Shown piece after piece: positions 1 to 64,000 of a stretch of 64,000 nucleotides of DNA. How positions within the stretch are numbered: position 1 is the first letter of the stretch; each line of letters opens with the position of its first letter. The position numbers and the translations under genes were made by a program. The notes beneath the pieces were generated by a model. It had not been told where the DNA came from and ran no database searches. It was given only the letters and a program-made list of their open reading frames with translations. The stretch is from Psychroserpens mesophilus (GTDB lineage Bacteria; Bacteroidota; Bacteroidia; Flavobacteriales; Flavobacteriaceae), in NCBI RefSeq assembly GCF_000826645.1, contig NZ_JXJP01000014.1, forward strand, positions 1 to 64,000, given 5' to 3'.

Positions 1-1598
1 AATATAACCTGTGGATTTGAAATATTGGTATAAGGAACTGGTAGTGGGTTTATAGCATTATCCGCATCAAACTGTGTCAGATAATAACTCACCGAGTAAT
101 TAGGGTTTGGAGCTATCTCCTGATTCTTTACTGAAATATCTATACTGGTTAGTCCATCTGGAACGCCATCGTCACAAACTTGCAATGGCGCAGGCAAAAT
201 TGCTACTGGTTCTGTCCCTGATATATCCCAAGAACACGTCGTATCATTAAACGTAGGTATTTCCCAACATTCCAATCCATTTGGAGGTGGAGGCTGCACA
301 CCTAAAATATCCCAACTGCAAGTAGTCGTGTTAAAGGATGTTGTTTCCCAACATTCTAATCCTGTAGGTTCTGCAGGTTGTGTTCCTGTAATTTCCCAAT
401 CGCATATTGTATTATTGAAATTTGCTGTCTCCCAACATTCCAAAGATGGTGGAGGAGGCTGAACACCTAAAATCTCCCAGCTACAAGTGGTCGTATTAAA
501 AGAAGTTGTTTCCCAACATTCTAATCCAGTGGGTTCAGGAGGTTGCGTTCCTGTAACTTCCCAAGTGCATGTTGTATTGTTAATTGTAGCGATCTGCCAA
601 CATTCAATGGTTGGAGGATTAGGAAGTTGACTAATTGATATGATATAAGTAGTAGAATATGTGATGCAATCAATATTTGCTAGATTTACAATTGACTCAG
701 CAACTTTTGTTCTATAGTAAGTGGTTGATGTAATTCCTGTAAGCACCAAATTATCACTTGTAGCAGCAGGAATATCAGTCCAATTCGTTTCATCAGGACT
801 TTCTTGCCATTGATAAAAATGATTACTAAAAACAGAATTATCTGGTATAGCTGTCAAGGTTGTAGAATAGGGCGTTTCATTGCTACATAAAGAAACGAAT
901 GATGCATTTGAAACATCTGTAACAGAAATGAAATCACCACAACTCTTAAACACAATATCATCAATTGCTAAATCATTCCCACAGCCACCTGAACCATTGT
1001 TAATCATTTTTAAAATGACAGATGTTTGAGCTGGAATGGTTTGAAACACCAATCCGAATTGTTGCCAGTTGGGCGAATTAGTACTACCTATATTGCCTGT
1101 ATTTCCCGAAGCTAGTAAATTAGTATCAGTATTATCCCAAATTTCAAATCTAACATTAACTGGAATTGCTCCTGCTCCACAAAAACCATTTGCTGGAGTT
1201 AAATTAACGATCCAAGACGAAAACTCATAAGACGTATTTTCACATAAACCACTTATGGTCGTTCTATAAAATTCACCAGCTGAAAAATTAGAATTTACAA
1301 CTAACATCCTTCCGTTGGTGTCATTGGGTGTGTGATCAGAAATATCAAACCAATCAAAATAATTTGTATTACTGGATACGGTGTATAACCCATCATCTGG
1401 CGCACCTCCATTGGCATAATTATAAGTGGTAGTTCCTGCTGGTAAAGGTGAGTCTGAAAGACCCGTTCCAAAAGTTTCAACAAAAATAGGATCTCCTGAA
1501 TTTCCCTGACAAAAACCTAATTGGGCAAATGAGATTTCTGAAGCTAAAAAAACACAAAAAATTATGATTATATTATGATATAATTTAGTCTTTTTCAC
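1..1598 (-). CDS. secreted repeat adhesin, 5' part only (C-terminus outside the window)
   Basis: An open frame runs from a GTG at 1598 to the window edge without a stop, so the C-terminus lies outside. The N-terminus is a signal peptide (Lys-rich start, hydrophobic core, cleavage near FAQ). It is followed by a roughly 150-residue lectin/CUB-like section ending in a 'NDLAIDDIVFKSC' motif, an Ig/PKD-like section, and five 27-28-residue units that each contain ECWE..., a second Cys and W[DE][IV]. After the repeats comes another extracellular section (DGVPDGLTSIDIS). This is the architecture of large flavobacterial surface proteins exported by the type IX system, usually with a gliding-associated or type B sorting domain at the missing C-terminus. 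The substrate is unknown. Start choice: the GTG gives the only signal peptide in frame. Confidence 0.8.
   Translation of the reverse strand, partial: MKKTKLYHNIIIIFCVFLASEISFAQLGFCQGNSGDPIFVETFGTGLSDSPLPAGTTTYNYANGGAPDDGLYTVSSNTNYFDWFDISDHTPNDTNGRMLVVNSNFSAGEFYRTTISGLCENTSYEFSSWIVNLTPANGFCGAGAIPVNVRFEIWDNTDTNLLASGNTGNIGSTNSPNWQQFGLVFQTIPAQTSVILKMINNGSGGCGNDLAIDDIVFKSCGDFISVTDVSNASFVSLCSNETPYSTTLTAIPDNSVFSNHFYQWQESPDETNWTDIPAATSDNLVLTGITSTTYYRTKVAESIVNLANIDCITYSTTYIISISQLPNPPTIECWQIATINNTTCTWEVTGTQPPEPTGLECWETTSFNTTTCSWEILGVQPPPPSLECWETANFNNTICDWEITGTQPAEPTGLECWETTSFNTTTCSWDILGVQPPPPNGLECWEIPTFNDTTCSWDISGTEPVAILPAPLQVCDDGVPDGLTSIDISVKNQEIAPNPNYSVSYYLTQFDADNAINPLPVPYTNISNPQVI
207..608 (-). repeat. 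five tandem ECW repeats (81-84 bp units) in the adhesin
   Basis: First cysteines of the units fall at 602, 518, 437, 353 and 269, giving spacings of 84, 81, 84 and 84 bp. Units 2 and 4 are nearly identical in protein (TGLECWETTSFNTTTCSW), and units 1 and 3 share a different linker (TGTQP versus LGVQPPPP), so the array is an alternating A-B dimer repeat of about 165 bp. Each unit has two Cys about 11 residues apart, suggesting a disulfide-stapled mini-domain. Confidence 0.85.
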
Positions 1599-1664
1599 GT
1601 TTAAATATAAAGAGAAAATAATGAGTATTATGACATCAATCAAAATTAACAAACTTTTATTGTA

Positions 1665-1680
1665 ACTATAACGTTATAGT
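1665..1680. promoter_or_regulatory. perfect 16-bp palindrome before pbpC
   Basis: ACTATAACGTTATAGT is fully self-complementary and ends 7 nt before the pbpC start codon. It could be an operator or a small hairpin masking the start. No clear TAnnTTTG box is visible here. A palindrome of this size is expected about once by chance in a window this long, so support is weak. Confidence 0.3.
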
Positions 1681-1687
1681 AGCGCTT

Positions 1688-4039
1688 ATGTATAGGTTAA
1701 CCAACTTTTTGAAAATCCATAAAAAGAAAACCATTACTGTTTTAGGATTGCTTGTGCTCTATATTTTCTGTTTACCCAAAGACTTATTTAAAGACCCAAC
1801 AGCAACTGTAATAACATCAAAAAACAATCGATTATTAGGTGCACAAATTGCAGCTGATGGCCAATGGCGATTTCCACATAATGACAGTGTTCCAGAAAAA
1901 TTTAAAATTTGTATTGTTCAGTTTGAGGATGAATACTTTTATAAACATCCAGGTTTTAACCCAGTTTCAATATTTAAAGCATTAAAAGGCAATATCAGTT
2001 CTGGAAAAGTAAAACGAGGTGGAAGCACGCTCACACAACAAGTCATTCGACTTTCGAGAAAAGGGCAATCTCGAACGTACTATGAAAAACTAAAAGAAAT
2101 TATTTTGGCTTCAAGATTAGAACTGCGTGATTCTAAAGAAACTATTTTAGCTTATTATAGTAGCAATGCGCCTTTTGGCGGAAATGTAGTTGGATTGGAC
2201 GCAGCTGCATGGCGTTATTTTAACAGAGATCCTCATCAATTGTCCTGGGCAGAAAGTGCTACATTAGCTGTGCTTCCAAATGCTCCAAGTTTAATCTATC
2301 CAGGTAAAAATCAAGAACGATTATTAGAAAAACGGAACCGCTTACTTAAAAAACTACTGGAAAATACCATTATAGATACTCTTACTTATGAGTTATCTAT
2401 CTCTGAAAGTTTACCTCAAAAACCTTATCCTTTGCCTCAAATTGCGCCTCATTTGTTACAAAATGTAACGGAAACACATAAAGGTAAACGTATCCAAACA
2501 ACAGTTGACACAAAACTTCAGGAGCAAGTGAATTACATTGTGAAAAACGAATACAATATTCTAAAACAAAATGAAATTCATAATGCAGCAGTTTTGGTTT
2601 TAGACGTTCATACCAGAGAAGTTTTAGCCTATGTTGGTAATTCGCCAACAGACAAAGCACATCAAAAAGATGTGGATATTATTGATAAACCACGAAGCAC
2701 AGGAAGTATTTTAAAACCGTTTTTGTATGCAGCCATGTTAGATGCAGGCGATTTATTACCAAACACTTTAGTTGCCGATATTCCATCACAATTTGGAAGT
2801 TATAATCCTGAGAATTTCAATAAAGAATTTGATGGTGTTGTTCCTGCAAGCAGAGCTTTATCGCGTTCTTTAAACGTTCCTGCTGTGAGAATGCTTCAGG
2901 ATTTTGGACTGGACAGGTTTCATAACTATTTAAAGCAATTGCATCTTAAAGATTTAAAATACAATGCCAATCATTATGGTTTATCGCTTATTCTTGGAGG
3001 AGCCGAAAGCAATCTCTGGGATTTATGTAAAAGTTACGCTGCTTTATCGTCAACACTGAATCATTTTTCGGAAACATCCAGCGAATATTATTCAAATGAA
3101 TTTGTTGAACCAACCTTTATGGTTTCAAAACCTATAGACTTTGGAAAAAAATCTACAGACAAAACCTTATTTGATGCTGCTTCCATATATCTTACTTACG
3201 AAAGTTTAAAAAAGGTCAATCGTCCTGAAGGTGATGAAAGCTGGGAGTTTTTTGACGATTCGAAACAAATCGCCTGGAAAACAGGAACCAGCTTCGGGTT
3301 TCGCGATGCTTGGGCAATCGGAACGACTAAAGATTATGTGGTTGGTGTTTGGGTTGGTAATGCTGATGGTGAAGGACGACCAGGTTTGGTAGGTGTTCAA
3401 ACAGCTGCTCCAATTTTATTTGATGTGTTTGATGTGTTACCAAATAGCGAATGGTTTGCTAAACCTTATGACGAAATGCAAAATGTTCGTATTTGTAAAA
3501 AAAGTGGACAACGAGCGTCTTCAATTTGTGATAACACCGAAAATACTTACATTCAGATAAGCGGATTAAAAACAGAACCTTGTACATATCATATTCTTGC
3601 ACATGTAGATGAAACTGAAACGTATCAGGTGAATTCTTCCTGTGAAGACTTAGCTAACATCAAGCATAAACCATGGTTTGTGTTATCACCTTTAAAAGCA
3701 CATTACTATAAAACGAAAAATCCGTTTTACAAACCCTTACCAAAATTGCGATTGGATTGTATGGGAGAGGATCAAGTGACGATGAGTTTTATTTATCCTA
3801 AAGTAAATAATTCGGTGTTTCTTCCCAAGGATTTTGATGGAGATACTAATGATTTAGTTTTAAAAATTGCACATTCAAAACCTGAATCAAGTGTGTTTTG
3901 GTATATGGATGAGCAGTATGTTGGAACTACAAAAGACATTCATGAACTGGCAATTATTCCAAAAGCAGGAGAACATTTAATTACTGTCGTTGATGAATTT
4001 GGAAACGAAGCTAAACGGAAGATTACGATTTCTGAATAG
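1688..4039 (+). CDS. pbpC: penicillin-binding protein 1C (bifunctional peptidoglycan synthase)
   Basis: 783 residues. A cytoplasmic Lys-rich start and one membrane anchor (about 15-30) precede a GT51 glycosyltransferase domain (about 50-230) with the EDxxFxxHxG motif at 80-89 and RGGSTLTQQ at 110-118. A transpeptidase domain (about 290-560) follows, with SxxK at 340-343, SLN at 394-396 and KTG at 531-533. The C-terminus (about 690-783) is the beta-rich domain typical of PBP1C. It should polymerise and cross-link glycan strands in the periplasm. In many bacteria pbpC sits beside an alpha-2-macroglobulin gene; none is adjacent here. All catalytic motifs are intact. Confidence 0.95.
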   Translation: MYRLTNFLKIHKKKTITVLGLLVLYIFCLPKDLFKDPTATVITSKNNRLLGAQIAADGQWRFPHNDSVPEKFKICIVQFEDEYFYKHPGFNPVSIFKALKGNISSGKVKRGGSTLTQQVIRLSRKGQSRTYYEKLKEIILASRLELRDSKETILAYYSSNAPFGGNVVGLDAAAWRYFNRDPHQLSWAESATLAVLPNAPSLIYPGKNQERLLEKRNRLLKKLLENTIIDTLTYELSISESLPQKPYPLPQIAPHLLQNVTETHKGKRIQTTVDTKLQEQVNYIVKNEYNILKQNEIHNAAVLVLDVHTREVLAYVGNSPTDKAHQKDVDIIDKPRSTGSILKPFLYAAMLDAGDLLPNTLVADIPSQFGSYNPENFNKEFDGVVPASRALSRSLNVPAVRMLQDFGLDRFHNYLKQLHLKDLKYNANHYGLSLILGGAESNLWDLCKSYAALSSTLNHFSETSSEYYSNEFVEPTFMVSKPIDFGKKSTDKTLFDAASIYLTYESLKKVNRPEGDESWEFFDDSKQIAWKTGTSFGFRDAWAIGTTKDYVVGVWVGNADGEGRPGLVGVQTAAPILFDVFDVLPNSEWFAKPYDEMQNVRICKKSGQRASSICDNTENTYIQISGLKTEPCTYHILAHVDETETYQVNSSCEDLANIKHKPWFVLSPLKAHYYKTKNPFYKPLPKLRLDCMGEDQVTMSFIYPKVNNSVFLPKDFDGDTNDLVLKIAHSKPESSVFWYMDEQYVGTTKDIHELAIIPKAGEHLITVVDEFGNEAKRKITISE

Positions 4040-4053
4040 TCTATACAAAAAAG

Positions 4054-4120
4054 TGTCATTCAGAGCAAAGCGAAGAATCTCATTAAAAATATAGATTTCT
4101 CGACTTCGCTCGAAATGACA
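4054..4120. repeat. REP-like inverted repeat between pbpC and ssb
   Basis: The left arm (4054-4080, TGTCATTcaGAGCaaAGcgAAGAATCT) and right arm (4093-4120) are imperfect inverse complements around a short AT spacer. The right arm carries the 'TCGACTTCGCTCGAAATGACA' type sequence that recurs as single arms elsewhere in this window. Lying between convergent genes, it may act as a bidirectional terminator. Confidence 0.6.
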
Positions 4121-4150
4121 ATAGATTTAGTTGTTGTAATCCTGTTGAAA

Positions 4151-4486
4151 TTACTTATTTCCCAGCATCAACAATTCATTACAAACCACTTCAGTAGTAT
4201 AACGCTTGTTACCATCTTTATCATCATAACTTCTTGAAGTCAATTTGCCTTCAATAGCAATTTCTTTTCCTTTGGTTACAAACTTCTCTATAATCTCAGC
4301 CGTTTTTCCCCAGGCAACTACATTATGCCATTGTGTGTCTGTTACTTTTTCGCCTTGTGCGTTTTTATAACTTTCATTTGTAGCGATTGAAAATTTAGCT
4401 AATAGTTTTCCTGATTCAAGTGTTACGATTTCTGGATCGTTTCCTAAGTTTCCAATTAACTGTACTTTGTTTCTTAACGTACTCAT
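4151..4486 (-). CDS. ssb: single-stranded DNA-binding protein, short form
   Basis: 111 residues covering one OB-fold (about 1-107) with the family start MSTLRNKVQLIGNLGNDPE and the conserved 'WHNVVAWGKTAEIIEKFVTKGKEIAIEGKL' region. It binds ssDNA in replication and repair. The protein ends directly after the OB-fold (LLMLGNK) and lacks the Gly-rich linker and acidic C-terminal tip that canonical SSBs use to recruit partners. It is therefore probably the short SSB paralogue common in Bacteroidota and not the main replicative SSB. Confidence 0.92.
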   Translation of the reverse strand: MSTLRNKVQLIGNLGNDPEIVTLESGKLLAKFSIATNESYKNAQGEKVTDTQWHNVVAWGKTAEIIEKFVTKGKEIAIEGKLTSRSYDDKDGNKRYTTEVVCNELLMLGNK

Positions 4487-4607
4487 AAGATAAGGTTTTA
4501 ATTACGTCGAATGTCATTAGTTCGATTCAACAGTGCAAATATGAAACAGCTTGCAAATGTTAGTCGGTAGTTACCTATTTAAATTCGTTTGTAAATATTT
4601 GTTGTCG

Positions 4608-4638
4608 TTTGTAAACGGATAATTTTTCATTACCTTTG
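4608..4638 (+). promoter_or_regulatory. Bacteroidota promoter for the methyltransferase gene
   Basis: TTTG at 4608-4611, a 19-nt spacer, then TACCTTTG at 4631-4638, an exact match to TTTG-N19-TAnnTTTG. The -7 box ends only 6 nt before the ATG at 4645, so the transcript may be leaderless or nearly so. The box also covers a TTG that would otherwise extend the reading frame upstream. Confidence 0.75.
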
Positions 4639-4644
4639 GCGTCT

Positions 4645-5289
4645 ATGATCAAGTATCTCAGCTATTTATATCCAATGACACGTAAAGTGAAATCGAAGTA
4701 CAGTGAAACTTTAGAAATCACCTGGTATAATGGAAAAAAACACCTCAACACCAAAAATGCCAACTATTCGTATGGATCGTTACAGGCTATTTTAAAGTTC
4801 GGATTAGAAAAAATCGACTTAAAACCCATCAACTCTATTTTACTTTTAGGACTTGGAGGTGGCAGTGTTATTGAAACGCTTCGGGAAGAATTTGACTATC
4901 AAAAACAAATTACAGCCATTGACATCGATCCTGTAATTATTGAAATAGCAAAAACAGAATACCAGTTGATAAGTAATTCTAATACCACAATTATTTGTGA
5001 AGATGCACTTCAATTTGTCAAAACGAATACGAAGCAATTTGATTTAATCATCATCGATTTATTTATCGATATTACTGTTCCTAAGCCATTTTTAGAAGTG
5101 TCATTTTGGGACGACATTATGAATTCAAAATCGACAAATGGCGTGATTTTATTTAATGCGTCATTAGAGGATAAAAAAAGTAATCAGCTCAATTCAGTTA
5201 TCAAATTTTTAAAAACCAAAGTATATAAAGTTGATGTGTATGAGAAAGTCAACGACACCAATACTGTAATCATTTCTCAACCTTTATAA
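4645..5289 (+). CDS. spermidine synthase-like SAM-dependent methyltransferase
   Basis: 214 residues. A Rossmann-fold SAM-binding motif (LGLGGGS, about 69-75) is followed by the acidic loop AIDIDP (91-96), 'EDALQFV' and 'FDLIIIDLF', the pattern of the SpeE/methyltransferase superfamily. The fold is clear, but the substrate is not. Many Bacteroidota members are annotated only as methyltransferases or spermidine synthase-like. The ATG at 4645 is chosen because the upstream TTG (4636) lies inside the promoter -7 box; the ATG at 4675 is an alternative. It is followed at short spacing by a zinc-ribbon gene. Confidence 0.8.
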   Translation: MIKYLSYLYPMTRKVKSKYSETLEITWYNGKKHLNTKNANYSYGSLQAILKFGLEKIDLKPINSILLLGLGGGSVIETLREEFDYQKQITAIDIDPVIIEIAKTEYQLISNSNTTIICEDALQFVKTNTKQFDLIIIDLFIDITVPKPFLEVSFWDDIMNSKSTNGVILFNASLEDKKSNQLNSVIKFLKTKVYKVDVYEKVNDTNTVIISQPL

Positions 5290-5308
5290 TCAGTTAAACT
5301 TAGTTATT

Positions 5309-5659
5309 ATGGAAAAAAAATGTCCGGAATGTGGTGACAAAATCATCGGCAGAATTGATAAAAAATTCTGTAGTGATGCCTGTCGCAACTCCTATAATAA
5401 CACCATCAATAAAGACCGAAAAAATCTTATTAGAAACACGAATAACTGGTTACGTAAAAACTACAGAATTCTCGAGTCTCTTAATCCCAATCAGAAAACC
5501 AAAGTGTCCAGAGCCAAACTCATAGAAAAAGGATTTGACTTCAATTACTTTACGAGTATTTATACAACTAAAGCCGGAACAGTTTATTATTTTGTTTACG
5601 ATCAAGGTTACTTACCACTTGAAGATGATTTTTATGCTTTGGTGAAACGCGAAAGCTAA
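5309..5659 (+). CDS. small zinc-ribbon protein (DUF2116-like)
   Basis: 116 residues. The N-terminus carries a zinc ribbon with C5-x2-C8 and C21-x3-C25 (CPECG ... FCSDAC), resembling DUF2116-type ribbons. The rest is basic and polar with a YYFVYDQGY segment and no membrane region. It starts 19 nt after the methyltransferase stop, so the two are probably cotranscribed. The function is unknown. The basic ribbon would suit nucleic-acid or protein binding, which is inference. Confidence 0.8.
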   Translation: MEKKCPECGDKIIGRIDKKFCSDACRNSYNNTINKDRKNLIRNTNNWLRKNYRILESLNPNQKTKVSRAKLIEKGFDFNYFTSIYTTKAGTVYYFVYDQGYLPLEDDFYALVKRES

Positions 5660-5709
5660 TTGTAACTATTTAGTCGTCTTCCATACAGATAAGGTATATA
5701 CTTAATAAC

Positions 5710-6393
5710 ATGAGCGAACCCATAATTATTTTCTTATTTATTTCTATTGTAGGCATCGCCATTTTTTGCAGCTATTATTTCAGTAAAAAAAATGTCATTC
5801 TAAGAACTCTTGTCAAGATTCCGGTTAAACCTGCCTCAAGTCTAAAAACCAACGAATTGTCTAAAATCACTGGTAAAGCACTGCATGTAACAGAACCATT
5901 AATTGCACCATATTCAAAACGAAAATGCGTGTTTTATCAAATCATCATTCAACAAAAAGTTAGTACTGGAAAGAGCTCACGTTGGAAAACAATTGTTGAA
6001 GAAGAACGTTCTCAAGACTTCTTTATTCAAACTAAAACTGATTTTGTGATTGTATCTCCAAAAGACAATCCGAAAAACTATAAATGCCATTTAGTAAAAG
6101 ATCAAAACCAAAATTCTGGTACGTTCAATGATCCTACTCTAAAGTTTATTGCGCTTTTGAAACACTATCGTATCGATCATACTTCACTATTCGGTTTTAA
6201 CAAGCGTCTGCGTTATCAAGAAGGTGTCATTGAAATTGGAGAGGAAATTACTGTTGCAGGTATTGCGAAATGGAAAGCACTAAGCGAACCTATTCCAGAA
6301 TATCCCTATTCAAAAATAGCAACTTTGGAAAGTGTTGATAAGCAGAAAATCATAATTACCGATTTACCAGAAGCTCGGCCAAAAAGACAATAA
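5710..6393 (+). CDS. GIDE-domain-like single-pass membrane protein
   Basis: 227 residues. One N-terminal membrane helix (about 4-24) is followed by a soluble domain with the order 'ITGKALHVTEPLIAPYSKRKC', 'VFYQI', 'W..I.EE.....F', which resembles the GIDE domain found in eukaryotic mitochondrial E3 ligases and in bacterial membrane proteins. There is no RING domain, so ubiquitin ligase activity should not be inferred. Its stop codon directly abuts the stop of the convergent CBS gene with no bases between them. The role is unknown. Confidence 0.65.
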   Translation: MSEPIIIFLFISIVGIAIFCSYYFSKKNVILRTLVKIPVKPASSLKTNELSKITGKALHVTEPLIAPYSKRKCVFYQIIIQQKVSTGKSSRWKTIVEEERSQDFFIQTKTDFVIVSPKDNPKNYKCHLVKDQNQNSGTFNDPTLKFIALLKHYRIDHTSLFGFNKRLRYQEGVIEIGEEITVAGIAKWKALSEPIPEYPYSKIATLESVDKQKIIITDLPEARPKRQ

Positions 6394-6861
6394 TTATTTC
6401 CAGTTTTGCCCTTTCAGTTCGATAGCTGCTTTAAGCACATCTTTCTGACTAATTTGGCCAACTAACTTTCCATTTTCAACAATTGGAAAACGACGTATTT
6501 TAGATTCCAGAAACTTATTAGCTGCATCAAAAATATTCATGTTTCCATCAATTGTTTCCACATGTTTCACCATTCGGTTTTCAACTTTATGTTGTTCCAT
6601 AGGCATATTATAGTAACGACTTTCACTAATATCTTTGAGGCAATCTCCTTCCGAAATTATACCAACTAACTCATTACTATCATTTACAACAGGTCCACCA
6701 GAAATTTTGAATCTAATCAATGTTTGTATCACATCTTCTACTGATTGCTCAGGCTTAAAGGTGATTAATTCGCGTGACATATAATCACTTACTTTTAACG
6801 CTGCAGTTTCAACCGTATTCTGTTGTTGCTTCCTTGCACCTTGAAAACTTTTAATACCCAT
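6394..6861 (-). CDS. CBS-domain pair protein
   Basis: 155 residues with two CBS motifs (about 26-78 and 95-150), each with the [VS]xDVixxLixxxIxxxPVVd / GxisxxD pattern. Paired CBS domains bind adenine nucleotides and act as energy or ligand sensors. With no catalytic domain attached, it probably modulates a partner protein. The N-terminal 20 residues are basic and Gln-rich. The partner is not evident from neighbours. Confidence 0.88.
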   Translation of the reverse strand: MGIKSFQGARKQQQNTVETAALKVSDYMSRELITFKPEQSVEDVIQTLIRFKISGGPVVNDSNELVGIISEGDCLKDISESRYYNMPMEQHKVENRMVKHVETIDGNMNIFDAANKFLESKIRRFPIVENGKLVGQISQKDVLKAAIELKGQNWK

Positions 6862-6970
6862 AACTGATTTTTTTAGTGTTGCATTTAAAGTTACTGAAAA
6901 TAAGTGAATTATACTAGAGCAAACATCAAGCTAATAATTTGTAAATTTCGAATCACTTAAAAAGCTCATA

Positions 6971-7780
6971 TTGAAACAGCGTATTTGTATTATTGGTTGT
7001 GGCTGGCTCGGTTTTCCACTGGCTAAATCTTTAGTTAAAAAAGGGCATTTAGTTAAAGGCTCTACAACGTCTTCAGAAAAAATTTCGACTTTAAATTCGG
7101 AAGGCATTGAAGGTTTTTTAGTCCAAGTATCTTCGGATGGTCTTTTGGGTGCAATTGAAAATTGTCTCGCAGATTGTGATGTATTGGTACTTAATATTCC
7201 ACCAGGACTACGAAAAAATCCGGAAGCAAATTATGTGAAGCAAATGCAACATTTATTACCTTATGTTGAAGTCTCTGCAGTAAAACATGTTGTGTTTATA
7301 AGTTCAACTTCGGTGTACGACGATGATGAATCAATGCCAATCATTTCAGAAACCAGTCCAACTTCAACAAGTGCAAATTCTGCTAAACAACTGTTGTCTG
7401 TTGAAGCATTATTTCAAAATAATTCAAGTTTCAAGACAACAATCCTTAGGTTTTCTGGCTTATTTGGTGAAGATCGACATCCAGCTACATTTCTATCTGG
7501 TAAAACTAACCTTAAACATCCTGACGCTCCAGTGAACCTGATCCATCAAAAGGATTGTATCTCGATTATTCATACCATAATTGAACAAAACATCTGGAAT
7601 ACTGTTTTCAACGCATCGACTCCTTCACACCCTACCAGAAAAAACTACTACACTTCAATTTGTGAAGCTAAAAACTTACCGCTTCCTTCATTTGACACAG
7701 CTCAAATCAGTAAAGGTAAAATTATTGATTCAACAAAGCTGGCACGTGTTTTGGGTTATGAGTTTAAAATTAAACTATAA
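6971..7780 (+). CDS. NAD(P)-binding epimerase/dehydratase-like protein
   Basis: 269 residues. The N-terminal Rossmann motif is IIGCGWLG (G9, G11, G14) and the mid-protein 'VVFISSTSVY' matches extended short-chain dehydrogenases. The canonical YxxxK catalytic pair is not obvious after SVY, so it may be an atypical member. No ATG is available near the N-terminus; a TTG at 6971 places the Rossmann strand at the correct distance from the start and is taken as the start. The substrate is unknown. Confidence 0.82.
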   Translation: MKQRICIIGCGWLGFPLAKSLVKKGHLVKGSTTSSEKISTLNSEGIEGFLVQVSSDGLLGAIENCLADCDVLVLNIPPGLRKNPEANYVKQMQHLLPYVEVSAVKHVVFISSTSVYDDDESMPIISETSPTSTSANSAKQLLSVEALFQNNSSFKTTILRFSGLFGEDRHPATFLSGKTNLKHPDAPVNLIHQKDCISIIHTIIEQNIWNTVFNASTPSHPTRKNYYTSICEAKNLPLPSFDTAQISKGKIIDSTKLARVLGYEFKIKL

Positions 7781-7849
7781 TAATTAGCATCTTTTTAAGA
7801 TACTGTTTTGTTTATTTTTATAGTTTTGACACACTAAATAATTACGATT

Positions 7850-8542
7850 ATGAAAAAAATTCTATGTCTGTTCGTTATAATGACTTCAATGAGTATAACA
7901 GCACAAACGAAATCTGAACTATTAAAACACTTTGAAGGGTATTATAAGCAAATGAAAAATCAAGGAGATGTTCAAGGTGTGATTAATGCCATGACACATC
8001 TTAATGTACTTCAGCCTAGTCAGCAACGATTAGACACTTTAGCCTACATCTATGTTTCTGAAGGTCGGAATTTAGAGGCTTTAAATACTATTGGAATTGA
8101 TAACAATCCAACAGATTCTGAGATTAGTACTGAAGTAAAAGCACTTGCGCTCAAAGCCTTAAACCAACCTAAACGTGCCTTAGTTTTTTATGAAATTTTA
8201 TTTCAAAAATCTCCTAATGCATATCTGGCTTATGAGATTGCCGATTTAAAAACACAAGTAAATGATTTAGCAGGAGCTAAAGCCAGTATTGATTACGGAT
8301 TGGCAAATGTAAAAGACGAGATGAAAAGAGCGTTTTATGAATCACAACAACCTTATGAAGTATCGTTAAAAGGCGCATTAACGTATTTAAAGGCTTTAGT
8401 TCTGTTTAACTTGAATAAAACAGATAATTTAGATCAGGCGATTTCCTTACTGGATCAAGCTCTTGCAATGGATCCAAACTTTAATATGGCACAATTAAGT
8501 AAAGATGCGTTAGTCGCTAGAAAAGCACCTAAGAAAGAATAA
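7850..8542 (+). CDS. secreted TPR-like repeat protein
   Basis: 230 residues. A signal peptide (1-18, cleavage after ITA) is followed by all-helical sequence with degenerate tetratricopeptide-like units, for example 'YIYVSEGRNLEALNTIG', 'ALKALNQPKRALVFYEILF' and 'DQAISLLDQALAMDPNF'. It is likely periplasmic or outer-membrane associated and used for protein contacts. A TAGTTTTG box at 7821-7828 may be its -7 element. A strong bidirectional terminator follows. Confidence 0.75.
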   Translation: MKKILCLFVIMTSMSITAQTKSELLKHFEGYYKQMKNQGDVQGVINAMTHLNVLQPSQQRLDTLAYIYVSEGRNLEALNTIGIDNNPTDSEISTEVKALALKALNQPKRALVFYEILFQKSPNAYLAYEIADLKTQVNDLAGAKASIDYGLANVKDEMKRAFYESQQPYEVSLKGALTYLKALVLFNLNKTDNLDQAISLLDQALAMDPNFNMAQLSKDALVARKAPKKE

Positions 8543-8561
8543 AAATTGATCACATATAATA

Positions 8562-8596
8562 AAAAAAGCCTTTTAGAAATTCTAAAAGGCTTTTTT
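8562..8596. terminator. bidirectional intrinsic terminator
   Basis: AAAAAAGCCTTTTAGA and its complement TCTAAAAGGCTTTTTT form a long stem with a tiny loop and A/T tracts on both sides, between the convergent TPR-like and DUF3078 genes. Confidence 0.92.
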
Positions 8597-8614
8597 ATTA
8601 TGAATTAACTATGA

Positions 8615-9550
8615 TTAAAACTTATAGCTTAAACCAATAGTATAATATGTTTGTAATTTATTATCAACATTACCAAAGTCTGGTGCATTTCCAGTGCCAT
8701 CAAAATTAGCCAATGCGAAATTAAGTGCTTCTTGTTTGTTACTTCTCAATCCGAAGTCAAAACCAACACCAATCATTTTCCAAAGGGTGTAACTGAAAGA
8801 GTTGGTCCATGTCCAGTTTGATAAATCTCCACTTTTATAACTCTGGAAAGCCGATAAGTTAGTTTTAAAGTTAACAGCTCCAATTTGTCTTGTATAATCT
8901 GCTACAATTTTAGCACCTAAAGAAGATTCAAAAACCGTATCACTATCAGCAAAAACAAAGTTATAGTTTAAAGGATGTACCACTACAATTAAGTTTTCAA
9001 TTGGCAACCAGGTAAAACCAACACCAACATCTAAATATCCAGGATCGTTGAAGTTATCTAATAAAGTCGTTCTGTATTCCATCAGTGTAGAAACGGCAAG
9101 TTTTTTACTTAAATTTCTACCATATAATGACGAAATATTAAAAACATCTGTCGTTGGGTTGAAGCTATCATCATCTAAATCTGTATCTTTATTATCTAAC
9201 TTTACCCAATTTAAATTAGCAGTTAAGGCATTTCTCCAAAAATATTTTTCTTCTATTAAGTTCGCATAACCATTAAACGTGATACCAATATTTCCTGAAG
9301 CATTATTAGGAGCACCTTGAGAATACCAGTTATTAAAGTTTGATAAACTTCCTCCAATAGTACCAAATGCGCCTATTCTCCATCCTGGTAACGCATCAAT
9401 CTGCGCTTGAAGGGCATCTGCCTCTGCTTGAGCAGCATCAGCTACAGCTTGCTTTTCAGCTTTCTGTGCCTTTAGTTCTTCTTTCGTTTGTGAAAAACCA
9501 AATGCAATTGTTAGCATTAACACAGTAGTTAAAAGTAATTTTTTAGTCAT
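8615..9550 (-). CDS. DUF3078 outer-membrane beta-barrel protein
   Basis: 311 residues from the ATG at 9550. A signal peptide (1-20, FGFSQ) is followed by an Ala/Glu/Gln-rich coiled coil (about 22-52) and then a beta-barrel-like DUF3078 domain with alternating aromatic strands ending in '...TIGLSYKF', the C-terminal Phe typical of outer-membrane insertion. A frame extension to 9583 was rejected because it would start inside the -7 box at 9581-9588. DUF3078 genes commonly sit next to suf accessory genes in Flavobacteriaceae. The function is unknown. Confidence 0.88.
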   Translation of the reverse strand: MTKKLLLTTVLMLTIAFGFSQTKEELKAQKAEKQAVADAAQAEADALQAQIDALPGWRIGAFGTIGGSLSNFNNWYSQGAPNNASGNIGITFNGYANLIEEKYFWRNALTANLNWVKLDNKDTDLDDDSFNPTTDVFNISSLYGRNLSKKLAVSTLMEYRTTLLDNFNDPGYLDVGVGFTWLPIENLIVVVHPLNYNFVFADSDTVFESSLGAKIVADYTRQIGAVNFKTNLSAFQSYKSGDLSNWTWTNSFSYTLWKMIGVGFDFGLRSNKQEALNFALANFDGTGNAPDFGNVDNKLQTYYTIGLSYKF

Positions 9551-9580
9551 TTTTTTAGTTTTAAAGTTAATTATTACATG

Positions 9581-9612
9581 CAAATATAATTCAATAGTGA
9601 CTTGAACACCAA
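9581..9612 (-). promoter_or_regulatory. promoter of the DUF3078 gene
   Basis: On the minus strand TTG (9610-9612), a 21-nt spacer and TATATTTG (9581-9588), about 30 nt before the ATG at 9550. Confidence 0.65.
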
Positions 9613-9688
9613 CAAATTATATAAATTGATTGTTTATTTGTCGTCTTTTAGACCCCTTTTTTTATTGGGAGTCACTACGAATTCAGAT

Positions 9689-10198
9689 TTATTTTTTCTT
9701 TTTAAAAAGTGGGACCGAAGAACAGGCTTCACCATACATAATTGATTTGGCGATTGGTTTTAATTTTTCAGCAAGGAATATGTATGCATTTTCTGGTACA
9801 GGTTTATTAGAACAACCTTTAATAATAACAGGTTTGTCTTGATACGAACCGAAATCTAGGCCGTTAATAATATCTTGATAAATAGATGTCTCTAATGTAT
9901 TTAAATCACCAATAATAGTCTTCTTTGAATACGTGGCCAGCGCAATAGTAATAAGCATATAAGCCCATGCTGGAATTATAGCATCTGTAGAACACATTAG
10001 TGCAACATATTGGTTTTGATATTGCGACCAATCATGTTCAGCCACATAGTGTCTAAAGTCTTTTTCCTTGAGAACAAAACCTTCAAAAAGCCAGTCTTTG
10101 ATATCAAATTGTATGCGTTTTCCTTGCGGATAATAATCTTCTAAATCTATTACCACAAGTTTGCTTTGCGCAACTCTATTTATGATTTCGTCTGCCAT
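9689..10198 (-). CDS. DUF2480 family protein
   Basis: 169 residues, soluble, starting MADEIINRVAQSKLVVIDLED and containing the conserved 'DIKDWLFEGFVLKEKDFR' and 'STDAIIPAWAYM' blocks of DUF2480. The C-terminus is Lys-rich. In Bacteroidota this family is found almost always beside SUF genes, as here (after sufE and the DUF59 gene), which suggests an accessory role in Fe-S biogenesis. No catalytic motif is recognised. Confidence 0.88.
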   Translation of the reverse strand: MADEIINRVAQSKLVVIDLEDYYPQGKRIQFDIKDWLFEGFVLKEKDFRHYVAEHDWSQYQNQYVALMCSTDAIIPAWAYMLITIALATYSKKTIIGDLNTLETSIYQDIINGLDFGSYQDKPVIIKGCSNKPVPENAYIFLAEKLKPIAKSIMYGEACSSVPLFKKKK

Positions 10199-10203
10199 AA
10201 GTA

Positions 10204-10232
10204 AGACCTTTCGACTGCGCTCAAGGTGACAT
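10204..10232. repeat. single arm of the REP-like repeat
   Basis: ACCTTTCGACTGCGCTCAAGGTGACA matches the right arm of the inverted repeat at 4054-4120 and lies in the short gap between DUF2480 and the DUF59 gene. Confidence 0.55.
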
Positions 10233-10267
10233 TATATTAATTATAAGGTTTTATAAACAACTGAAAA

Positions 10268-10594
10268 TTAAAGCATTCCTAATTCTAGCTTGGCTTCCTC
10301 GCTCATTAAATCCTGACTCCATGGTGGATCGAAAGTAATTTCAACTTCAGCAGATTTAACATCATTCAATGATTTTACTTTTTCTTCAACTTCGAGAGGC
10401 AGTGTTTCAGCTACTGGGCAATTTGGCGTGGTTAACGTCATTAATATTTTAACCTCATAATCTTCATTAACGAATACGTCATAGATAAGACCTAATTCGT
10501 AAATATCTACTGGAATTTCAGGATCAAAAATTGTTTTTAAAACTCTTACTATTTTTTCACCTAGAAGGTTTGTGTCAATTGTTGTTGCACTCAT
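10268..10594 (-). CDS. sufT: DUF59/MIP18 SUF-associated protein (SufT/YitW-like)
   Basis: 108 residues forming one DUF59 (MIP18) domain with 'TIFDPEIPVDIYELGLIYDV' split across 26-45, 'LTTPNCPVAETLP' holding the conserved Cys, and 'DPPWSQDLMSEEAKLELGML' at the C-terminus. Family members assist Fe-S cluster maturation or transfer. Its position directly after sufE in the suf series supports that role. The symbol sufT is used for DUF59 proteins of suf operons; the exact orthology is not proven. Confidence 0.88.
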   Translation of the reverse strand: MSATTIDTNLLGEKIVRVLKTIFDPEIPVDIYELGLIYDVFVNEDYEVKILMTLTTPNCPVAETLPLEVEEKVKSLNDVKSAEVEITFDPPWSQDLMSEEAKLELGML

Positions 10595-10674
10595 ACTTAA
10601 CGTTTGTTGTTTGTTGTTAATTTGTTTGTCGGTTGATTAGTTGTCGCCTAACGACTTAACAACAAAAGATTTAA

Positions 10675-11097
10675 CTAATTCAGTTGTGTTTGGTATGCAA
10701 TGGCATACATTTTTAATTGCTTTATCATACTTACTAAGCCATTAGCTCTTGTAGGAGATAAATGTTCTTTCAGTCCGATTTGATCAATAAAATCGGTATC
10801 TGCATCGATAATATCTTTTGGATGTTGATTAGAAAATACCCTGATCAAAATCGCAATGATTCCTTTGGTGATAATCGCATCACTATCTGCCGTAAATATG
10901 ACTTTATCATTTTTCATATCAGCATGTACCCATACTTTACTTTGGCAGCCTTTAATAATGTTGTTCTCTGTTTTATATTGGGCATCAATGAGTGGTAAGG
11001 TCTTACCAAGATCAATCATATATTGGTAACGCTCTTCCCAATCCTCAAACATGGCAAACTCTTCAATGATGTCATTTTTTATCTCTGTAATTGTCAT
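10675..11097 (-). CDS. sufE: SufE sulfur-acceptor protein
   Basis: 140 residues from ATG 11097. SufE accepts persulfide sulfur from SufS and stimulates desulfurase activity. The active-site cysteine is C51 in 'IIKGCQSKVWV', and the N-terminal 'EEFAMFEDWEERYQYMIDLGK' is family-typical. The upstream in-frame ATG at 11118 adds only MLIKRKR and was not chosen. A possible -7 box (TATTTTTG) lies at 11134-11141. Confidence 0.93.
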   Translation of the reverse strand: MTITEIKNDIIEEFAMFEDWEERYQYMIDLGKTLPLIDAQYKTENNIIKGCQSKVWVHADMKNDKVIFTADSDAIITKGIIAILIRVFSNQHPKDIIDADTDFIDQIGLKEHLSPTRANGLVSMIKQLKMYAIAYQTQLN

Positions 11098-11149
11098 TCT
11101 TTTTCTTTTAATAAGCATTAAGATATTGCATTACAAAAATACAATAACT

Positions 11150-11965
11150 CTATTGTTTTGCCACTGTTTCCTTAATGGATAATAGCTTATTTACGAATAA
11201 AGCAATTGGTTTTGGCGGATTGCCATGATCAAAACCATTTGATTTATAAACCATTTCTCCTTCTGTTATTTCAAGTGTTGCCATTGCTGCAGCATCATGC
11301 TGAAACGTTTTTGTAGGTGGTTCTAAAACTGGTATTGATTTCAAGTCCAAGTCATTATAAAGTGTTATAAGTTCTGAAAGCTGTTCATCAGATAACATAT
11401 GTCTACTGATGGCTTCTAAGTTCCTATCGTTCGTATATTTAAGCACGTTACCTTCAATCCAAATCATTTCAAAAAACCCTCTGGTTGATGCTCTGTAAGC
11501 GATGTTCATAGTTTCAGCTTGTCTAGAATTAGACATTATTTTTTTATTTGCAAGCATTAAAATCGTATCACCATTTTTCAGACTAAGTGTTCCGTTTGCT
11601 AATTCAAATCCTTTGACTTTAGCAATCGTTCTGAAAAAGCTATTTTCAACAGCATTCTTATCGTCTTGACATATCATTCTGGTGGCCCCTAATTCAGAGA
11701 ACGATATACCATTTCCTTCAATTGTATAGGTACCAAAAAAACGATTACAACCTGCAAATCCAGACACTTTATTGGTTTTAGAATCAAACTCCAAGGTAAG
11801 TTTATATGTCGCAATATTGGTTTCATTTAGTTGCTCTAAAATATAAGTTCCTGAAAGTGTTTCTTGAGTATTCATGTTTGTTGTATTTGCTGCACTTGCG
11901 ATATCTTGTGCACTTCCACAAGACTTTAATACGATAATACTAATTAATATGGCTAGATGTTTCAT
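11150..11965 (-). CDS. META-domain lipoprotein
   Basis: 271 residues. A lipoprotein signal ends in 'LKSCGS' (lipidated Cys about 16). Residues about 37-140 form a META/HslJ-like domain ('LSGTYILEQLNE', 'GFAGCNRFFGTYTIEGNGISF', 'GATRMICQD'). The C-terminal half (about 150-271) is a second domain without a name I recognise. It should be anchored in the outer membrane or inner face of the envelope. It lies between sufS and sufE; a functional link to Fe-S assembly is not established. Confidence 0.85.
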   Translation of the reverse strand: MKHLAILISIIVLKSCGSAQDIASAANTTNMNTQETLSGTYILEQLNETNIATYKLTLEFDSKTNKVSGFAGCNRFFGTYTIEGNGISFSELGATRMICQDDKNAVENSFFRTIAKVKGFELANGTLSLKNGDTILMLANKKIMSNSRQAETMNIAYRASTRGFFEMIWIEGNVLKYTNDRNLEAISRHMLSDEQLSELITLYNDLDLKSIPVLEPPTKTFQHDAAAMATLEITEGEMVYKSNGFDHGNPPKPIALFVNKLLSIKETVAKQ

Positions 11966-12104
11966 CTGTTTAGTTTTTTAAAAAAAATTAAAGTTAAATG
12001 TAAATTGCAATCATAAAATATGGTAATGTTATTACGTAAAATTGCTCTTTGATCGCTTTAAATTTTATAGTTTATATATAATAGTACAAAAAAGAAGCCA
12101 AACT

Positions 12105-13319
12105 TTAAGATAACATCATTTTGGCTTTCTTAACTCCATTAACTAAAGCATCTATTTCCGATTTAGTATTGTAAAAGGCAAAGGATGCTCTTACTGTTCC
12201 AGGTATCTTATAGAAGTCCATTATGGGTTGGGCACAATGATGACCTGTGCGAACTGCAATTCCCATTTTATCTAAAATGGTTCCTATATCATAAGGATGA
12301 ATCCCTTCAATATTAAAAGAAATAACTGAGGTTTTATTTTCTGAGACACCATAAATCTTTAGACCTTCAATTTCAAGAAGTTGTTGCGTTCCGTAGTCCA
12401 AAAGTTCTTTTTCGTAAGCTGCTATATTTTCAAATCCTATAGCATTCATGTAATCCAGAGCTGCACCAAATGCAATGCCTCCGCAGATGTTTGGTGTTCC
12501 AGCTTCAAACTTGTGAGGCAAATCGGCATAGGTTGTTTTTTCAAAAGTTACCTCAGCAATCATCTCACCTCCTCCTTGGTAAGGTGGTAATTTATTGAGC
12601 CATGCTTCCTTTCCGTAAAGCATTCCAACACCAGTTGGTCCACAAATTTTATGAGCAGATGTCACATAAAAATCGACATCCAAATCTTGAACATCTGGTA
12701 TTAAATGTGGACACGCTTGAGCGCCATCAATTAAAACTGCAGCTCCAACCTGATGGGCTTTATCTATAATTGTTTTAACAGGATTAATTGTTCCTAAGGC
12801 ATTAGAAATATGATTAACAAATACAAGTTTAGTATGTTCAGAAAGTAAAGCGTCATAATCGCTTAAAATCAATTCGCCTTGCTGATTCATAGGAATGACT
12901 CTCAATTGAGCTCCTGTTCGTTCGCATAACATTTGCCAAGGCACAATATTACTGTGATGCTCTAAAGCTGATACCAATATTTCATCTCCTTTTTTCAACA
13001 ACGCCGAAAACCCATTGGCAACTAAATTAATACTATGTGTAGTTCCTGAAGTCATGATAATTTCATGACTATACTTTGCATTAAAATGCTTTTGAATTTT
13101 TATACGCGCTTGCTCATATAAATCGGTGGCTTCCTGGCTTAACGTGTGGACACCTCTATGTATATTAGCATTAAAATTTGAATAGTAATCTACAATAACA
13201 TCAATCACCTGTTGTGGTGTTTGCGAGGTTGCAGCATTATCAAAATAGACCAAAGGTTTTCCATTGACCTTTCGGTTTAAAATTGGAAAATCTTCTCTTA
13301 TTTTATTGACGTTTAACAT
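12105..13319 (-). CDS. sufS: SufS cysteine desulfurase
   Basis: 404 residues from ATG 13319. A PLP enzyme that takes sulfur from cysteine for Fe-S assembly. The PLP lysine is K224 in 'TSAHKICGPTG', the catalytic cysteine is C362 in 'TGHHCAQPIM', and H121-H122 fit the PLP-stacking site. The start is chosen at MLNVNKIREDFPILNR; a 16-residue upstream extension would overlap the -7 box at 13325-13332. sufS is separated from sufD by an oppositely oriented PadR cassette, so it needs its own promoter. Confidence 0.95.
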   Translation of the reverse strand: MLNVNKIREDFPILNRKVNGKPLVYFDNAATSQTPQQVIDVIVDYYSNFNANIHRGVHTLSQEATDLYEQARIKIQKHFNAKYSHEIIMTSGTTHSINLVANGFSALLKKGDEILVSALEHHSNIVPWQMLCERTGAQLRVIPMNQQGELILSDYDALLSEHTKLVFVNHISNALGTINPVKTIIDKAHQVGAAVLIDGAQACPHLIPDVQDLDVDFYVTSAHKICGPTGVGMLYGKEAWLNKLPPYQGGGEMIAEVTFEKTTYADLPHKFEAGTPNICGGIAFGAALDYMNAIGFENIAAYEKELLDYGTQQLLEIEGLKIYGVSENKTSVISFNIEGIHPYDIGTILDKMGIAVRTGHHCAQPIMDFYKIPGTVRASFAFYNTKSEIDALVNGVKKAKMMLS

Positions 13320-13324
13320 AAGTG

Positions 13325-13332
13325 CAAAGTTA
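13325..13332 (-). promoter_or_regulatory. -7 box of sufS
   Basis: TAACTTTG (minus strand) matches TAnnTTTG and ends 5 nt before the sufS ATG, which predicts a leaderless or nearly leaderless transcript. No TTTG at the usual -33 distance is visible. Confidence 0.5.
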
Positions 13333-13397
13333 CGAGATGTTTGGTTAAAATGGTATTCAGAAACCAAATCTTATATATATTTTAATATTTTAATCAA

Positions 13398-13423
13398 ATA
13401 CATTTAAATAAAATGTATATTTG
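13398..13423 (+). promoter_or_regulatory. padR promoter with overlapping inverted repeat (candidate operator)
   Basis: ATACATTT (13398-13405), 5-nt spacer, AAATGTAT (13411-13418) is a perfect 8-bp inverted repeat. It overlaps the -7 box TATATTTG (13416-13423), which ends 4 nt before the padR ATG at 13428. PadR proteins commonly repress their own promoters through ATGT/ACAT inverted repeats, so autoregulation is a reasonable inference. Confidence 0.6.
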
Positions 13424-13427
13424 TAAA

Positions 13428-13766
13428 ATGTATAGCAAAGAACTTACAAAAGGAACATTACAGCCCATCATCTTAAAGTTAGTGAATAGTAGAGAGAAAA
13501 TGTATGGCTATGAGATTACACAGGAGGTAAAAAAGTTAACTTCTGGTAAAATTGACATCTCAGAAGGTGCATTATATCCTATTTTACACAGACTTGAAGC
13601 TAAAGGAATTTTAGAAACCGAAAAAGTCTTTATAGGCAAACGTGTAAGAAAGTATTACAAGGTGACCAAAGAAGGCAAACAAATGGTTAGTGATGTTACT
13701 CAAGAAATTAACGATTTTATAGACACACTTCAAATAATTTTTAATACGGAAACCCAAAAATTATGA
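13428..13766 (+). CDS. PadR family transcriptional regulator
   Basis: 112 residues from ATG 13428: MYSKELTKGTLQPIILKLV, a winged-helix domain ('MYGYEITQEVKKLTSGKIDISEGALYPILHRLEAKGILET') and a short dimerising C-terminal helix, as in the short (PadR-s2) subtype. An in-frame ATG at 13413 was rejected because it precedes and overlaps the -7 box. The stop overlaps the next start (ATGA at 13763), which is strong translational coupling to the membrane protein gene. It is likely an autorepressor relieved by an unknown signal. Confidence 0.92.
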   Translation: MYSKELTKGTLQPIILKLVNSREKMYGYEITQEVKKLTSGKIDISEGALYPILHRLEAKGILETEKVFIGKRVRKYYKVTKEGKQMVSDVTQEINDFIDTLQIIFNTETQKL

Positions 13767-14191
13767 TATTATCTGAGCAACAAATTGAATTTATTGAAAC
13801 AAACTTAGTGTTCTATGGTATTGATTCTAAAGAATTAAGAGCAGATATCCTAGATCATATTTGCACTTATATAGAAGCAAATGAGTCAAATGATTTTGAT
13901 ACTTTATACCGAGAAGCACTTCAAAAATTTGGAGGATATGCCAGTTTTCAAAATTTACAGCGAGAAACTGACCTGCAGAAATTTGCTGGGGAAATAATTA
14001 CCATTAATAAGTTGAAATTTGCTGCTGGATTTATAATTATACTTCTTTTGAGTATAAGTTTGATGTTTCAAATGATGCAATGGCCATACGCTAATGTTTG
14101 GTTGCTAGCAGCAATACTAGTTACTATTTTAGTAATACTTCCTATTCATTTTTATACTAGGTATAAAAAATCTGTTCATAAACTATCTTAA
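13763..14191 (+). CDS. HAAS-like two-helix membrane protein, PadR partner
   Basis: 142 residues. The N-terminal cytosolic part (1-75) has the pattern 'L.ADILDHICTYIE......F..LYREALQKFGGY..', resembling the HAAS-type domain of PadR-coupled membrane proteins. Two membrane helices follow (about 85-103 and 111-130), separated by the motif MFQMMQWPY (101-109). The ATGA overlap with padR makes a regulator/membrane-sensor pair likely. The membrane half matches the next, 57-residue protein without gaps. The function is inferred from context only. Confidence 0.75.
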   Translation: MILSEQQIEFIETNLVFYGIDSKELRADILDHICTYIEANESNDFDTLYREALQKFGGYASFQNLQRETDLQKFAGEIITINKLKFAAGFIIILLLSISLMFQMMQWPYANVWLLAAILVTILVILPIHFYTRYKKSVHKLS

Positions 14192-14200
14192 ATCACACTT

Positions 14201-14374
14201 ATGAAAAAATCATTTTACGTTCTCGGATTTATAACATTCTTTATTCTTGGTATTGGAGCCATGTTTGAATTTCTATCATGGCCTTATCGTGGCGTTATTG
14301 TATTTATAGGTTTTCTCTTTTTAAACTTTGGTTTCATCCCTGCCTATTTTTATCAAAAGTATAAGCAATGCTAA
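14201..14374 (+). CDS. 57-residue two-helix membrane protein, paralogue of the preceding C-terminal half
   Basis: A small gene starting with ATG 14201, 9 nt after the preceding stop, and ending TGC TAA. Two hydrophobic helices (about 5-22 and 30-49) flank MFEFLSWPY (21-29), and the C-terminus is PAYFYQKYK. The upstream protein has MFQMMQWPY and PIHFYTRYK at exactly the same spacing (18 residues from Tyr to Pro), so residues 2-57 align ungapped with residues 82-137 of the neighbour. It is therefore a stand-alone copy of the membrane module. The function is unknown. Confidence 0.75.
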   Translation: MKKSFYVLGFITFFILGIGAMFEFLSWPYRGVIVFIGFLFLNFGFIPAYFYQKYKQC

Positions 14375-14466
14375 AAGTTTATTAGTTTAGATTCCTGTAT
14401 TTTAATTGTGTTGCGCAAAACGAGCATAGCACTAAAATTGATTCATTTTACAAGAGTTTGATTCAA

Positions 14467-14634
14467 CTACAATGCTCGATTGTTACATGAGGCAATACTT
14501 ACTCTAGAGGCATCGTGATTAGAAAAACAATCAAAAATGGCATCAATAACCTGTTGATGTATTTGTGAGCTTACAGCTTTATCAAAATAGACTAATAGTT
14601 TCTTATTAACTTTACTATGATGACTAGGAAAATC
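14467..14634 (-). pseudogene. decayed sufS fragment beside the PadR cassette
   Basis: Reading the minus strand from 14634 gives 55 codons then TAG: DFPSHHSKVNKKLLVYF, then DKAVSSQIHQQVIDAIFD and CFSNHDAS. By eye 21 of 35 residues match sufS residues 18-52 (VNGKPLVYFDNAATSQ...). A TAA lies two codons upstream and there is no start codon, so it cannot be expressed as an enzyme. It has the same orientation as sufS. It marks a past duplication or gene replacement at the point where the PadR cassette sits. Confidence 0.75.
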
Positions 14635-14663
14635 AATTTATATACACCTTGGAATGGAAATGT

Positions 14664-15263
14664 TTATTTGCTAATTATAGATTCTACATCTATTAAAAGG
14701 TTAAAATAAGCGCCTATTGTACTAGATTTGTATTCGCCAAAATCAATGGTACTCGGTAAACCGTAATCTAAAACAGCTTGAATATTAAAATGCTTTAGTA
14801 CATCAAATCCAAAACCTGCAGTAATACCAAGATTTATATTATTGTAAAAGTCAGCGTAATCCAAATGATCTCGTTTGCCTTTTGCCTCTGTCACGAATGT
14901 CAATCTTGGACCAGCTAAAAGGTGAAATCCTTGATTATAAGTCTTCTTAACATGGTATTTATAAAGGAGTTGTGCGTTAAATTTACTAACATTTATTTTT
15001 TCAATAAAGATTCCGTTATCTGAAAAAAAACTTCCATCGGTACCTTTTCCATAAAATGCATTCAATTGCAGTCCTGAACTTTCGTTTAGTTGTAAACTTC
15101 CAAAAACACCAATATTAAAAGGGACTTGTCCACCATGGCTATCTAAATCTCCAGTTATAGGCATTCTATAAAAATTGGAACCCAAAAAAACCCCATATGA
15201 CGTCTCTTGTGCAAATGTTGCGAGAGATAAAACAAAAATGATAGCTAAAACTACTGTCTTCAT
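14664..15263 (-). CDS. outer-membrane beta-barrel protein (PorT-like)
   Basis: 199 residues. A signal peptide (about 1-18, ATFAQ) is followed by alternating amphipathic strands such as 'GVFGSLQLNESSGLQLNAFYGKG', 'FNAQLLYKYHVKK' and 'GITAGFGFDVLKHFNIQAVLDYGL', typical of small eight-stranded Bacteroidota OM barrels. It lies 49 nt after sufD in the same direction and may be cotranscribed. No substrate can be assigned. Confidence 0.8.
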   Translation of the reverse strand: MKTVVLAIIFVLSLATFAQETSYGVFLGSNFYRMPITGDLDSHGGQVPFNIGVFGSLQLNESSGLQLNAFYGKGTDGSFFSDNGIFIEKINVSKFNAQLLYKYHVKKTYNQGFHLLAGPRLTFVTEAKGKRDHLDYADFYNNINLGITAGFGFDVLKHFNIQAVLDYGLPSTIDFGEYKSSTIGAYFNLLIDVESIISK

Positions 15264-15312
15264 AACGCCTAAGATATTACGGTTTTAGGAATAGGTTATT
15301 GTTGAAATACAA

Positions 15313-16626
15313 CTATAAATCAAATCCAAGATTAACACCTAGTTTATTAGCAATTATCTTTGTAATACGTTGTTTGATTTCAGGAATTTTTACAGAATCT
15401 AATACATTATTACTAAAAGCAAACATCAATAAGGCTTTCGCTTCTTTTTCTGGAATTCCTCTGGAACGCATATAAAACATAGCACTTTCGTCTAACTGAC
15501 CAATAGTACAACCATGAGAGCATTTTACATCATCTGCAAAAATCTCTAACTGTGGCTTAGTGTTTATAGACGCCTTATCGCTTAACAGAATATTATTGTT
15601 AGCTTGAAATGCGTTGGTTTTTTGAGCTTTTTTATTTACTAGGACTTTTCCGTTGAAAACACCTGTAGATTTATCTCCAAAAATACCTTTATAATCCTGA
15701 TGACTTTCACAGTTAGGCTCAATATGATGCACTAAAGTATTATGATCGACATGTTGCTTATCACCTATTATCGTAACACCTTTTAATGTAGAATCAATAC
15801 GTTCTCCTTCTTGATAAAAGTTAAGATTATTACGTGTTAATTGTCCGCCAAAAGAAAACGTATGTACAGAAGCATGACTTTCTCTTTTTTGTTTTACAAA
15901 TGTATTATCAATTAACGAAGCACTTTGCTTATCATTCTGAATCTTATAATAATCGACAATAGCACGCTTGTTGGTAAAAATTTCGGTAACACTATTGGTT
16001 AAAACAGGGTTGTCGGTTAAACTTTGATGACGTTCGATAATTTGAACATGAGAATTTTCATCAACGACAATTAAGTTTCGTGGTTGCAACAATAATGCCG
16101 ATTCGTTTCCTGTAGAAAAATGTAAAATTTGAATAGGTTTTTCAACCACTTTATTCTTCGGAATATGAATGTAAGCGCCTTCTTGAGAAAAGGCTGTATT
16201 TAATGACGATAAGCTATCTTTAGTGGCCGCTTTGTTGAAATAGTTTTCAATAAGAATTCTATACTTTGGTTTTGATAAAGCAGCAGACATCAAGCATACA
16301 TCAATTCCATCATGTGTGGTTTGTGATAAATGCGATGAATACTTTCCGTCGATAAAAACAATTTTATAACTATCGATATCATGGATAAAATATTTCTTAA
16401 TATCACGAAATTCAATTGAGTTTTCTTTTTTTGGAAACACACTATAATCTTCTCTCAAGATACTATTAAGAGACGTATATTTCCAGGCTTCATCACGTTT
16501 TGAAGGAAAGCCTTTTTCTTCAAATGTTTTAATTGCTTCACTACGAACATCGTGAATTGGTGTATCAATATCTACCATATTCTCAAATGCCATAAATGAC
16601 GATACTAATTTATCTTTTAAATCCAT
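15313..16626 (-). CDS. sufD: SufD Fe-S scaffold component
   Basis: 437 residues. The N-terminal region (GFPSKRDEAWKYTSL) is followed by a long beta-helix core and the C-terminal 'DDVKCSHGCTIGQLDESAMFYMRSRGI' block that holds the conserved Cys and His. SufD pairs with SufB and the SufC ATPase in the SufBC2D scaffold. It is preceded by sufC, with a 68-nt gap. Length and motifs are normal. Confidence 0.96.
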   Translation of the reverse strand: MDLKDKLVSSFMAFENMVDIDTPIHDVRSEAIKTFEEKGFPSKRDEAWKYTSLNSILREDYSVFPKKENSIEFRDIKKYFIHDIDSYKIVFIDGKYSSHLSQTTHDGIDVCLMSAALSKPKYRILIENYFNKAATKDSLSSLNTAFSQEGAYIHIPKNKVVEKPIQILHFSTGNESALLLQPRNLIVVDENSHVQIIERHQSLTDNPVLTNSVTEIFTNKRAIVDYYKIQNDKQSASLIDNTFVKQKRESHASVHTFSFGGQLTRNNLNFYQEGERIDSTLKGVTIIGDKQHVDHNTLVHHIEPNCESHQDYKGIFGDKSTGVFNGKVLVNKKAQKTNAFQANNNILLSDKASINTKPQLEIFADDVKCSHGCTIGQLDESAMFYMRSRGIPEKEAKALLMFAFSNNVLDSVKIPEIKQRITKIIANKLGVNLGFDL

Positions 16627-16694
16627 TGTTTCGTTATTAGTTGTTAGTTGTTTCGTCGTTAGCGGTTAACTAAAAACAGAACACCATAAACTAT

Positions 16695-17447
16695 TTAAGC
16701 TTTAACTTCTTCTTTAATCCAATCATAACCTTTTTCTTCTAACTCATGAGCCAGTTCTTTGGTTCCTGATTTAACAATACGTCCATTATGTAAAACATGA
16801 ACATAATCTGGGACGATATAATCTAGTAAACGCTGGTAATGCGTAATAACAATAACAGCATTGTCTTTACTTTTTAATTTATTAACGCCATTGGCTACTA
16901 TTCGTAAAGCATCGATATCTAAACCAGAATCTGTTTCATCAAGGATTGCCAGTTTAGGCTCTAACATGGCCATTTGAAAAATCTCGTTACGTTTTTTCTC
17001 ACCACCAGAAAATCCTTCATTAAGAGAACGTGACAAAAACTTACGATCTATTTCTAGCATTTCAGACTTTTCACGAATCATTTTAAGCATTTCATTAGCT
17101 GGCATATCTTCTAAGCCTTTAGCTTTTCTGGTTTCGTTGATTGCTGTTTTCATAAAATTAGTGACAGATACACCTGGAATTTCAACTGGATATTGAAACG
17201 ATAAGAAAATGCCTTTGTGTGCACGTTCTTCAGCCGCTAATTCATCGATGTTTTCATTTTCTAAAAGAATTTCTCCTTGAGTTACTTCGTATTCTTCTTT
17301 TCCAGCAATAACGGAAGCCAACGTACTTTTACCTGAACCATTCGGTCCCATAATAGCGTGAACTTCACCTGGTTTAACCTCTAAATTAATACCTTTTAAG
17401 ATGGCTTTATCTTCAACACTTGCGTGTAAATTATTTATTTTTAACAT
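16695..17447 (-). CDS. sufC: SufC ABC-type ATPase
   Basis: 250 residues. Walker [10 protein letters not shown] (35-43), signature 'SGGEKKR' and Walker B '[12 protein letters not shown]' are all intact. It is the soluble ATPase that drives conformational change in SufBC2D. It lies 14 nt after the NlpE-like lipoprotein gene, so the two are almost certainly in one transcript. Confidence 0.97.
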
Positions 17448-17461
17448 AATGTAAATTTCAG

Positions 17462-17902
17462 TTATTCGGTCTTACTATCGCCAAGTTTTATGACGTCATT
17501 CTCGTTAGATTTGTATTCTTTTACGGTTTCAATTTCTTTAATATCAATTCTAAAAGGCCAACCTTCTTCGCCTTCAGGTTTTGGTAGTAACTTCCCTCTT
17601 ACTTGTACAGTGACATAATCGGTTGGATCTTTTTTATAGGTCTTTGCCATGTTATTTAACTCATGCATTTTATCATTAATAATAACACCGTAAATATCAC
17701 TTCGTGTTTGTAAAACAGCAGCATCTCCAAAGTAGATAAATTGTCCGACTATCGTTTTTAAACCATCATTTTGTTTGGCGGTTTTTCCATTTTTGTCGAG
17801 TTTATTAATATTTGTTTTATCTGAAACCGTTTCCGTTTTTGCTTCATTTTTACAAGCAGTAAATGCTAGAGCTAGTACTAATAGAAATATTAATTTTTTC
17901 AT
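17462..17902 (-). CDS. NlpE C-terminal (OB-fold)-like lipoprotein inside the suf operon
   Basis: 146 residues. A lipoprotein signal ends in 'AFTACKN' (Cys about 17), then a polar linker with many Lys/Asn (20-50). The globular part begins '[19 protein letters not shown]' and continues with '[20 protein letters not shown]'. The pattern G.f.Y..DAA ... V.V.G.l resembles the C-terminal OB domain of the envelope-stress lipoprotein NlpE. It sits between sufB and sufC, 14 nt before sufC. An envelope-anchored protein within an Fe-S assembly operon is unusual; its role is unknown and the domain match is by eye. Confidence 0.75.
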
Positions 17903-17952
17903 TTGTTCTTAAAAAATCAATTTAATTAAACTTTATTTTGGTATTGGTTTAA

Positions 17953-17983
17953 TGAGATACTTCGACTGCGCTCAGTATGACAT
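17953..17983. repeat. single arm of the REP-like repeat
   Basis: GATACTTCGACTGCGCTCAGTATGACA, same family as 4093-4120 and 10204-10232, in the gap between sufB and the lipoprotein gene. As a partial hairpin it could be an mRNA processing site within the operon. Confidence 0.55.
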
Positions 17984-17998
17984 TTTATTATTGTTTAT

Positions 17999-19447
17999 CT
18001 ATCCGACTGATCCTTCCAAACTAATTTCTAAAAGTTTCTGTGCTTCGACAGCAAATTCCATAGGTAGTTTGTTTAATACTTCTTTACTAAAGCCATTCAC
18101 TATGAGTGCAATTGCCTTCTCTGTTGAAATTCCTCTCTGGTTGCAATAAAAAATCTGGTCTTCACCAATTTTACTGGTTGTTGCCTCATGCTCAATCTGC
18201 GCCGATTTATTTTTGACTTCTATATACGGAAAGGTATGCGCTCCACATTCATTACCCATTAACAAACTATCACATTGAGAGAAGTTACGAGCATTGTCTG
18301 CTCGCGAGCTAATCTGAACCAATCCTCTATATGAATTTTGTGATTTTCCGGCAGAAATTCCTTTAGAAATAATGGTTGATTTTGTGTTATTACCTAAGTG
18401 TATCATTTTAGTTCCAGTATCAGCTTGCTGATAATTATTAGTCACTGCAATTGAATAAAACTCTCCAACCGAATTATCGCCTTTAAGCACACAACTTGGA
18501 TATTTCCATGTTACTGCAGATCCCGTTTCAACCTGAGTCCATGAGATTTTAGCATTGGTTTCACAAAGGCCTCTTTTGGTGACAAAGTTATACACACCAC
18601 CTTTACCTTCAGCATTTCCTGGATACCAGTTTTGGACTGTAGAATATTTGATTTCGGCATCATCTAAAGCAATCAGTTCTACGACAGCTGCATGTAATTG
18701 ATTTTCATCTCTGCTTGGAGCTGTACAACCTTCAAGGTAACTCACATAACTACCTTCATCAGCAATCACCAACGTTCTTTCAAATTGTCCTGTTCCAGCC
18801 TGATTTATTCTGAAATAGGTTGATAATTCCATTGGGCAACGAACACCTTTAGGAATATAACAAAAGCTACCATCACTAAAAACTGCAGAATTTAAAGCCG
18901 CATAAAAATTGTCTTTTTGAGGAACAACCGTTCCAATATATTTTTTTACAAGTTCTGGATATTCTTTTATTGCTTCAGAAATACTCATAAAAATAATGCC
19001 TTTTTCTGCAAGCGTTTTCTTAAATGTAGTTGCTACAGATACTGAATCTACAACTACATCCATCGCAACTCCTGCCAACTTTTTTTGTTCGTCTAAAGAA
19101 ATTCCCAGTTTCTCAAATGTCGCTAACAATTCTGGATCAACTTCATCAATGCTATCGTATTTAGGCTTACTGTTTGGAGCTGAATAATACGAAATGGCTT
19201 GAAAATCTGGCTTTTTATAGTTGACGTTTGCCCATTCAGGTTCAGTCATTTCTTTCCAGCCACGAAAAGCTTCTAAGCGCCAATCAGTCATCCATTGAGG
19301 TTCTTCTTTCTTTTTAGAAATCGCTCTTACAATATCTTCATTTAGACCATTTGGAAAGGTATCCGATTGGATATCTGTATAAAAACCATATTCATACTCT
19401 TTGGTTTTTAATTCTTCTCTTAAATCGTCTTCAGTATATTTACTCAT
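17999..19447 (-). CDS. sufB: SufB Fe-S scaffold component
   Basis: 482 residues. It contains the SufB signatures '[19 protein letters not shown]', 'TCTAPS'-like '[20 protein letters not shown]' and the C-terminal '[22 protein letters not shown]'. SufB is the main scaffold on which the cluster is built. It is preceded by sufA with a 55-nt gap. The length is normal for the family. Confidence 0.97.
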
Positions 19448-19502
19448 AAGTTTTGAGTTTTATGTTTTTAAAAACCTTCCTGTTAAGAAGATTCAATTAG
19501 GT

Positions 19503-19832
19503 TTATAGCGAAAATGATTCACCGCAACCACAAGTTCTATTAGCATTAGGATTGTTAAATACAAATCCTGCTCCATTTAGTCCTCCAGAATATTCTAATG
19601 TCGTACCAACGAGGTATAAAAAACTTTTTTTGTCAACAATAATTTTAACACCATTATCTTCAAAAACTTTATCTTCTTCTTTTTGTTCTTTATCAAATTT
19701 TAAATCATAAGACAACCCAGAACAACCTCCACTTTTTACACCAACACGAACAAAATCTGTAGCACTATTGAAACCGTCATCATTCATAAGCTCAATGACT
19801 TTCTTTTTAGCTGTTTCTGATACTTTTATCAT
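19503..19832 (-). CDS. sufA: SufA/IscA-type A-type carrier protein
   Basis: 109 residues, HesB/IscA family. The three cluster-ligand cysteines are C37 ('SGGCSGLSYD') and C101/C103 ('RTCGCGESFSL'). It carries and transfers assembled Fe-S clusters. As the first gene of the minus-strand suf series it follows a TATATTTG box about 30 nt upstream. Confidence 0.95.
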   Translation of the reverse strand: MIKVSETAKKKVIELMNDDGFNSATDFVRVGVKSGGCSGLSYDLKFDKEQKEEDKVFEDNGVKIIVDKKSFLYLVGTTLEYSGGLNGAGFVFNNPNANRTCGCGESFSL

Positions 19833-19862
19833 TTCTTATATAGATTTTGTCTAAATAGATTG

Positions 19863-19870
19863 CAAATATA
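19863..19870 (-). promoter_or_regulatory. -7 box at the head of the suf operon
   Basis: TATATTTG on the minus strand matches TAnnTTTG and lies 30 nt before the sufA ATG. A clear -33 TTTG is missing, which could indicate activator dependence. Confidence 0.5.
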
Positions 19871-19992
19871 AGATATAAGTAGGTTTTAACCATGTTTCCT
19901 AACATTATATTAGGAAATGATTACATAGAATTATGCTATGAAAATCTAAAAATCTTAGACTCCAATTAAAAAAGTGGGTGTAGTACGTGTTG

Positions 19993-20223
19993 TTAAGCTG
20001 AAAGCTTCTGACGAGAATACCTGTTTTGTAAAAGAAACAATTGTCTTAAAGCTGTTTTTATGGTATCATTTTTTAAGGGAAGCGTTTCAAATGTTTCACC
20101 ATTATCTAAAGTAATTTTAGATTGGCATGTTTTACATGTAAGCTCATAAGAGTCTTTTGATAATCGTTCAAGATTATGCCCAAAAACAGAGCACGACAAA
20201 TCGTTTGTAGTAGTAGTTTTCAT
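19993..20223 (-). CDS. small FGH zinc-ribbon protein (copy 1)
   Basis: 76 residues. It has 'SCSVFGHNLERLSKDSYELTC' leading into C-x2-C, a glycine turn 'DNGETF', then a helix 'LKNDTIKTALRQLF'. The order C...FGH, CxxC, G, L..K...I...L is shared with two genes at 21416-21694 and 21775-22038. With four potential ligands (Cys, His, Cys, Cys) it should bind zinc. Its start is preceded by TAATCCCAAAT, a leader element shared with copy 3. The function is unknown. Confidence 0.75.
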   Translation of the reverse strand: MKTTTTNDLSCSVFGHNLERLSKDSYELTCKTCQSKITLDNGETFETLPLKNDTIKTALRQLFLLQNRYSRQKLSA

Positions 20224-20350
20224 AAGTAGGTATTCATTTGGGATTAGAAACTTATTAAAAAAGATTCAATGCCTAGGTTAAAATGCTTGTTTTTTCGATG
20301 AAATGCATTGTTTTTGAGTAGTTAAGCTTTGAAAAAACGCTTTATGTGTA

Positions 20351-20378
20351 TTGTCTTCAAAAAAACATCCTATTTTTG
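20351..20378 (+). promoter_or_regulatory. thiL promoter
   Basis: TTG at 20351-20353, 17-nt spacer and TATTTTTG at 20371-20378. The box ends 4 nt before the ATG at 20383, predicting a leaderless mRNA. Confidence 0.65.
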
Positions 20379-20382
20379 CAAC

Positions 20383-21435
20383 ATGATAGAAGATAAAAAT
20401 CCACAACGTACATCCTTAGAGAATTTGGGTGAATTTGGTCTAATTGATCATTTAACCAAAAATTTTGATATAAAGCACACGTCCACTATCAAGAGCATTG
20501 GTGACGATGCTGCTGTTTTAGATTTTAAAAACAAACAAATAGTTGTTACTACAGATTTATTAATTGAAAATGTACACTTCGACTTGAGTTACGTGCCTCT
20601 AAAACATTTAGGATATAAAGCTGTTATCGTTAATTTATCTGATGTGTATGCGATGAATGCTCAAGCTACACAAATAACAGTTTCTATAGCTGTATCTAAT
20701 CGTTTCCCTTTAGAAGCGCTTGAAGATTTATATGCTGGAATAGAAACTGCAGCCAGAATTTATAACATTGATGTTGTTGGTGGCGATACCACATCTTCAA
20801 CTACTGGACTAATTATCTCTGTGACTGCTATAGGAGAAATTAGTAAAGATGATGTTGTATTGAGATCTGGAGCTAAAGCCAATGATTTAGTTGTTGTGAC
20901 TGGAGACATTGGAGCAGCTTATATGGGCTTACAAGTTTTAGAACGTGAAAAAGAAGTGTTTAAAGTGAATCCGCAAAACCAGCCAGACTTAAGCATGTAC
21001 ACTTATATTATTGAGCGTCAATTAAAACCTGAAGCCAGAAAAGATATTGTAGAATTGTTACAGAAGTTGGACGTTAAACCCACTTCTATGATTGATATTA
21101 GTGATGGTTTATCTTCTGAAATTATTCACTTATGTAAACAAAGTGATGTTGGTGTAGAACTTTACGAAAATAAAATTCCGTTAGATCCACAGGTTATTTC
21201 TACGTGTGAGGAATTTAATATTGATAGTACAACAATCGCTTTAAATGGTGGTGAAGACTACGAATTATTAATGACGATTTCTCAGGAAGATTTTCCAAAA
21301 ATCAAAGGCAATCCGAATCTAACTGTTATTGGTTATATGACAGAAAAATCGAGAGGCATGCACCTGATAACCAGAGGAGAACAAGCAATACCAATAATAG
21401 CAAAAGGATGGAATGCTATGAAAAATGAGGTATGA
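20383..21435 (+). CDS. thiL: thiamine-monophosphate kinase
   Basis: 350 residues from ATG 20383. Phosphorylates thiamine monophosphate to the diphosphate cofactor. ThiL signatures are present: 'SIGDDAAVLDF', 'VTTDLLIENVHFDL', 'GGDTTSS' and 'DISDGLSSEIIHLC' with 'LNGGEDYELL'. The 18-residue upstream extension (from TTG 20329) was rejected because it runs through the promoter. No thiamine riboswitch is visible in the short leader. The 3' end overlaps the convergent small FGH gene by 20 bp. Confidence 0.94.
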   Translation: MIEDKNPQRTSLENLGEFGLIDHLTKNFDIKHTSTIKSIGDDAAVLDFKNKQIVVTTDLLIENVHFDLSYVPLKHLGYKAVIVNLSDVYAMNAQATQITVSIAVSNRFPLEALEDLYAGIETAARIYNIDVVGGDTTSSTTGLIISVTAIGEISKDDVVLRSGAKANDLVVVTGDIGAAYMGLQVLEREKEVFKVNPQNQPDLSMYTYIIERQLKPEARKDIVELLQKLDVKPTSMIDISDGLSSEIIHLCKQSDVGVELYENKIPLDPQVISTCEEFNIDSTTIALNGGEDYELLMTISQEDFPKIKGNPNLTVIGYMTEKSRGMHLITRGEQAIPIIAKGWNAMKNEV

Positions 21436-21694
21436 AACTTATAAGTTGCTCATCTTTTTTAACAACAAACTTGCGCTCTTGTATTAATTGTTTTTTAGAC
21501 ATTCGATTATTATGAATACGTTCTAAAACCGAATTAATTTCTTTGAATTTAGGCGTTAGTGGAGTTAAGCCGCCTTTTCCATTCGTTGTCATTTGCGCAC
21601 TACAATGTGTGCACTTATATTCCTTAACGTGATAGGTAACTTTCTTGGAAACCTTAAATTGATGTCCAAAAAATGAACAGTAGATACTTTTCAT
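21416..21694 (-). CDS. small FGH zinc-ribbon protein (copy 2)
   Basis: 92 residues. 'YCSFFGHQFKVSKKVTYHVKEYKC' with C-x2-C (KCTHC), then MTTNGKGGLTPLTPKFKEIN and a basic helix. The block TTN..G.LT.LTPKF.EIN..LE.I is almost the same in copy 3, so these two are recent duplicates. The C-terminus has an extra 20-residue tail running into the 3' end of thiL (20-bp convergent overlap). A TATATTTA box (21735-21742) followed by TAATCC lies upstream. Confidence 0.75.
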   Translation of the reverse strand: MKSIYCSFFGHQFKVSKKVTYHVKEYKCTHCSAQMTTNGKGGLTPLTPKFKEINSVLERIHNNRMSKKQLIQERKFVVKKDEQLISFIPHFS

Positions 21695-21774
21695 TTTGCA
21701 GTTAAATTTAGTTATTACTTTAGATGGATTAGCCTAAATATATTGAAAACCAAATATTAACGTGCGTTTTTTCT

Positions 21775-22038
21775 CTAATAAATCGATGAAGTGAGTGTTT
21801 TGTTCTTTAAACGCATCATTCTTCGTGTATAAATCTCTTCAAGAATACTATTAATCTCTTGAAACTTCGGTGTGAGTTCGGTAAGTTTACCATTACTATT
21901 TGTAGTTAATTGACGTTTACAACACTTGCATGTGTATTCTTTTACATGTAAGGTTACTTTTTTGGTCATTTCATAATTGTGCCCAAAAAGGTCGCAATAA
22001 AATCTCATTGGTGATGGAGCGTTTGTAGTTTTTTTCAT
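21775..22038 (-). CDS. small FGH zinc-ribbon protein (copy 3)
   Basis: 87 residues. 'YCDLFGHNYEMTKKVTLHVKEYTC' with C-x2-C (TCKCC), then 'QLTTNSNGKLTELTPKFQEIN' split over a turn and helix, ending in a basic tail. It shares the Cys/FGH/CxxC order with copies 1 and 2. TAATCCCAAAT (minus strand, 22049-22059) lies 10 nt before the start codon, the same element as in front of copy 1. The function is unknown. Confidence 0.78.
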   Translation of the reverse strand: MKKTTNAPSPMRFYCDLFGHNYEMTKKVTLHVKEYTCKCCKRQLTTNSNGKLTELTPKFQEINSILEEIYTRRMMRLKNKTLTSSIY

Positions 22039-22103
22039 GGCTGATAAGATTTGGGATTACTAACATAAGAAAAAAAATACGACAAAAACGACAAAACGTT
22101 TTA

Positions 22104-22877
22104 TTATTCGATAAAGTGTTTTATTTTGTAGGCTAATTCTGTCTTATTTTCAATATGACTCATGTGACCATCAGGAAATACAACAATTTCAACACTTGTG
22201 TCGTACGACTGATTTATGAGTGTATTGTATTCTAAAACAGGATCTTTACGTCCTAAAATCATTAATTTTTTAAATGGAGTATGGAGTAAAACAAATTCTC
22301 TATTTGGTCTTATTTTCATCCCTTCTAAAGCTGCAATAATTCCTTGAACTGGAGTTTTAAGTGCCTCTTGTTTGACCAACTCAATTTCTTTAGCAAAACG
22401 TTCTCTATTATCTGGAGCAAAAAGATTAGTGATAGAGATATTGACAAAAGTTTTGTAATTTTTCTTTACAGCTTCAATAGCTCGATCTCTATTTACTTTT
22501 CTGTCATCGTTATCTTCTAAAGCTGTAGAATTCATTAAACACAATCCCTTGAGGTCGACGTTATAGTTTTCAGCAAAAGCTAAAGCCACATAGCCTCCCA
22601 TGGAATGACCAATAAGCATGAAGTTTTTTAGATGTAATTTATCAGTTACAGCCTTAACTGCTTCTGCCATATCTTCCATAGTATGAATATAACCTATACA
22701 TCCTGTTTGACCATGACCTAGTAAATCAATACTTACTATTCTATGCGTTGGAATCAAATGTGGTATTAAGGATTGCCACATCGTACTGTTTTCCAGAAAT
22801 CCATGTAATAAAACAACAGCATCTCCCTGACCCTCATCTGTGAAAAATATTTGACTCCCTTTGTATTCTAAAATCAT
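22104..22877 (-). CDS. alpha/beta hydrolase
   Basis: 257 residues. Alpha/beta-hydrolase fold with the HG oxyanion motif 'VVLLHGFLENSTMW', nucleophile elbow GHSMGG, an acid in 'LGRKDPVLEY' and the catalytic His in 'FPDGHMSHIE'. Substrate unknown; similar proteins are esterases or C-C bond hydrolases. The start lies 1 nt after the pepP stop, so the two form an operon. Confidence 0.9.
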   Translation of the reverse strand: MILEYKGSQIFFTDEGQGDAVVLLHGFLENSTMWQSLIPHLIPTHRIVSIDLLGHGQTGCIGYIHTMEDMAEAVKAVTDKLHLKNFMLIGHSMGGYVALAFAENYNVDLKGLCLMNSTALEDNDDRKVNRDRAIEAVKKNYKTFVNISITNLFAPDNRERFAKEIELVKQEALKTPVQGIIAALEGMKIRPNREFVLLHTPFKKLMILGRKDPVLEYNTLINQSYDTSVEIVVFPDGHMSHIENKTELAYKIKHFIE

Positions 22878-22878
22878 A

Positions 22879-24171
22879 TTAAGAATTCATAATGTCCTCA
22901 ATCTCTTCAGCTTCAATTGGGATATTGCGCATCAAATTAAATGGTTCTCCTCGTTCTTGAATAACAACGTCGTCTTCCAAGCGAATTCCGAAACCTTCAT
23001 CTGGAATATAAATACCTGGTTCAACAGTAAAGACCATGTTGGTTTGCATTGGTTCGGTTAAAATTCCGTAATCATGTGTATCTAATCCAATATTATGACT
23101 TGTACCATGCATAAAATATTTTTTGTAGGCTGGCCAATCTTTGTTCTCGTTTTGAACATCTGCTTTATCCAATAAACCTAAACCTAATAACTCTGAAGTC
23201 ATGAGCTTCCCAACTTCAACATGATAATCTGCCCATATGGTTCCAGGCACAAGCATTTTAGTAGCGTTATCTTTAACCCTGTTTACAGCATCGTAAACTG
23301 CTCGTTGTCGATCAGAAAAACGACCTGAAACAGGAATTGTTCTACTCATATCGCTAGAGTAGTTAGCATATTCGGCTCCTGCATCAATTAATATCAAATC
23401 ACCAGCTTTACATTGTTGATTATTTTCAATATAATGTAACACATTAGCATTATTACCTGAAGCGATAATTGGTGTGTATGCAAATCCTTTAGAGCGATTA
23501 TTTAAAAATTCATGCATGAATTCAGCTTCAATATTATACTCCCAGACATCAGGTTTTACAAAGCCTAGGACACGACGGAAACCTTTTTCGGTTATATCAC
23601 AAGCTTTCTGCATTAAACTTAGTTCTATTGGATCTTTTACTGAACGTAAACGCTGTAAAATCGGATTACTTTTCGCTACAGAATGTGCTGGATATGTATT
23701 CTTAAGCCATTTGGTAAATCGATCTTCACGCGTTTCAGTTTCTACATTGGCTCTGTAATGTTCGTTAGTATTTATATATATTGTATCACACTGCGTCATC
23801 AGTTCAAATAAAATTTTCTCCAAATCCTTGAGCCAGTAAACCGTTTTTATGCCACTGGTTTTAAAAGCTGCTTCTTTGGTTAATTTTTCACCTTCCCATA
23901 CGGCAATATGTTCATTGGTTTCTTTTAAGAATAAAATCTCACGATGTTTTTCATTAGGGCAATCTGGAAATATCACAAGGATACTTTCCTCCTGATCAAC
24001 TCCGCTTAAATAGAAAATATCACGATGTTGCTCAAATGGCATGGTGCTATCTGCACTCACAGGATAGATATCATTTGAATTAAACACAGCCAGACTACTC
24101 GATTTCATTTGCGCTGCGAAATTTTTACGGTTTTTTATAAAGAGATTATGGTCTATAAGATGATATTTCAT
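22879..24171 (-). CDS. pepP: aminopeptidase P family protein (Xaa-Pro aminopeptidase)
   Basis: 430 residues. An N-terminal AMP_N domain (about 1-140) precedes the pita-bread M24 domain with metal ligands in 'LILIDAGAEYANYSSDMSRTI' (two Asp), 'HGTSHNIGLDTHD', 'TVEPGIYIPDEG' and 'GIRLEDDVVI'. It removes N-terminal residues preceding proline. All ligands are present. A TAAATTTG box (24195-24202) lies 23 nt upstream. Confidence 0.92.
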   Translation of the reverse strand: MKYHLIDHNLFIKNRKNFAAQMKSSSLAVFNSNDIYPVSADSTMPFEQHRDIFYLSGVDQEESILVIFPDCPNEKHREILFLKETNEHIAVWEGEKLTKEAAFKTSGIKTVYWLKDLEKILFELMTQCDTIYINTNEHYRANVETETREDRFTKWLKNTYPAHSVAKSNPILQRLRSVKDPIELSLMQKACDITEKGFRRVLGFVKPDVWEYNIEAEFMHEFLNNRSKGFAYTPIIASGNNANVLHYIENNQQCKAGDLILIDAGAEYANYSSDMSRTIPVSGRFSDRQRAVYDAVNRVKDNATKMLVPGTIWADYHVEVGKLMTSELLGLGLLDKADVQNENKDWPAYKKYFMHGTSHNIGLDTHDYGILTEPMQTNMVFTVEPGIYIPDEGFGIRLEDDVVIQERGEPFNLMRNIPIEAEEIEDIMNS

Positions 24172-24194
24172 TTCGAAAAAATTTATTTAATCCT

Positions 24195-24202
24195 CAAATT
24201 TA
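24195..24202 (-). promoter_or_regulatory. -7 box of pepP
   Basis: TAAATTTG on the minus strand, 23 nt before the pepP ATG, matches TAnnTTTG. Confidence 0.5.
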
Positions 24203-24323
24203 ATGATTTACTAAAGAACTTTAGTGTAAATCAACCTTAAAACAAAAGCTGAAAGACAGATGAGACATGAGTCAATCTTTAGTCATTGTTTCGTTCTCTT
24301 TTAAAAGCGTTAAATACGATAAG

Positions 24324-24357
24324 GAATTACTGTTTTTATTCAAAAAAACAGTAATTT
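24324..24357. other. long inverted repeat in the leader of the BNR-repeat gene
   Basis: GAATTACTGTTTTT (24324-24337) and its near complement AAAAACAGTAATTTC form a 13-14 bp stem with a small loop, ending 24 nt before the ATG at 24382. There is no following T-tract on either strand, so it is more likely an mRNA 5' hairpin than a terminator. Confidence 0.55.
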
Positions 24358-24381
24358 CATGGCACAAAAATTCTAACCAAT

Positions 24382-27225
24382 ATGTTACATACACGATTTA
24401 TTTCATTTGTTTTTCTTCTAAGTACTTGTATTGCTTTTGCTCAACAACCAGCAACTTCAGCTGAAACTATTACACTGGCTCTTGAACAAAAAAAGAAACT
24501 CGCGGAAACCTCTTTAGTTAAAAATGTAGCCTTCGAAAATATAGGTCCGACAATCATGAGTGGTCGGGTTGTAGACCTTGATGTTAATCCAGAAAACCCT
24601 ACAGAGTTTTATGTTGGATATGCCTCAGGCGGTGTTTGGCATACTGTAAATAACGGAACAACCTTTACTCCAATTTTAGATAGTTCTGATACTCAAAATG
24701 TTGGTGACATTGCTGTCGATTGGAAAAACAAAACCATTTGGGTTGGAACAGGTGAAAACAATAGTTCCAGATCAAGTTATGCTGGAATTGGAATTTTAAA
24801 ATCTACTGACAACGGAAAGACATGGCAAAATATGGGTTTGACAGATTCGCATCATATTGGACGAATCCTTATCAACCCAAACAATCCTGATGAAGTTGTT
24901 GTTGGAGTTACTGGTCATTTATATTCACCAAACCAGGAACGAGGCATTTATAAAACTACAGATGGTGGAAAAACATGGTCCCAAAAACTATTTGTAGATG
25001 ATATGAGTGGTATTATTGACCTGCAGACCAATCCAAATAATTACAACTTGATGTTTGCTTCTTCATGGACAAAAGATCGTAAAGCCTGGAATTTTGATGG
25101 AAGCGGAAACAATTCAGCTATATACAAAAGTATCGATGCTGGAAACACATGGACCAAAGTATCTACAGAAGCTAGTGGTTTCCCAACTGGAGAGGGTGTT
25201 GGAAGAATTGGTTTGGCTATTTACAATGATACTGTAATTTATGCAATTCATGACAGTCAATTCCGAAGACCTTCAGAAAGTAAAAAAGAGGATTCTAACA
25301 TGCTATCTAAAGAGGATTTTAAAACCATGTCAACGGATACTTTTTTGAATTTAGAAGATAAAAAGTTGAATGAGTATCTTAAAATGAATGGGTTTCAGGA
25401 AAAATATCGTGCCGAAAATGTAAAGCAAATGGTGAGAAGTGGCAATGTGAAGCCTATCGATCTCGCCAAATATATTGAAGATGCCAACTCCATGTTATTT
25501 GACACACCAGTAATTGGTACAGAAGTTTATAAAAGTACTGATGGCGGAACAACCTGGAAAAAAACTCACGAGGATTATCTGGATGATATTTATTACAGTT
25601 ATGGCTATTATTTTGGTCATATTTATGTTGCTCCAAATAATGCAGATCACATTTACATTTATGGTGTTCCTATTGTTAAATCGAAAGATGGCGGTAAAAC
25701 ATTTACGTCTATCAGTGCCGAAAATGTGCATGCCGATCATCATGCACTCTGGATTAATCCTAAAAATCCTAATCACCTCATTAACGGTAACGATGGTGGT
25801 GTAAATATGACATATGATGATGGTGAAAACTGGATTAAAAACAATTCGCCTTCGGTTGGACAATTTTATGCCATTAATGTAGATAATGAGCAACCGTATA
25901 ATGTGTATGGTGGTTTACAAGATAATGGTGTTTGGGTTGGTGCAAATAATGCTATTGAAGATAAAAGCTGGCACCAAAGTGGACAATATCCTTGGAAAGG
26001 AATTATGGGAGGCGACGGCATGCAAATTCAAATTGATAGTAGAAATCATAACATCGTTTATACAGGTTATCAATTTGGAAATTACTACAGACTTAATCTT
26101 GAAACGGAAGAAGATGCCTACATTCAACCAAAGCATGAATTGGGCGAAAATCCGTATCGTTTTAACTGGCAAACACCAATTTTATTATCACCTCATAACC
26201 AGGACATTTTGTATTTAGGTGGAAACAAACTGATGCGCTCCATGAATCAAGGTAATGACTGGACAGCCATTAGTGATGACTTAACTCATGGTGGAAAAAA
26301 AGGAAATGTGGCTTACGGAACATTAGCATCAATAAGTGAATCGCCTTTTCAATTCGGATTAATTTACACTGGAAGTGATGACGGATTGGTTTATGTTACA
26401 AAAAATGCTGGTGGCAACTGGACAAACATTTCCAACACATTACCAAAAGACCTTTGGGTAAGCCGAATCATAGCTTCACAGCATAAAAAAGAACGCGTTT
26501 ATGTGACCTTAAATGGCTATCGATGGGACGACTTTAAAGTCTATGCGTACATGAGTGATAATTATGGTCAAACTTGGAAAGACATTAGTGCTAATATTCC
26601 TGATTCTCCTGTTAATGTGATTAGAGAAGATCCTGAAAATGAAAACATTCTTTATATAGGAACAGATAATGGAGCTTATGTATCTTTCAATCAAGGACAA
26701 AACTGGGAAATTTTTAATAAGGGATTGCCAAATGTTGCTGTTCATGATATGGTTATTCAACCTGAAGCTAAAGATCTTTTAATTGGGACACACGGAAGAA
26801 GTATTTATAAAACTGACATTTCAGAACTTCAACAAATGAATAACATCATTATGTCTGATGCAGTTACAGTGTTCAAAGTTGAAGATCTAAGACATTCATC
26901 GCGTTGGGGAAGTTCTTGGGGAAAATGGTATGATGCCTTTGAACCAGAAATAGAAATTGCTTTTTATTCTAATGTTTCAGAAGAAAAAACGATTAAAATT
27001 TTATCTGAAAAAGGGACACTTCTCAATCAAATTATAGTAAAAGCGGACAAAGGATTTAACTATGCAAACTACGATGTAACACTAACCGAAAAAGCACGTA
27101 AAGCACTACTGAAAGAAAATACATCTGTTGAAATTAATACGTCTAAAAATGATAAGTACTACTTACCAAAAGGATTATATACCATTCAAATTGATAATAA
27201 AAAAACCAGTTTTGAAATAAAATAA
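24382..27225 (+). CDS. secreted VPS10/BNR-repeat (sortilin-like) protein
   Basis: 947 residues. A signal peptide (about 1-20, CIAFAQ) is followed by a long run of beta-propeller repeats with Asp-box-like motifs: 'STDNGKTWQNM', 'TTDGGKTWSQKL', 'SIDAGNTWTKV', 'STDGGTTWKKT', 'SKDGGKTFTSI' and 'MSDNYGQTWKDI'. A helical insertion sits near residues 305-365. The C-terminal 100 residues form a beta domain. Family members are often labelled glycosyl hydrolases, but no catalytic residues are defined. It is probably exported and involved in binding or polymer turnover, which is inference. Confidence 0.85.
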   Translation: MLHTRFISFVFLLSTCIAFAQQPATSAETITLALEQKKKLAETSLVKNVAFENIGPTIMSGRVVDLDVNPENPTEFYVGYASGGVWHTVNNGTTFTPILDSSDTQNVGDIAVDWKNKTIWVGTGENNSSRSSYAGIGILKSTDNGKTWQNMGLTDSHHIGRILINPNNPDEVVVGVTGHLYSPNQERGIYKTTDGGKTWSQKLFVDDMSGIIDLQTNPNNYNLMFASSWTKDRKAWNFDGSGNNSAIYKSIDAGNTWTKVSTEASGFPTGEGVGRIGLAIYNDTVIYAIHDSQFRRPSESKKEDSNMLSKEDFKTMSTDTFLNLEDKKLNEYLKMNGFQEKYRAENVKQMVRSGNVKPIDLAKYIEDANSMLFDTPVIGTEVYKSTDGGTTWKKTHEDYLDDIYYSYGYYFGHIYVAPNNADHIYIYGVPIVKSKDGGKTFTSISAENVHADHHALWINPKNPNHLINGNDGGVNMTYDDGENWIKNNSPSVGQFYAINVDNEQPYNVYGGLQDNGVWVGANNAIEDKSWHQSGQYPWKGIMGGDGMQIQIDSRNHNIVYTGYQFGNYYRLNLETEEDAYIQPKHELGENPYRFNWQTPILLSPHNQDILYLGGNKLMRSMNQGNDWTAISDDLTHGGKKGNVAYGTLASISESPFQFGLIYTGSDDGLVYVTKNAGGNWTNISNTLPKDLWVSRIIASQHKKERVYVTLNGYRWDDFKVYAYMSDNYGQTWKDISANIPDSPVNVIREDPENENILYIGTDNGAYVSFNQGQNWEIFNKGLPNVAVHDMVIQPEAKDLLIGTHGRSIYKTDISELQQMNNIIMSDAVTVFKVEDLRHSSRWGSSWGKWYDAFEPEIEIAFYSNVSEEKTIKILSEKGTLLNQIIVKADKGFNYANYDVTLTEKARKALLKENTSVEINTSKNDKYYLPKGLYTIQIDNKKTSFEIK

Positions 27226-27263
27226 TTCCCTATTTTTAGAGTTATAACACAAACTCTGAATCA

Positions 27264-28139
27264 ATGAAATACTTTAAACTTAGCATCTCATTAATCTGCG
27301 TATTAATATTGTCTTGCATTGAAGATAATGATGATAATCAACAGCAAAATCCTACGGAACCGAATCTTGTTATCAAACTAAAATTTGATCCAAATCAAAT
27401 ACGATTAGATAATTTCGGACAACCAGCAACGATTCCATCTGGAAATGCTGCTCAATCGCCATCAATCAATCGCATGAGTGCCAATTATATTGAACTAGCT
27501 CCAACAGCGTTAACACCACTTGAAACTGGTGAAATTATTTATGTTGGTTCAGAAACCACAGCTGGTGGTGCTCAGGCCATTGATTTTCAAAACGCAATTT
27601 TTGCAGGAAATAGTCAAAACTTCATCACCATTCCATTAAGTGAAATTACTGCTGGAAATTATGAATGGATCAGAGTGTCTTTAGCTTATCAGGAAGGTGA
27701 CATTGATATATTAGTCAACGGACAAGATATTACTGGTACACTAGGAAGTTTTGTAGGATATAATTCATACATCACCTCCTTTGACCTAAATGGAGGTACA
27801 TTTGATATCAACGCGAACAAACTCCAAGGGTTTTGGGCTTTTGAAGCTTTAGGATTTACAACTCAAGGGCAAGCTCCTGAAGGCGCTACAACTGTTCCTA
27901 ACCCGTTATTTAACTCATCGCCAATTCCAGCAGGCTCTTGTGTCGTTACTGGAGAATTCGAAAACGGATTGAATATTACTGGAAATGAAACTCAAGACAT
28001 TACTGTAACCCTTTCTTTTTCAATTAATAATAGTTTTGAATGGACTGAAGTAAACGTTGACGGGAAATACGAACCAGCAGCTGGAGAACAGGTTGTTGAC
28101 ATGGGACTACGTGGATTAATTCCCTTGGTATCTAATTAA
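27264..28139 (+). CDS. lipoprotein of unknown function
   Basis: 291 residues. Lipoprotein signal with lipobox 'LILSC' (Cys 18) followed by an acidic-Asn tether (IEDNDDNQQQN), the kind of acidic segment that in Bacteroidota favours surface export. The remainder is beta-rich with 'IELAPTALTPLETGEIIYVG' and 'GNYEWIRVSLAYQEGDIDI'. It lies 38 nt after the BNR-repeat gene, likely cotranscribed. Family not recognised. Confidence 0.8.
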   Translation: MKYFKLSISLICVLILSCIEDNDDNQQQNPTEPNLVIKLKFDPNQIRLDNFGQPATIPSGNAAQSPSINRMSANYIELAPTALTPLETGEIIYVGSETTAGGAQAIDFQNAIFAGNSQNFITIPLSEITAGNYEWIRVSLAYQEGDIDILVNGQDITGTLGSFVGYNSYITSFDLNGGTFDINANKLQGFWAFEALGFTTQGQAPEGATTVPNPLFNSSPIPAGSCVVTGEFENGLNITGNETQDITVTLSFSINNSFEWTEVNVDGKYEPAAGEQVVDMGLRGLIPLVSN

Positions 28140-28172
28140 ACCCATTCTAAATAACTAAAATTGTAGCTAAAA

Positions 28173-28204
28173 TTTGTTGTACAGCACAATGAATCTTATC
28201 TTTG
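28173..28204 (+). promoter_or_regulatory. promoter of sdhCAB
   Basis: TTTG (28173-28176), 20-nt spacer, TATCTTTG (28197-28204): a full Bacteroidota consensus, 27 nt before the sdhC ATG. Confidence 0.75.
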
Positions 28205-28231
28205 TTAGACAAATAATTAACTACAATTATA

Positions 28232-28918
28232 ATGAGCGGAATTCTAAATTCGTCAATTGGAAGAAAGTTTGCCATGGCACTTTCGGCACTCTTCCTCATG
28301 ATTTTTATTTTACAACATTTTGCAATCAACATCCTATCTGTGTTCAGTCCTGATACCTTCAACGATGTATCACACTTTATGGGAACCTTTTGGGTTATTC
28401 AATACCTATTGCAACCTGTTTTGATATTTGGTGTCATTTTCCATTTTGTTATGGGATTTGTTCTCGAAATTAAAAATAACAAAGCAAGAGCTGTAAGCTA
28501 CACAAAAAACAATCCGTCTGGAAACTCAACATGGATGAGTAGAAATATGATTTGGAGTGGAGGATTTATTCTAGTGTTCTTAATTATCCATTTCATTGAT
28601 TTCTGGATTCCTGAAATTAATACAAAATATATTGCAGGTGATATGTCAGGATTGATTAATCCAGAAATTGCAGATAGTGGCTACAGATATCATGAGGAAC
28701 TGGTTCATAAATTTGAGCCTATTTGGAGAGTGGCTTTATATTGCATTGGATTTATATTCTTAGCTCTTCATTTATTGCATGGTTTTAACTCTTCATTTCA
28801 ATCTATTGGAGCGAATAATAAATACACAAAAGGATTAAAAGGATTTGCAAAAGTCTATTCAATAGGTGTTCCGTTAGGATTCATCTTTATTGCGTTATTC
28901 CATCATTTTAATCACTAA
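28232..28918 (+). CDS. sdhC: succinate dehydrogenase cytochrome b subunit
   Basis: 228 residues with five hydrophobic helices and conserved His residues in or near them (ILQHFAIN, GVIFHFVMG, LIIHFIDFW, ALHLLHGFNS). This single large anchor is the class B form (diheme, as in Wolinella and Bacillus), which explains the absence of sdhD. It anchors SdhAB in the membrane and passes electrons to menaquinone. Confidence 0.95.
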   Translation: MSGILNSSIGRKFAMALSALFLMIFILQHFAINILSVFSPDTFNDVSHFMGTFWVIQYLLQPVLIFGVIFHFVMGFVLEIKNNKARAVSYTKNNPSGNSTWMSRNMIWSGGFILVFLIIHFIDFWIPEINTKYIAGDMSGLINPEIADSGYRYHEELVHKFEPIWRVALYCIGFIFLALHLLHGFNSSFQSIGANNKYTKGLKGFAKVYSIGVPLGFIFIALFHHFNH

Positions 28919-28933
28919 AAAACACATCTAAAT

Positions 28934-30931
28934 ATGGCTTTAGATTCTAAAATACCAAAAGGTCCATTAGCAGAAAAATGGACTAACTATAAAAACGAAA
29001 TCAATCTGGTAAATCCAGCTAATAAACGTCTAATCGATGTTATCATTGTTGGAACAGGTTTAGCAGGAGGCTCAGCTGCTGCCACTTTAGCTGAGTTAGG
29101 CTATAACGTTAAAGCATTTTGTTTTCAAGATTCTCCAAGACGTGCACACTCGATTGCAGCTCAAGGAGGAATTAACGCTGCAAAAAATTATCAAGGTGAT
29201 GGTGACTCAACATATCGCTTATTTTATGATACCGTAAAAGGTGGTGATTATCGCTCAAGAGAAGCTAATGTGTATCGCCTAGCAGAAGTATCAACAAATA
29301 TTATTGACCAATGTGTCGCTCAAGGCGTTCCTTTTGCCAGAGAATATGGAGGTCTTTTAGATAACCGTTCATTTGGTGGTGTATTAGTATCTAGAACATT
29401 TTATGCTAAAGGTCAAACTGGACAGCAATTATTACTTGGTGCTTATTCTGCCATGAACCGTCAAATCGGTCGTGGTAAAATAAAAATGTACACACGTCAT
29501 GAAATGCTAGATGTTGTTATTGTTGACGGTAAGGCACGAGGTATCATTGCACGTAATTTAGTTACAGGAGAAATAGAGCGTCATTCAGCACATGCTGTTG
29601 TATTAGGAACTGGTGGCTATGGTAATGCATTTTACCTGTCTACTTATGCCATGGGAAGTAACGTAACCGCAGCATGGAAAGCCCATAAACGAGGAGCATT
29701 CTTTGCTAATCCTTGTTACACACAAATCCATCCAACGTGTATTCCCGTATCAGGAGATCATCAATCCAAATTAACCTTAATGTCTGAATCTTTAAGAAAT
29801 GATGGACGAATTTGGGTTCCAAAACATATAAAAGATGTTGAAGCGATTAGAAATGGAACTCTAAAACCAACTCAACTTTCTGAAGAGGATAGAGATTACT
29901 ATTTAGAGCGTCGCTATCCAGCTTTTGGTAATTTAGTACCAAGAGATGTGGCCTCAAGAGCAGCAAAAGAACGATGTGATGCTGGCTACGGCGTTAATAA
30001 AACAGGTGAAGCTGTTTATCTAGATTTCTCAGCTGCCATAGAACGTTACGGTAAAGAACAAGCGCACGTGAAAGGCTTAGACGAAGATGACAGTGCCTTA
30101 GTACAAAAACTTGGGAAAGAAGTAATTGCCAATAAATACGGAAACTTATTTCAGATGTATGAGAAAATCGTAGATCAAAACCCTTACGAAACACCAATGA
30201 TGATTTATCCAGCTGTTCACTACACAATGGGAGGACTTTGGGTAGATTATAACTTAATGACTACAGTACCCGGATTGTATGCGATTGGAGAAGCAAACTT
30301 TTCTGATCATGGAGCTAACCGCTTAGGAGCTTCAGCATTAATGCAAGGTTTAGCTGATGGTTATTTTGTATTACCTTACACCATTGGAGATTACCTAGCT
30401 CATGATATTAGAACTGGAACCATTCCAACTGATTCTAAAGAATTTGATGAAGCTGAGAAAAATGTGCGAAACAATATTGCTAAATTAATCAACAATAAAG
30501 GAACAAAATCTGTAGATTATTTCCATAAACGTTTAGGAAAAATTATGTGGAACAAATGTGGAATGGCTCGTAATGCTAAAGATTTAAAATCGGCTATTAC
30601 TGAAATTGCACAACTTAGAGAAGAATTCTACAAAGACGTATTTGTTCCTGGAGAAGAGAATGAGTACAATGAAGAGCTGGCTAAAGCGGGTCGTGTTGCA
30701 GATTTCTTAGAGTTAGGAGAGTTATTTGCAAAAGATGCCTTAGAACGTGAAGAATCTGCTGGCGGACATTTTAGAGATGAGTATCAAACAGAAACTGGTG
30801 AAGCCTTGAGACGACCTGAATATCAATATGTTTCTGCTTGGGAATACAAAGGACAACCGAGTGAAGCTGTGCATCATAAAGAAGCATTAGATTACGAAAA
30901 TATTGAAGTAAAAGAGAGAAGTTACAAATAA
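28934..30931 (+). CDS. sdhA: succinate dehydrogenase / fumarate reductase flavoprotein
   Basis: 665 residues. FAD-binding motif '[20 protein letters not shown]' (35-54), the covalent FAD histidine in '[15 protein letters not shown]' (H72), and 'HPTCIPVSG' plus '[10 protein letters not shown]'-type active-site loops ('[14 protein letters not shown]'). Catalyses succinate/fumarate interconversion in the TCA cycle. It starts 15 nt after sdhC and is followed by sdhB at 9 nt, a clear operon. Confidence 0.97.
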
Positions 30932-30940
30932 AAAAGAGCT

Positions 30941-31690
30941 ATGATGAATTTAACATTGAAAATATGGCGACAAAAAAACGCTAGTGATAAAGGAAAAATG
31001 ATGGATTATGCTCTAAGTGATGTGTCACCAGACATGTCATTTTTAGAAATGCTAGATGTACTCAACCAAGAATTAATAGAAAAAGGAGAAGAGCCTGTTG
31101 CTTTTGACCATGACTGTAGAGAAGGTATTTGCGGAACTTGTTCATTATATATCAACGGTAGAGCTCATGGACCAGAAACTAAAATTACAGCTTGCCAATT
31201 ACACATGCGTAGTTTTAATGATGGCGATACCATTTATATTGAGCCATGGAGAGCAAAAGCTTTTCCTGTAGTCAAAGATTTAATTGTTGATCGATCTGCA
31301 TTTGATAGAATTCAACAAGCAGGTGGTTTTATTTCGGTAAATACTTCAGGAAATACTCAGGATGCTAATGCTATTCCTATTGAAAAAGAACATGCCGATA
31401 AAGCCTTTGATGCCGCTACTTGTATTGGTTGTGGTGCTTGTGTCGCTTCTTGTAAAAACTCAAGCGCTATGCTATTTGTAGGCGCAAAAGTTTCTCAATT
31501 TGCATTATTACCTCAAGGACAGGTCGAGGCTACTGACCGTGTATTAAACATGGTAAAACAAATGGATGAAGAAGGCTTTGGAAACTGTACAAATACAGGA
31601 GCATGCGAAGTAGAATGCCCTAAAGGAATTTCTTTAGAAAACATTGCAAGAATGAATCAAGAGTATTTAAAAGCTAGTCTGAAAGGATAG
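30941..31690 (+). CDS. sdhB: succinate dehydrogenase iron-sulfur subunit
   Basis: 249 residues. The [2Fe-2S] ligands lie in '[16 protein letters not shown]' and 'TACQ', and the two other cluster motifs in '[13 protein letters not shown]' and '[15 protein letters not shown]'. It transfers electrons from FAD to the heme/quinone subunit. The first two codons are both ATG; the first is used. An intrinsic terminator follows at 31723-31754. Confidence 0.97.
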
Positions 31691-31722
31691 TCATTATTGT
31701 TTTTAAACTCAAATTATATATG

Positions 31723-31754
31723 AAAATCTCAAGAGCAATCTTGGGATTTTTTGT
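31723..31754 (+). terminator. intrinsic terminator after sdhB
   Basis: AAAATCTCAAGA / TCTTGGGATTTT with a GCAA loop (one G-T pair), followed by TTTTTTG. It covers a TTG at 31751 that would otherwise extend the next gene. Confidence 0.85.
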
Positions 31755-31777
31755 TTCTTTACCACATAAATGTAATC

Positions 31778-33547
31778 ATGATTGATCCAATTAAATTCTA
31801 TAATCACGAATTAAAAAAGCATAAAACAGAAGTATCATTATTAAAAAAACGTCTTTTACTTCTAAGTTCAATGCGTTTGCTCGTTTTTGTAATTACTGGA
31901 ATAGGAATCTATGCTACCTTTTCTAAATGGCAATTAGCCATAACAATTGGAATCCTTGGCTTAGGTATATTTGTCTATTTACTCTCGAAATATACAGATT
32001 CAAAGACTAAACATGTACTCCATAAAGCTCTAGTAAATATCAATACTGAAGAACTAAAAATTGCTTCTGGAGATTTTCACCATCGAGAAACCGGCTCTCA
32101 ATTTCAAGATGCCAAGCATTTCTATAGTTTAGATATTGATCTCTTCGGAAAAGGCTCTTTTTTTCAATATTTAAACCGCACAAGTTCATTAGAAGGACAA
32201 CATAAACTTTCAAATCTTTTAAAAGCAAACAATTGTACGGCTATTGAAGAGCGACAAGAAGCTATCAAGGAATTATCGGGTAAAACAGCATGGACACAAC
32301 ATTATGCAGCAACCGGAAATCTTATAAAAACTGAAACTCCCGCTTCAAAAATTGTCTATTGGTTGAAAACGCACAAGAATTTTATTCCAAAAGCTATGAA
32401 ACTGATGCCATGGCTATTTACAATAATCTCAATAGCAATGTTAGCCTTAGCTCTGTTTGATATTTTAGACATCTCATTTTTCGGATATTGGATCTTTGCT
32501 GGTTTAGGATTAACGGGGTTGTATTTAAAGAAAATTAATGTTCTCGCTTTAAATTCTGATAAAACCAAAGACACCTTCAAGCAATACGCGTCTTTATTAC
32601 TTCAAATAGAAAATGAGAATTTCACGTCAAAACTTCTCTTAGAAAAACAGAAACAAATTGAATCTGAAGGTAAAAAAGCATCTGCAATTTTTTCTGAATT
32701 TTCAAAACACTTAGATGCTTTAGACAATCGAAACAACCTTATTGGAGCCATTTTTGGAAATGGTTATCTGCTTTCAGACATTAAAAATGCTTATAAGGTT
32801 GAACAATGGATTTCTAAATATGCGCATAAAGTGGAAGACTGGTTTGAAGTGGTTTCTTTTTTTGATGCTTACAACAGTTTAGGAAACTACACCTTTAATC
32901 ATCAAGACCATGCATTTCCGGAAATTACAAAAGATAAGGCAGTTATAAATGCAAAAAGTTTAGGTCATCCACTACTCAATAAAACAAAACGCGTTAGTAG
33001 TGATGTAATGATTGATCATAAGCATTTTTTTATAGTGACTGGAGCTAATATGGCTGGAAAAAGCACCTTTTTACGAACGGTCTCTTTACATATTGTCATG
33101 GCAAATGTTGGCTTACCTGTTTGTGCTGAATCTAGTACTTACAATCCTGTGAAACTAATCACAAGTATGCGTACAAACGATTCATTAACTGATGATAGCA
33201 GTTATTTCTTTTCAGAATTGACGCGGTTAAAATTTATTGTAGATGCCATTGAAAAAGAACCTTACTTCATCATTTTAGATGAAATTTTAAAAGGCACAAA
33301 CAGCACAGATAAAGCCATCGGATCCCGAAAGTTTGTCGAAAAATTAGTCGCTGGACATGCTACTGGGATTATTGCAACACATGATTTAAGTCTTTGTGAA
33401 ATTTCGAATGAATTAGAGGAAGTGAAAAACTACTATTTTGATGCCGAAATTGTAAATGACGAACTTTATTTTGATTACAAATTTAAAAAAGGCATTTGCC
33501 AAAATATGAATGCGAGTTTTCTATTGAAGAAAATGGAAATCATATAA
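31778..33547 (+). CDS. membrane-anchored MutS-like ATPase
   Basis: 589 residues from ATG 31778. The C-terminal third is a MutS-type ATPase: Walker A TGANMAGKST (421-430), 'MRTNDSLTDDSSYFFSEL' and Walker B 'FIILDEILKGTNSTDK'. The mismatch-recognition domain I of MutS is absent. Instead four hydrophobic helices are predicted (about 31-48, 52-70, 211-228 and 234-250), so the protein is likely anchored in the inner membrane by two hairpins. It is a MutS-superfamily member of unknown role and not the mismatch-repair MutS itself. The upstream TTG start was rejected because it lies in the sdhB terminator. Confidence 0.85.
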   Translation: MIDPIKFYNHELKKHKTEVSLLKKRLLLLSSMRLLVFVITGIGIYATFSKWQLAITIGILGLGIFVYLLSKYTDSKTKHVLHKALVNINTEELKIASGDFHHRETGSQFQDAKHFYSLDIDLFGKGSFFQYLNRTSSLEGQHKLSNLLKANNCTAIEERQEAIKELSGKTAWTQHYAATGNLIKTETPASKIVYWLKTHKNFIPKAMKLMPWLFTIISIAMLALALFDILDISFFGYWIFAGLGLTGLYLKKINVLALNSDKTKDTFKQYASLLLQIENENFTSKLLLEKQKQIESEGKKASAIFSEFSKHLDALDNRNNLIGAIFGNGYLLSDIKNAYKVEQWISKYAHKVEDWFEVVSFFDAYNSLGNYTFNHQDHAFPEITKDKAVINAKSLGHPLLNKTKRVSSDVMIDHKHFFIVTGANMAGKSTFLRTVSLHIVMANVGLPVCAESSTYNPVKLITSMRTNDSLTDDSSYFFSELTRLKFIVDAIEKEPYFIILDEILKGTNSTDKAIGSRKFVEKLVAGHATGIIATHDLSLCEISNELEEVKNYYFDAEIVNDELYFDYKFKKGICQNMNASFLLKKMEII

Positions 33548-33557
33548 TAAGTCTTGC

Positions 33558-33584
33558 TGTCATTAAGTACGTTGCGAAGAATCT
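33558..33584. repeat. single arm of the REP-like repeat
   Basis: TGTCATTAAGTACG followed by TTGCGAAGAATCT corresponds to the left arm of the inverted repeat at 4054-4080. Confidence 0.5.
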
Positions 33585-33600
33585 GTTATATAATAAAAAC

Positions 33601-33632
33601 AAAAAACCCATTCAAAATTAGAATGGGTTTTT
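33601..33632. terminator. bidirectional terminator between the MutS-like gene and rpmA
   Basis: AAAAACCCATTC / GAATGGGTTTTT around a 7-nt loop, with A and T tracts on the two sides. Confidence 0.9.
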
Positions 33633-33654
33633 AATATTGTGAGATAAAATTCGA

Positions 33655-33915
33655 TTAAGCTTCAAAAGGCTCAATAGAAACAAAAGACTTCCCATCTTTC
33701 TTCTTTGTGAATTTTACTAAACCATCAACTTTAGCATGTAAAGTGTGATCTTTTCCTCCATACACATTTTCACCTGGATGATGTGTATTACCTCTTTGTC
33801 TAACGATAATGTTACCAGCTATTGCAGCTTGCCCACCAAATATCTTCACACCTAAGCGTTTCGATTCTGATTCTCTACCGTTTTTAGAACTACCTACTCC
33901 TTTTTTATGAGCCAT
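33655..33915 (-). CDS. rpmA: 50S ribosomal protein L27
   Basis: 86 residues: [20 protein letters not shown], then '[22 protein letters not shown]' and '[20 protein letters not shown]', the standard L27. The N-terminus lacks a cleavable extension and begins directly with MAHKKG. It follows rplU by 36 nt in the same operon. Confidence 0.98.
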
Positions 33916-33951
33916 TGTCTTAAGGTTTTATATGATTATACTTTAATGGAA

Positions 33952-34644
33952 TTACTTCTCAATTCCACCATCTAATTTGTCTTGTAATTCTTTAAGCTCA
34001 TCCCACTTTCCATCAGCAGCTAATTTAGCTTGTTTTGGCCAAGTATCTGTAACGATGTGTGCTAATCTAGAACTTGCTTCAGATAACACAGCGCTTAATT
34101 CTTCTGGCTTTGCTTTTGCAACTTTAGCAAAAGTTTCATACCCAGCATTTACCAATGCTTCAGCAGCTTTTGGTCCAGCTCCTTCGATCTTTTTCAAATC
34201 GTCAGCTTTTCCAGTTGCTTTTTTAGCTTCCGCTTTAGGGGCAGCAGCTTTAGCTTCTACTTTTGGTTCTGCTTTTTTAGTTTCTGTTTTAGGAGCTGCT
34301 TTTTCTGTTTTCTTTTCAGATTTTTTTGCTCCAGAAGCAACAATACTTTCAATCACGATTTCAGATAAAGCTTGTCTGTGTCCATTTTTAACACGGTAAC
34401 CTTTTCTTCTTTTCTTTTTGAAAACTATCACTTTATCACCTTTAAGGTGCTTTAAGACTTTTGCACTTACTTGTGCTCCGTCTATAGCTGGGGCGCCTAA
34501 AGTTACATTGTTACCATCTCCAATTAAAAGAACGTTATCGAAATCTACTTTCTTACCTTCTTCAGTTGCTAAACGGTTAACAAAAACTTTTTGGTCTTTT
34601 TCAACTTTAAATTGATGCCCTGCTATCTCTACAATTGCGTACAT
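33952..34644 (-). CDS. rplU: 50S ribosomal protein L21 with C-terminal helix-hairpin-helix extension
   Basis: 230 residues, more than twice the usual ~103 for L21. Residues 1-103 are a normal L21 (MYAIVEIAGHQFKVEKDQKV ... 'KRRKGYRVKNGHRQ'). Residues 105-146 are an Ala/Lys/Pro/Glu-rich linker, and 147-230 form a helix-hairpin-helix-like domain ('LKKIEGAGPKAAEALVNAGY', 'AKPEELSAVLSEAS') ending in an acidic helix. Comparable extensions are seen in Flavobacteriaceae L21. The tail could bind rRNA or another ribosome-associated factor; no function is known. Confidence 0.95.
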   Translation of the reverse strand: MYAIVEIAGHQFKVEKDQKVFVNRLATEEGKKVDFDNVLLIGDGNNVTLGAPAIDGAQVSAKVLKHLKGDKVIVFKKKRRKGYRVKNGHRQALSEIVIESIVASGAKKSEKKTEKAAPKTETKKAEPKVEAKAAAPKAEAKKATGKADDLKKIEGAGPKAAEALVNAGYETFAKVAKAKPEELSAVLSEASSRLAHIVTDTWPKQAKLAADGKWDELKELQDKLDGGIEK

Positions 34645-34683
34645 AGCGTAACGTTTTTATTAATTAATTTATTCAAAATGTGT

Positions 34684-34701
34684 GCTTTCTCTTCAGAAAG
34701 C
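34684..34701 (-). other. hairpin at the 5' end of the rplU leader
   Basis: GCTTTCT-loop-AGAAAGC is a perfect 7-bp stem with a 4-nt loop. With the -7 box at 34707-34714, transcription should start within a few bases of this hairpin. A structured r-protein leader or 5' stabilising hairpin is possible. Confidence 0.5.
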
Positions 34702-34706
34702 GGGTG

Positions 34707-34738
34707 CAAATATACATTCTAATTAATTAATCTACAAA
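34707..34738 (-). promoter_or_regulatory. promoter of rplU-rpmA
   Basis: On the minus strand TTTG (34735-34738), 20-nt spacer, TATATTTG (34707-34714), an exact Bacteroidota consensus. The leader is about 55-60 nt. Confidence 0.8.
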
Positions 34739-34742
34739 CGAT

Positions 34743-35198
34743 TTATGTGTTTTGAGGAATATTGTGGCTTTTTTTAAAGATTTGCATAAACGCTAAGGCT
34801 AAGACCACTGAAGATGCTAGTCCTTCAATAAATATAATAAATAATAAAATGTTAGCTCCTACCTCATAATCGACAAAATTGCTTCCGAGTAATTTTTCAG
34901 TAAACGCTGTATCAACATGAAACATATAAATGGCCATGAATATAGTAAATACAATTGTAGCAATAAAACCAGTTACAATAGCCGTTTTCGCTCCGTTGAT
35001 ATAAGAAAAATCATTCTGAGTTTTCGACTTATAATGTTTAATAGCAAAATATATTCCAGCAGACATAAAAGCACCATTAAACAATCTTAACCAAGGATTT
35101 TCATGAAGATTAAAAAGTCTTAAAATCAAAAAAAAGGCTATTAAACTAATGGTTACGTAGAGTCCATATTTTAAAGCAACTGAAAATGAAGTATTCAT
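34743..35198 (-). CDS. DUF4199 membrane protein
   Basis: 151 residues with four predicted membrane helices (about 10-25, 35-54, 70-92, 115-140) and the family features 'GAFMSAGIYFAIKHYK' and 'FSYINGAKTAIVTGFIATIVFTIFM' split over helices 2 and 3. Function unknown; widespread in Bacteroidota. It ends 5 nt upstream of the rplU promoter -33 element. Confidence 0.85.
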   Translation of the reverse strand: MNTSFSVALKYGLYVTISLIAFFLILRLFNLHENPWLRLFNGAFMSAGIYFAIKHYKSKTQNDFSYINGAKTAIVTGFIATIVFTIFMAIYMFHVDTAFTEKLLGSNFVDYEVGANILLFIIFIEGLASSVVLALAFMQIFKKSHNIPQNT

Positions 35199-35313
35199 AA
35201 TTAGAAGTATTATCCTAGTTTATACTCTCTTAAGTTCGGAAAAAAAATACTGTTTACAGAAGATTTAAGATTTATTTTACATTTTTAGATTCTTAAAAGG
35301 AAGAGTTATTCAC

Positions 35314-35321
35314 TATTTTTG
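35314..35321 (+). promoter_or_regulatory. -7 box of the M16 protease pair
   Basis: TATTTTTG, about 72 nt before the ATG at 35394. The leader contains TATGTGA-A-TCACATA (35341-35355), nested within GTATGT/ACATAC. Confidence 0.45.
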
Positions 35322-35393
35322 TGACATGTATGTAACATTTTATGTGAATCACATACTTACAACTCGTAAAAACTAATTTAAAACAAACTCACA

Positions 35394-36722
35394 ATGAAAA
35401 AAGGCTTATTTACTTTAGCTGCTTTTGTACTTGCAATATTTGCTACATCTGCACAAGAAGTTAAATTTGAAGAATTTGATCTAGACAATGGATTACATGT
35501 AATTCTTCATCAAGATAATACTGCGCCAGTAGTTATCACATCAGTTATGTACAATGTTGGAGGAAAAGATGTTGGAGGAAGCCCTGAAGCTCCTCGCACA
35601 GGTTTTGCTCACTTTTTCGAACACCTTTTATTTGAAGGTTCAGAAAACATAGGTCGTGGAGAATTTATGAAAATTATTCCTGCAAATGGTGGAAGATTCA
35701 ATGCTAACACTTCTCAAGATAGAACGTATTACTATGAAGTATTTCCATCAAATAAACTAGAATTAGGCTTGTGGTTAGAATCTGAGCGTATGTTGCATCC
35801 TGTTATTGATCAAGTTGGTGTTGATACACAAAACGAAGTCGTAAAAGAAGAAAAGCGTCAACGTTACGAATCACCTTATGGTAAAATATTTGAAACTTTG
35901 GGTGCCAATCTTTTTAAAGTTCACCCATACAAAGACCCAAACATTGGTTATCAAGAAGATCTAGATGCTTCAACTCTAGAAGAATTTAATACGTACTTCA
36001 AAGATTACTATGGCCCAAATAATGCGGTTTTAATTGTTGCAGGAGATATTGATCCTGGGAAAACGAAAGACTTAGTTAAAAAGTACTTCAGCGAAGTTAA
36101 AAGAGGACCTGAAGTGGTTCGAGACTTTGCAAAAGAAGAGCCAATTACTCAAACTCAAAAAGCGAAGGCATATGATAAAAACATTCAAATTCCAGCTATT
36201 CTTGCTGCTTACAGAACTCCAGGATTTGGAAAAAGAGATGCTTACATTTTAGATATGATTTCTTCTTATTTAAGTGGAGGTAAAAGTTCTGTACTTTACA
36301 AAAAACTGGTTGATGAACAAAAGCAAGCTTTAGCAGTACAAGCTGTGAATATTACACAAATGGACTATAGCATCTTTGCCATGTTTGCTCTGCCATTAGG
36401 CGATGTTACTTTAGATACATTATTAACTGAAATGGATGAAGAAATTGCCAAAATGCAAAACGAATTAATATCAGAACGTGATCATCAAAAATTAATAAAT
36501 CAATTTGAAAATCAATTTGTAAATGCAAACTCTAGCATTGAAGGTATTGCTGGGTCTTTAGCAACATACTACTTATTGTATGGTGATGTAGATTTAATTA
36601 ATAAGGAAATTGATATTTATAGATCAATCACTAGAGAGGACATTCAAGAGGTTGCTAAAAAATATTTAAGTCCAAATCAACGTGTCGAAATTGAATACTT
36701 ACCACAAAAAGATGAACAATAA
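35394..36722 (+). CDS. M16 zinc metallopeptidase, catalytic subunit
   Basis: 442 residues. A signal peptide (1-20, ATSAQ) is followed by the inverted zinc motif HxxEH (H73-E76-H77 in 'FAHFFEHLLFEGS') and a downstream Glu in 'NEVVKEEKRQR'. This is the active half of a two-subunit M16 protease, probably periplasmic. Its 3' end is 19 nt before the ATG of the partner gene, a tight operon. Confidence 0.94.
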   Translation: MKKGLFTLAAFVLAIFATSAQEVKFEEFDLDNGLHVILHQDNTAPVVITSVMYNVGGKDVGGSPEAPRTGFAHFFEHLLFEGSENIGRGEFMKIIPANGGRFNANTSQDRTYYYEVFPSNKLELGLWLESERMLHPVIDQVGVDTQNEVVKEEKRQRYESPYGKIFETLGANLFKVHPYKDPNIGYQEDLDASTLEEFNTYFKDYYGPNNAVLIVAGDIDPGKTKDLVKKYFSEVKRGPEVVRDFAKEEPITQTQKAKAYDKNIQIPAILAAYRTPGFGKRDAYILDMISSYLSGGKSSVLYKKLVDEQKQALAVQAVNITQMDYSIFAMFALPLGDVTLDTLLTEMDEEIAKMQNELISERDHQKLINQFENQFVNANSSIEGIAGSLATYYLLYGDVDLINKEIDIYRSITREDIQEVAKKYLSPNQRVEIEYLPQKDEQ

Positions 36723-36741
36723 GATGAAAACATTATATAAT

Positions 36742-38802
36742 ATGAAAACGAAATTATCAGCATTTATTTTACTGTTCTTTGTATCAGTAGTTAGCGTAAA
36801 TGCACAATTAGATAGATCTGTTCAACCAAAACCAGGTCCTGAACCAACAATATCATTAGAAGTTCCTAGCGAGTTTGAATTAAAAAACGGATTAAAAGTT
36901 CTTGTTGTTGAAAACCATAAACTTCCTAGAGTTTCTTATTCATTAAGAATCGACAACAACCCAATTACTACGGGAACAAAAGCTGGTGTTGAAAGCCTAC
37001 TTGGAAGCATGTTAGGAAATGGTACAACAAGTATTTCTAAAGATGATTTTAATGACGAAATCGATTTTCTAGGAGCAAATCTAAACTTTAATTTTAGTGG
37101 TGGTTCTGCAAGAGCACTTTCAAAGTATTCTGAAAGAGTATTGCAACTTATGGCTGACGCAGCTATCAATCCTTTATTAACAGAAGAAGAATTTAATAAG
37201 GAAAAGGAAAAACTTATTGAAGGTTTAAAAACGGAGGAAAAAAGTATTGACGCTATTGGTGATCGTGTTAGTAATGCCTTATTATATGGAACAAAACACC
37301 CTTATGGTGAGTTTGTAACCGAAGAAACGGTCAACAACGTAACGTTTGGTGATGCGCTTGCTTTTTATGAAAAATACTTCAATCCAAATAATGCCTATTT
37401 AGTTATTATAGGAGATGTTGATCTTAGCACTATCAGAAAACAAGTTAAAAAATACTTTGGTGATTGGGAAAAATCAGTTGATGTATCAACAACAATTCCA
37501 CCTGTTAGCCCTAATGCGCAGTACACACAAATCAACTTTGTAGATTTACCAAATGCTTCACAATCAAGTATTGCTATTGAAAATAGTATTGATTTAAAAA
37601 TGAACGATGACGATTATCATGCAAGTATTATTGCTAACAGCATCCTAGGTGGAGGTGGTGAAGGTTATCTGTTTAAGAATTTACGTGAAGACAAAGGATA
37701 TACTTATGGCGCGTATTCAAGAATAAACGCCAACAGATATGGAGCTGGAAGTTTTAGTGCTACAGCTAAAGTTAGAAATATGGTTACTGATAGTGCTGTT
37801 GTTGAAGCATTAAAAGAAATCAATCGTATTAAAACGGAACCCGTTGATCCTCAAATGTTGAAAGACACAAAGGCTAAGTACGTAGGTAACTTTATTATGG
37901 GATTAGAAGATCCTGAAACTGTTGCTCGTTACGCGTTGAATATCAAATTAAATAACTTACCAAAAAACTTCTACACCACATATTTACAAAAAATCAATGC
38001 TGTTACTGCAGATGATGTAAAACGTGTTGCTAACAAGTATATCAAACCTGAAAATGCAAGAGTAGTTATTGTTGGAAAAGGCAGTGAAGTCTTAGAAAAT
38101 CTTGAAAAGACAGGAATTCCAATAAAGTATTACGATAAATATGCTAATCCAACTGAAAAGCCTGAATATGGATCTGAAATACCAGATGGTGTAACTGTAA
38201 AATCGGTTATGACCAACTATTTGAAAGCTTCTGGAGTTACAGATAAAATGAGCAATTTAAAATCGGTTATGACACAATATGAAGCTACTACACCAATGGG
38301 AGCTGTGGTTTCTGAAGAAAAACGTGTTGATGGTAAAACGGTTCAGAATATATACATGGGTGGAAACAAAATGATGTCTATGGTCATGACCAAGGAAAGT
38401 GCAACCGCTAACAAACAACCTTTACCTGAGAGCATGTCAAATGACATGAAGGCTAATGCTGGTTTATTTATGGAAATAAATCTTGTAGACTCAGATGCTG
38501 CTAAAGTAACTGGTGTTGAAAAAGTTAATGGTAAAGATGCATACGTTATTGAAGTCCCTGGTGAAGTTGTATCATTTGTTCTTTATTACGATGTTGAAAC
38601 TGGACTTAAAGTTAAAGAAGTTCAAAACACAACAATGCAAGGACAAACACAATCTCAAGAAGCAATTTTAAAAGATTATAAAGATTATAATGGTTTAAAA
38701 TTCCCTGAGACTAGAGATGCAAGCATGATGGGACAATCTGTTGTATTTAAATTAAAAGAAGTTAAAATCAATGAAGGTGTTACAGATGCTGATTTTGATT
38801 AA
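36742..38802 (+). CDS. M16 peptidase-like partner with extra C-terminal domain
   Basis: 686 residues from ATG 36742. A signal peptide (1-22, VNAQ) and an M16 fold follow, but no HxxEH: the corresponding region reads 'ESLLGSMLGNGTTSISKDDF'. The 'LREDKGYTYGAYSRI' motif of the non-catalytic partner is present. Residues about 500-686 form an additional beta-rich domain ('GKDAYVIEVPGE', 'LYYDVETGLKVKEVQ', 'DYKDYNGLKFPET') resembling LolA-type or outer-membrane lipoprotein-sorting folds. An upstream GTG (36682) inside the previous gene was rejected because it precedes the signal peptide. Confidence 0.9.
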   Translation: MKTKLSAFILLFFVSVVSVNAQLDRSVQPKPGPEPTISLEVPSEFELKNGLKVLVVENHKLPRVSYSLRIDNNPITTGTKAGVESLLGSMLGNGTTSISKDDFNDEIDFLGANLNFNFSGGSARALSKYSERVLQLMADAAINPLLTEEEFNKEKEKLIEGLKTEEKSIDAIGDRVSNALLYGTKHPYGEFVTEETVNNVTFGDALAFYEKYFNPNNAYLVIIGDVDLSTIRKQVKKYFGDWEKSVDVSTTIPPVSPNAQYTQINFVDLPNASQSSIAIENSIDLKMNDDDYHASIIANSILGGGGEGYLFKNLREDKGYTYGAYSRINANRYGAGSFSATAKVRNMVTDSAVVEALKEINRIKTEPVDPQMLKDTKAKYVGNFIMGLEDPETVARYALNIKLNNLPKNFYTTYLQKINAVTADDVKRVANKYIKPENARVVIVGKGSEVLENLEKTGIPIKYYDKYANPTEKPEYGSEIPDGVTVKSVMTNYLKASGVTDKMSNLKSVMTQYEATTPMGAVVSEEKRVDGKTVQNIYMGGNKMMSMVMTKESATANKQPLPESMSNDMKANAGLFMEINLVDSDAAKVTGVEKVNGKDAYVIEVPGEVVSFVLYYDVETGLKVKEVQNTTMQGQTQSQEAILKDYKDYNGLKFPETRDASMMGQSVVFKLKEVKINEGVTDADFD

Positions 38803-38827
38803 ACTCAAAACTTATTAAATATTAAAA

Positions 38828-38858
38828 AGCCCGAAGCAGATCTGTTTCGGGTTTTTTT
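38828..38858. terminator. terminator between the M16 pair and the EamA gene
   Basis: CCCGAAGCAG / CTGTTTCGGG around AT (one G-T pair), with A tract before and T7 after. It works for the M16 genes; the A tract also allows the reverse direction. Confidence 0.88.
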
Positions 38859-39735
38859 ATCGCTTTCGCTTATGTGAAAGATATACACCTATTAATATGA
38901 TAAAACTACCTAAAGCTTGCATCAAGCTAAATCCTTCTCCATCTAATATTCCCCAAACCAAAGCAACAACAGGCATCAAATACGTTACAGAAGAAGCAAA
39001 AACCGGAGTAGAAATTTGTACTAAGGTATTAAACAACACCTTGGCTAAAGCGGTTCCGAAAAACGACAAAATAATGATATAAATAACAGACATTTTAAAA
39101 TCAGGATGTGCAAAAGTGCTCTCACTAAAGAAGTCACTAAAACAAAGTATAGCAATAGCTGGTATTATAATGGCTACATAGTTTCCAGTTGCAATAGCCA
39201 AGGGTTTTGTATGTTGTAAATATTTTTTTATTATGTTAACATTTAAAGCGTACATACAAGTGGCAACAATAATATATCCAGCAAATAAATAATTTTGATT
39301 CGGATTAAGTTCAGCTCCTTTCATTATTAAGATACTTGTGCCAATAAAACCTATTATTACACCTAAAATTTGTCGTTTAGTAGATGCTATTTTAAATACT
39401 GCAAATCCGAATAAAACAGTATTCAGTGGCACCAAAGAATTTAGGATTGAAGTCACAGCACTATCTATTTCTGTTTCAGCAATAGCGAATAAAAATGCAG
39501 GAATAAATGAGCCCAGAAAACCTGATAAAATCACCCATTTCCATTCTTGCTTTTTTATAGATTTGACACTCTTAAATCCAACTGCGAAAAGAAAAACACC
39601 TGTTATAATTGTACGTAATGCTCCCAACTGATAAGGTGATAAGCCTAAAAGCGCTTTCTTAATTAAAATGAAAGAACTTCCCCATATTAATGCTAAAACA
39701 ATTAAATACAGCCATTTATTATTAGTGTTTTTCAT
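38857..39735 (-). CDS. EamA/DMT-family transporter
   Basis: 292 residues, ten hydrophobic helices in two EamA repeats (about 5-140 and 150-288), with 'WGSSFILIKKALLGLSPYQLGALR' near the start of repeat 1 and 'LMPVVALVWGILDGE' in repeat 2. An inner-membrane transporter of metabolites; the substrate cannot be inferred. The gene is divergent from the HMA lipoprotein. Confidence 0.92.
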   Translation of the reverse strand: MKNTNNKWLYLIVLALIWGSSFILIKKALLGLSPYQLGALRTIITGVFLFAVGFKSVKSIKKQEWKWVILSGFLGSFIPAFLFAIAETEIDSAVTSILNSLVPLNTVLFGFAVFKIASTKRQILGVIIGFIGTSILIMKGAELNPNQNYLFAGYIIVATCMYALNVNIIKKYLQHTKPLAIATGNYVAIIIPAIAILCFSDFFSESTFAHPDFKMSVIYIIILSFFGTALAKVLFNTLVQISTPVFASSVTYLMPVVALVWGILDGEGFSLMQALGSFIILIGVYLSHKRKR

Positions 39736-39796
39736 AACATCCCTAAACTAAGTCACAAAATTCGTTAATTTTGATGCAAGGAACATCAATATTTAT

Positions 39797-39804
39797 TAAG
39801 TTTG
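39797..39804 (+). promoter_or_regulatory. -7 box of the HMA lipoprotein gene
   Basis: TAAGTTTG, 25 nt before the ATG. A TTTTG at 39769-39773 gives a longer than usual 23-nt spacing. Confidence 0.5.
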
Positions 39805-39829
39805 TCCTTAAATACAATACTTTAAATCT

Positions 39830-40345
39830 ATGAAGACATTTAAAAACATATTAGTTCTTGCATTAATTTCTGTGGCTGTAATGGCTTGCAAAAATGAAAC
39901 ACAACCAGAAGTTAAGACTGTAGAAACAGAGGTTAGTGCTAATGTTATTACTAATGAGGCAAAGCAATTAGATCCTAATGCTACTTATGCAAAAGCAGAG
40001 TTTGGCATTGAAGGTATGACTTGTGCAATGGGTTGTGCTAAGACTATTGAGAAAAAAATTGCAAAAATGGATGGCGTGAAATCTGCTAAAGTGGACTTTG
40101 AAAAAGAAATCGCCATGGTAGAATACGATGAGGCTAAAGTAACAACAAATTCTTTAGAGGAAGCTGTAGCAAAAGCTGGTGATACCTATAAAGTAAAAGA
40201 CATGAAAACCGTAGAGGCTTTCTCTTCTGAAAAACATGAGTGTGCTGCAGATTGCGATAAAGCATGTTGTGCGAACAAAACAGAAGCTGAAAAAATGGCC
40301 TGCGCTAAGGATTGCAAAAAAGCATGTTGTGTAAAAAAAGCTTAA
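39830..40345 (+). CDS. HMA-domain lipoprotein with metallothionein-like tail
   Basis: 171 residues. Lipoprotein signal with 'AVMACKN' (Cys 20). Residues about 54-125 form a heavy-metal-associated domain starting 'AEFGIEGMTCAMGCAKTIEKK'; the two metal cysteines are spaced C-x3-C (CAMGC) and not the canonical C-x2-C. The tail has two near-repeats CAADCDKACC and CAKDCKKACC separated by 11 residues, together eight cysteines. It is likely an envelope-anchored soft-metal (copper or similar) binding protein. No metal transporter is next to it. Confidence 0.88.
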   Translation: MKTFKNILVLALISVAVMACKNETQPEVKTVETEVSANVITNEAKQLDPNATYAKAEFGIEGMTCAMGCAKTIEKKIAKMDGVKSAKVDFEKEIAMVEYDEAKVTTNSLEEAVAKAGDTYKVKDMKTVEAFSSEKHECAADCDKACCANKTEAEKMACAKDCKKACCVKKA

Positions 40346-40354
40346 AGCAAGATT

Positions 40355-40389
40355 ATAAGCCATAAAAAAAACCTTTTTTTATGGCTTAT
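40355..40389. terminator. terminator between the HMA and YciI-type genes
   Basis: ATAAGCCATAAAAAAA and TTTTTTTATGGCTTAT flank a 3-nt loop, a perfect stem that also holds the stop codon of the convergent gene. Confidence 0.85.
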
Positions 40390-40961
40390 CTCAATGAAAA
40401 TCCCTTGGCTGCCCACCATGGATGAATTTCTATTTCCAGTCTGCCAGCCTGAACCATAGGATCTGAATTGGCTAAACTATCTGCCATTTTTTGAGTCGGC
40501 ACATTGTAAATAGTAATCCCTCGAATGTTTCCATCATCTCCAAAAGGTCCTGAAATGTCTGCGTAACCTAATTCATACATTTTGCCCAAATGCGCCAAAT
40601 GCTCATTCTGAAGTCGGTTAGCTTCTTCTTCATTCTGATTACGAATCATGCCACGTTTTAAAAACGCAATGAAATATTGTTGCATCAAAATAGTGTCTTG
40701 TGTTTTTTCATCTATATAATCAAAGGTTTGAAATCCTTTTGCAGTAAGTTCTTCTTTTAACTGCTTAACTGATTTCTCTTTTTGAATAGGCTTTTCTTCA
40801 ATTAAAACTGTACTCTCACCATCTTTTCTTATTGAATTTTTATCGTCATCAACAGTTTCTTTAATGACATCACTCATTGGTTCTACTGTTGCCTTAGCCT
40901 CTTCCTTACATGACAAAATACAAAGTGCCATGCCTATTATAAGTAATGCTTTTTTCATCAT
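40386..40961 (-). CDS. lipoprotein with YciI-like C-terminal domain
   Basis: 191 residues. Lipobox 'CILSCKE' (Cys 18), then a charged linker (20-85), then a YciI-like domain ('FIAFLKRGMIRNQNEEEANRL', 'HLAHLGKMYELGYADISGPFG', 'ITIYNVPTQKMADSLANSDP'). YciI folds normally act in the cytoplasm; here one is tethered in the envelope, which is unusual. Two ATGs at the start; the second (40958) is equally possible. It is followed by nothing on the same strand. Confidence 0.8.
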   Translation of the reverse strand: MMKKALLIIGMALCILSCKEEAKATVEPMSDVIKETVDDDKNSIRKDGESTVLIEEKPIQKEKSVKQLKEELTAKGFQTFDYIDEKTQDTILMQQYFIAFLKRGMIRNQNEEEANRLQNEHLAHLGKMYELGYADISGPFGDDGNIRGITIYNVPTQKMADSLANSDPMVQAGRLEIEIHPWWAAKGFSLR

Positions 40962-40974
40962 ACATGTTATTAAA

Positions 40975-41442
40975 TTACCAGGTATTATATGGTGTCTGAC
41001 TTAATTGAGAATTGTAATATTTAATGTCTCCTGTAACTTCTTTCCCTAACCAATGAGGTGCTTCAAAACTATCATTCTCATGTTCCAGTTCTAGTTCAGC
41101 CATAATTAAACCTTCATTATTTCCAAAAAACTCATCGATTTCAAAGATATATTTTCCTTTTTTAACTTCATATCGTATTTTATCAATGACACCTTTTTCA
41201 CATAAGTCTAAAAGTGCTTCAGCATCTGGTTTTGAAATTTCTTTTTCCCATTCAAAACGCTTTAAGCCATTATCCGTTGATTTCCCTTTTACCGTCAGAA
41301 ATCCCTGTTCTCCCTTAAGCCTAACCCTTACAGTACGCTCTGGATCTGTGTTTAAAAAGCCTTGAGTAATTCTTGTTTTCTTGAAAGATTCTGATTTAAA
41401 ATCTTCTGAAGTCACCAAAAATTTACGTTCTATTTCAATCAT
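40975..41442 (-). CDS. CYTH-domain phosphatase-like protein
   Basis: 155 residues. N-terminal signature MIEIERKFLV (ExExK), with 'VRVRLKGEQGFLTVKGK' and 'FEIDEFFGNNEGLIMAELELE' lining the triphosphate tunnel. CYTH proteins hydrolyse triphosphates or polyphosphate, or make cAMP in some lineages. It lies 13 nt before the YciI lipoprotein gene on the same strand, probably cotranscribed. Confidence 0.93.
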   Translation of the reverse strand: MIEIERKFLVTSEDFKSESFKKTRITQGFLNTDPERTVRVRLKGEQGFLTVKGKSTDNGLKRFEWEKEISKPDAEALLDLCEKGVIDKIRYEVKKGKYIFEIDEFFGNNEGLIMAELELEHENDSFEAPHWLGKEVTGDIKYYNSQLSQTPYNTW

Positions 41443-41446
41443 TCTA

Positions 41447-41556
41447 ACTTCCCGTGAAAACGGGAATCTTTTAAAAGTACTCTTAAATACCGAGTAATAA
41501 TTAATATTTTTCTAAATCTCATCAATCGAGATTCCTGCCTGCGCAGGAATTCATAA
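41447..41556. repeat. two hairpin repeats upstream of dinB
   Basis: TTCCCGT-gaaa-ACGGGAA (about 41450-41468) and ATTCCTGC-ctgc-GCAGGAAT (about 41532-41551) are perfect hairpins separated by AT-rich sequence. The second is a repeat type that resembles other flavobacterial intergenic repeats and differs from the GCTCGA type. They fill most of the gap between the CYTH gene and dinB. Confidence 0.6.
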
Positions 41557-41565
41557 ATTTACAGT

Positions 41566-42666
41566 ATGCCAAACGATTTTCCAATTAGAAAGATAATTCA
41601 TGTTGATATGGATGCATTTTATGCGTCTGTAGCGCAAATGGATAATCCCGATTTAAAAGGAAAACCGATTGCGGTTGGAGGTGGTGGCACACGAGGTGTG
41701 ATTAGTGCTGCGAGTTATGAAGCCCGAAAATTTGGTGTCAAAAGTGCAATGTCTGGTCGTTTAGCCATAAAATTATGCCCAGAATTGATTTTCGTAAGAA
41801 CCGATTTTGCACGTTACACTGAAATTTCTAAACAAGTGCGACATATTTTTTATGATTATACCGATTTAGTTGAACCGCTTTCCCTTGATGAAGCTTATTT
41901 AGATGTTACCGAAAATAAAAAAGGAAATCCGAGTGCTTCCTTAATTGCTGAAGAAATTCGCGCTCGAATTTTCAATGAGATTGGTTTAACCGCTTCCGCC
42001 GGAATTTCTATCAATAAATTTATTGCAAAAGTTGCCAGTGATTACAACAAACCTAACGGACAAAAAACCGTGAATCCTGAAGAAGTACTCCAGTTTCTGG
42101 AAGATTTAGACATTCGGAAATTTTATGGTGTTGGAAAAGTTACTGCCGAAAAAATGTATCAAAAAGGCATATTTACAGGCAAAGATTTAAAAGCAAAATC
42201 TTTAGAATATTTAGATGAGCACTTCGGAAAATCTGGTCGTTTTTATTTCCATGTGGTTAGAGGAATTCATACCAGTGAGGTGAAACCCAATCGCATTAGA
42301 AAATCACTTGCTGCCGAACGTACCTTTAGTGAAAACTTATCGTCTGAAGTTTTTATGCTTGAAAAACTAGATCATATCGCTGAGGAAGTTTCCAAACGTT
42401 TGAATAAAAGTAATGTCGCAGGAAAAACAGTAACGCTGAAAATCAAATACAGTGATTTTACTTTACAAACTAGAAGCAAAACCTTACCGTATTTTATAAG
42501 TGAAAAAAGTATCGTATTAGAAACTGCCAAAGACCTATTATTCCAGGAAAAACTAAATAATTCTGTTCGCTTGTTAGGGATTTCATTATCAAATTTAAAT
42601 ACGGAAGTTTCAACGCCTAAAAGAGTAGAAAAACCAATTAGTGTTCAACTAAAATTTCAGTTTTAA
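41566..42666 (+). CDS. dinB: DNA polymerase IV (Y-family)
   Basis: 366 residues. Catalytic motifs 'HVDMDAFYASVAQ' and 'LSLDEAYLDVT' carry the metal-binding Asp/Glu residues, and 'GISINKFIAKVASDYNKPNG' is the Y-family thumb signature. The C-terminus ends in 'SVQLKFQF', a QLxxF-type clamp-binding motif. Translesion synthesis enzyme. No clear LexA-type site is visible in the repeat-filled upstream region. Confidence 0.95.
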   Translation: MPNDFPIRKIIHVDMDAFYASVAQMDNPDLKGKPIAVGGGGTRGVISAASYEARKFGVKSAMSGRLAIKLCPELIFVRTDFARYTEISKQVRHIFYDYTDLVEPLSLDEAYLDVTENKKGNPSASLIAEEIRARIFNEIGLTASAGISINKFIAKVASDYNKPNGQKTVNPEEVLQFLEDLDIRKFYGVGKVTAEKMYQKGIFTGKDLKAKSLEYLDEHFGKSGRFYFHVVRGIHTSEVKPNRIRKSLAAERTFSENLSSEVFMLEKLDHIAEEVSKRLNKSNVAGKTVTLKIKYSDFTLQTRSKTLPYFISEKSIVLETAKDLLFQEKLNNSVRLLGISLSNLNTEVSTPKRVEKPISVQLKFQF

Positions 42667-42675
42667 AATTTGATA

Positions 42676-44154
42676 TTATGAATCATATTTTTGATTCAAC
42701 GTATTAACAATCGTCTCAATTTTATTATTTTTTAGTGCTTTTTCTAAAACATGTGGAGGTGCTTTTCTAACCTCACAATCCTTTATAGAACATCGCTCAC
42801 AAGTGACACCTACTTTTTGTGTTTTAAGATGCTCGTCATCTAAGAATTTTATTTTGCGTTCTAACTGTTTATTAATGAGCAATCCAATGCTAATGCTTCT
42901 AAATTGATTATCCTTAAAAGGGTCTTTAGTTGCCGATGACAATACTAAGTATTTAGCATTATCACTATCATAATTAGATATTTGAACATCAAATTCATGA
43001 TTTTTTTTACTCTTACTAATATCTTTCAGAACTTTTAACGACACCCATCGTCTGCAATAATGTTCATTAGTTTCGTTAGCTCTTGGAGAATGTTGATGTG
43101 ATAAATGAAGCTCTTTTTTTAGATGAAATTTTTCGGTACCTGATCTATGTGTAAACCTTAAAAAGAATAAATCCTGAATATTAAATGCTTTAGGTAAGAT
43201 ATTTGTTAATCTCTGATAAAAGGATTCTGGAGATGCATTAAAAGTGTTTATCGTTTTAATAAACATGGCTTCATCGAAAAAGCCTTTCTCAAAAATGCTT
43301 TCCAGTTTTGATGTTAATTCTTTCTTGGGAATAATTAAGGCGCCTGCAAAATAAGAGGCATAAAAATTATTAAGCACTTGATCAAAGCTTTCAAATTTAA
43401 TCCATGGAAACGTATATAGGCGATCGGAAATATCTAAAAAATTATAAGCTATCTCTTTAGCATAAATAAATGTTCGTTGGGCTTCATCTATACCATTAGC
43501 CAACAACAAAGTTTTGGTTTTTGGCACAAAAACAGAACGCAAATTTTCTAACATTTCATAGGTACTTAATTCACTTTCATTAATAATATAACCATATTCT
43601 TCTACCAATATATCCTCTAATTCATTAGAATTAAAAGGTGTCGTCAAATCCAGCTGGTATGCTTTAGAAAATTTTAATACTTGTTGCTCTAACTCATCAA
43701 AATAATTATTGTTTGCCTCTTGAAATGACCGAACTGAAGCTAAAAAAAAACTCTCTCTACTAAAATTATAATGCTTAGCTATTGCAATTATCGTACTTAT
43801 AAATGCATTGACTTTTGCAGGTGCATTAGCAACAATATCTATCAAGTTACTTTCTTTAATTCCAAAAAGTTCTAAAGGAATCTCTTTTAAAATTTTAGAC
43901 TGCAAAAGTTCACCAACAGGAGCCAGGTTTTTATCCAGTTTTAATGATACCATTTGATCATAAGGCACATCAAGTTCCTCTGATAGAATAGCAATTTTAT
44001 CAGGTTTTGGATATTTTTTCCCTTTTTCGATTTCGTTTAAATACGATTTTGACAAACCCGAAATTTTAGACAATCCAAATAATGATAAGTTCTTATCAGT
44101 ACGTATTTGCTTCAGTTTTAAGCCAAATATTAGTTTTATATAATCTTGTTCCAT
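42676..44154 (-). CDS. XRE-family regulator with ImmA/IrrE-like and ScfR-type C-terminal domains
   Basis: 492 residues from ATG 44154. An N-terminal Cro/C1 helix-turn-helix (about 12-65), a central IrrE-like region without a clear HExxH, and a C-terminal half of the short-chain fatty acid regulator type, ending with conserved cysteines C452, C455 and C460 ('VTCERCSIKDCEVRKAPP'). RamB and ScfR of actinobacteria have this layout and control glyoxylate or propionate genes. It is divergent from aceB-aceA, so it is very likely their regulator. Start 44154 is preferred to the ORF's upstream ATG because a TATCTTTG box precedes it. Confidence 0.88.
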   Translation of the reverse strand: MEQDYIKLIFGLKLKQIRTDKNLSLFGLSKISGLSKSYLNEIEKGKKYPKPDKIAILSEELDVPYDQMVSLKLDKNLAPVGELLQSKILKEIPLELFGIKESNLIDIVANAPAKVNAFISTIIAIAKHYNFSRESFFLASVRSFQEANNNYFDELEQQVLKFSKAYQLDLTTPFNSNELEDILVEEYGYIINESELSTYEMLENLRSVFVPKTKTLLLANGIDEAQRTFIYAKEIAYNFLDISDRLYTFPWIKFESFDQVLNNFYASYFAGALIIPKKELTSKLESIFEKGFFDEAMFIKTINTFNASPESFYQRLTNILPKAFNIQDLFFLRFTHRSGTEKFHLKKELHLSHQHSPRANETNEHYCRRWVSLKVLKDISKSKKNHEFDVQISNYDSDNAKYLVLSSATKDPFKDNQFRSISIGLLINKQLERKIKFLDDEHLKTQKVGVTCERCSIKDCEVRKAPPHVLEKALKNNKIETIVNTLNQKYDS

Positions 44155-44164
44155 AGTTACTTTA

Positions 44165-44229
44165 CAAAGATAATCAAATATGCGAACCAAACTAAAACAG
44201 CGAAAACACATTTTTAGCGAACGTTCGCT
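44165..44229. promoter_or_regulatory. divergent control region of the regulator and aceB, with GCGAA sites
   Basis: TATCTTTG (minus, 44165-44172) is the -7 box of the regulator gene, 10 nt from its start. Three GCGAA-containing sites follow: TGCGAACC (44181-44188), AGCGAAAAC (44200-44208) and the perfect palindrome AGCGAACGTTCGCT (44216-44229). The first lies in the regulator's own promoter spacer. The palindrome lies just upstream of AATCTTTG (44241-44248), a probable aceB -7 box. This fits autoregulation plus control of aceBA. Confidence 0.65.
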
Positions 44230-44279
44230 TGTTTTTTTAAAATCTTTGTTATAATATTGTCAAGCATAAATACATAATC

Positions 44280-45878
44280 ATGGAAAACACACTTTTAAAA
44301 CCATCTAAAATTCAGTTCGCTAATCAAGTAAAAAATTACTTTCCCGAAATCCTATCGGATGATGCTTTAGACTTTATTACAGTCCTTCATGAACAATTTA
44401 ACAGCAAACGATTAGCGTTATTAAATAACCGAAAATCACAACAAGAGAAATTTGATAAAGGTGAATTTCCAATATTCCCAAAGGAAACAAAACATATTAG
44501 AGAGGGTAATTGGGTTGCAGGTATCATTCCAAAAGATCTTCAAGACAGACGTGTTGAAATCACTGGTCCTGTTGAAAGAAAAATGATTATCAATGCTTTA
44601 AATTCTGGCGCTAAAACCTTTATGGCCGATTTAGAAGACAGCAATTCACCTACATGGAAAAATTGTATTCAAGGACAACAAAACCTAATTGATGCCAATA
44701 ATAAAACAATTTCATTGACGGACTCCAAAAGAGGAAAATCTTATCAGCTAAAAACCGAAACTGCTGTTCTTTTGGTTAGACCTAGAGGATTACATTTAAA
44801 TGAAAGGCATTTAATTATTAATAATGAAGAGGCTTCTGGTAGTTTAATAGATTTTGGTCTTTATGTTTTTCATAATACAAAAACCTTATTAGAAAACAAT
44901 ACGGCACCTTACTTCTATTTACCCAAACTCGAACACTACACCGAAGCAAGGTGGTGGAACGATGTTTTCAATTTTACACAAGAATATTTAAAAGTTCCTA
45001 AAGGCACATTTAAAGCTACCGTATTAATAGAAACGATTACTGCCAGCTTTCAGTTAGATGAAATTATCTTCGAGCTTAAAGATCATATTGTCGGATTAAA
45101 TTGTGGTCGTTGGGATTATATATTTTCATACATCAAAAAATTTAGAAATCATACAGATTTTATAGTTCCAAATCGTGATCAAGTAACTATGTCAACTCCT
45201 TTTATGGATGCCTACTCAAAATTGGTAATTCAACGTTGTCATAAACGCGGTATTCTAGCTATTGGTGGTATGGCTGCTCAAATTCCAATTAAAAATGATG
45301 ACGAAGCTAATGCAATTGCTTTAGAAAACGTACGTCAGGATAAAATACGCGAAGTTAAAAATGGCCATGATGGTACTTGGGTAGCTCATCCTGCTTTAGT
45401 TGAAATCGCTTTAAACGAATTCAATAAATACATGCCTTCTGAAAATCAATTGCACGTGTCACGAAATGATATCGAAATATCAGAAGCGGAATTGATTGAA
45501 CTTCCGAAAGGAACAATTACTGAAGCTGGAATTAGAAAAAATATCAATGTTGGTGTTTTATATACTGAAGCATGGTTAAGAGGACATGGAGCTGTTGCAC
45601 TTTACAATTTAATGGAAGATGCTGCTACGGCAGAAATATCAAGAACACAAGTTTGGCAGTGGTTAAAACATAATGTAAAACTCAACGATGGTCGAACATT
45701 CAACCATGAGCTCTACGTAGAATTATTTGATGATGAAGTTGAGAAAATCATCAAAGAATATGGAGAGGCTTCTATTAAGAACACCAAATTTAAATTAGCA
45801 TTTGAACTTTTTAACAGTTTCATTCTTGCAGAAGAATTTGATGAATTTTTAACGCTTCCTGCCTATAAATATTTATAA
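44280..45878 (+). CDS. aceB: malate synthase A
   Basis: 532 residues. Condenses glyoxylate and acetyl-CoA to malate. Family blocks include 'FMADLEDSNSPTWKNCIQGQ', 'LLVRPRGLHLNERHL', 'VLIETITASFQLDEIIFEL', 'GLNCGRWDYIFSYIKKF' and 'EAWLRGHGAVALYNLMEDAATAEI'. Length matches the A isoform. It is followed by aceA with a 73-nt gap containing a hairpin. Confidence 0.96.
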   Translation: MENTLLKPSKIQFANQVKNYFPEILSDDALDFITVLHEQFNSKRLALLNNRKSQQEKFDKGEFPIFPKETKHIREGNWVAGIIPKDLQDRRVEITGPVERKMIINALNSGAKTFMADLEDSNSPTWKNCIQGQQNLIDANNKTISLTDSKRGKSYQLKTETAVLLVRPRGLHLNERHLIINNEEASGSLIDFGLYVFHNTKTLLENNTAPYFYLPKLEHYTEARWWNDVFNFTQEYLKVPKGTFKATVLIETITASFQLDEIIFELKDHIVGLNCGRWDYIFSYIKKFRNHTDFIVPNRDQVTMSTPFMDAYSKLVIQRCHKRGILAIGGMAAQIPIKNDDEANAIALENVRQDKIREVKNGHDGTWVAHPALVEIALNEFNKYMPSENQLHVSRNDIEISEAELIELPKGTITEAGIRKNINVGVLYTEAWLRGHGAVALYNLMEDAATAEISRTQVWQWLKHNVKLNDGRTFNHELYVELFDDEVEKIIKEYGEASIKNTKFKLAFELFNSFILAEEFDEFLTLPAYKYL

Positions 45879-45885
45879 AAAAACA

Positions 45886-45916
45886 ATCCTGCGATTGCAG
45901 CAACAATCAACAGGAT
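45886..45916 (+). other. intergenic hairpin between aceB and aceA
   Basis: ATCCTG / CAGGAT (45886-45891, 45911-45916) enclose a second pair ATTG / CAAT. No T tract follows, so read-through into aceA is expected; it may tune relative mRNA stability. Confidence 0.45.
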
Positions 45917-45951
45917 CTAATTATTAATAATAAATAACGTCTTACAAAATT

Positions 45952-47583
45952 ATGAAAAATCTTGCACAAAGTAATTATCGTTCTGCATTAGAAACGATAA
46001 AAAACCTAAAAGAAAAGTATGGTGAAACATGGCATGCAATTCTTCCCGAAAGAGCAGCCAGAATGCTTGTACAAAATCGCTTTAAAACCGGACTAGACAT
46101 TGCAAATTATACTGCTGATATTATGAGAAAGGACATGGCACAATATGATACAGATACATCTCAATACACACAATCTCTAGGCTGTTGGCATGGTTTTATT
46201 GCACAGCAAAAAATGATTGCTGTAAAAAAACATCACAGCACAACTCGTAAACGCTATTTATATCTTTCTGGATGGATGGTCGCGGCATTACGTTCTGAAT
46301 TTGGCCCATTGCCAGACCAATCTATGCATGAAAAAACAACTGTTCCTGCATTAATAAAAGAAATTTATGACTTTCTAAAACAAGCTGATGCTGTTGAATT
46401 AAATGATTTGTTTAGAAGACTTGCAGATGGTGAAGATGTACAAGATCAAATTGACAATTTTGAAACTCATGTAGTTCCAATCATCGCTGATATTGATGCA
46501 GGTTTTGGAAATGAGGAAGCCACGTATTTATTGGCAAAAAAAATGATTGAAGCTGGAGCCTGTGCCATTCAGATTGAAAATCAAGTGTCAGATGCTAAAC
46601 AATGTGGCCATCAAGATGGAAAAGTAACTGTGCCACATGAAGATTTTATTGCAAAACTTAATGCTATTAGATATGCATTTTTAGAATTAGGTGTTACTGA
46701 TGGTGTTATTGTTGCAAGAACAGATTCAGAAGGCGCTGGTTTAACTCAAAAGTTACCCGTTAGTCAAAATCCAGGTGATTTAGCTTCGCAATATCTTGCA
46801 TTTGTTGAAGTCGAAGACATTGCTATCAGAGATGCAAAAGAAGATGATGTACTACTTAAAAGAAACGGTAATTTAGTACGTCCTATAAGATTACCAAATG
46901 GTTTGTATAAATTTAAAGAGGGTTCAAACATCGATCGCGTAGTGTTAGATTGTATCACAAGTCTTCAAAATGGAGCTGATCTGTTATGGATTGAAACTCC
47001 AACGCCTAATGTCAAGCAAATTGCTCACATGGTTAATAGAATTAAAGAGGTCGTTCCAAACGCTAAACTAGTTTACAATAACTCTCCTTCCTTTAACTGG
47101 ACGTTAAATTTCCGTCATCAAGCTTTTGATGAGATGTTGGCTGAAGGAGAAAATATGACCATGTATGATCGTAATAATTTAATGGATACGCAATATGATG
47201 GTTCTGAACTATGTCATCGTGCAGATGAGAAAATCAAAACTTTTCAAGCAGATGGAGCCAGAGAAGCTGGAATTTTTCACCATTTGATTACCTTACCAAC
47301 ATATCATACAACAGCGCTTCATATGAATGATTTAACGGAAGGATATTTTGGGAAAGAAGGCATGCTTGCTTATGTAAAACACGTTCAAAGACAAGAAATA
47401 CGTAAAGGAGTTGCGTCTGTAAAACATCAAAGAATGGCAGGTTCAGATCTTGGTGATGACCATAAAACATTCTTTGCTGAAGAAAAAGCTCTGAGGGCAG
47501 GAGGAGAAAAAAATACTTCTAATCAATTCGAAACTTCACAAAAAAAGAATTCAATTGCAAAAGAATTAGGTGTTGTTGCTTAA
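45952..47583 (+). CDS. aceA: isocitrate lyase
   Basis: 543 residues. Cleaves isocitrate to glyoxylate and succinate. The catalytic loop reads KQCGH ('DAKQCGHQDGK'), the usual K-x-CGH. 'IIADIDAGFGNEEATYLLAKKMIEAGA' holds the metal-binding Asp. The protein is longer than the E. coli enzyme (434) and of the type with an inserted domain. With aceB it forms the glyoxylate shunt, allowing growth on acetate or fatty acids. Confidence 0.96.
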   Translation: MKNLAQSNYRSALETIKNLKEKYGETWHAILPERAARMLVQNRFKTGLDIANYTADIMRKDMAQYDTDTSQYTQSLGCWHGFIAQQKMIAVKKHHSTTRKRYLYLSGWMVAALRSEFGPLPDQSMHEKTTVPALIKEIYDFLKQADAVELNDLFRRLADGEDVQDQIDNFETHVVPIIADIDAGFGNEEATYLLAKKMIEAGACAIQIENQVSDAKQCGHQDGKVTVPHEDFIAKLNAIRYAFLELGVTDGVIVARTDSEGAGLTQKLPVSQNPGDLASQYLAFVEVEDIAIRDAKEDDVLLKRNGNLVRPIRLPNGLYKFKEGSNIDRVVLDCITSLQNGADLLWIETPTPNVKQIAHMVNRIKEVVPNAKLVYNNSPSFNWTLNFRHQAFDEMLAEGENMTMYDRNNLMDTQYDGSELCHRADEKIKTFQADGAREAGIFHHLITLPTYHTTALHMNDLTEGYFGKEGMLAYVKHVQRQEIRKGVASVKHQRMAGSDLGDDHKTFFAEEKALRAGGEKNTSNQFETSQKKNSIAKELGVVA

Positions 47584-47602
47584 GAGACTTGTAGCTTAAT
47601 CC

Positions 47603-47638
47603 AATTTAAAAAAGGCGTTTAAACGCCTTTTTTAAATT
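47603..47638. terminator. perfect 36-bp palindromic bidirectional terminator
   Basis: AATTTAAAAAAGGCGTTT and its exact reverse complement meet without a spacer, between the convergent aceA and pyk genes. The GGCG / CGCC core with flanking A and T runs serves both strands. Confidence 0.92.
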
Positions 47639-47654
47639 GATTTCATGATAATAC

Positions 47655-49097
47655 TTAAAAACTACAACTCGTAATTTCAGTAACTCGTAAGGTATTCACC
47701 ATTCCTTTTTCCTGAATAGGCATTGCTGCTAAACTAATAAGCATATCTCCGACTTCTAAATACCCTTTTTTGCAGGCAATGGCATTTACATCTTCAATGG
47801 TTTCATCTGTACTTACAAATTTGTCGTAGTAAAATGATTCTACACCCCAAAGCAAACTTAATTGCGTCAAAATCCGTTTGTTTGACGTGAACACTAAAAT
47901 ATGTGCACTTGGTCGCCAAGCCGAAATTTGAAACGCTGTATAACCACTATTTGTTAATGTTGAAATCGCTTTAGCATTAATTTCATTTGCCATATTGGCT
48001 GCGTGATAACAAATCGATTTTGTGATGTAACGCTTGGTACGAATATGAGGTGGTGTTTGTGGCACCTTAATTAAATCTGAATCTTCAACACTTCTAATAA
48101 TTCCAGCCATTTGCTTGATAACCTGTACAGGATAATTTCCAACAGAAGTTTCACCAGATAACATTACAGCATCAGCACCATCCATTACAGAATTGGCAAC
48201 ATCATTAACCTCGGCACGTGTTGGTGTTAAACTAGTAATCATCGTCTCCATCATTTGGGTTGCAATAATTACAGGTATTCTTGCGCGTTTAGCTCGTAAC
48301 ACTAATTGTTTCTGAATTAAAGGCACTTCTTCGGCTGGGATTTCAACTCCTAAATCACCTCGAGCTACCATTAAACCATCACAATATGCGACTATCTTAT
48401 CGATATTTTCTACAGCTTCAGGCTTTTCAATTTTTGCTATGATTGGGATTTTATGATCACTATGCTCTTTTATTAACTCTTCTAGCTCCATCAAATCCTC
48501 TGCATGACGCACAAATGACAAAGCAATCCAATCGACCTTCAATTCACAGGCGAATTTTGCATCTTCAATATCCTTTTCAGTAAGTGCTGGTTGCGAAATA
48601 TTGGTGTTTGGAAGATTAACCCCTTTTTTTGAACGCAATGGACCTCCTTGAATGACCTTGGCTTTAACTTCAGATTTCTTATCTGTGGATACGACTTCAA
48701 AAATTAGTTTTCCGTCATCTAAAAGAATACGTTCACCTGGTTTAGCATCTTGAGGAAACTTATCATAAGTCATATAAACACGATCCTTTGTGCCTTCAAA
48801 ACGCTTTCCTGTCGCAAAAATAATCTCATCACCTTCATTGACAACAACCTCCCCTTTCATGACACCAACTCTTAATTTTGGCCCTTGTAAATCTCCTAAA
48901 ATTGCGGCATTAAATCCAAACTCTTGATTGAGTTCGCGAATCATATTTACACGTTCTCTAACGCCATCGTAATCGGCATGAGAGAAATTAATTCTAAACA
49001 CATTGGCGCCTTCTTCAAGCATTGCTTTAAGAACATCCTTATTACTTGTTGCTGGTCCTAAGGTAGCAACTATTTTAGTTTTCTTTTTTCGTAACAT
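47655..49097 (-). CDS. pyk: pyruvate kinase
   Basis: 480 residues. Converts phosphoenolpyruvate and ADP to pyruvate and ATP. Motifs: 'KTKIVATLGPATSNKDVLKAML', 'INFSHADYDG', 'IIAKIEKPEAVENI', 'GLMVARGDLGVEIPAEEVP' and 'MDGADAVMLSGETSVGNYP'. The start codon overlaps the stop of the upstream IPExxxVDY gene by one base (TAATG). Length is normal. Confidence 0.97.
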   Translation of the reverse strand: MLRKKKTKIVATLGPATSNKDVLKAMLEEGANVFRINFSHADYDGVRERVNMIRELNQEFGFNAAILGDLQGPKLRVGVMKGEVVVNEGDEIIFATGKRFEGTKDRVYMTYDKFPQDAKPGERILLDDGKLIFEVVSTDKKSEVKAKVIQGGPLRSKKGVNLPNTNISQPALTEKDIEDAKFACELKVDWIALSFVRHAEDLMELEELIKEHSDHKIPIIAKIEKPEAVENIDKIVAYCDGLMVARGDLGVEIPAEEVPLIQKQLVLRAKRARIPVIIATQMMETMITSLTPTRAEVNDVANSVMDGADAVMLSGETSVGNYPVQVIKQMAGIIRSVEDSDLIKVPQTPPHIRTKRYITKSICYHAANMANEINAKAISTLTNSGYTAFQISAWRPSAHILVFTSNKRILTQLSLLWGVESFYYDKFVSTDETIEDVNAIACKKGYLEVGDMLISLAAMPIQEKGMVNTLRVTEITSCSF

Positions 49098-49579
49098 TAA
49101 TTAAAAATTAAATGATCTTTTGATTTTATCTCGTCTATATCAATACTATATGATGTAATAATTTGAGGGATAGATTGTATTTTATCGAGAATACTTTTCT
49201 CGTTAAAATTTAGATTTTCGTTAGTGACTTTAATGAGATAATCTACATTTTTAAATTCTGGTAATAAGTTATAAGTTTTCATAACTGTATGTTGGTTATC
49301 AAATAAAGAGCCTGAACTCTGTAACGAATCTTCTTCCTTTTTACAAATATTTGAAACCAAATTCCAAGTCGTATCCAAAATGATGTCATCCCACTCATAA
49401 ATGGCATAAGAGGCTGCAAAATATTTATAGTCCAAATCCTGAGGCTTACGCTTTAAATTGAGACCTAATTGTTTATTAAGAAGATAGGCTAATCTATAAT
49501 CTTCCAGTCTGCAATGTATTGCTAAAAGCGCAAAAGAAGTGTCGTAAAAATCGTCAACAAGTAACTTGTGCAAAGCCAT
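49097..49579 (-). CDS. IPExxxVDY family protein
   Basis: 160 residues. The defining motif appears as LPEFKNVDY ('LLPEFKNVDYLIKV'), one substitution from IPExxxVDY. The family is a small Bacteroidota-specific protein usually found between rnc and pyk, exactly as here. Function unknown. Its stop overlaps the pyk start, so translation is probably coupled. Confidence 0.92.
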   Translation of the reverse strand: MALHKLLVDDFYDTSFALLAIHCRLEDYRLAYLLNKQLGLNLKRKPQDLDYKYFAASYAIYEWDDIILDTTWNLVSNICKKEEDSLQSSGSLFDNQHTVMKTYNLLPEFKNVDYLIKVTNENLNFNEKSILDKIQSIPQIITSYSIDIDEIKSKDHLIFN

Positions 49580-49713
49580 AATTTAACCTCTATTAAATGT
49601 AAATATAGAACATTATGACTAGTTTGAGATTAAGTTTTTATTAATCTTAACAGCTTTAAGTCGCGAAAACGTTGTAGTACAGCAACTATTTTTAAAGCCT
49701 GGATAATAAGCTA

Positions 49714-50454
49714 CTAAAACGTTTTGGTAATCTCATTTTGAAATGCAAAAAAAGCGCGTCTGGATGCTTTTTCTTCGGCTTTTTTCTTAGAGGTTGCTCT
49801 TGCTTTTGAAATAACTTTATTATTAATAGATAGCTTAACGGAAAAATGTTTCAAGTCATCATTTCCCGTATCTTCATAAACATTGTAGTCGAATGTTTTT
49901 TTCTCCTTCTGACACCACTCAATAAGTAAACTCTTATAGCTAATTATCTTACCTTCTAAGGTTTCGATATCAACATGAGGTTTGACAACTCTTTTAAAGA
50001 TAAATTTTTCGCATTGTTTGTAGCCTTTATCTAAAAAAATGGCGCCTACAAGTGATTCAAAAAGATTGCCATGAATATTATTACCAAAATTAGAGGTTGG
50101 TATTTTGCTTTCAACTAAATCTATGAGTTTTAGCTCTTTACCTAATTCGTTTAAATGTTCTCTACTTACGACTTTAGATCGCATTTTTGTTAAATAACCT
50201 TCATCTCCATGAGGTACTTTTTCAAACAGATAAGAAGCTATAACGGCACTCAACATAGCATCACCTACGAACTCAAGACGCTCGTAGTTCACAGCATTAC
50301 CTTCATGATCTTTTATATTTAAAGATCTATGAGTGAATGCTTTTACATAAAGTTCCTTGTTTTTAGGTTTATAATCTAAAATTTTGGAAAGTTGTAAAAA
50401 AAAATTCCCGTCTTTCTTAGAACGGGAATTTAATATGTTACGAATGATGTTCAT
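49714..50454 (-). CDS. rnc: ribonuclease III
   Basis: 246 residues. The RNase III signature 'NYERLEFVGDAMLSAVIASYLF' and the second acidic site 'GNLFESLVGAIFLDKGY' carry the metal ligands. A dsRNA-binding domain occupies about 175-240. It processes rRNA precursors and other dsRNA. It starts 6 nt after fabF in the same direction. Confidence 0.96.
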   Translation of the reverse strand: MNIIRNILNSRSKKDGNFFLQLSKILDYKPKNKELYVKAFTHRSLNIKDHEGNAVNYERLEFVGDAMLSAVIASYLFEKVPHGDEGYLTKMRSKVVSREHLNELGKELKLIDLVESKIPTSNFGNNIHGNLFESLVGAIFLDKGYKQCEKFIFKRVVKPHVDIETLEGKIISYKSLLIEWCQKEKKTFDYNVYEDTGNDDLKHFSVKLSINNKVISKARATSKKKAEEKASRRAFFAFQNEITKTF

Positions 50455-50460
50455 CCGTAT

Positions 50461-51711
50461 TTAATCTATTTTTTTGAATAATACACAAGCGTTGTGACCG
50501 CCAAATCCGAACGTATTACTCATAGCAACTTTAACGTCTCTTTTTTGTGCCTTATTTAGGGTTAAATTAAGTTTAGAATCAATATTTTCATCTACAACTT
50601 CATGATTTATTGTTGGAGGCACAATACCATGTTCCATTGCTAAAATTGACGCAATCGATTCAATAGCACCTGCAGCACCTAATAAATGTCCAGTCATAGA
50701 CTTCGTTGAATTAATATTGATGTTTTTTGCGTGGTCTCCAAACACTTCCGAGATCGCTTTAAGTTCAGCAACATCTCCAAGAGGTGTTGATGTTCCATGC
50801 GTGTTGATATGATCAACTTCTTCAGGTTTAACTCCAGCATTTTCCAAACAATTTCTCATTACAGCAATAACACCTATACCTTCAGGATGAGGTGCAGTCA
50901 TATGATAAGCGTCAGAAGATAAACCTCCTCCTAGCACCTCAGCATATATTTTTGCGCCTCTTGCTTTGGCATGCTCATAATCTTCAAGAATAATAGCTCC
51001 TGCTCCTTCTCCTAATACGAAACCATCTCTGGTTGCATCAAAAGGTCTTGAGGCTGTTTCTGGACTTTCATTTCTTGTTGATAGCGCATGCATTGCATTG
51101 AAACCACCCATTCCGGCAATTGTCACTGCTGCTTCACTTCCACCAGTTACAATGATATCACAATGTCCTAAACGAATATAATTTAGGGCATCAATCATTG
51201 CGTTAGCCGAAGATGCACATGCAGATACAGTTGTGTAGTTAGGTCCCATAAATCCGTGTTTAATAGATATGTTTCCTGGTGCAATATCTGCAATCATTTT
51301 AGGAATAAAGAACGGATTAAACCTTGGTGTACCATCTCCTTCAGCAAAGTTTAAAACTTCGTTTTGAAATGTTTCCAGACCTCCAATTCCCGCTCCCCAA
51401 ATAACACCTACTCGCAATTTGTTAACCTTATCAAGGTCTAGTTTAGAGTCTGCAATAGCTTCATCTGAAGCAACCATTGCATATTGCGTAAACCTATCCA
51501 TTTTACGAGCTTCTTTTCTGTCTAGAAAATCGGTAGGGTTAAAGTTTTTTAATTCACAAGCGAATGTTGTTTTGAACTTTTCGGTATCAAAATATGTAAT
51601 AGGTGCAGCTCCACTTTTCCCACTTACAAGCGCGTCCCAATATTCATCTTTGGTATTGCCTATAGGTGTAAGTGCGCCTAAACCGGTAACTACTACTCGC
51701 CTTAATTCCAT
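50461..51711 (-). CDS. fabF: beta-ketoacyl-ACP synthase II
   Basis: 416 residues. Catalytic triad Cys ('VSACASSANAMIDAL'), His ('NTHGTSTPLGDVAEL') and His ('MTGHLLGAAGAIESI'), with the final 'SNTFGFGGHNACVLFKK' block. Extends acyl chains in fatty acid synthesis. It follows acpP by 14 nt, the usual acpP-fabF-rnc order. Confidence 0.97.
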   Translation of the reverse strand: MELRRVVVTGLGALTPIGNTKDEYWDALVSGKSGAAPITYFDTEKFKTTFACELKNFNPTDFLDRKEARKMDRFTQYAMVASDEAIADSKLDLDKVNKLRVGVIWGAGIGGLETFQNEVLNFAEGDGTPRFNPFFIPKMIADIAPGNISIKHGFMGPNYTTVSACASSANAMIDALNYIRLGHCDIIVTGGSEAAVTIAGMGGFNAMHALSTRNESPETASRPFDATRDGFVLGEGAGAIILEDYEHAKARGAKIYAEVLGGGLSSDAYHMTAPHPEGIGVIAVMRNCLENAGVKPEEVDHINTHGTSTPLGDVAELKAISEVFGDHAKNININSTKSMTGHLLGAAGAIESIASILAMEHGIVPPTINHEVVDENIDSKLNLTLNKAQKRDVKVAMSNTFGFGGHNACVLFKKID

Positions 51712-51725
51712 AAAAATTTATTGGA

Positions 51726-51959
51726 TTATTTTGCTTCTTCTATATAAGAGATCGCCTGACCAACTGTAGCAATGTTTTCAGCTTGATCGTCTGGGATTTG
51801 AATATCAAATTCTTTTTCAAATTCCATGATTAATTCAACAGTGTCTAATGAATCTGCTCCTAAATCGTTAGTGAAGCTAGCTTCAGTTACAACTTCGTTT
51901 TCATCAACTCCTAATTTGTCTACTATAATCGCTTTTACTCTTGATGCAATGTCTGACAT
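51726..51959 (-). CDS. acpP: acyl carrier protein
   Basis: 77 residues, acidic, with the phosphopantetheine serine S37 in '[17 protein letters not shown]'. Carries growing acyl chains for FabF and partners. A TATTTTTG box (51991-51998) lies about 31 nt upstream of the start. Confidence 0.98.
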
Positions 51960-51990
51960 AATTTTTTAATTTTAAGTTTTAATTAGGTCG

Positions 51991-51998
51991 CAAAAATA
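51991..51998 (-). promoter_or_regulatory. -7 box of acpP-fabF-rnc
   Basis: TATTTTTG on the minus strand, 31 nt before the acpP ATG; the -33 element is not clear. Confidence 0.45.
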
Positions 51999-52144
51999 AA
52001 AAAACTTTATTTCAATACACACCTTTAGTTTAAAAATGTGATTGTAATTTACTAAAATTACTTTGAAGAATTTATCTTTTACGTTCTAATTGTTAATTAT
52101 TATTCTTTTTTTTGTTCTGAATAATAGTAACTGATTGTCTGTAA

Positions 52145-52711
52145 ATGAAACGTATTGTAATCTTTGCGTCCGGAAGTGGCACTAATGCTGAAAATTTAAT
52201 TAAGTTTTTTCACAACAGAGAAATTGCTTCTGTTATTCACGTTCTTACTAACAATCCTCATGCCAAAGTTTTAGAACGCGCAAAAAAATTACATGTTAGC
52301 GCATTGTCATTCAACAAAATAGCTTTCACTGAAACTGATATCGTGTTAGATATTTTAAAATCGGCTAAACCTGATTTGATTGTGCTAGCTGGATTTTTGT
52401 GGAAGTTTCCCGAATCGCTTTTGGAAGCGTTTCCAAAAAAAGTAATTAATATTCATCCTGCCTTACTACCTAAATATGGTGGAAAGGGCATGTATGGTAT
52501 GCGAGTTCATGAAGCTGTTGTTTCAAATAAAGAAACGGAAACTGGTATAAGTGTTCATTATGTCAATGAGCATTATGATGAAGGTGCGATTATTTTTCAG
52601 GCGAAATGTGATGTAAAATCTTCTGATTCTGCAGAAGATGTCGCTGAAAAGATTCATAAACTGGAAATGGAACATTTTCCGAAGGTGGTAGAAGAACTAT
52701 TACATGTCTAA
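52145..52711 (+). CDS. purN: phosphoribosylglycinamide formyltransferase
   Basis: 188 residues. Transfers a formyl group from 10-formyl-THF to GAR in purine synthesis. N-terminal 'VIFASGSGTNAENLIKFF', 'NIHPALLPKYGGKGMYG' with the catalytic His/Asn region and 'HYDEGAIIFQ' with the catalytic Asp. It overlaps the RNase H gene by 8 nt, so translation is coupled. Confidence 0.94.
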   Translation: MKRIVIFASGSGTNAENLIKFFHNREIASVIHVLTNNPHAKVLERAKKLHVSALSFNKIAFTETDIVLDILKSAKPDLIVLAGFLWKFPESLLEAFPKKVINIHPALLPKYGGKGMYGMRVHEAVVSNKETETGISVHYVNEHYDEGAIIFQAKCDVKSSDSAEDVAEKIHKLEMEHFPKVVEELLHV

Positions 52712-53345
52712 AAAAAAGAAAAAATATTACACGGTTTGGAAAGGGCATCACACAGGTGTTTTTGAATCATGGGACGACTGCAAGGCGCAAATTAAAGATT
52801 ATCAAGGTGCACAATACAAATCATTTGCCACCTTTGACGCTGCAAAAAAAGCTTTAAAAGGCAACTACAAAGATTATATTGGTAAGAGCAAAAAATTTAC
52901 GAGTGAACTTTCCGAAGCACAACTCAAAAAAATTGGTCAGCCTAACTATAACTCAATTTCTGTTGACGCAGCTTCCTCTGGGAATCCTGGAAAAATGGAA
53001 TATCGTGGTGTTGATACTAAAACCAAAAAACAGCTTTTTATTCAAGGTCCTTTTGAAGAAGGCACTAATAATATTGGTGAATTTCTAGCCATTGTTCATG
53101 GCTTAGCTTTATTGAAAAAGAAAAATAGTGACCTTATTATATATACCGATTCTAAAACTGCCATGAGTTGGGTTAGAAAAAAGACATGCAACACCAAACT
53201 TGAGCGTAACATTAAAAATCAAACCTTGTTTGAATTGGTTGATCGTGCAGTAGATTGGTTAAAAAACAACACGTACACAACAACCGTTGTGAAATGGGAA
53301 ACTAAAGCTTGGGGTGAAATTCCAGCAGATTTCGGGCGAAAATAA
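52704..53345 (+). CDS. viroplasmin-domain RNase H
   Basis: 213 residues. An N-terminal caulimovirus-viroplasmin/RNase H1 hybrid-binding domain (about 5-50, 'YYTVWKGHHTGVFESWDDCK') precedes a type 1 RNase H domain (about 85-213) with the acidic residues in 'VDAASSGNPG', 'NNIGEFLAI', 'IYTDSKTA' and 'PADFGRK'. It removes RNA from RNA-DNA hybrids. The overlap with purN is an arrangement with no obvious functional logic. Confidence 0.93.
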   Translation: MSKKKKKYYTVWKGHHTGVFESWDDCKAQIKDYQGAQYKSFATFDAAKKALKGNYKDYIGKSKKFTSELSEAQLKKIGQPNYNSISVDAASSGNPGKMEYRGVDTKTKKQLFIQGPFEEGTNNIGEFLAIVHGLALLKKKNSDLIIYTDSKTAMSWVRKKTCNTKLERNIKNQTLFELVDRAVDWLKNNTYTTTVVKWETKAWGEIPADFGRK

Positions 53346-53371
53346 ATTCGTTTTTTAGTGCTTAAAAAACG

Positions 53372-53379
53372 TATATTTG
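53372..53379 (+). promoter_or_regulatory. -7 box of the PfkB kinase gene
   Basis: TATATTTG, 21 nt before the ATG at 53401. Confidence 0.6.
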
Positions 53380-53400
53380 CAGCAAATTTTAAAACGCTTT

Positions 53401-54327
53401 ATGAGCAAATTAGTGATTGTAGGAACAGTAGCTTTTGATGCTATTGAAACTCCTTTTGGAAAAACAGACAAAATATTAGGTGGCGCAGCAACGTTTATTG
53501 GTCTGGCAGCTTCGCAATTTAGTGTAGATTCTGCAGCTGTATCGGTAGTTGGTGGTGATTTTCCACAAGAATATTTAGATCTATTATCAAACAGAAACGT
53601 GAATATCGATGGTATTGAAATCATAAAAGAGGGGAAAACATTCTTCTGGAGTGGAAAATACCATAACGATATGAATTCAAGAGATACTTTAGCAACCGAA
53701 CTTAATGTGTTGGCTGATTTTAACCCTAAGGTTCCTGAACATTATAAAGATGCTGAAGTGGTTATGCTGGGAAACTTACACCCAATGGTTCAGATGAGCG
53801 TCTTAAATCAAATGTCTAAAAAACCTAAATTGGTTATTTTAGATACCATGAATTTCTGGATGGATTGTGCTCTTGAAGATTTACACAAGGTGATCAAAAA
53901 AGTAGATGTTATAACTATTAATGATGAAGAAGCAAGGCAATTAACTGGAGAATATTCGTTAGTAGTTGCTGCTCGCAAAATTCATGAAATGGGACCACAA
54001 TATGTCGTGATTAAAAAAGGAGAGCATGGTGCCTTATTATTTCATGATGATAATGTGTTTTACGCTCCTGCGTTACCTTTGGAAGAAGTATTTGATCCTA
54101 CAGGTGCGGGCGATACCTTTGCTGGCGGTTTTGCGGGTTATCTAGCAAGCACAGAAAATTATTCTTTTGAAAACATGAAAAATGCCGTCATATTTGGTTC
54201 AAACTTAGCGTCATTCTGTGTCGAAAAATTTGGAACTGAACGTATGCAGAATTTAACGAAAGATGAGATTGATTATAGACTAAAAGAGTTCAAACAACTC
54301 ACTCAATTTAATATTGAATTATCATAA
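53401..54327 (+). CDS. PfkB-family carbohydrate/nucleoside kinase
   Basis: 308 residues from ATG 53401. PfkB fold with 'GGAATFIGLAASQF' near the N-terminus and the anion-hole/catalytic base motif 'DPTGAGDTFAGGFAGYLA' near the C-terminus. Substrate unknown; adenosine- and ribokinase-like members look similar. An upstream in-frame start at 53377 was rejected because it lies within the -7 box. A strong terminator follows. Confidence 0.92.
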   Translation: MSKLVIVGTVAFDAIETPFGKTDKILGGAATFIGLAASQFSVDSAAVSVVGGDFPQEYLDLLSNRNVNIDGIEIIKEGKTFFWSGKYHNDMNSRDTLATELNVLADFNPKVPEHYKDAEVVMLGNLHPMVQMSVLNQMSKKPKLVILDTMNFWMDCALEDLHKVIKKVDVITINDEEARQLTGEYSLVVAARKIHEMGPQYVVIKKGEHGALLFHDDNVFYAPALPLEEVFDPTGAGDTFAGGFAGYLASTENYSFENMKNAVIFGSNLASFCVEKFGTERMQNLTKDEIDYRLKEFKQLTQFNIELS

Positions 54328-54330
54328 ACT

Positions 54331-54359
54331 AACGCGCTCAAAATTGAGCGCGTTTTTTA
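54331..54359 (+). terminator. intrinsic terminator after the PfkB gene
   Basis: AACGCGCTCA / TGAGCGCGTT around a 4-nt loop, then TTTTTTAT. Confidence 0.92.
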
Positions 54360-54383
54360 TTTAATACTTAAATCCAAAATTTA

Positions 54384-54391
54384 TAATTTTG
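54384..54391 (+). promoter_or_regulatory. -7 box of the PurF-type gene
   Basis: TAATTTTG, 25 nt before the ATG at 54417, matches TAnnTTTG. No purine riboswitch is visible in the leader. Confidence 0.5.
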
Positions 54392-54416
54392 GTATACTCA
54401 AAACAACAACACAACA

Positions 54417-56315
54417 ATGAGCGATGCTTTAAAACATGAATGCGGAATTGCACTCATAAGACTAAAAAAACCATTAGAGTATTACAAAGAAAAATACGGA
54501 AGTGCATTTTACGGTGTAAATAAGATGTACCTTATGATGGAGAAGCAGCATAATCGAGGTCAGGATGGAGCAGGATTTGCAAGTATCAAATTAGATACAC
54601 ATCCTGGTGAACGCTACATAAGTCGTGTGCGATCGATTGCTCAGCAACCTATTCAAGATATATTTGCTCAAATTAATGAGCGTATCAACGATGAGTTTAT
54701 TGAACACCCAGAATATCAGAATAATGTAGCGCTTCAAAAAAAGCATATTCCTTATATCGGCGAATTACTATTAGGTCACGTTCGTTATGGAACTTTCGGA
54801 AAAAATAGTGTAGAAAGTGTACATCCGTTTTTAAGACAAAATAACTGGATGCACAGAAATCTAATCGTCGCTGGTAATTTTAACATGACTAATGTTAACG
54901 AGCTGTTTGATGGCTTGGTAACTCTTGGACAGCATCCTAAAGAAAAAGCTGATACCATAACTATCATGGAAAAAATTGGTCACTTTTTGGATGATGCTGT
55001 GAGTAAAATATATAAAAATCTCAAGAAAGAAGGTTATAGTAAAAGCGAATGTTCACCCTTAATTGCTGAACGCTTAAATGTGGCTAAAATTTTGAAAAAA
55101 GCCTCTAAGAACTGGGATGGAGGTTATGCAATGGCTGGATTATTAGGTCATGGAGATTCATTTGTATTAAGAGATCCTGCTGGAATTAGACCAACCTATT
55201 ATTTTGAAGATGACGAAGTCGTAGTGGTTGCTTCAGAACGACCTGTAATACAAACCGTGTTTAATGTCAACTTTGAAGATGTTAAAGAACTGGCTCCTGG
55301 ACATGCTATCATAACTAAGAAATCTGGAGAAGTTTCCATTAAAAAAATCCTTGAACCTTTAGAACGAAAAGCCTGTTCATTTGAACGTATATATTTCTCT
55401 CGCGGAAGTGATGCTGAAATTTACCAAGAGCGTAAAAATTTAGGAAAATTATTAATGCCTAAGGTATTGGAAGCTATAGACAAAGACACAAAAAATACGG
55501 TGTTTTCTTATATTCCGAATACTGCCGAAACCTCGTTCTTTGGAATGATAGAAACTGTGGAAAAGCATCTAAATGAAAGAAAAACGCAAGCCATCTTAGA
55601 TGGCAACGGTAAACTTTCTGCAGAAAAAGTCACCGAAATCCTTTCCGAAAGGCCAAGAATAGAAAAAATTGCTATTAAAGATGTCAAACTGAGAACCTTT
55701 ATTACCGAAGACAGTAGTCGTGATGATTTGGTAGCTCACGTGTATGATGTTACTTATGGTGTTATCAAGCCTACAGATAATTTAGTAATTATTGACGACA
55801 GTATTGTGAGAGGAACAACTCTTAAAAAAAGTATTATTAAGATGATGGATCGTTTAAATCCTAAACAAATTGTAGTTGTGTCGTCTGCGCCTCAAATTCG
55901 TTATCCTGATTGCTACGGAATTGATATGGCAAATCTTGAAAGTTTAATCGCTTTTAGAGCCATGTTAGAATTATTAAAAGAAAACGACAAATACCATTTG
56001 GTTGAAGAGGTATATCACAAATGCAAAGCTCAACTTGAATTAAAAGATAATAAAGTAATAAACTACGTTAAAGATTTATATAGTGAATTTACAGCTGATG
56101 AGATTTCTGATAAAATTGCAGAATTAATTTCTGATACTACTGTAAAGGCAAAAGTAAAAACGATTTTTCAACCTATAGAAAATCTGCATAAAGCGTGTCC
56201 GGAAAACTTAGGAGACTGGTATTTCACAGGAAACTATCCAACCGTTGGAGGTAATCGTGTTGTAAACAGAGCATTCATTAATTTTTACGAAGGAAACAAA
56301 GAAAGAGCTTACTAG
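54417..56315 (+). CDS. amidophosphoribosyltransferase-type enzyme (PurF-like, long form)
   Basis: 632 residues. The N-terminal Ntn glutaminase domain has its nucleophile C9 ('KHECGIALIRL'), so eight residues must be removed. 'EKQHNRGQDGAGFASIK' and 'GHVRYGTFG' are glutaminase blocks. The phosphoribosyltransferase domain contains the PRPP loop 'VIIDDSIVRGTTLKKS'. It is longer than standard PurF (about 470-500) because of insertions and a C-terminal extension. Bacteroidota carry such a long form besides or instead of normal PurF; with purN nearby a purine role is likely, not proven. Confidence 0.9.
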   Translation: MSDALKHECGIALIRLKKPLEYYKEKYGSAFYGVNKMYLMMEKQHNRGQDGAGFASIKLDTHPGERYISRVRSIAQQPIQDIFAQINERINDEFIEHPEYQNNVALQKKHIPYIGELLLGHVRYGTFGKNSVESVHPFLRQNNWMHRNLIVAGNFNMTNVNELFDGLVTLGQHPKEKADTITIMEKIGHFLDDAVSKIYKNLKKEGYSKSECSPLIAERLNVAKILKKASKNWDGGYAMAGLLGHGDSFVLRDPAGIRPTYYFEDDEVVVVASERPVIQTVFNVNFEDVKELAPGHAIITKKSGEVSIKKILEPLERKACSFERIYFSRGSDAEIYQERKNLGKLLMPKVLEAIDKDTKNTVFSYIPNTAETSFFGMIETVEKHLNERKTQAILDGNGKLSAEKVTEILSERPRIEKIAIKDVKLRTFITEDSSRDDLVAHVYDVTYGVIKPTDNLVIIDDSIVRGTTLKKSIIKMMDRLNPKQIVVVSSAPQIRYPDCYGIDMANLESLIAFRAMLELLKENDKYHLVEEVYHKCKAQLELKDNKVINYVKDLYSEFTADEISDKIAELISDTTVKAKVKTIFQPIENLHKACPENLGDWYFTGNYPTVGGNRVVNRAFINFYEGNKERAY

Positions 56316-56342
56316 ATAAAATGCTCAATTTTAGCATTTTAT
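56316..56342 (+). terminator. terminator-like hairpin after the PurF-type gene
   Basis: ATAAAATGCT / AGCATTTTAT, perfect 10-bp arms with a 7-nt loop, starting right at the stop codon. Only a short T run follows. Confidence 0.7.
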
Positions 56343-56415
56343 CCAAAAAAACTGCTGTTTATCTGAAAAAAATGCATTTCGTCTAATATTTACATAGGAT
56401 TAAGTAAAATACGCA

Positions 56416-56423
56416 TACATTGG
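56416..56423 (+). promoter_or_regulatory. degenerate -7 box of small RNA copy 1
   Basis: TACATTGG aligns base for base with TATATTTG of copy 2 (56673-56680), both 3 nt before the CACC block. One mismatch to TAnnTTTG, so this copy may be weaker or differently controlled. Confidence 0.5.
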
Positions 56424-56426
56424 TAT

Positions 56427-56500
56427 CACCATAACATAAGTAGGTTAAGTTCATGGTAGATTTGGGGCAAAAAAAGGTGAACACATGTTCACCTTTTTTT
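56427..56500 (+). ncRNA. tandem small RNA candidate, copy 1
   Basis: About 74 nt from the predicted start (CACCATAAC...) to the U tract. The first 47 nt match copy 2 at all but one position (C versus T at position 26). It ends in a terminator hairpin AGGTGAACA / TGTTCACCT followed by T7 (56474-56500). A short upstream stem CCAT...ATGG may form. No meaningful ORF: the in-frame ATGGTAGATTTG runs to different lengths in the two copies. Possibly a member of a known flavobacterial RNA family, which I cannot check here. Confidence 0.75.
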
Positions 56501-56502
56501 AT

Positions 56503-56672
56503 TAACATAAGTTAATATATATTTAACAACTTGTCTTTCAATTTATTTTGATTATCATCTAAAGTATTTCTTTCATTATCACTTATAAACGGCATTAATT
56601 GTAAATTCTTCCGTTTAAGCCAATTTATTCGTCGTTGGTCTAATAAATTTAACAATTAGAAAAAAGTCCGTT
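56503..56672. other. AT-rich spacer between the two small RNAs
   Basis: No ORF of note. Only the last 45 nt (from GTCTAATA at about 56638) resemble the sequence upstream of copy 1 (GTCTAATA at about 56381), so the duplication covered the promoter region too. Confidence 0.5.
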
Positions 56673-56680
56673 TATATTTG
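56673..56680 (+). promoter_or_regulatory. -7 box of small RNA copy 2
   Basis: TATATTTG, an exact TAnnTTTG, ending 3 nt before the conserved CACC block, which puts the transcription start at or near the first conserved base. Confidence 0.7.
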
Positions 56681-56683
56681 TTT

Positions 56684-56755
56684 CACCATAACATAAGTAG
56701 GTTAAGTTTATGGTAGATTTGGGGCAAAAAGGATGAACAACTGTTCATCCTTTTT
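56684..56755 (+). ncRNA. tandem small RNA candidate, copy 2
   Basis: About 72 nt, 257 nt downstream of copy 1 and in the same orientation. Same 5' block (CACCATAACATAAG then TAGGTTAAG), same TAGATTTGGGGCAAAAA stretch, then GGATGAACA / TGTTCATCC and a T tract (56726-56755). Relative to copy 1 the terminator stem has changed on both sides together, and T for C in the 5' stem restores an A-T pair (CCATAA / TTATGG). Expressed, structured noncoding RNA is the best reading. Confidence 0.78.
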
Positions 56756-56801
56756 CATTTTTAATTCCAATCAAAATCAACTTCTATTTTATTTCCTAAG
56801 C

Positions 56802-56838
56802 ATAAAAAAAGCAAACTCAAATGAGCTTGCTCTTTTAA
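56802..56838 (-). terminator. terminator of sodA
   Basis: On the minus strand GCAAGCTCA / TGAGTTTGC (one mismatch) followed by T7. Confidence 0.8.
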
Positions 56839-56848
56839 ATTATAAAAT

Positions 56849-56878
56849 ACCTACAAGGTATTTTTAAAACCTTGCAGG
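56849..56878. repeat. structured repeat in the sodA 3' region
   Basis: CCTACAAGGT and ACCTTGCAGG are inverse complements with one mismatch, around an AT loop. It resembles a different dispersed-repeat type from the GCTCGA arms. Confidence 0.5.
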
Positions 56879-56889
56879 ATAAATTATTT

Positions 56890-57498
56890 TTATTTCGCTT
56901 CAGCGTAACGTCTTTCAACTTCATTCCAGTTAATAACCTTAAAAAAGGCATCAATGTAATCTGGTCGTCTGTTTTGGTAATTCAAATAATAAGCATGCTC
57001 CCAAACATCTAATCCTAAGATTGGTGTTCCTCCACACGTCACACCTGGCATTAAAGGATTGTCCTGATTTGGAGTTGAACAGACTTCAACTTTTCCTCCT
57101 TTGTGCACGCACAACCATGCCCAACCTGATCCAAACTGGGTTGCTGCTGCTTTGCTAAACGCCTCAATGAACGCATCTTTGGAACCAAATTCAGCTTCAA
57201 TAGCATCTTTTAAATCTCCAGACAAATACCCTCGATCTTCAGGATTCATAACATCCCAAAATAAGGAGTGGTTATAAAAACCTCCACCATTATTTCTAAC
57301 AGCAGAATTATTCATGTCTAAGTTCTCTAAAATATCTTCAATAGATTTTCCTTCTAAAGCTGTGCCTTCAATTGCGGCATTAAGTTTAGTTGTATAACCG
57401 TTATGATGTTTTGTGTGATGTATTTCCATTGTACGAGCATCAATGTGAGGCTCTAAAGCGTCATAAGCGTATTTTAATTTCGGTAATTCGAAAGCCAT
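56890..57498 (-). CDS. sodA: superoxide dismutase, Mn-type
   Basis: 202 residues. Metal ligands: His in '[11 protein letters not shown]', His in '[11 protein letters not shown]', and Asp/His in '[21 protein letters not shown]'. Gly in place of the FeSOD Gln before NHSLFW and the 'NQDNPLMPG' Gln point to the Mn (or cambialistic) type. No signal peptide, so cytoplasmic. A TAAATTTG box lies at 57534-57541. Confidence 0.94.
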
Positions 57499-57533
57499 AA
57501 TATTATATTTTTTAAGTTAATATCTAATGATAC

Positions 57534-57541
57534 CAAATTTA
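57534..57541 (-). promoter_or_regulatory. -7 box of sodA
   Basis: TAAATTTG on the minus strand, 35 nt before the ATG. Confidence 0.45.
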
Positions 57542-57577
57542 CGTATAAAACAGCGCAATTAAAAATATAAAATAGCT

Positions 57578-60500
57578 ATGAACTCATTGATAGTTTTTAT
57601 AATTTTAAGCGTGCAAAAGCAAACTCCTTTTACAATTTACAATGCATCTGCTGGAAGTGGAAAGACCTACACTTTGGTACAGGACTATTTAAAAATTCTC
57701 TTTGCATCAAATAGTCTGCTGACATTTAGAAATATTTTAGCACTCACATTTACCAACAAAGCTGTTGGTGAAATGAAGGAACGCATTATTGAAACCTTAA
57801 AAGTGTTTTCTGATGCCTCAATTTTTGAAGGTTCAAATAGTATGTTTGAAACCATTGCAACAGATCTAACCATAGCGCCTAAAGTTCTACACGAAAGATC
57901 AAAACTTCTTTTACATACTATAGTTCATAATTATGCTGCTTTTGATATCTCTACTATTGATAAGTTTAACCATAAACTAATTCGAACGTTTGCACATGAC
58001 TTAAAACTTCCCGTGAATTTTGAAGTTGAACTCGATACCAAAACCATGTTAGGTAAAGCTGTAGACAAACTTATTGATAAAGCCGGAAGCGATAAGGAAT
58101 TAACAAAAGTATTGGTAGATTTTGCTATAGAAAAAACAGACGACGATAAGAGCTGGGATATTTCTTATGACTTTAATGCCATTTCAGAACTATTGATTAG
58201 TGAGAATGATATTTGGTTTATAAACTTGTTAAAGGACAAAAGACTTCAGGATTTTAAAGCGTTAAAAACAAATTTACAAGAGCAATTCAAAAGCTATTCT
58301 GAACAAGTCACGGAAGTTGCAAAAACCGTACTCGAGTTAATACAAGAAACTCAAATAGAACATACCGATTTTTCCAGTAGCTATTTGCCTAAACATTTTA
58401 TGAAACTGGCTGATGGAAATTTCAACGTATCGTTTTCTACCAAATGGCAAAACGACCTTATTGAAGGGTTTCCAGTTTACCCGAAAAAAGTTTCCGAAGA
58501 TGTTGCTAATACTATTGAAGGCATTCGTCAACAATTAATTGATGCCTTTCAAACCACTAAAAAAGCCATTTTTCAGATCAAGTTTCTAAAAAATGCACTC
58601 AACAACATCACACCTCTTTCTGTTTTAGGCGCCATAAAACACGCGCTTGATGACTTAAAAGAAGAAGAAAACTTATTACTGATTTCAGAGTTTAACGCCA
58701 TTATTAATAAGGAAATTAAAGAACAACCAACACCTTTTATTTACGAACGGATTGGCGAAAAATTTAAACATTATTTTATTGATGAGTTTCAAGACACCTC
58801 AGTTTTACAATGGCAAAATTTAATTCCGTTAGTTGCTAATACTATTTCAGGAGAAAATTTAAAAGGTGATACTGGCACTGCCATGATTGTTGGTGATGCA
58901 AAACAAGCTATTTACAGATGGCGAGGTGGACGAGCAGAACAGTTTATTGATTTATATTCTGATGGCAATCCATTTCATGTAGAGAAAGTAATTAAAAATC
59001 TTCCGTCTAATTACAGAAGTTTTAGAGAAATAGTAAAATTCAACAATACCTTTTTTGATCATATAGCTGATTTTGCGTTTTCAAACCCAAAGCATCAATA
59101 CATTTATAAAAATGCACATCAAGAAGTCGTTTATAAAGATGATGGCTATGTTGAATTATCATTTTTAAACATTGATGATGACGATAAAAATGACATGTAT
59201 TGTAAAGCAGTGCTAAACTCGATTGAAAAAGCCTTGCAAAACGGATTTGAACTCAAAGACATCTGCATAATTGTGAGACGAAAAAAGGAAGGTGTTGCCA
59301 TTGCAGAATACTTAAGTGGTAAGCAATATTCTATTTTGTCTTCTGAAACTTTGATGCTGAAAAATGCACCAGAAGTTAATTTTATAGTAAACATCTTAAC
59401 CTTAGCTATACAACCAAAAAATGATGAAATCAAAATAGAGGTTTTACGCTATTTAGCTGAGCACCAGCTAGTGTTAGAAGACAAACATGATTTTTTTAGT
59501 CAGTTGATTAACAACGATGTGTTATCGCTATTTATAGCATTAAATGATTTTGGTTTTGCATTTGATTTTAATCGGTTTTTACAATTGCCTATTTATGAAG
59601 CCATTGAAAGTGTTGTTCGGCAATTTAAACTCAATACAACTTCAAATGCTTATATTCAGTTTTTCTTAGATGAAGTGTTAGACTATTCTCAAAAGTACAA
59701 TACAAGTCTTTCAGGTTTCTTAGACTACTGGAATCGAAAAAAAGACACCTTGAGTATTGTCTCGCCTCAGGGCGAAAACGCAGTACAAATTATGACCATT
59801 CACAAGTCGAAAGGTCTTGAATTTCCAGTAGTTATTTTTCCGTATGCCAATCAAAGTATTTATGATGATTTAAATCCAAAAATCTGGTTTCCAGTTGAAA
59901 AAAAGGATTTTAATGGCTTTTCACATTTGTATTTGAGTCTTAATAAAGACTTCGAAGATTATAATGAGACCAGTAGTATTATCTATAATGAATACCAATC
60001 GGAACTTGAATTAGATAGCATCAATTTGTTATATGTTGTCCTTACCAGAGCTGCTGAACAATTATTTATTATTTCAGAATTTGACGTCGATAAAAAAACA
60101 CAAACCGAAAAGCTTAATAACTATTCTGGTCTATTTATAAATTATTTAAAGACTATTAATCGTTGGGAAGACAGCACGTTTACTTATAGCTTTGGGTCTC
60201 CTGAAAAAACTTCAGAAGAACAACCAGCAAAACATGATACCGTTTACCAAAATGAATTTATTTCAACAGCTAAAGAAGCGCATAACTTAAATATTGTAAC
60301 GAGTTCAGGCTATTTGTGGAACACATTTCAGGAAGATGCTATTGAAAAAGGGAATTTAATTCACGATATCATGTCTGAAATTAAAACTTCCGAAGATATT
60401 GAATACGTCTTAGAAAATTATAAACATTTAGGAATCATAAATGATTCGCAATATGACGTATTAAAAACAACAGTTTACAATCTTGTAAATCACAAACAAC

Positions 60501-60763
60501 TTCAACCTTATTTTAGGGCTGAAGCAACTATTTATAATGAGCAAGATATTATAACCAAAGAAGGTCTAATTCTCAGACCAGATCGAATTGTGATTAACTC
60601 AAAAAATGAAGTAGTCATCATAGATTACAAGACAGGTCTCTCAAACTCTAAACACCAAGAGCAACTTTACGATTATCAATTGGTTTTAGAGGATATGAAT
60701 TATAAAGTCATTAAAAAAATTCTTATTTATATTAATGACGAGATTACTATAAAAGAATTTTAA
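57578..60763 (+). CDS. AddA/RecB-type UvrD helicase-nuclease
   Basis: 1061 residues. Superfamily 1 helicase motifs: Walker A 'NASAGSGKTYTL' (about 22-33), motif II 'YFIDEFQDTSVLQWQNL', motif III 'GDAKQAIYRWRGG', 'LPSNYRS', motif V 'QIMTIHKSKGLEFPVVIF' and motif VI 'VVLTRAAEQLFI'. A C-terminal PD-(D/E)XK nuclease has 'GNLIHDIMSEI' and 'LRPDRIVINSKNEVVIIDYKTG'. It likely resects double-strand breaks with an AddB-type partner, whose gene begins at 63544. Start: ATG 57578 or a GTG at 57611 (VQKQTPFTIYNASAGSG), the latter closer to the family consensus. Confidence 0.93.
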   Translation: MNSLIVFIILSVQKQTPFTIYNASAGSGKTYTLVQDYLKILFASNSLLTFRNILALTFTNKAVGEMKERIIETLKVFSDASIFEGSNSMFETIATDLTIAPKVLHERSKLLLHTIVHNYAAFDISTIDKFNHKLIRTFAHDLKLPVNFEVELDTKTMLGKAVDKLIDKAGSDKELTKVLVDFAIEKTDDDKSWDISYDFNAISELLISENDIWFINLLKDKRLQDFKALKTNLQEQFKSYSEQVTEVAKTVLELIQETQIEHTDFSSSYLPKHFMKLADGNFNVSFSTKWQNDLIEGFPVYPKKVSEDVANTIEGIRQQLIDAFQTTKKAIFQIKFLKNALNNITPLSVLGAIKHALDDLKEEENLLLISEFNAIINKEIKEQPTPFIYERIGEKFKHYFIDEFQDTSVLQWQNLIPLVANTISGENLKGDTGTAMIVGDAKQAIYRWRGGRAEQFIDLYSDGNPFHVEKVIKNLPSNYRSFREIVKFNNTFFDHIADFAFSNPKHQYIYKNAHQEVVYKDDGYVELSFLNIDDDDKNDMYCKAVLNSIEKALQNGFELKDICIIVRRKKEGVAIAEYLSGKQYSILSSETLMLKNAPEVNFIVNILTLAIQPKNDEIKIEVLRYLAEHQLVLEDKHDFFSQLINNDVLSLFIALNDFGFAFDFNRFLQLPIYEAIESVVRQFKLNTTSNAYIQFFLDEVLDYSQKYNTSLSGFLDYWNRKKDTLSIVSPQGENAVQIMTIHKSKGLEFPVVIFPYANQSIYDDLNPKIWFPVEKKDFNGFSHLYLSLNKDFEDYNETSSIIYNEYQSELELDSINLLYVVLTRAAEQLFIISEFDVDKKTQTEKLNNYSGLFINYLKTINRWEDSTFTYSFGSPEKTSEEQPAKHDTVYQNEFISTAKEAHNLNIVTSSGYLWNTFQEDAIEKGNLIHDIMSEIKTSEDIEYVLENYKHLGIINDSQYDVLKTTVYNLVNHKQLQPYFRAEATIYNEQDIITKEGLILRPDRIVINSKNEVVIIDYKTGLSNSKHQEQLYDYQLVLEDMNYKVIKKILIYINDEITIKEF

Positions 60764-60768
60764 ATTTG
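60761..60768 (+). promoter_or_regulatory. -7 box of kbl overlapping the preceding stop
   Basis: TAAATTTG begins inside the stop codon of the helicase gene and ends 16 nt before the kbl ATG. Confidence 0.5.
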
Positions 60769-60784
60769 TCAAAAATTAGCAATT

Positions 60785-61978
60785 ATGTACGGAAAAATAC
60801 AAGAACATTTACAAACTGAATTACAAAACATAAAAGATGACGGTCTTTTTAAAGAAGAGCGTATTATCACATCAGCTCAAGGCGCAGAAATCACCTTAAA
60901 TACTGGTCAGCGTGTTTTAAATTTTTGTGCTAACAACTATTTAGGACTTTCATCTCATCCAGATGTGATACAGGCTGCTAAAGATGTAATGGATACACAT
61001 GGATTTGGAATGTCATCTGTTCGATTTATTTGTGGAACTCAAGACATTCATAAAACTTTAGAAGCTAAGATTGCAGAATTCTATGGTACTGAAGACACGA
61101 TTTTATACGCTGCTGCTTTTGATGCTAATGGTGGTGTTTTCGAACCTTTACTTGGAAAAGAAGATGCAATTATTTCAGATGCATTGAACCATGCATCCAT
61201 TATTGATGGAGTGCGACTATGCAAAGCGGCCAGATATCGTTATAAGAATAATGATATGAAGGATCTGGAACAACAACTTATTGCTGCAAATGAAAATGGT
61301 GCACGCTTTAAGATTATTGTAACCGATGGTGTGTTTTCCATGGACGGCTTAGTAGCACCTCTAGATGAAATTTCTGCTTTAGCAGAACAATACGATGCTA
61401 TGGTTATGATTGATGAATGTCATGCTACAGGGTTTATTGGAGAAACTGGTCGTGGTACACTTGAAGATAAGGGTGTTATGGGTAAAATTGATATCATAAC
61501 AGGAACCTTAGGTAAGGCACTTGGTGGTGCCATGGGAGGATATACGACAGGAAAAAAGGAAATCATAGAAATGTTGAGACAGCGATCAAGACCTTATTTA
61601 TTTTCAAATTCTTTAGCACCTGCTATAGTTGGAGCGTCTATTAAAGTTTTTGATATGCTTTCTAATGATACATCACTTAGAGATACTCTAGAAGAAAACA
61701 CTGCTTATTTCAAAAAAGGGTTAAAAGAAGCCGGTTTTGACATAATTGATGGTGATTCGGCTATTGTACCTGTCATGCTTTACGACGCAAAACTTTCTCA
61801 AACTATGGCTAAAATGCTATTGGATGAAGGAATTTATGTAATTGGCTTCTTCTTTCCTGTAGTTCCGAGAGAAAAAGCGAGAATACGAGTTCAACTCTCA
61901 GCTGCGCACACAAAAAGCCATTTAGATAAAGCCATAGAAGCCTTTATAAAAGTTGGAAAACGACTAAATATTATTTAA
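60785..61978 (+). CDS. kbl: glycine C-acetyltransferase (2-amino-3-ketobutyrate CoA ligase)
   Basis: 397 residues. Alpha-oxoamine synthase family: '[18 protein letters not shown]', '[21 protein letters not shown]', '[14 protein letters not shown]', '[15 protein letters not shown]' and the PLP-lysine motif '[15 protein letters not shown]'. Works with threonine dehydrogenase in threonine degradation. No tdh is next to it in this window. Length and motifs match Kbl more than other family members. Confidence 0.94.
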
Positions 61979-62025
61979 ATTGAGTCCAAACTCCCTAAAT
62001 TTAATGCAACTAATCAATATTTTTA

Positions 62026-62033
62026 TATATTTG
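62026..62033 (+). promoter_or_regulatory. -7 box of the OmpA-family gene
   Basis: TATATTTG, giving a leader of about 72 nt before the ATG at 62112. No matching TTTG at -33. Confidence 0.5.
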
Positions 62034-62111
62034 TCTTTGTTAATAAAATTTAACAACTTACTTTTGCTTAGAATTAACACTTATAACACTTAAAATTAAA
62101 ATTATTAGAAT

Positions 62112-63473
62112 ATGAAAAATCTTAGCAGATTATTTTTCGTTTTGTTGCTTGCCTTAAGCTTCAATGCTAATGCACAAGATGAAAACAACCCTTGGAAAAT
62201 TAGTATTGGTGTAAATGCGGTTGACCTTTATCCTGTTGGAGAAGAAGCTCCAAGAGGTGAATTTCTTGACGAATTTTTTAACCTAGAAGATCACTGGAAT
62301 ATTATTCCTTCTTTATCAACTGTGTCTGTTTCTAGATACTTAAGTTCAGGTTTTAGCTTAACAGCAACAGGTTCTATTAACGAAATCACTAAATTTGGTG
62401 ATACTAAAGTAAATAACTTATCATACTATGCTGTAGATGGTACGGTATCTTACAGTTTTATGAATCTTATAAAGTCTAACAGCATTGATCCTTATTTAGG
62501 TGTTGGTGGTGGTTACACTTGGGTTGATGAAATTGGAGCAGGTACTTTTAATGGTGCTTTAGGTATCAACTATTGGTTTAGTGATAACATAGCTTTAACA
62601 GCTCAAACAACTTACAAAACTGCTTTTGAAGATTATTTAGAAAATCACTGGCAACACTCAATGGGTATCTCAGTTAAGTTTGGTGGAAAAGACACCGATG
62701 GTGATGGTATCTATGATAAAAACGATGCTTGTCCAGATGTTCCTGGTTTAGAAGCATTTAACGGTTGTCCAGATTCTGACAATGATGGTATCGAAGATGC
62801 TAAAGATGATTGTCCTAACGAAGCTGGTTTAGCTGAATTTAATGGTTGCCCTGATTCTGATGGAGATGGTGTAGCTGATAAAAATGATGATTGTCCTACA
62901 GTAGCAGGTCTTGCAGCTCTTAACGGTTGTCCAGATGCTGATAATGACGGAGTAGCTGACAATGTTGATGATTGTCCTAACGAAGCGGGTCCATCTGCAA
63001 ACAAAGGATGTCCTTGGCCAGATACTGACGGTGACGGTGTATTAGATAAAGATGATAAATGTCCTAATGAAGCTGGTACTGTAGCTAACAACGGTTGCCC
63101 AGAAGTTAATCCTACTGCTGAAGTAATGGAAGAGTTAAATAGCTATGCTAGAACTATCTTATTCAACTCAGGTAAAGCTTCTTTCAAATCAGAGACAGAT
63201 GCTGTATTACAAGCAATGACTGCGATCTTTAAAGAATACCCAAGAGCTAACTTCTCTATAGAAGGTCATACTGATAGTGATGGTGCAAAATCATCTAACC
63301 AAATATTATCTGAAAGAAGAGCTAATGCAGTAAGAGATTACTTAATTGCTAATGGTATTAACGCTGACAGATTAACTGCTAAAGGTTTTGGAGAAGATTA
63401 TCCAATCGACACAAACAAAACAAGAGCAGGTAAAGCTAATAACAGACGTGTTGAAGTAAAACTTAAAAAATAA
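62112..63473 (+). CDS. OmpA-family outer-membrane protein with TSP3-type repeats
   Basis: 453 residues. A signal peptide (1-21, NANAQ) is followed by a beta-barrel (about 25-195), then five Asp-rich calcium-binding-like repeats of 'D.D.DG..D..D.CP...G....NGCP' (about 195-335), and a C-terminal OmpA peptidoglycan-binding domain ('[21 protein letters not shown]', 'RRVEVKL'). Structural link between outer membrane and cell wall. The long antisense frame through the repeats is a low-complexity shadow. A strong terminator follows. Confidence 0.96.
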
Positions 63474-63502
63474 GTTTTATTAAACATCACAAATAAGTTT
63501 TG

Positions 63503-63532
63503 AAAAACGCTCCGAAATTCGGAGCGTTTTTT
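63503..63532. terminator. intrinsic terminator after the OmpA-family gene
   Basis: AAAAACGCTCCGAA / TTCGGAGCGTTTTTT, near-perfect stem with a very short loop. Confidence 0.9.
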
Positions 63533-63543
63533 ATTTTTATACT

Positions 63544-64000
63544 ATGACAAGTTTTATTAACGACGTAGTGCTCGACCTTCAAAAAAAGAATGTAGAATTC
63601 TCTAAATTGACATTCATTTTACCAAGCAAAAGAGCAGGCGTTTTTCTTAAAAGTCATATATCTAATCACCTCAACCAAACTATTTTTGCTCCTTCTATTC
63701 TTTCTATTGAGGAATTTGTAGAAACGCTTTCCGACCTCAAATACGCCAACAATACAGAGCTCCTATTTGAGTTTTACAAGGTATATCTTAAACACACACC
63801 TAAAGATCAAGTTGAAGCATTTGATACCTTTTCAAAATGGGCTCAAATCCTTCTGCAGGATTTCAATGAAATTGATCGATATCTCGTTCCATCAAAAAAA
63901 ATCTTTGATTATCTCAATGCTATTAAAGAAATAGAACTTCAACATTGGTCAATCGATGAAAATCAAACAACTTACGTAAAAAACTATCTATTATTCTGGA
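63544..64000 (+). CDS. AddB-type PD-(D/E)XK nuclease family protein, 5' part only
   Basis: An open frame from ATG 63544 to the window edge (152 codons): MTSFINDVVLDLQKKNVEFS, then 'LTFILPSKRAGVFLKSHI', 'IFAPSILSIEEFVETLSDL' and 'FSKWAQILLQDFNEIDRYLV'. The FILPSKRAG-x-F-L start and the 'W...LL.DF.EID' helix are typical of the Bacteroidota AddB-like protein that pairs with an AddA helicase. The C-terminus with the nuclease site lies outside the window. Confidence 0.8.
   Translation, partial: MTSFINDVVLDLQKKNVEFSKLTFILPSKRAGVFLKSHISNHLNQTIFAPSILSIEEFVETLSDLKYANNTELLFEFYKVYLKHTPKDQVEAFDTFSKWAQILLQDFNEIDRYLVPSKKIFDYLNAIKEIELQHWSIDENQTTYVKNYLLFW

Follow-up and report, generated by a model that had tools for sequence, protein, structure and literature searches.

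The closest described systems are the FopS/GibS RNAs of Bacteroides thetaiotaomicron, which the available excerpts of the report (PMC11697453) present as multicopy RNAs, ca. 65–70 nt long, that have a conserved seed and end in an intrinsic terminator; they pair near start codons, surface-protein mRNAs are among their targets, and repression was shown. According to the same excerpts, FopS blocks initiation by start-region pairing in B. thetaiotaomicron, where it is bound and antagonised by RbpB (PMC11697453). From Flavobacterium psychrophilum, the small RNA Rfp18 is described, in the accessible part of the article, as conserved beyond one species and predicted to pair with secreted-protein mRNAs; that part also gives 85 newly described Rfp RNAs (PMC9723704). 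Candidate small RNAs are listed for Flavobacterium columnare in the excerpts of a further study (PMC5395568), and the Flavo-1 RNA is introduced, in the part of its description at hand, as a candidate structured RNA of Bacteroidetes (PMC2864571).

The tandem RNA genes predicted here in Psychroserpens mesophilus resemble FopS/GibS, as excerpted, in being multicopy and short, with a conserved seed, an intrinsic terminator and (in our case predicted) start-codon sites, but they form a syntenic array of tandem copies next to purF, a 5′ hairpin is predicted for them, and their predicted targets differ and include a microprotein mRNA. With Rfp18, as far as its description was accessible, they share the flavobacterial host, cross-species conservation and predicted pairing with secreted-protein mRNAs; Rfp18, however, pairs via its third stem-loop (PMC9723704), whereas two hairpins and an unpaired seed are predicted here, and on that description the two are set apart. 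Flavo-1 and the present RNA are both Bacteroidetes candidate RNAs, with no Rfam match between them. Homologues may exist among the F. psychrophilum Rfp or the F. columnare RNAs; a literature search in open-licence papers did not find the family described, and it is apparently uncatalogued. As the best explanation, with a probability of roughly 0.8, we propose family-wide, trans-acting, base-pairing small RNAs of ca. 70–75 nt which would block translation initiation of their targets.

Tandem copies between purF and sod

The window, i.e. the whole stretch of 64,000 nt that was analysed, contains the following features in the region concerned:

54417..56315, + strand: upstream neighbour, an ORF with a Pfam glutamine amidotransferase match and conserved synteny, which we take to be purF (amidophosphoribosyltransferase)
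56416..56423, + strand: putative −7-type promoter box TACATTGG of copy 1, by sequence (19/23 genus genomes)
56427..56500, + strand: predicted small RNA copy 1, C-type, with invariant body and covarying terminator (predicted transcript ca. 74 nt, ends inferred)
56435..56458, + strand: family-wide core CATAAGTAGGTTAAGTTCATGGTA of copy 1, exact in 21/30 diverse family loci
56457..56467, + strand: candidate seed TAGATTTGGGG of copy 1, mostly unpaired in the predicted fold
56469..56500, + strand: intrinsic terminator hairpin of copy 1, by complementarity and covariation
56673..56680, + strand: putative −7-type promoter box TATATTTG of copy 2, by sequence (22/23 genus genomes)
56684..56755, + strand: predicted small RNA copy 2, T-type, with invariant body and covarying terminator (predicted transcript ca. 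72 nt)
56692..56715, + strand: family-wide core of copy 2 with T replacing C, by family and genus comparison
56714..56724, + strand: candidate seed TAGATTTGGGG of copy 2, by sequence and genus-wide word counts
56726..56755, + strand: intrinsic terminator hairpin of copy 2, by complementarity and covariation
56890..57498, − strand: convergent neighbour, Fe/Mn superoxide dismutase (sod), by Sod_Fe_N and Sod_Fe_C matches and synteny

The original prediction, made from the letters of the window, had placed two copies 257 nt apart with 46 of 47 nt in common, and the coordinates agree: the two 47-nt blocks lie at 56427–56473 and 56684–56730 with this spacing and identity, the first starting ca. 111 nt past the purF stop. 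The boxes were likewise found at matching places, the 3′ end of each being 3 nt ahead of its block; their −7-type label rests on the Bacteroidetes promoter consensus. The terminator arms (56469–56483/56486–56500 for copy 1, 56726–56739/56742–56755 for copy 2) are complementary over their full length. Two hairpins are predicted, a weak 5′ one and the 3′ terminator, and the seed between them is mostly unpaired. Fold stability corresponded to z = −5.4 for copy 1 and −4.0 for copy 2, with 0/200 dinucleotide shuffles as stable.

The tandem pair is present in 23/23 genomes of the window's genus. For covariation analysis, 41 of the 46 genus copies were aligned (30 distinct rows); columns 2–42 were invariant, the exception being column 26, with a C in every copy 1 and a T in every copy 2 (23/23 genomes each). 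In copy 2 this T completes a pair of the 5′ stem which is broken by the C in copy 1, so that the C-to-T change does restore a pair as had been noted. The terminator helix is 100% paired in the 41 copies and carries double-sided changes at 5/12 pairs, which bears out the earlier remark that the two terminators diverge in sequence and stay paired. Over the whole structure, the double-sided pair count and the covariation score were each reached by 0/500 shuffles; the count of further pair types was ordinary (reached in 249/500). The 5′ stem received no covariation support within the genus because it barely varies there. Judged by this comparison, the tandem pair is more than chance.

Distribution and arrangement in Flavobacteriaceae

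A covariance model, R1, whose alignment includes both window copies and which scores them at 106.3 bits (copy 1) and 102.1 bits (copy 2), matched 243 of 299 sampled Flavobacteriaceae genomes, representing 195 of 236 genera. When five of the 56 R1-negative family genomes were searched more laxly, E-values of 0.002–0.07 were obtained at best. An order-wide search of 246 genomes returned 34 matching genomes from Flavobacteriaceae itself and 14 from outside the family; these 14 scored ≤40.3 bits, and occurrence outside Flavobacteriaceae was considered unsupported. Arrays hold one to seven copies and mostly adjoin purF. The exact core CATAAGTAGGTTAAGTTYATGGTA was present in 21/30 loci from diverse family genomes, and variants of it were recognised by eye in three others (L174, L183, L184); the weakest-scoring matches among the 30 were without the core.

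In a collection of named records, the core was found in at least 118 stretches, 80 of which are among the matches listed, with record titles such as Flavobacterium, Zobellia, Maribacter, Winogradskyella, Aquimarina and Salegentibacter. The random scattering expected of a DNA repeat, named in the original prediction as the finding that would speak against it, was not seen: purF upstream (same strand) and/or sod downstream (opposite strand) accompany 76/80 named loci, with neither in four, and purF lies upstream of the copies in 68/80. Copies within these loci are spaced by a median of 206 nt. A TAnnTTTG-like box occurs 19 nt ahead of the core in most of the 165 copies from the 80 loci. The view of the pair as small RNAs each with its own promoter and terminator gains from this comparison, as promoter-like boxes and terminators track the copies through the family. 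Many copies also show a weakly conserved TT....C.AAAA-like element ca. 46–57 nt 5′ of the core, upstream of the promoter box, possibly an activator site. Additional copies seemingly distant from purF were seen in Flaviramulus and two other genomes (L270 (4549), L448, L449, L452), flanking genes having been annotated at L270.

Within multi-copy loci, the T-type is the last copy in 38/42 cases and makes up only 4/86 of the other copies. The element ATACCAGTAnTTTAG was found upstream of 26/47 T-type and 0/119 C-type copies. Because the T-type stands last in the arrays and ATACCAGTAnTTTAG precedes this type only, two old paralogue types have been retained. Probably, C-type and T-type paralogues are under partly different control, and the different expression of the two copies that had been suggested is plausible.

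Seed complement near ORF starts

The seed complement CCCCAAATCTA had 120 exact matches across the 23 genomes of the genus (49 inside small RNA genes), compared with 10 for its reversed control word. In a second sample, 16 genomes from 15 further genera that share the seed type, the word matched 75 times (control 9); 33 of these lay inside purF arrays, and 3 of the remaining 42 were further small RNA copies. Sites were tested uniformly for an ATG at the head of an ORF of at least 38 codons, in a region reaching from −25 to +60 nt relative to the first base of the site. The genus count covers 69 of the 71 sites outside small RNA genes (the two left out are both from G020). The contrast set was drawn from 12 genomes (G023 left out) and comprised 63 sites matching CCCCAAATCTA or CCCCAAATCTT; 11 of the genomes were read as GGTAAGATTTGGGG-type and one, G148, as having a CTA-type copy.

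On the sense strand, sites lay near an ORF start in 52/69 cases in the genus and 25/39 in the other genera, compared with 15/63 contrast-set sites; the corresponding opposite-strand fractions were 5/69, 2/39 and 18/63. Fisher tests against the contrast set gave p = 4e-9 (genus) and 7e-5 (other genera), values which serve as a guide, since the sites are related by descent. Restricted to ORFs of at least 60 codons, the genus retained 21/69 against 7/63 (p = 0.01), whereas the other genera, at 8/39 against 7/63, did not differ significantly (p = 0.25), and the start-site signal outside the genus therefore rests on an ORF of ca. 42 codons. By this comparison, the unpaired seed finds its complement in start regions of unlinked genes more often than in the contrast set, for several genes in the genus and mainly for the microprotein described below outside it. 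These counts favour TAGATTTGGGG as the seed, the role already proposed for it, and the comparison also supports overlapping targets of the pair.

Two further readings were rejected or found unsupported. Co-variation of seed and target between lineages was not apparent, CCCCAAATCTT being found at starts in 1/38 contrast-set sites with no enrichment; in 8 genus genomes, 3/15 of its matches listed lay at starts, two of these starts being assigned to the small CxxC family by eye. As an independent seed, ACCTACTTATG showed no enrichment either (103 matches, 49 in small RNA genes, vs 69 for the control). Separately, ATGACCCCAAATCTA was noticed in three genera on or close to the start of short ORFs (L460, L473, L212), possibly another class of small-ORF targets.

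The microprotein mRNA as predicted chief partner

An unannotated 42-codon ORF, e.g. MNFFAPNLPKPTPTENKFITGFQNTLRLLKNILTLTKKIFML, was found in 20 loci of 19 genus genomes, 3′ of a 217-aa ORF taken by eye for scoB; G007 has a 43-aa version. Relatives occur in 10 loci of 9 other genera plus two more loci. Loci at which the ORF was observed include L043–L058, L101, L102, L107, L118, L128 and several of L441–L474. The protein had no Pfam or NCBIfam match. Outside the in-frame site described below, pN/pS is 0.37 and dN/dS ca. 0.29 (20 sequences), and on account of this pN/pS the microprotein is probably translated.

Its mRNA bears one to three seed-complement sites over leader and first codons, and 31 of the genus CCCCAAATCTA sites were assigned to it by reading. 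In the genus, one site begins 27–30 nt 5′ of the start codon, and a second lies over codons 5–8. Within this in-frame site, pS falls to 0.17 compared with 0.39 outside (20 sequences), and the RNA sequence itself is therefore constrained. Averaged across 23 leaders, the duplex energy was −36.3 kcal/mol, stronger than for any other candidate. The strongest of 55 ordinary window leaders reached −22.7 kcal/mol and was surpassed by 22/23 microprotein leaders, 20/21 CAP leaders and 18/27 CxxC-type leaders, figures which are partly circular in that candidate targets were picked via the seed, and in which the microprotein leaders are 10 nt longer than the background leaders. On these comparisons, the microprotein mRNA would be the chief and most constant partner of the small RNAs.

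The same observations raise the alternative that this mRNA is mainly a sponge which titrates the small RNAs, frees other targets and also makes the microprotein. One to three strong sites on a single short mRNA in several genera, together with its leading duplex energies and its position as the only clearly enriched partner outside the genus, would suit such a function; the sites, however, sit where translation would start on an ORF that is under purifying selection, as for a repressed target, and we consider a predominantly titrating mRNA rather unlikely. Target and sponge roles can be compatible.

Further candidate targets

Within the genus, a CAP-domain lipoprotein (PF00188) is encoded in 23/23 genomes; among the 21 leaders extracted, 19 contain CCCAAAT and 14 contain CCTAC followed by up to three bases and TATG. 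In a family of small CxxC-motif proteins, CCCAAAT occurs in 18/27 genus leaders. One member and one similar ORF are candidate targets in the window:

21778..22038, − strand: 87-aa CxxC ORF, candidate target; leader CCCAAATCTTATCAGCC immediately ahead of the start codon, with homologous leaders in the genus
19996..20231, − strand: 76-aa CxxC ORF (start 20223), candidate target; ACCTACTTATG over the start codon, with CCCAAAT just 5′

Their leaders gave duplex energies of −28.0 kcal/mol (z = −4.1) for the 87-aa and −27.0 kcal/mol (z = −2.7) for the 76-aa ORF, the kinship of the latter to the former being judged by eye and position, as it is absent from the homologue hits in its own genome. A further member of the family in the window (start 21694, minus strand) has a leader that pairs poorly with the small RNA. 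None of the small CxxC ORFs at 19993–22038 on the minus strand (starts 22038, 21694, 20223) had an NCBIfam match. Single seed-complement sites were found in the genus for two T9SS sorting domain proteins (PF18962) and for other ORFs that seem, by eye, to encode signal peptides. In four genomes (L005, L059, L060, L061), the site comes immediately behind the stop codon of a T9SS-looking gene with a convergent hisS-like gene (by eye), possibly a 3′ UTR site. Also observed in the window was AACCTACTTAT, just upstream of 19832 on the minus strand and ahead of an ORF resembling iron–sulphur assembly genes by eye; this leader pairs weakly with the small RNA (z = −1.3).

Proposed mechanism

Sequence comparison establishes an RNA family with covarying terminators and conserved synteny, seed sites close to starts in both samples, and constraint on the in-frame site. 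In the mechanism proposed from this, each copy would be transcribed from its own promoter and ended at its own 3′ intrinsic terminator hairpin. The unpaired seed UAGAUUUGGGG would then nucleate pairing with an mRNA, upon which the weak 5′ hairpin would open and pairing would spread, often through the core, towards the start codon. Pairing over or just 5′ of the start codon would block ribosome entry. The most constant partner would be the mRNA of the ca. 42-aa microprotein, with one to three sites in leader and first codons; mRNAs of the CAP-domain lipoprotein, the small CxxC proteins and T9SS-secreted proteins would be further partners in the genus. Judging by site position, the outcome is probably repression rather than activation or mRNA decay; the physiological role is likewise one that we infer.

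More tentatively, an ancient Flavobacteriaceae circuit may be envisaged, possible but short of likely, in which a purF array with C-type copies upstream and the T-type last, under partly separate promoters, and a dedicated microprotein mRNA with one to three sites, acting as both target and sponge, would together set the expression of exported lipoprotein, small CxxC and T9SS proteins. A comparable expression-setting role is held elsewhere by Hfq-type networks.

Relation to known RNAs and other readings of the locus

The covariance search against Rfam that had been proposed, including Flavo-1 (RF01705), yielded no family at its gathering score in the 64,000-nt window, and Flavo-1 was absent up to E 10 for 56300–56900. 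An Rfam identity via sub-threshold alignments was rejected, those examined resting largely on terminators. Another reading is that the copies represent a flavobacterial branch of the Bacteroides FopS/GibS RNAs (FopS, RF04319). A weak alignment to the FopS consensus shares UUCAUGGU and AGAUUU, and the start-codon targets are of the same type; the score, however, is 23.2 bits against a gathering value of 56, the L169 copy reaches 19.9 bits, and FopS is absent up to E 1 for the F. aciduliphilum copy (L281). Membership in FopS was accordingly rejected and common branching is improbable; by sequence, the shared stretch is a lead, not membership.

It was also considered that CCCCAAATCTA might be a DNA site of a transcription factor near transcription starts, the repeat in the purF–sod spacer holding the same site. 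Promoter-like boxes are often near CCCCAAATCTA sites (by eye) and one orientation predominates, as such a site would allow, but complementarity reaches past the seed towards the start codon, sites occur inside codons and right behind a stop codon, and the spacer copies bear covarying intrinsic terminators, which makes a protein-binding site very improbable. Although copy 1 begins near the purF stop and purF is the upstream gene at most named loci, it is scarcely credible that the copies are fragments processed from the purF 3′ end, or attenuators there, and not free small RNAs, given that a promoter-like box and a terminator accompany each copy individually and that the rare copies named above are seemingly off purF.

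Conclusions

The original prediction of the pair is correct and understated, and comparison backs its interpretation well. To our knowledge, few flavobacterial small RNAs have been characterised so far. Trans-acting base-pairing RNAs being the preferred reading, the sequence comparison indicates a new family, very widely distributed, that belongs to a known kind of regulator and has a conserved microprotein mRNA as its main predicted partner. The family spans most sampled Flavobacteriaceae genera with a fixed genomic address and a near-invariant sequence, and its short list of predicted targets includes an overlooked conserved microprotein; post-transcriptional control in Flavobacteriaceae is thereby made directly testable.
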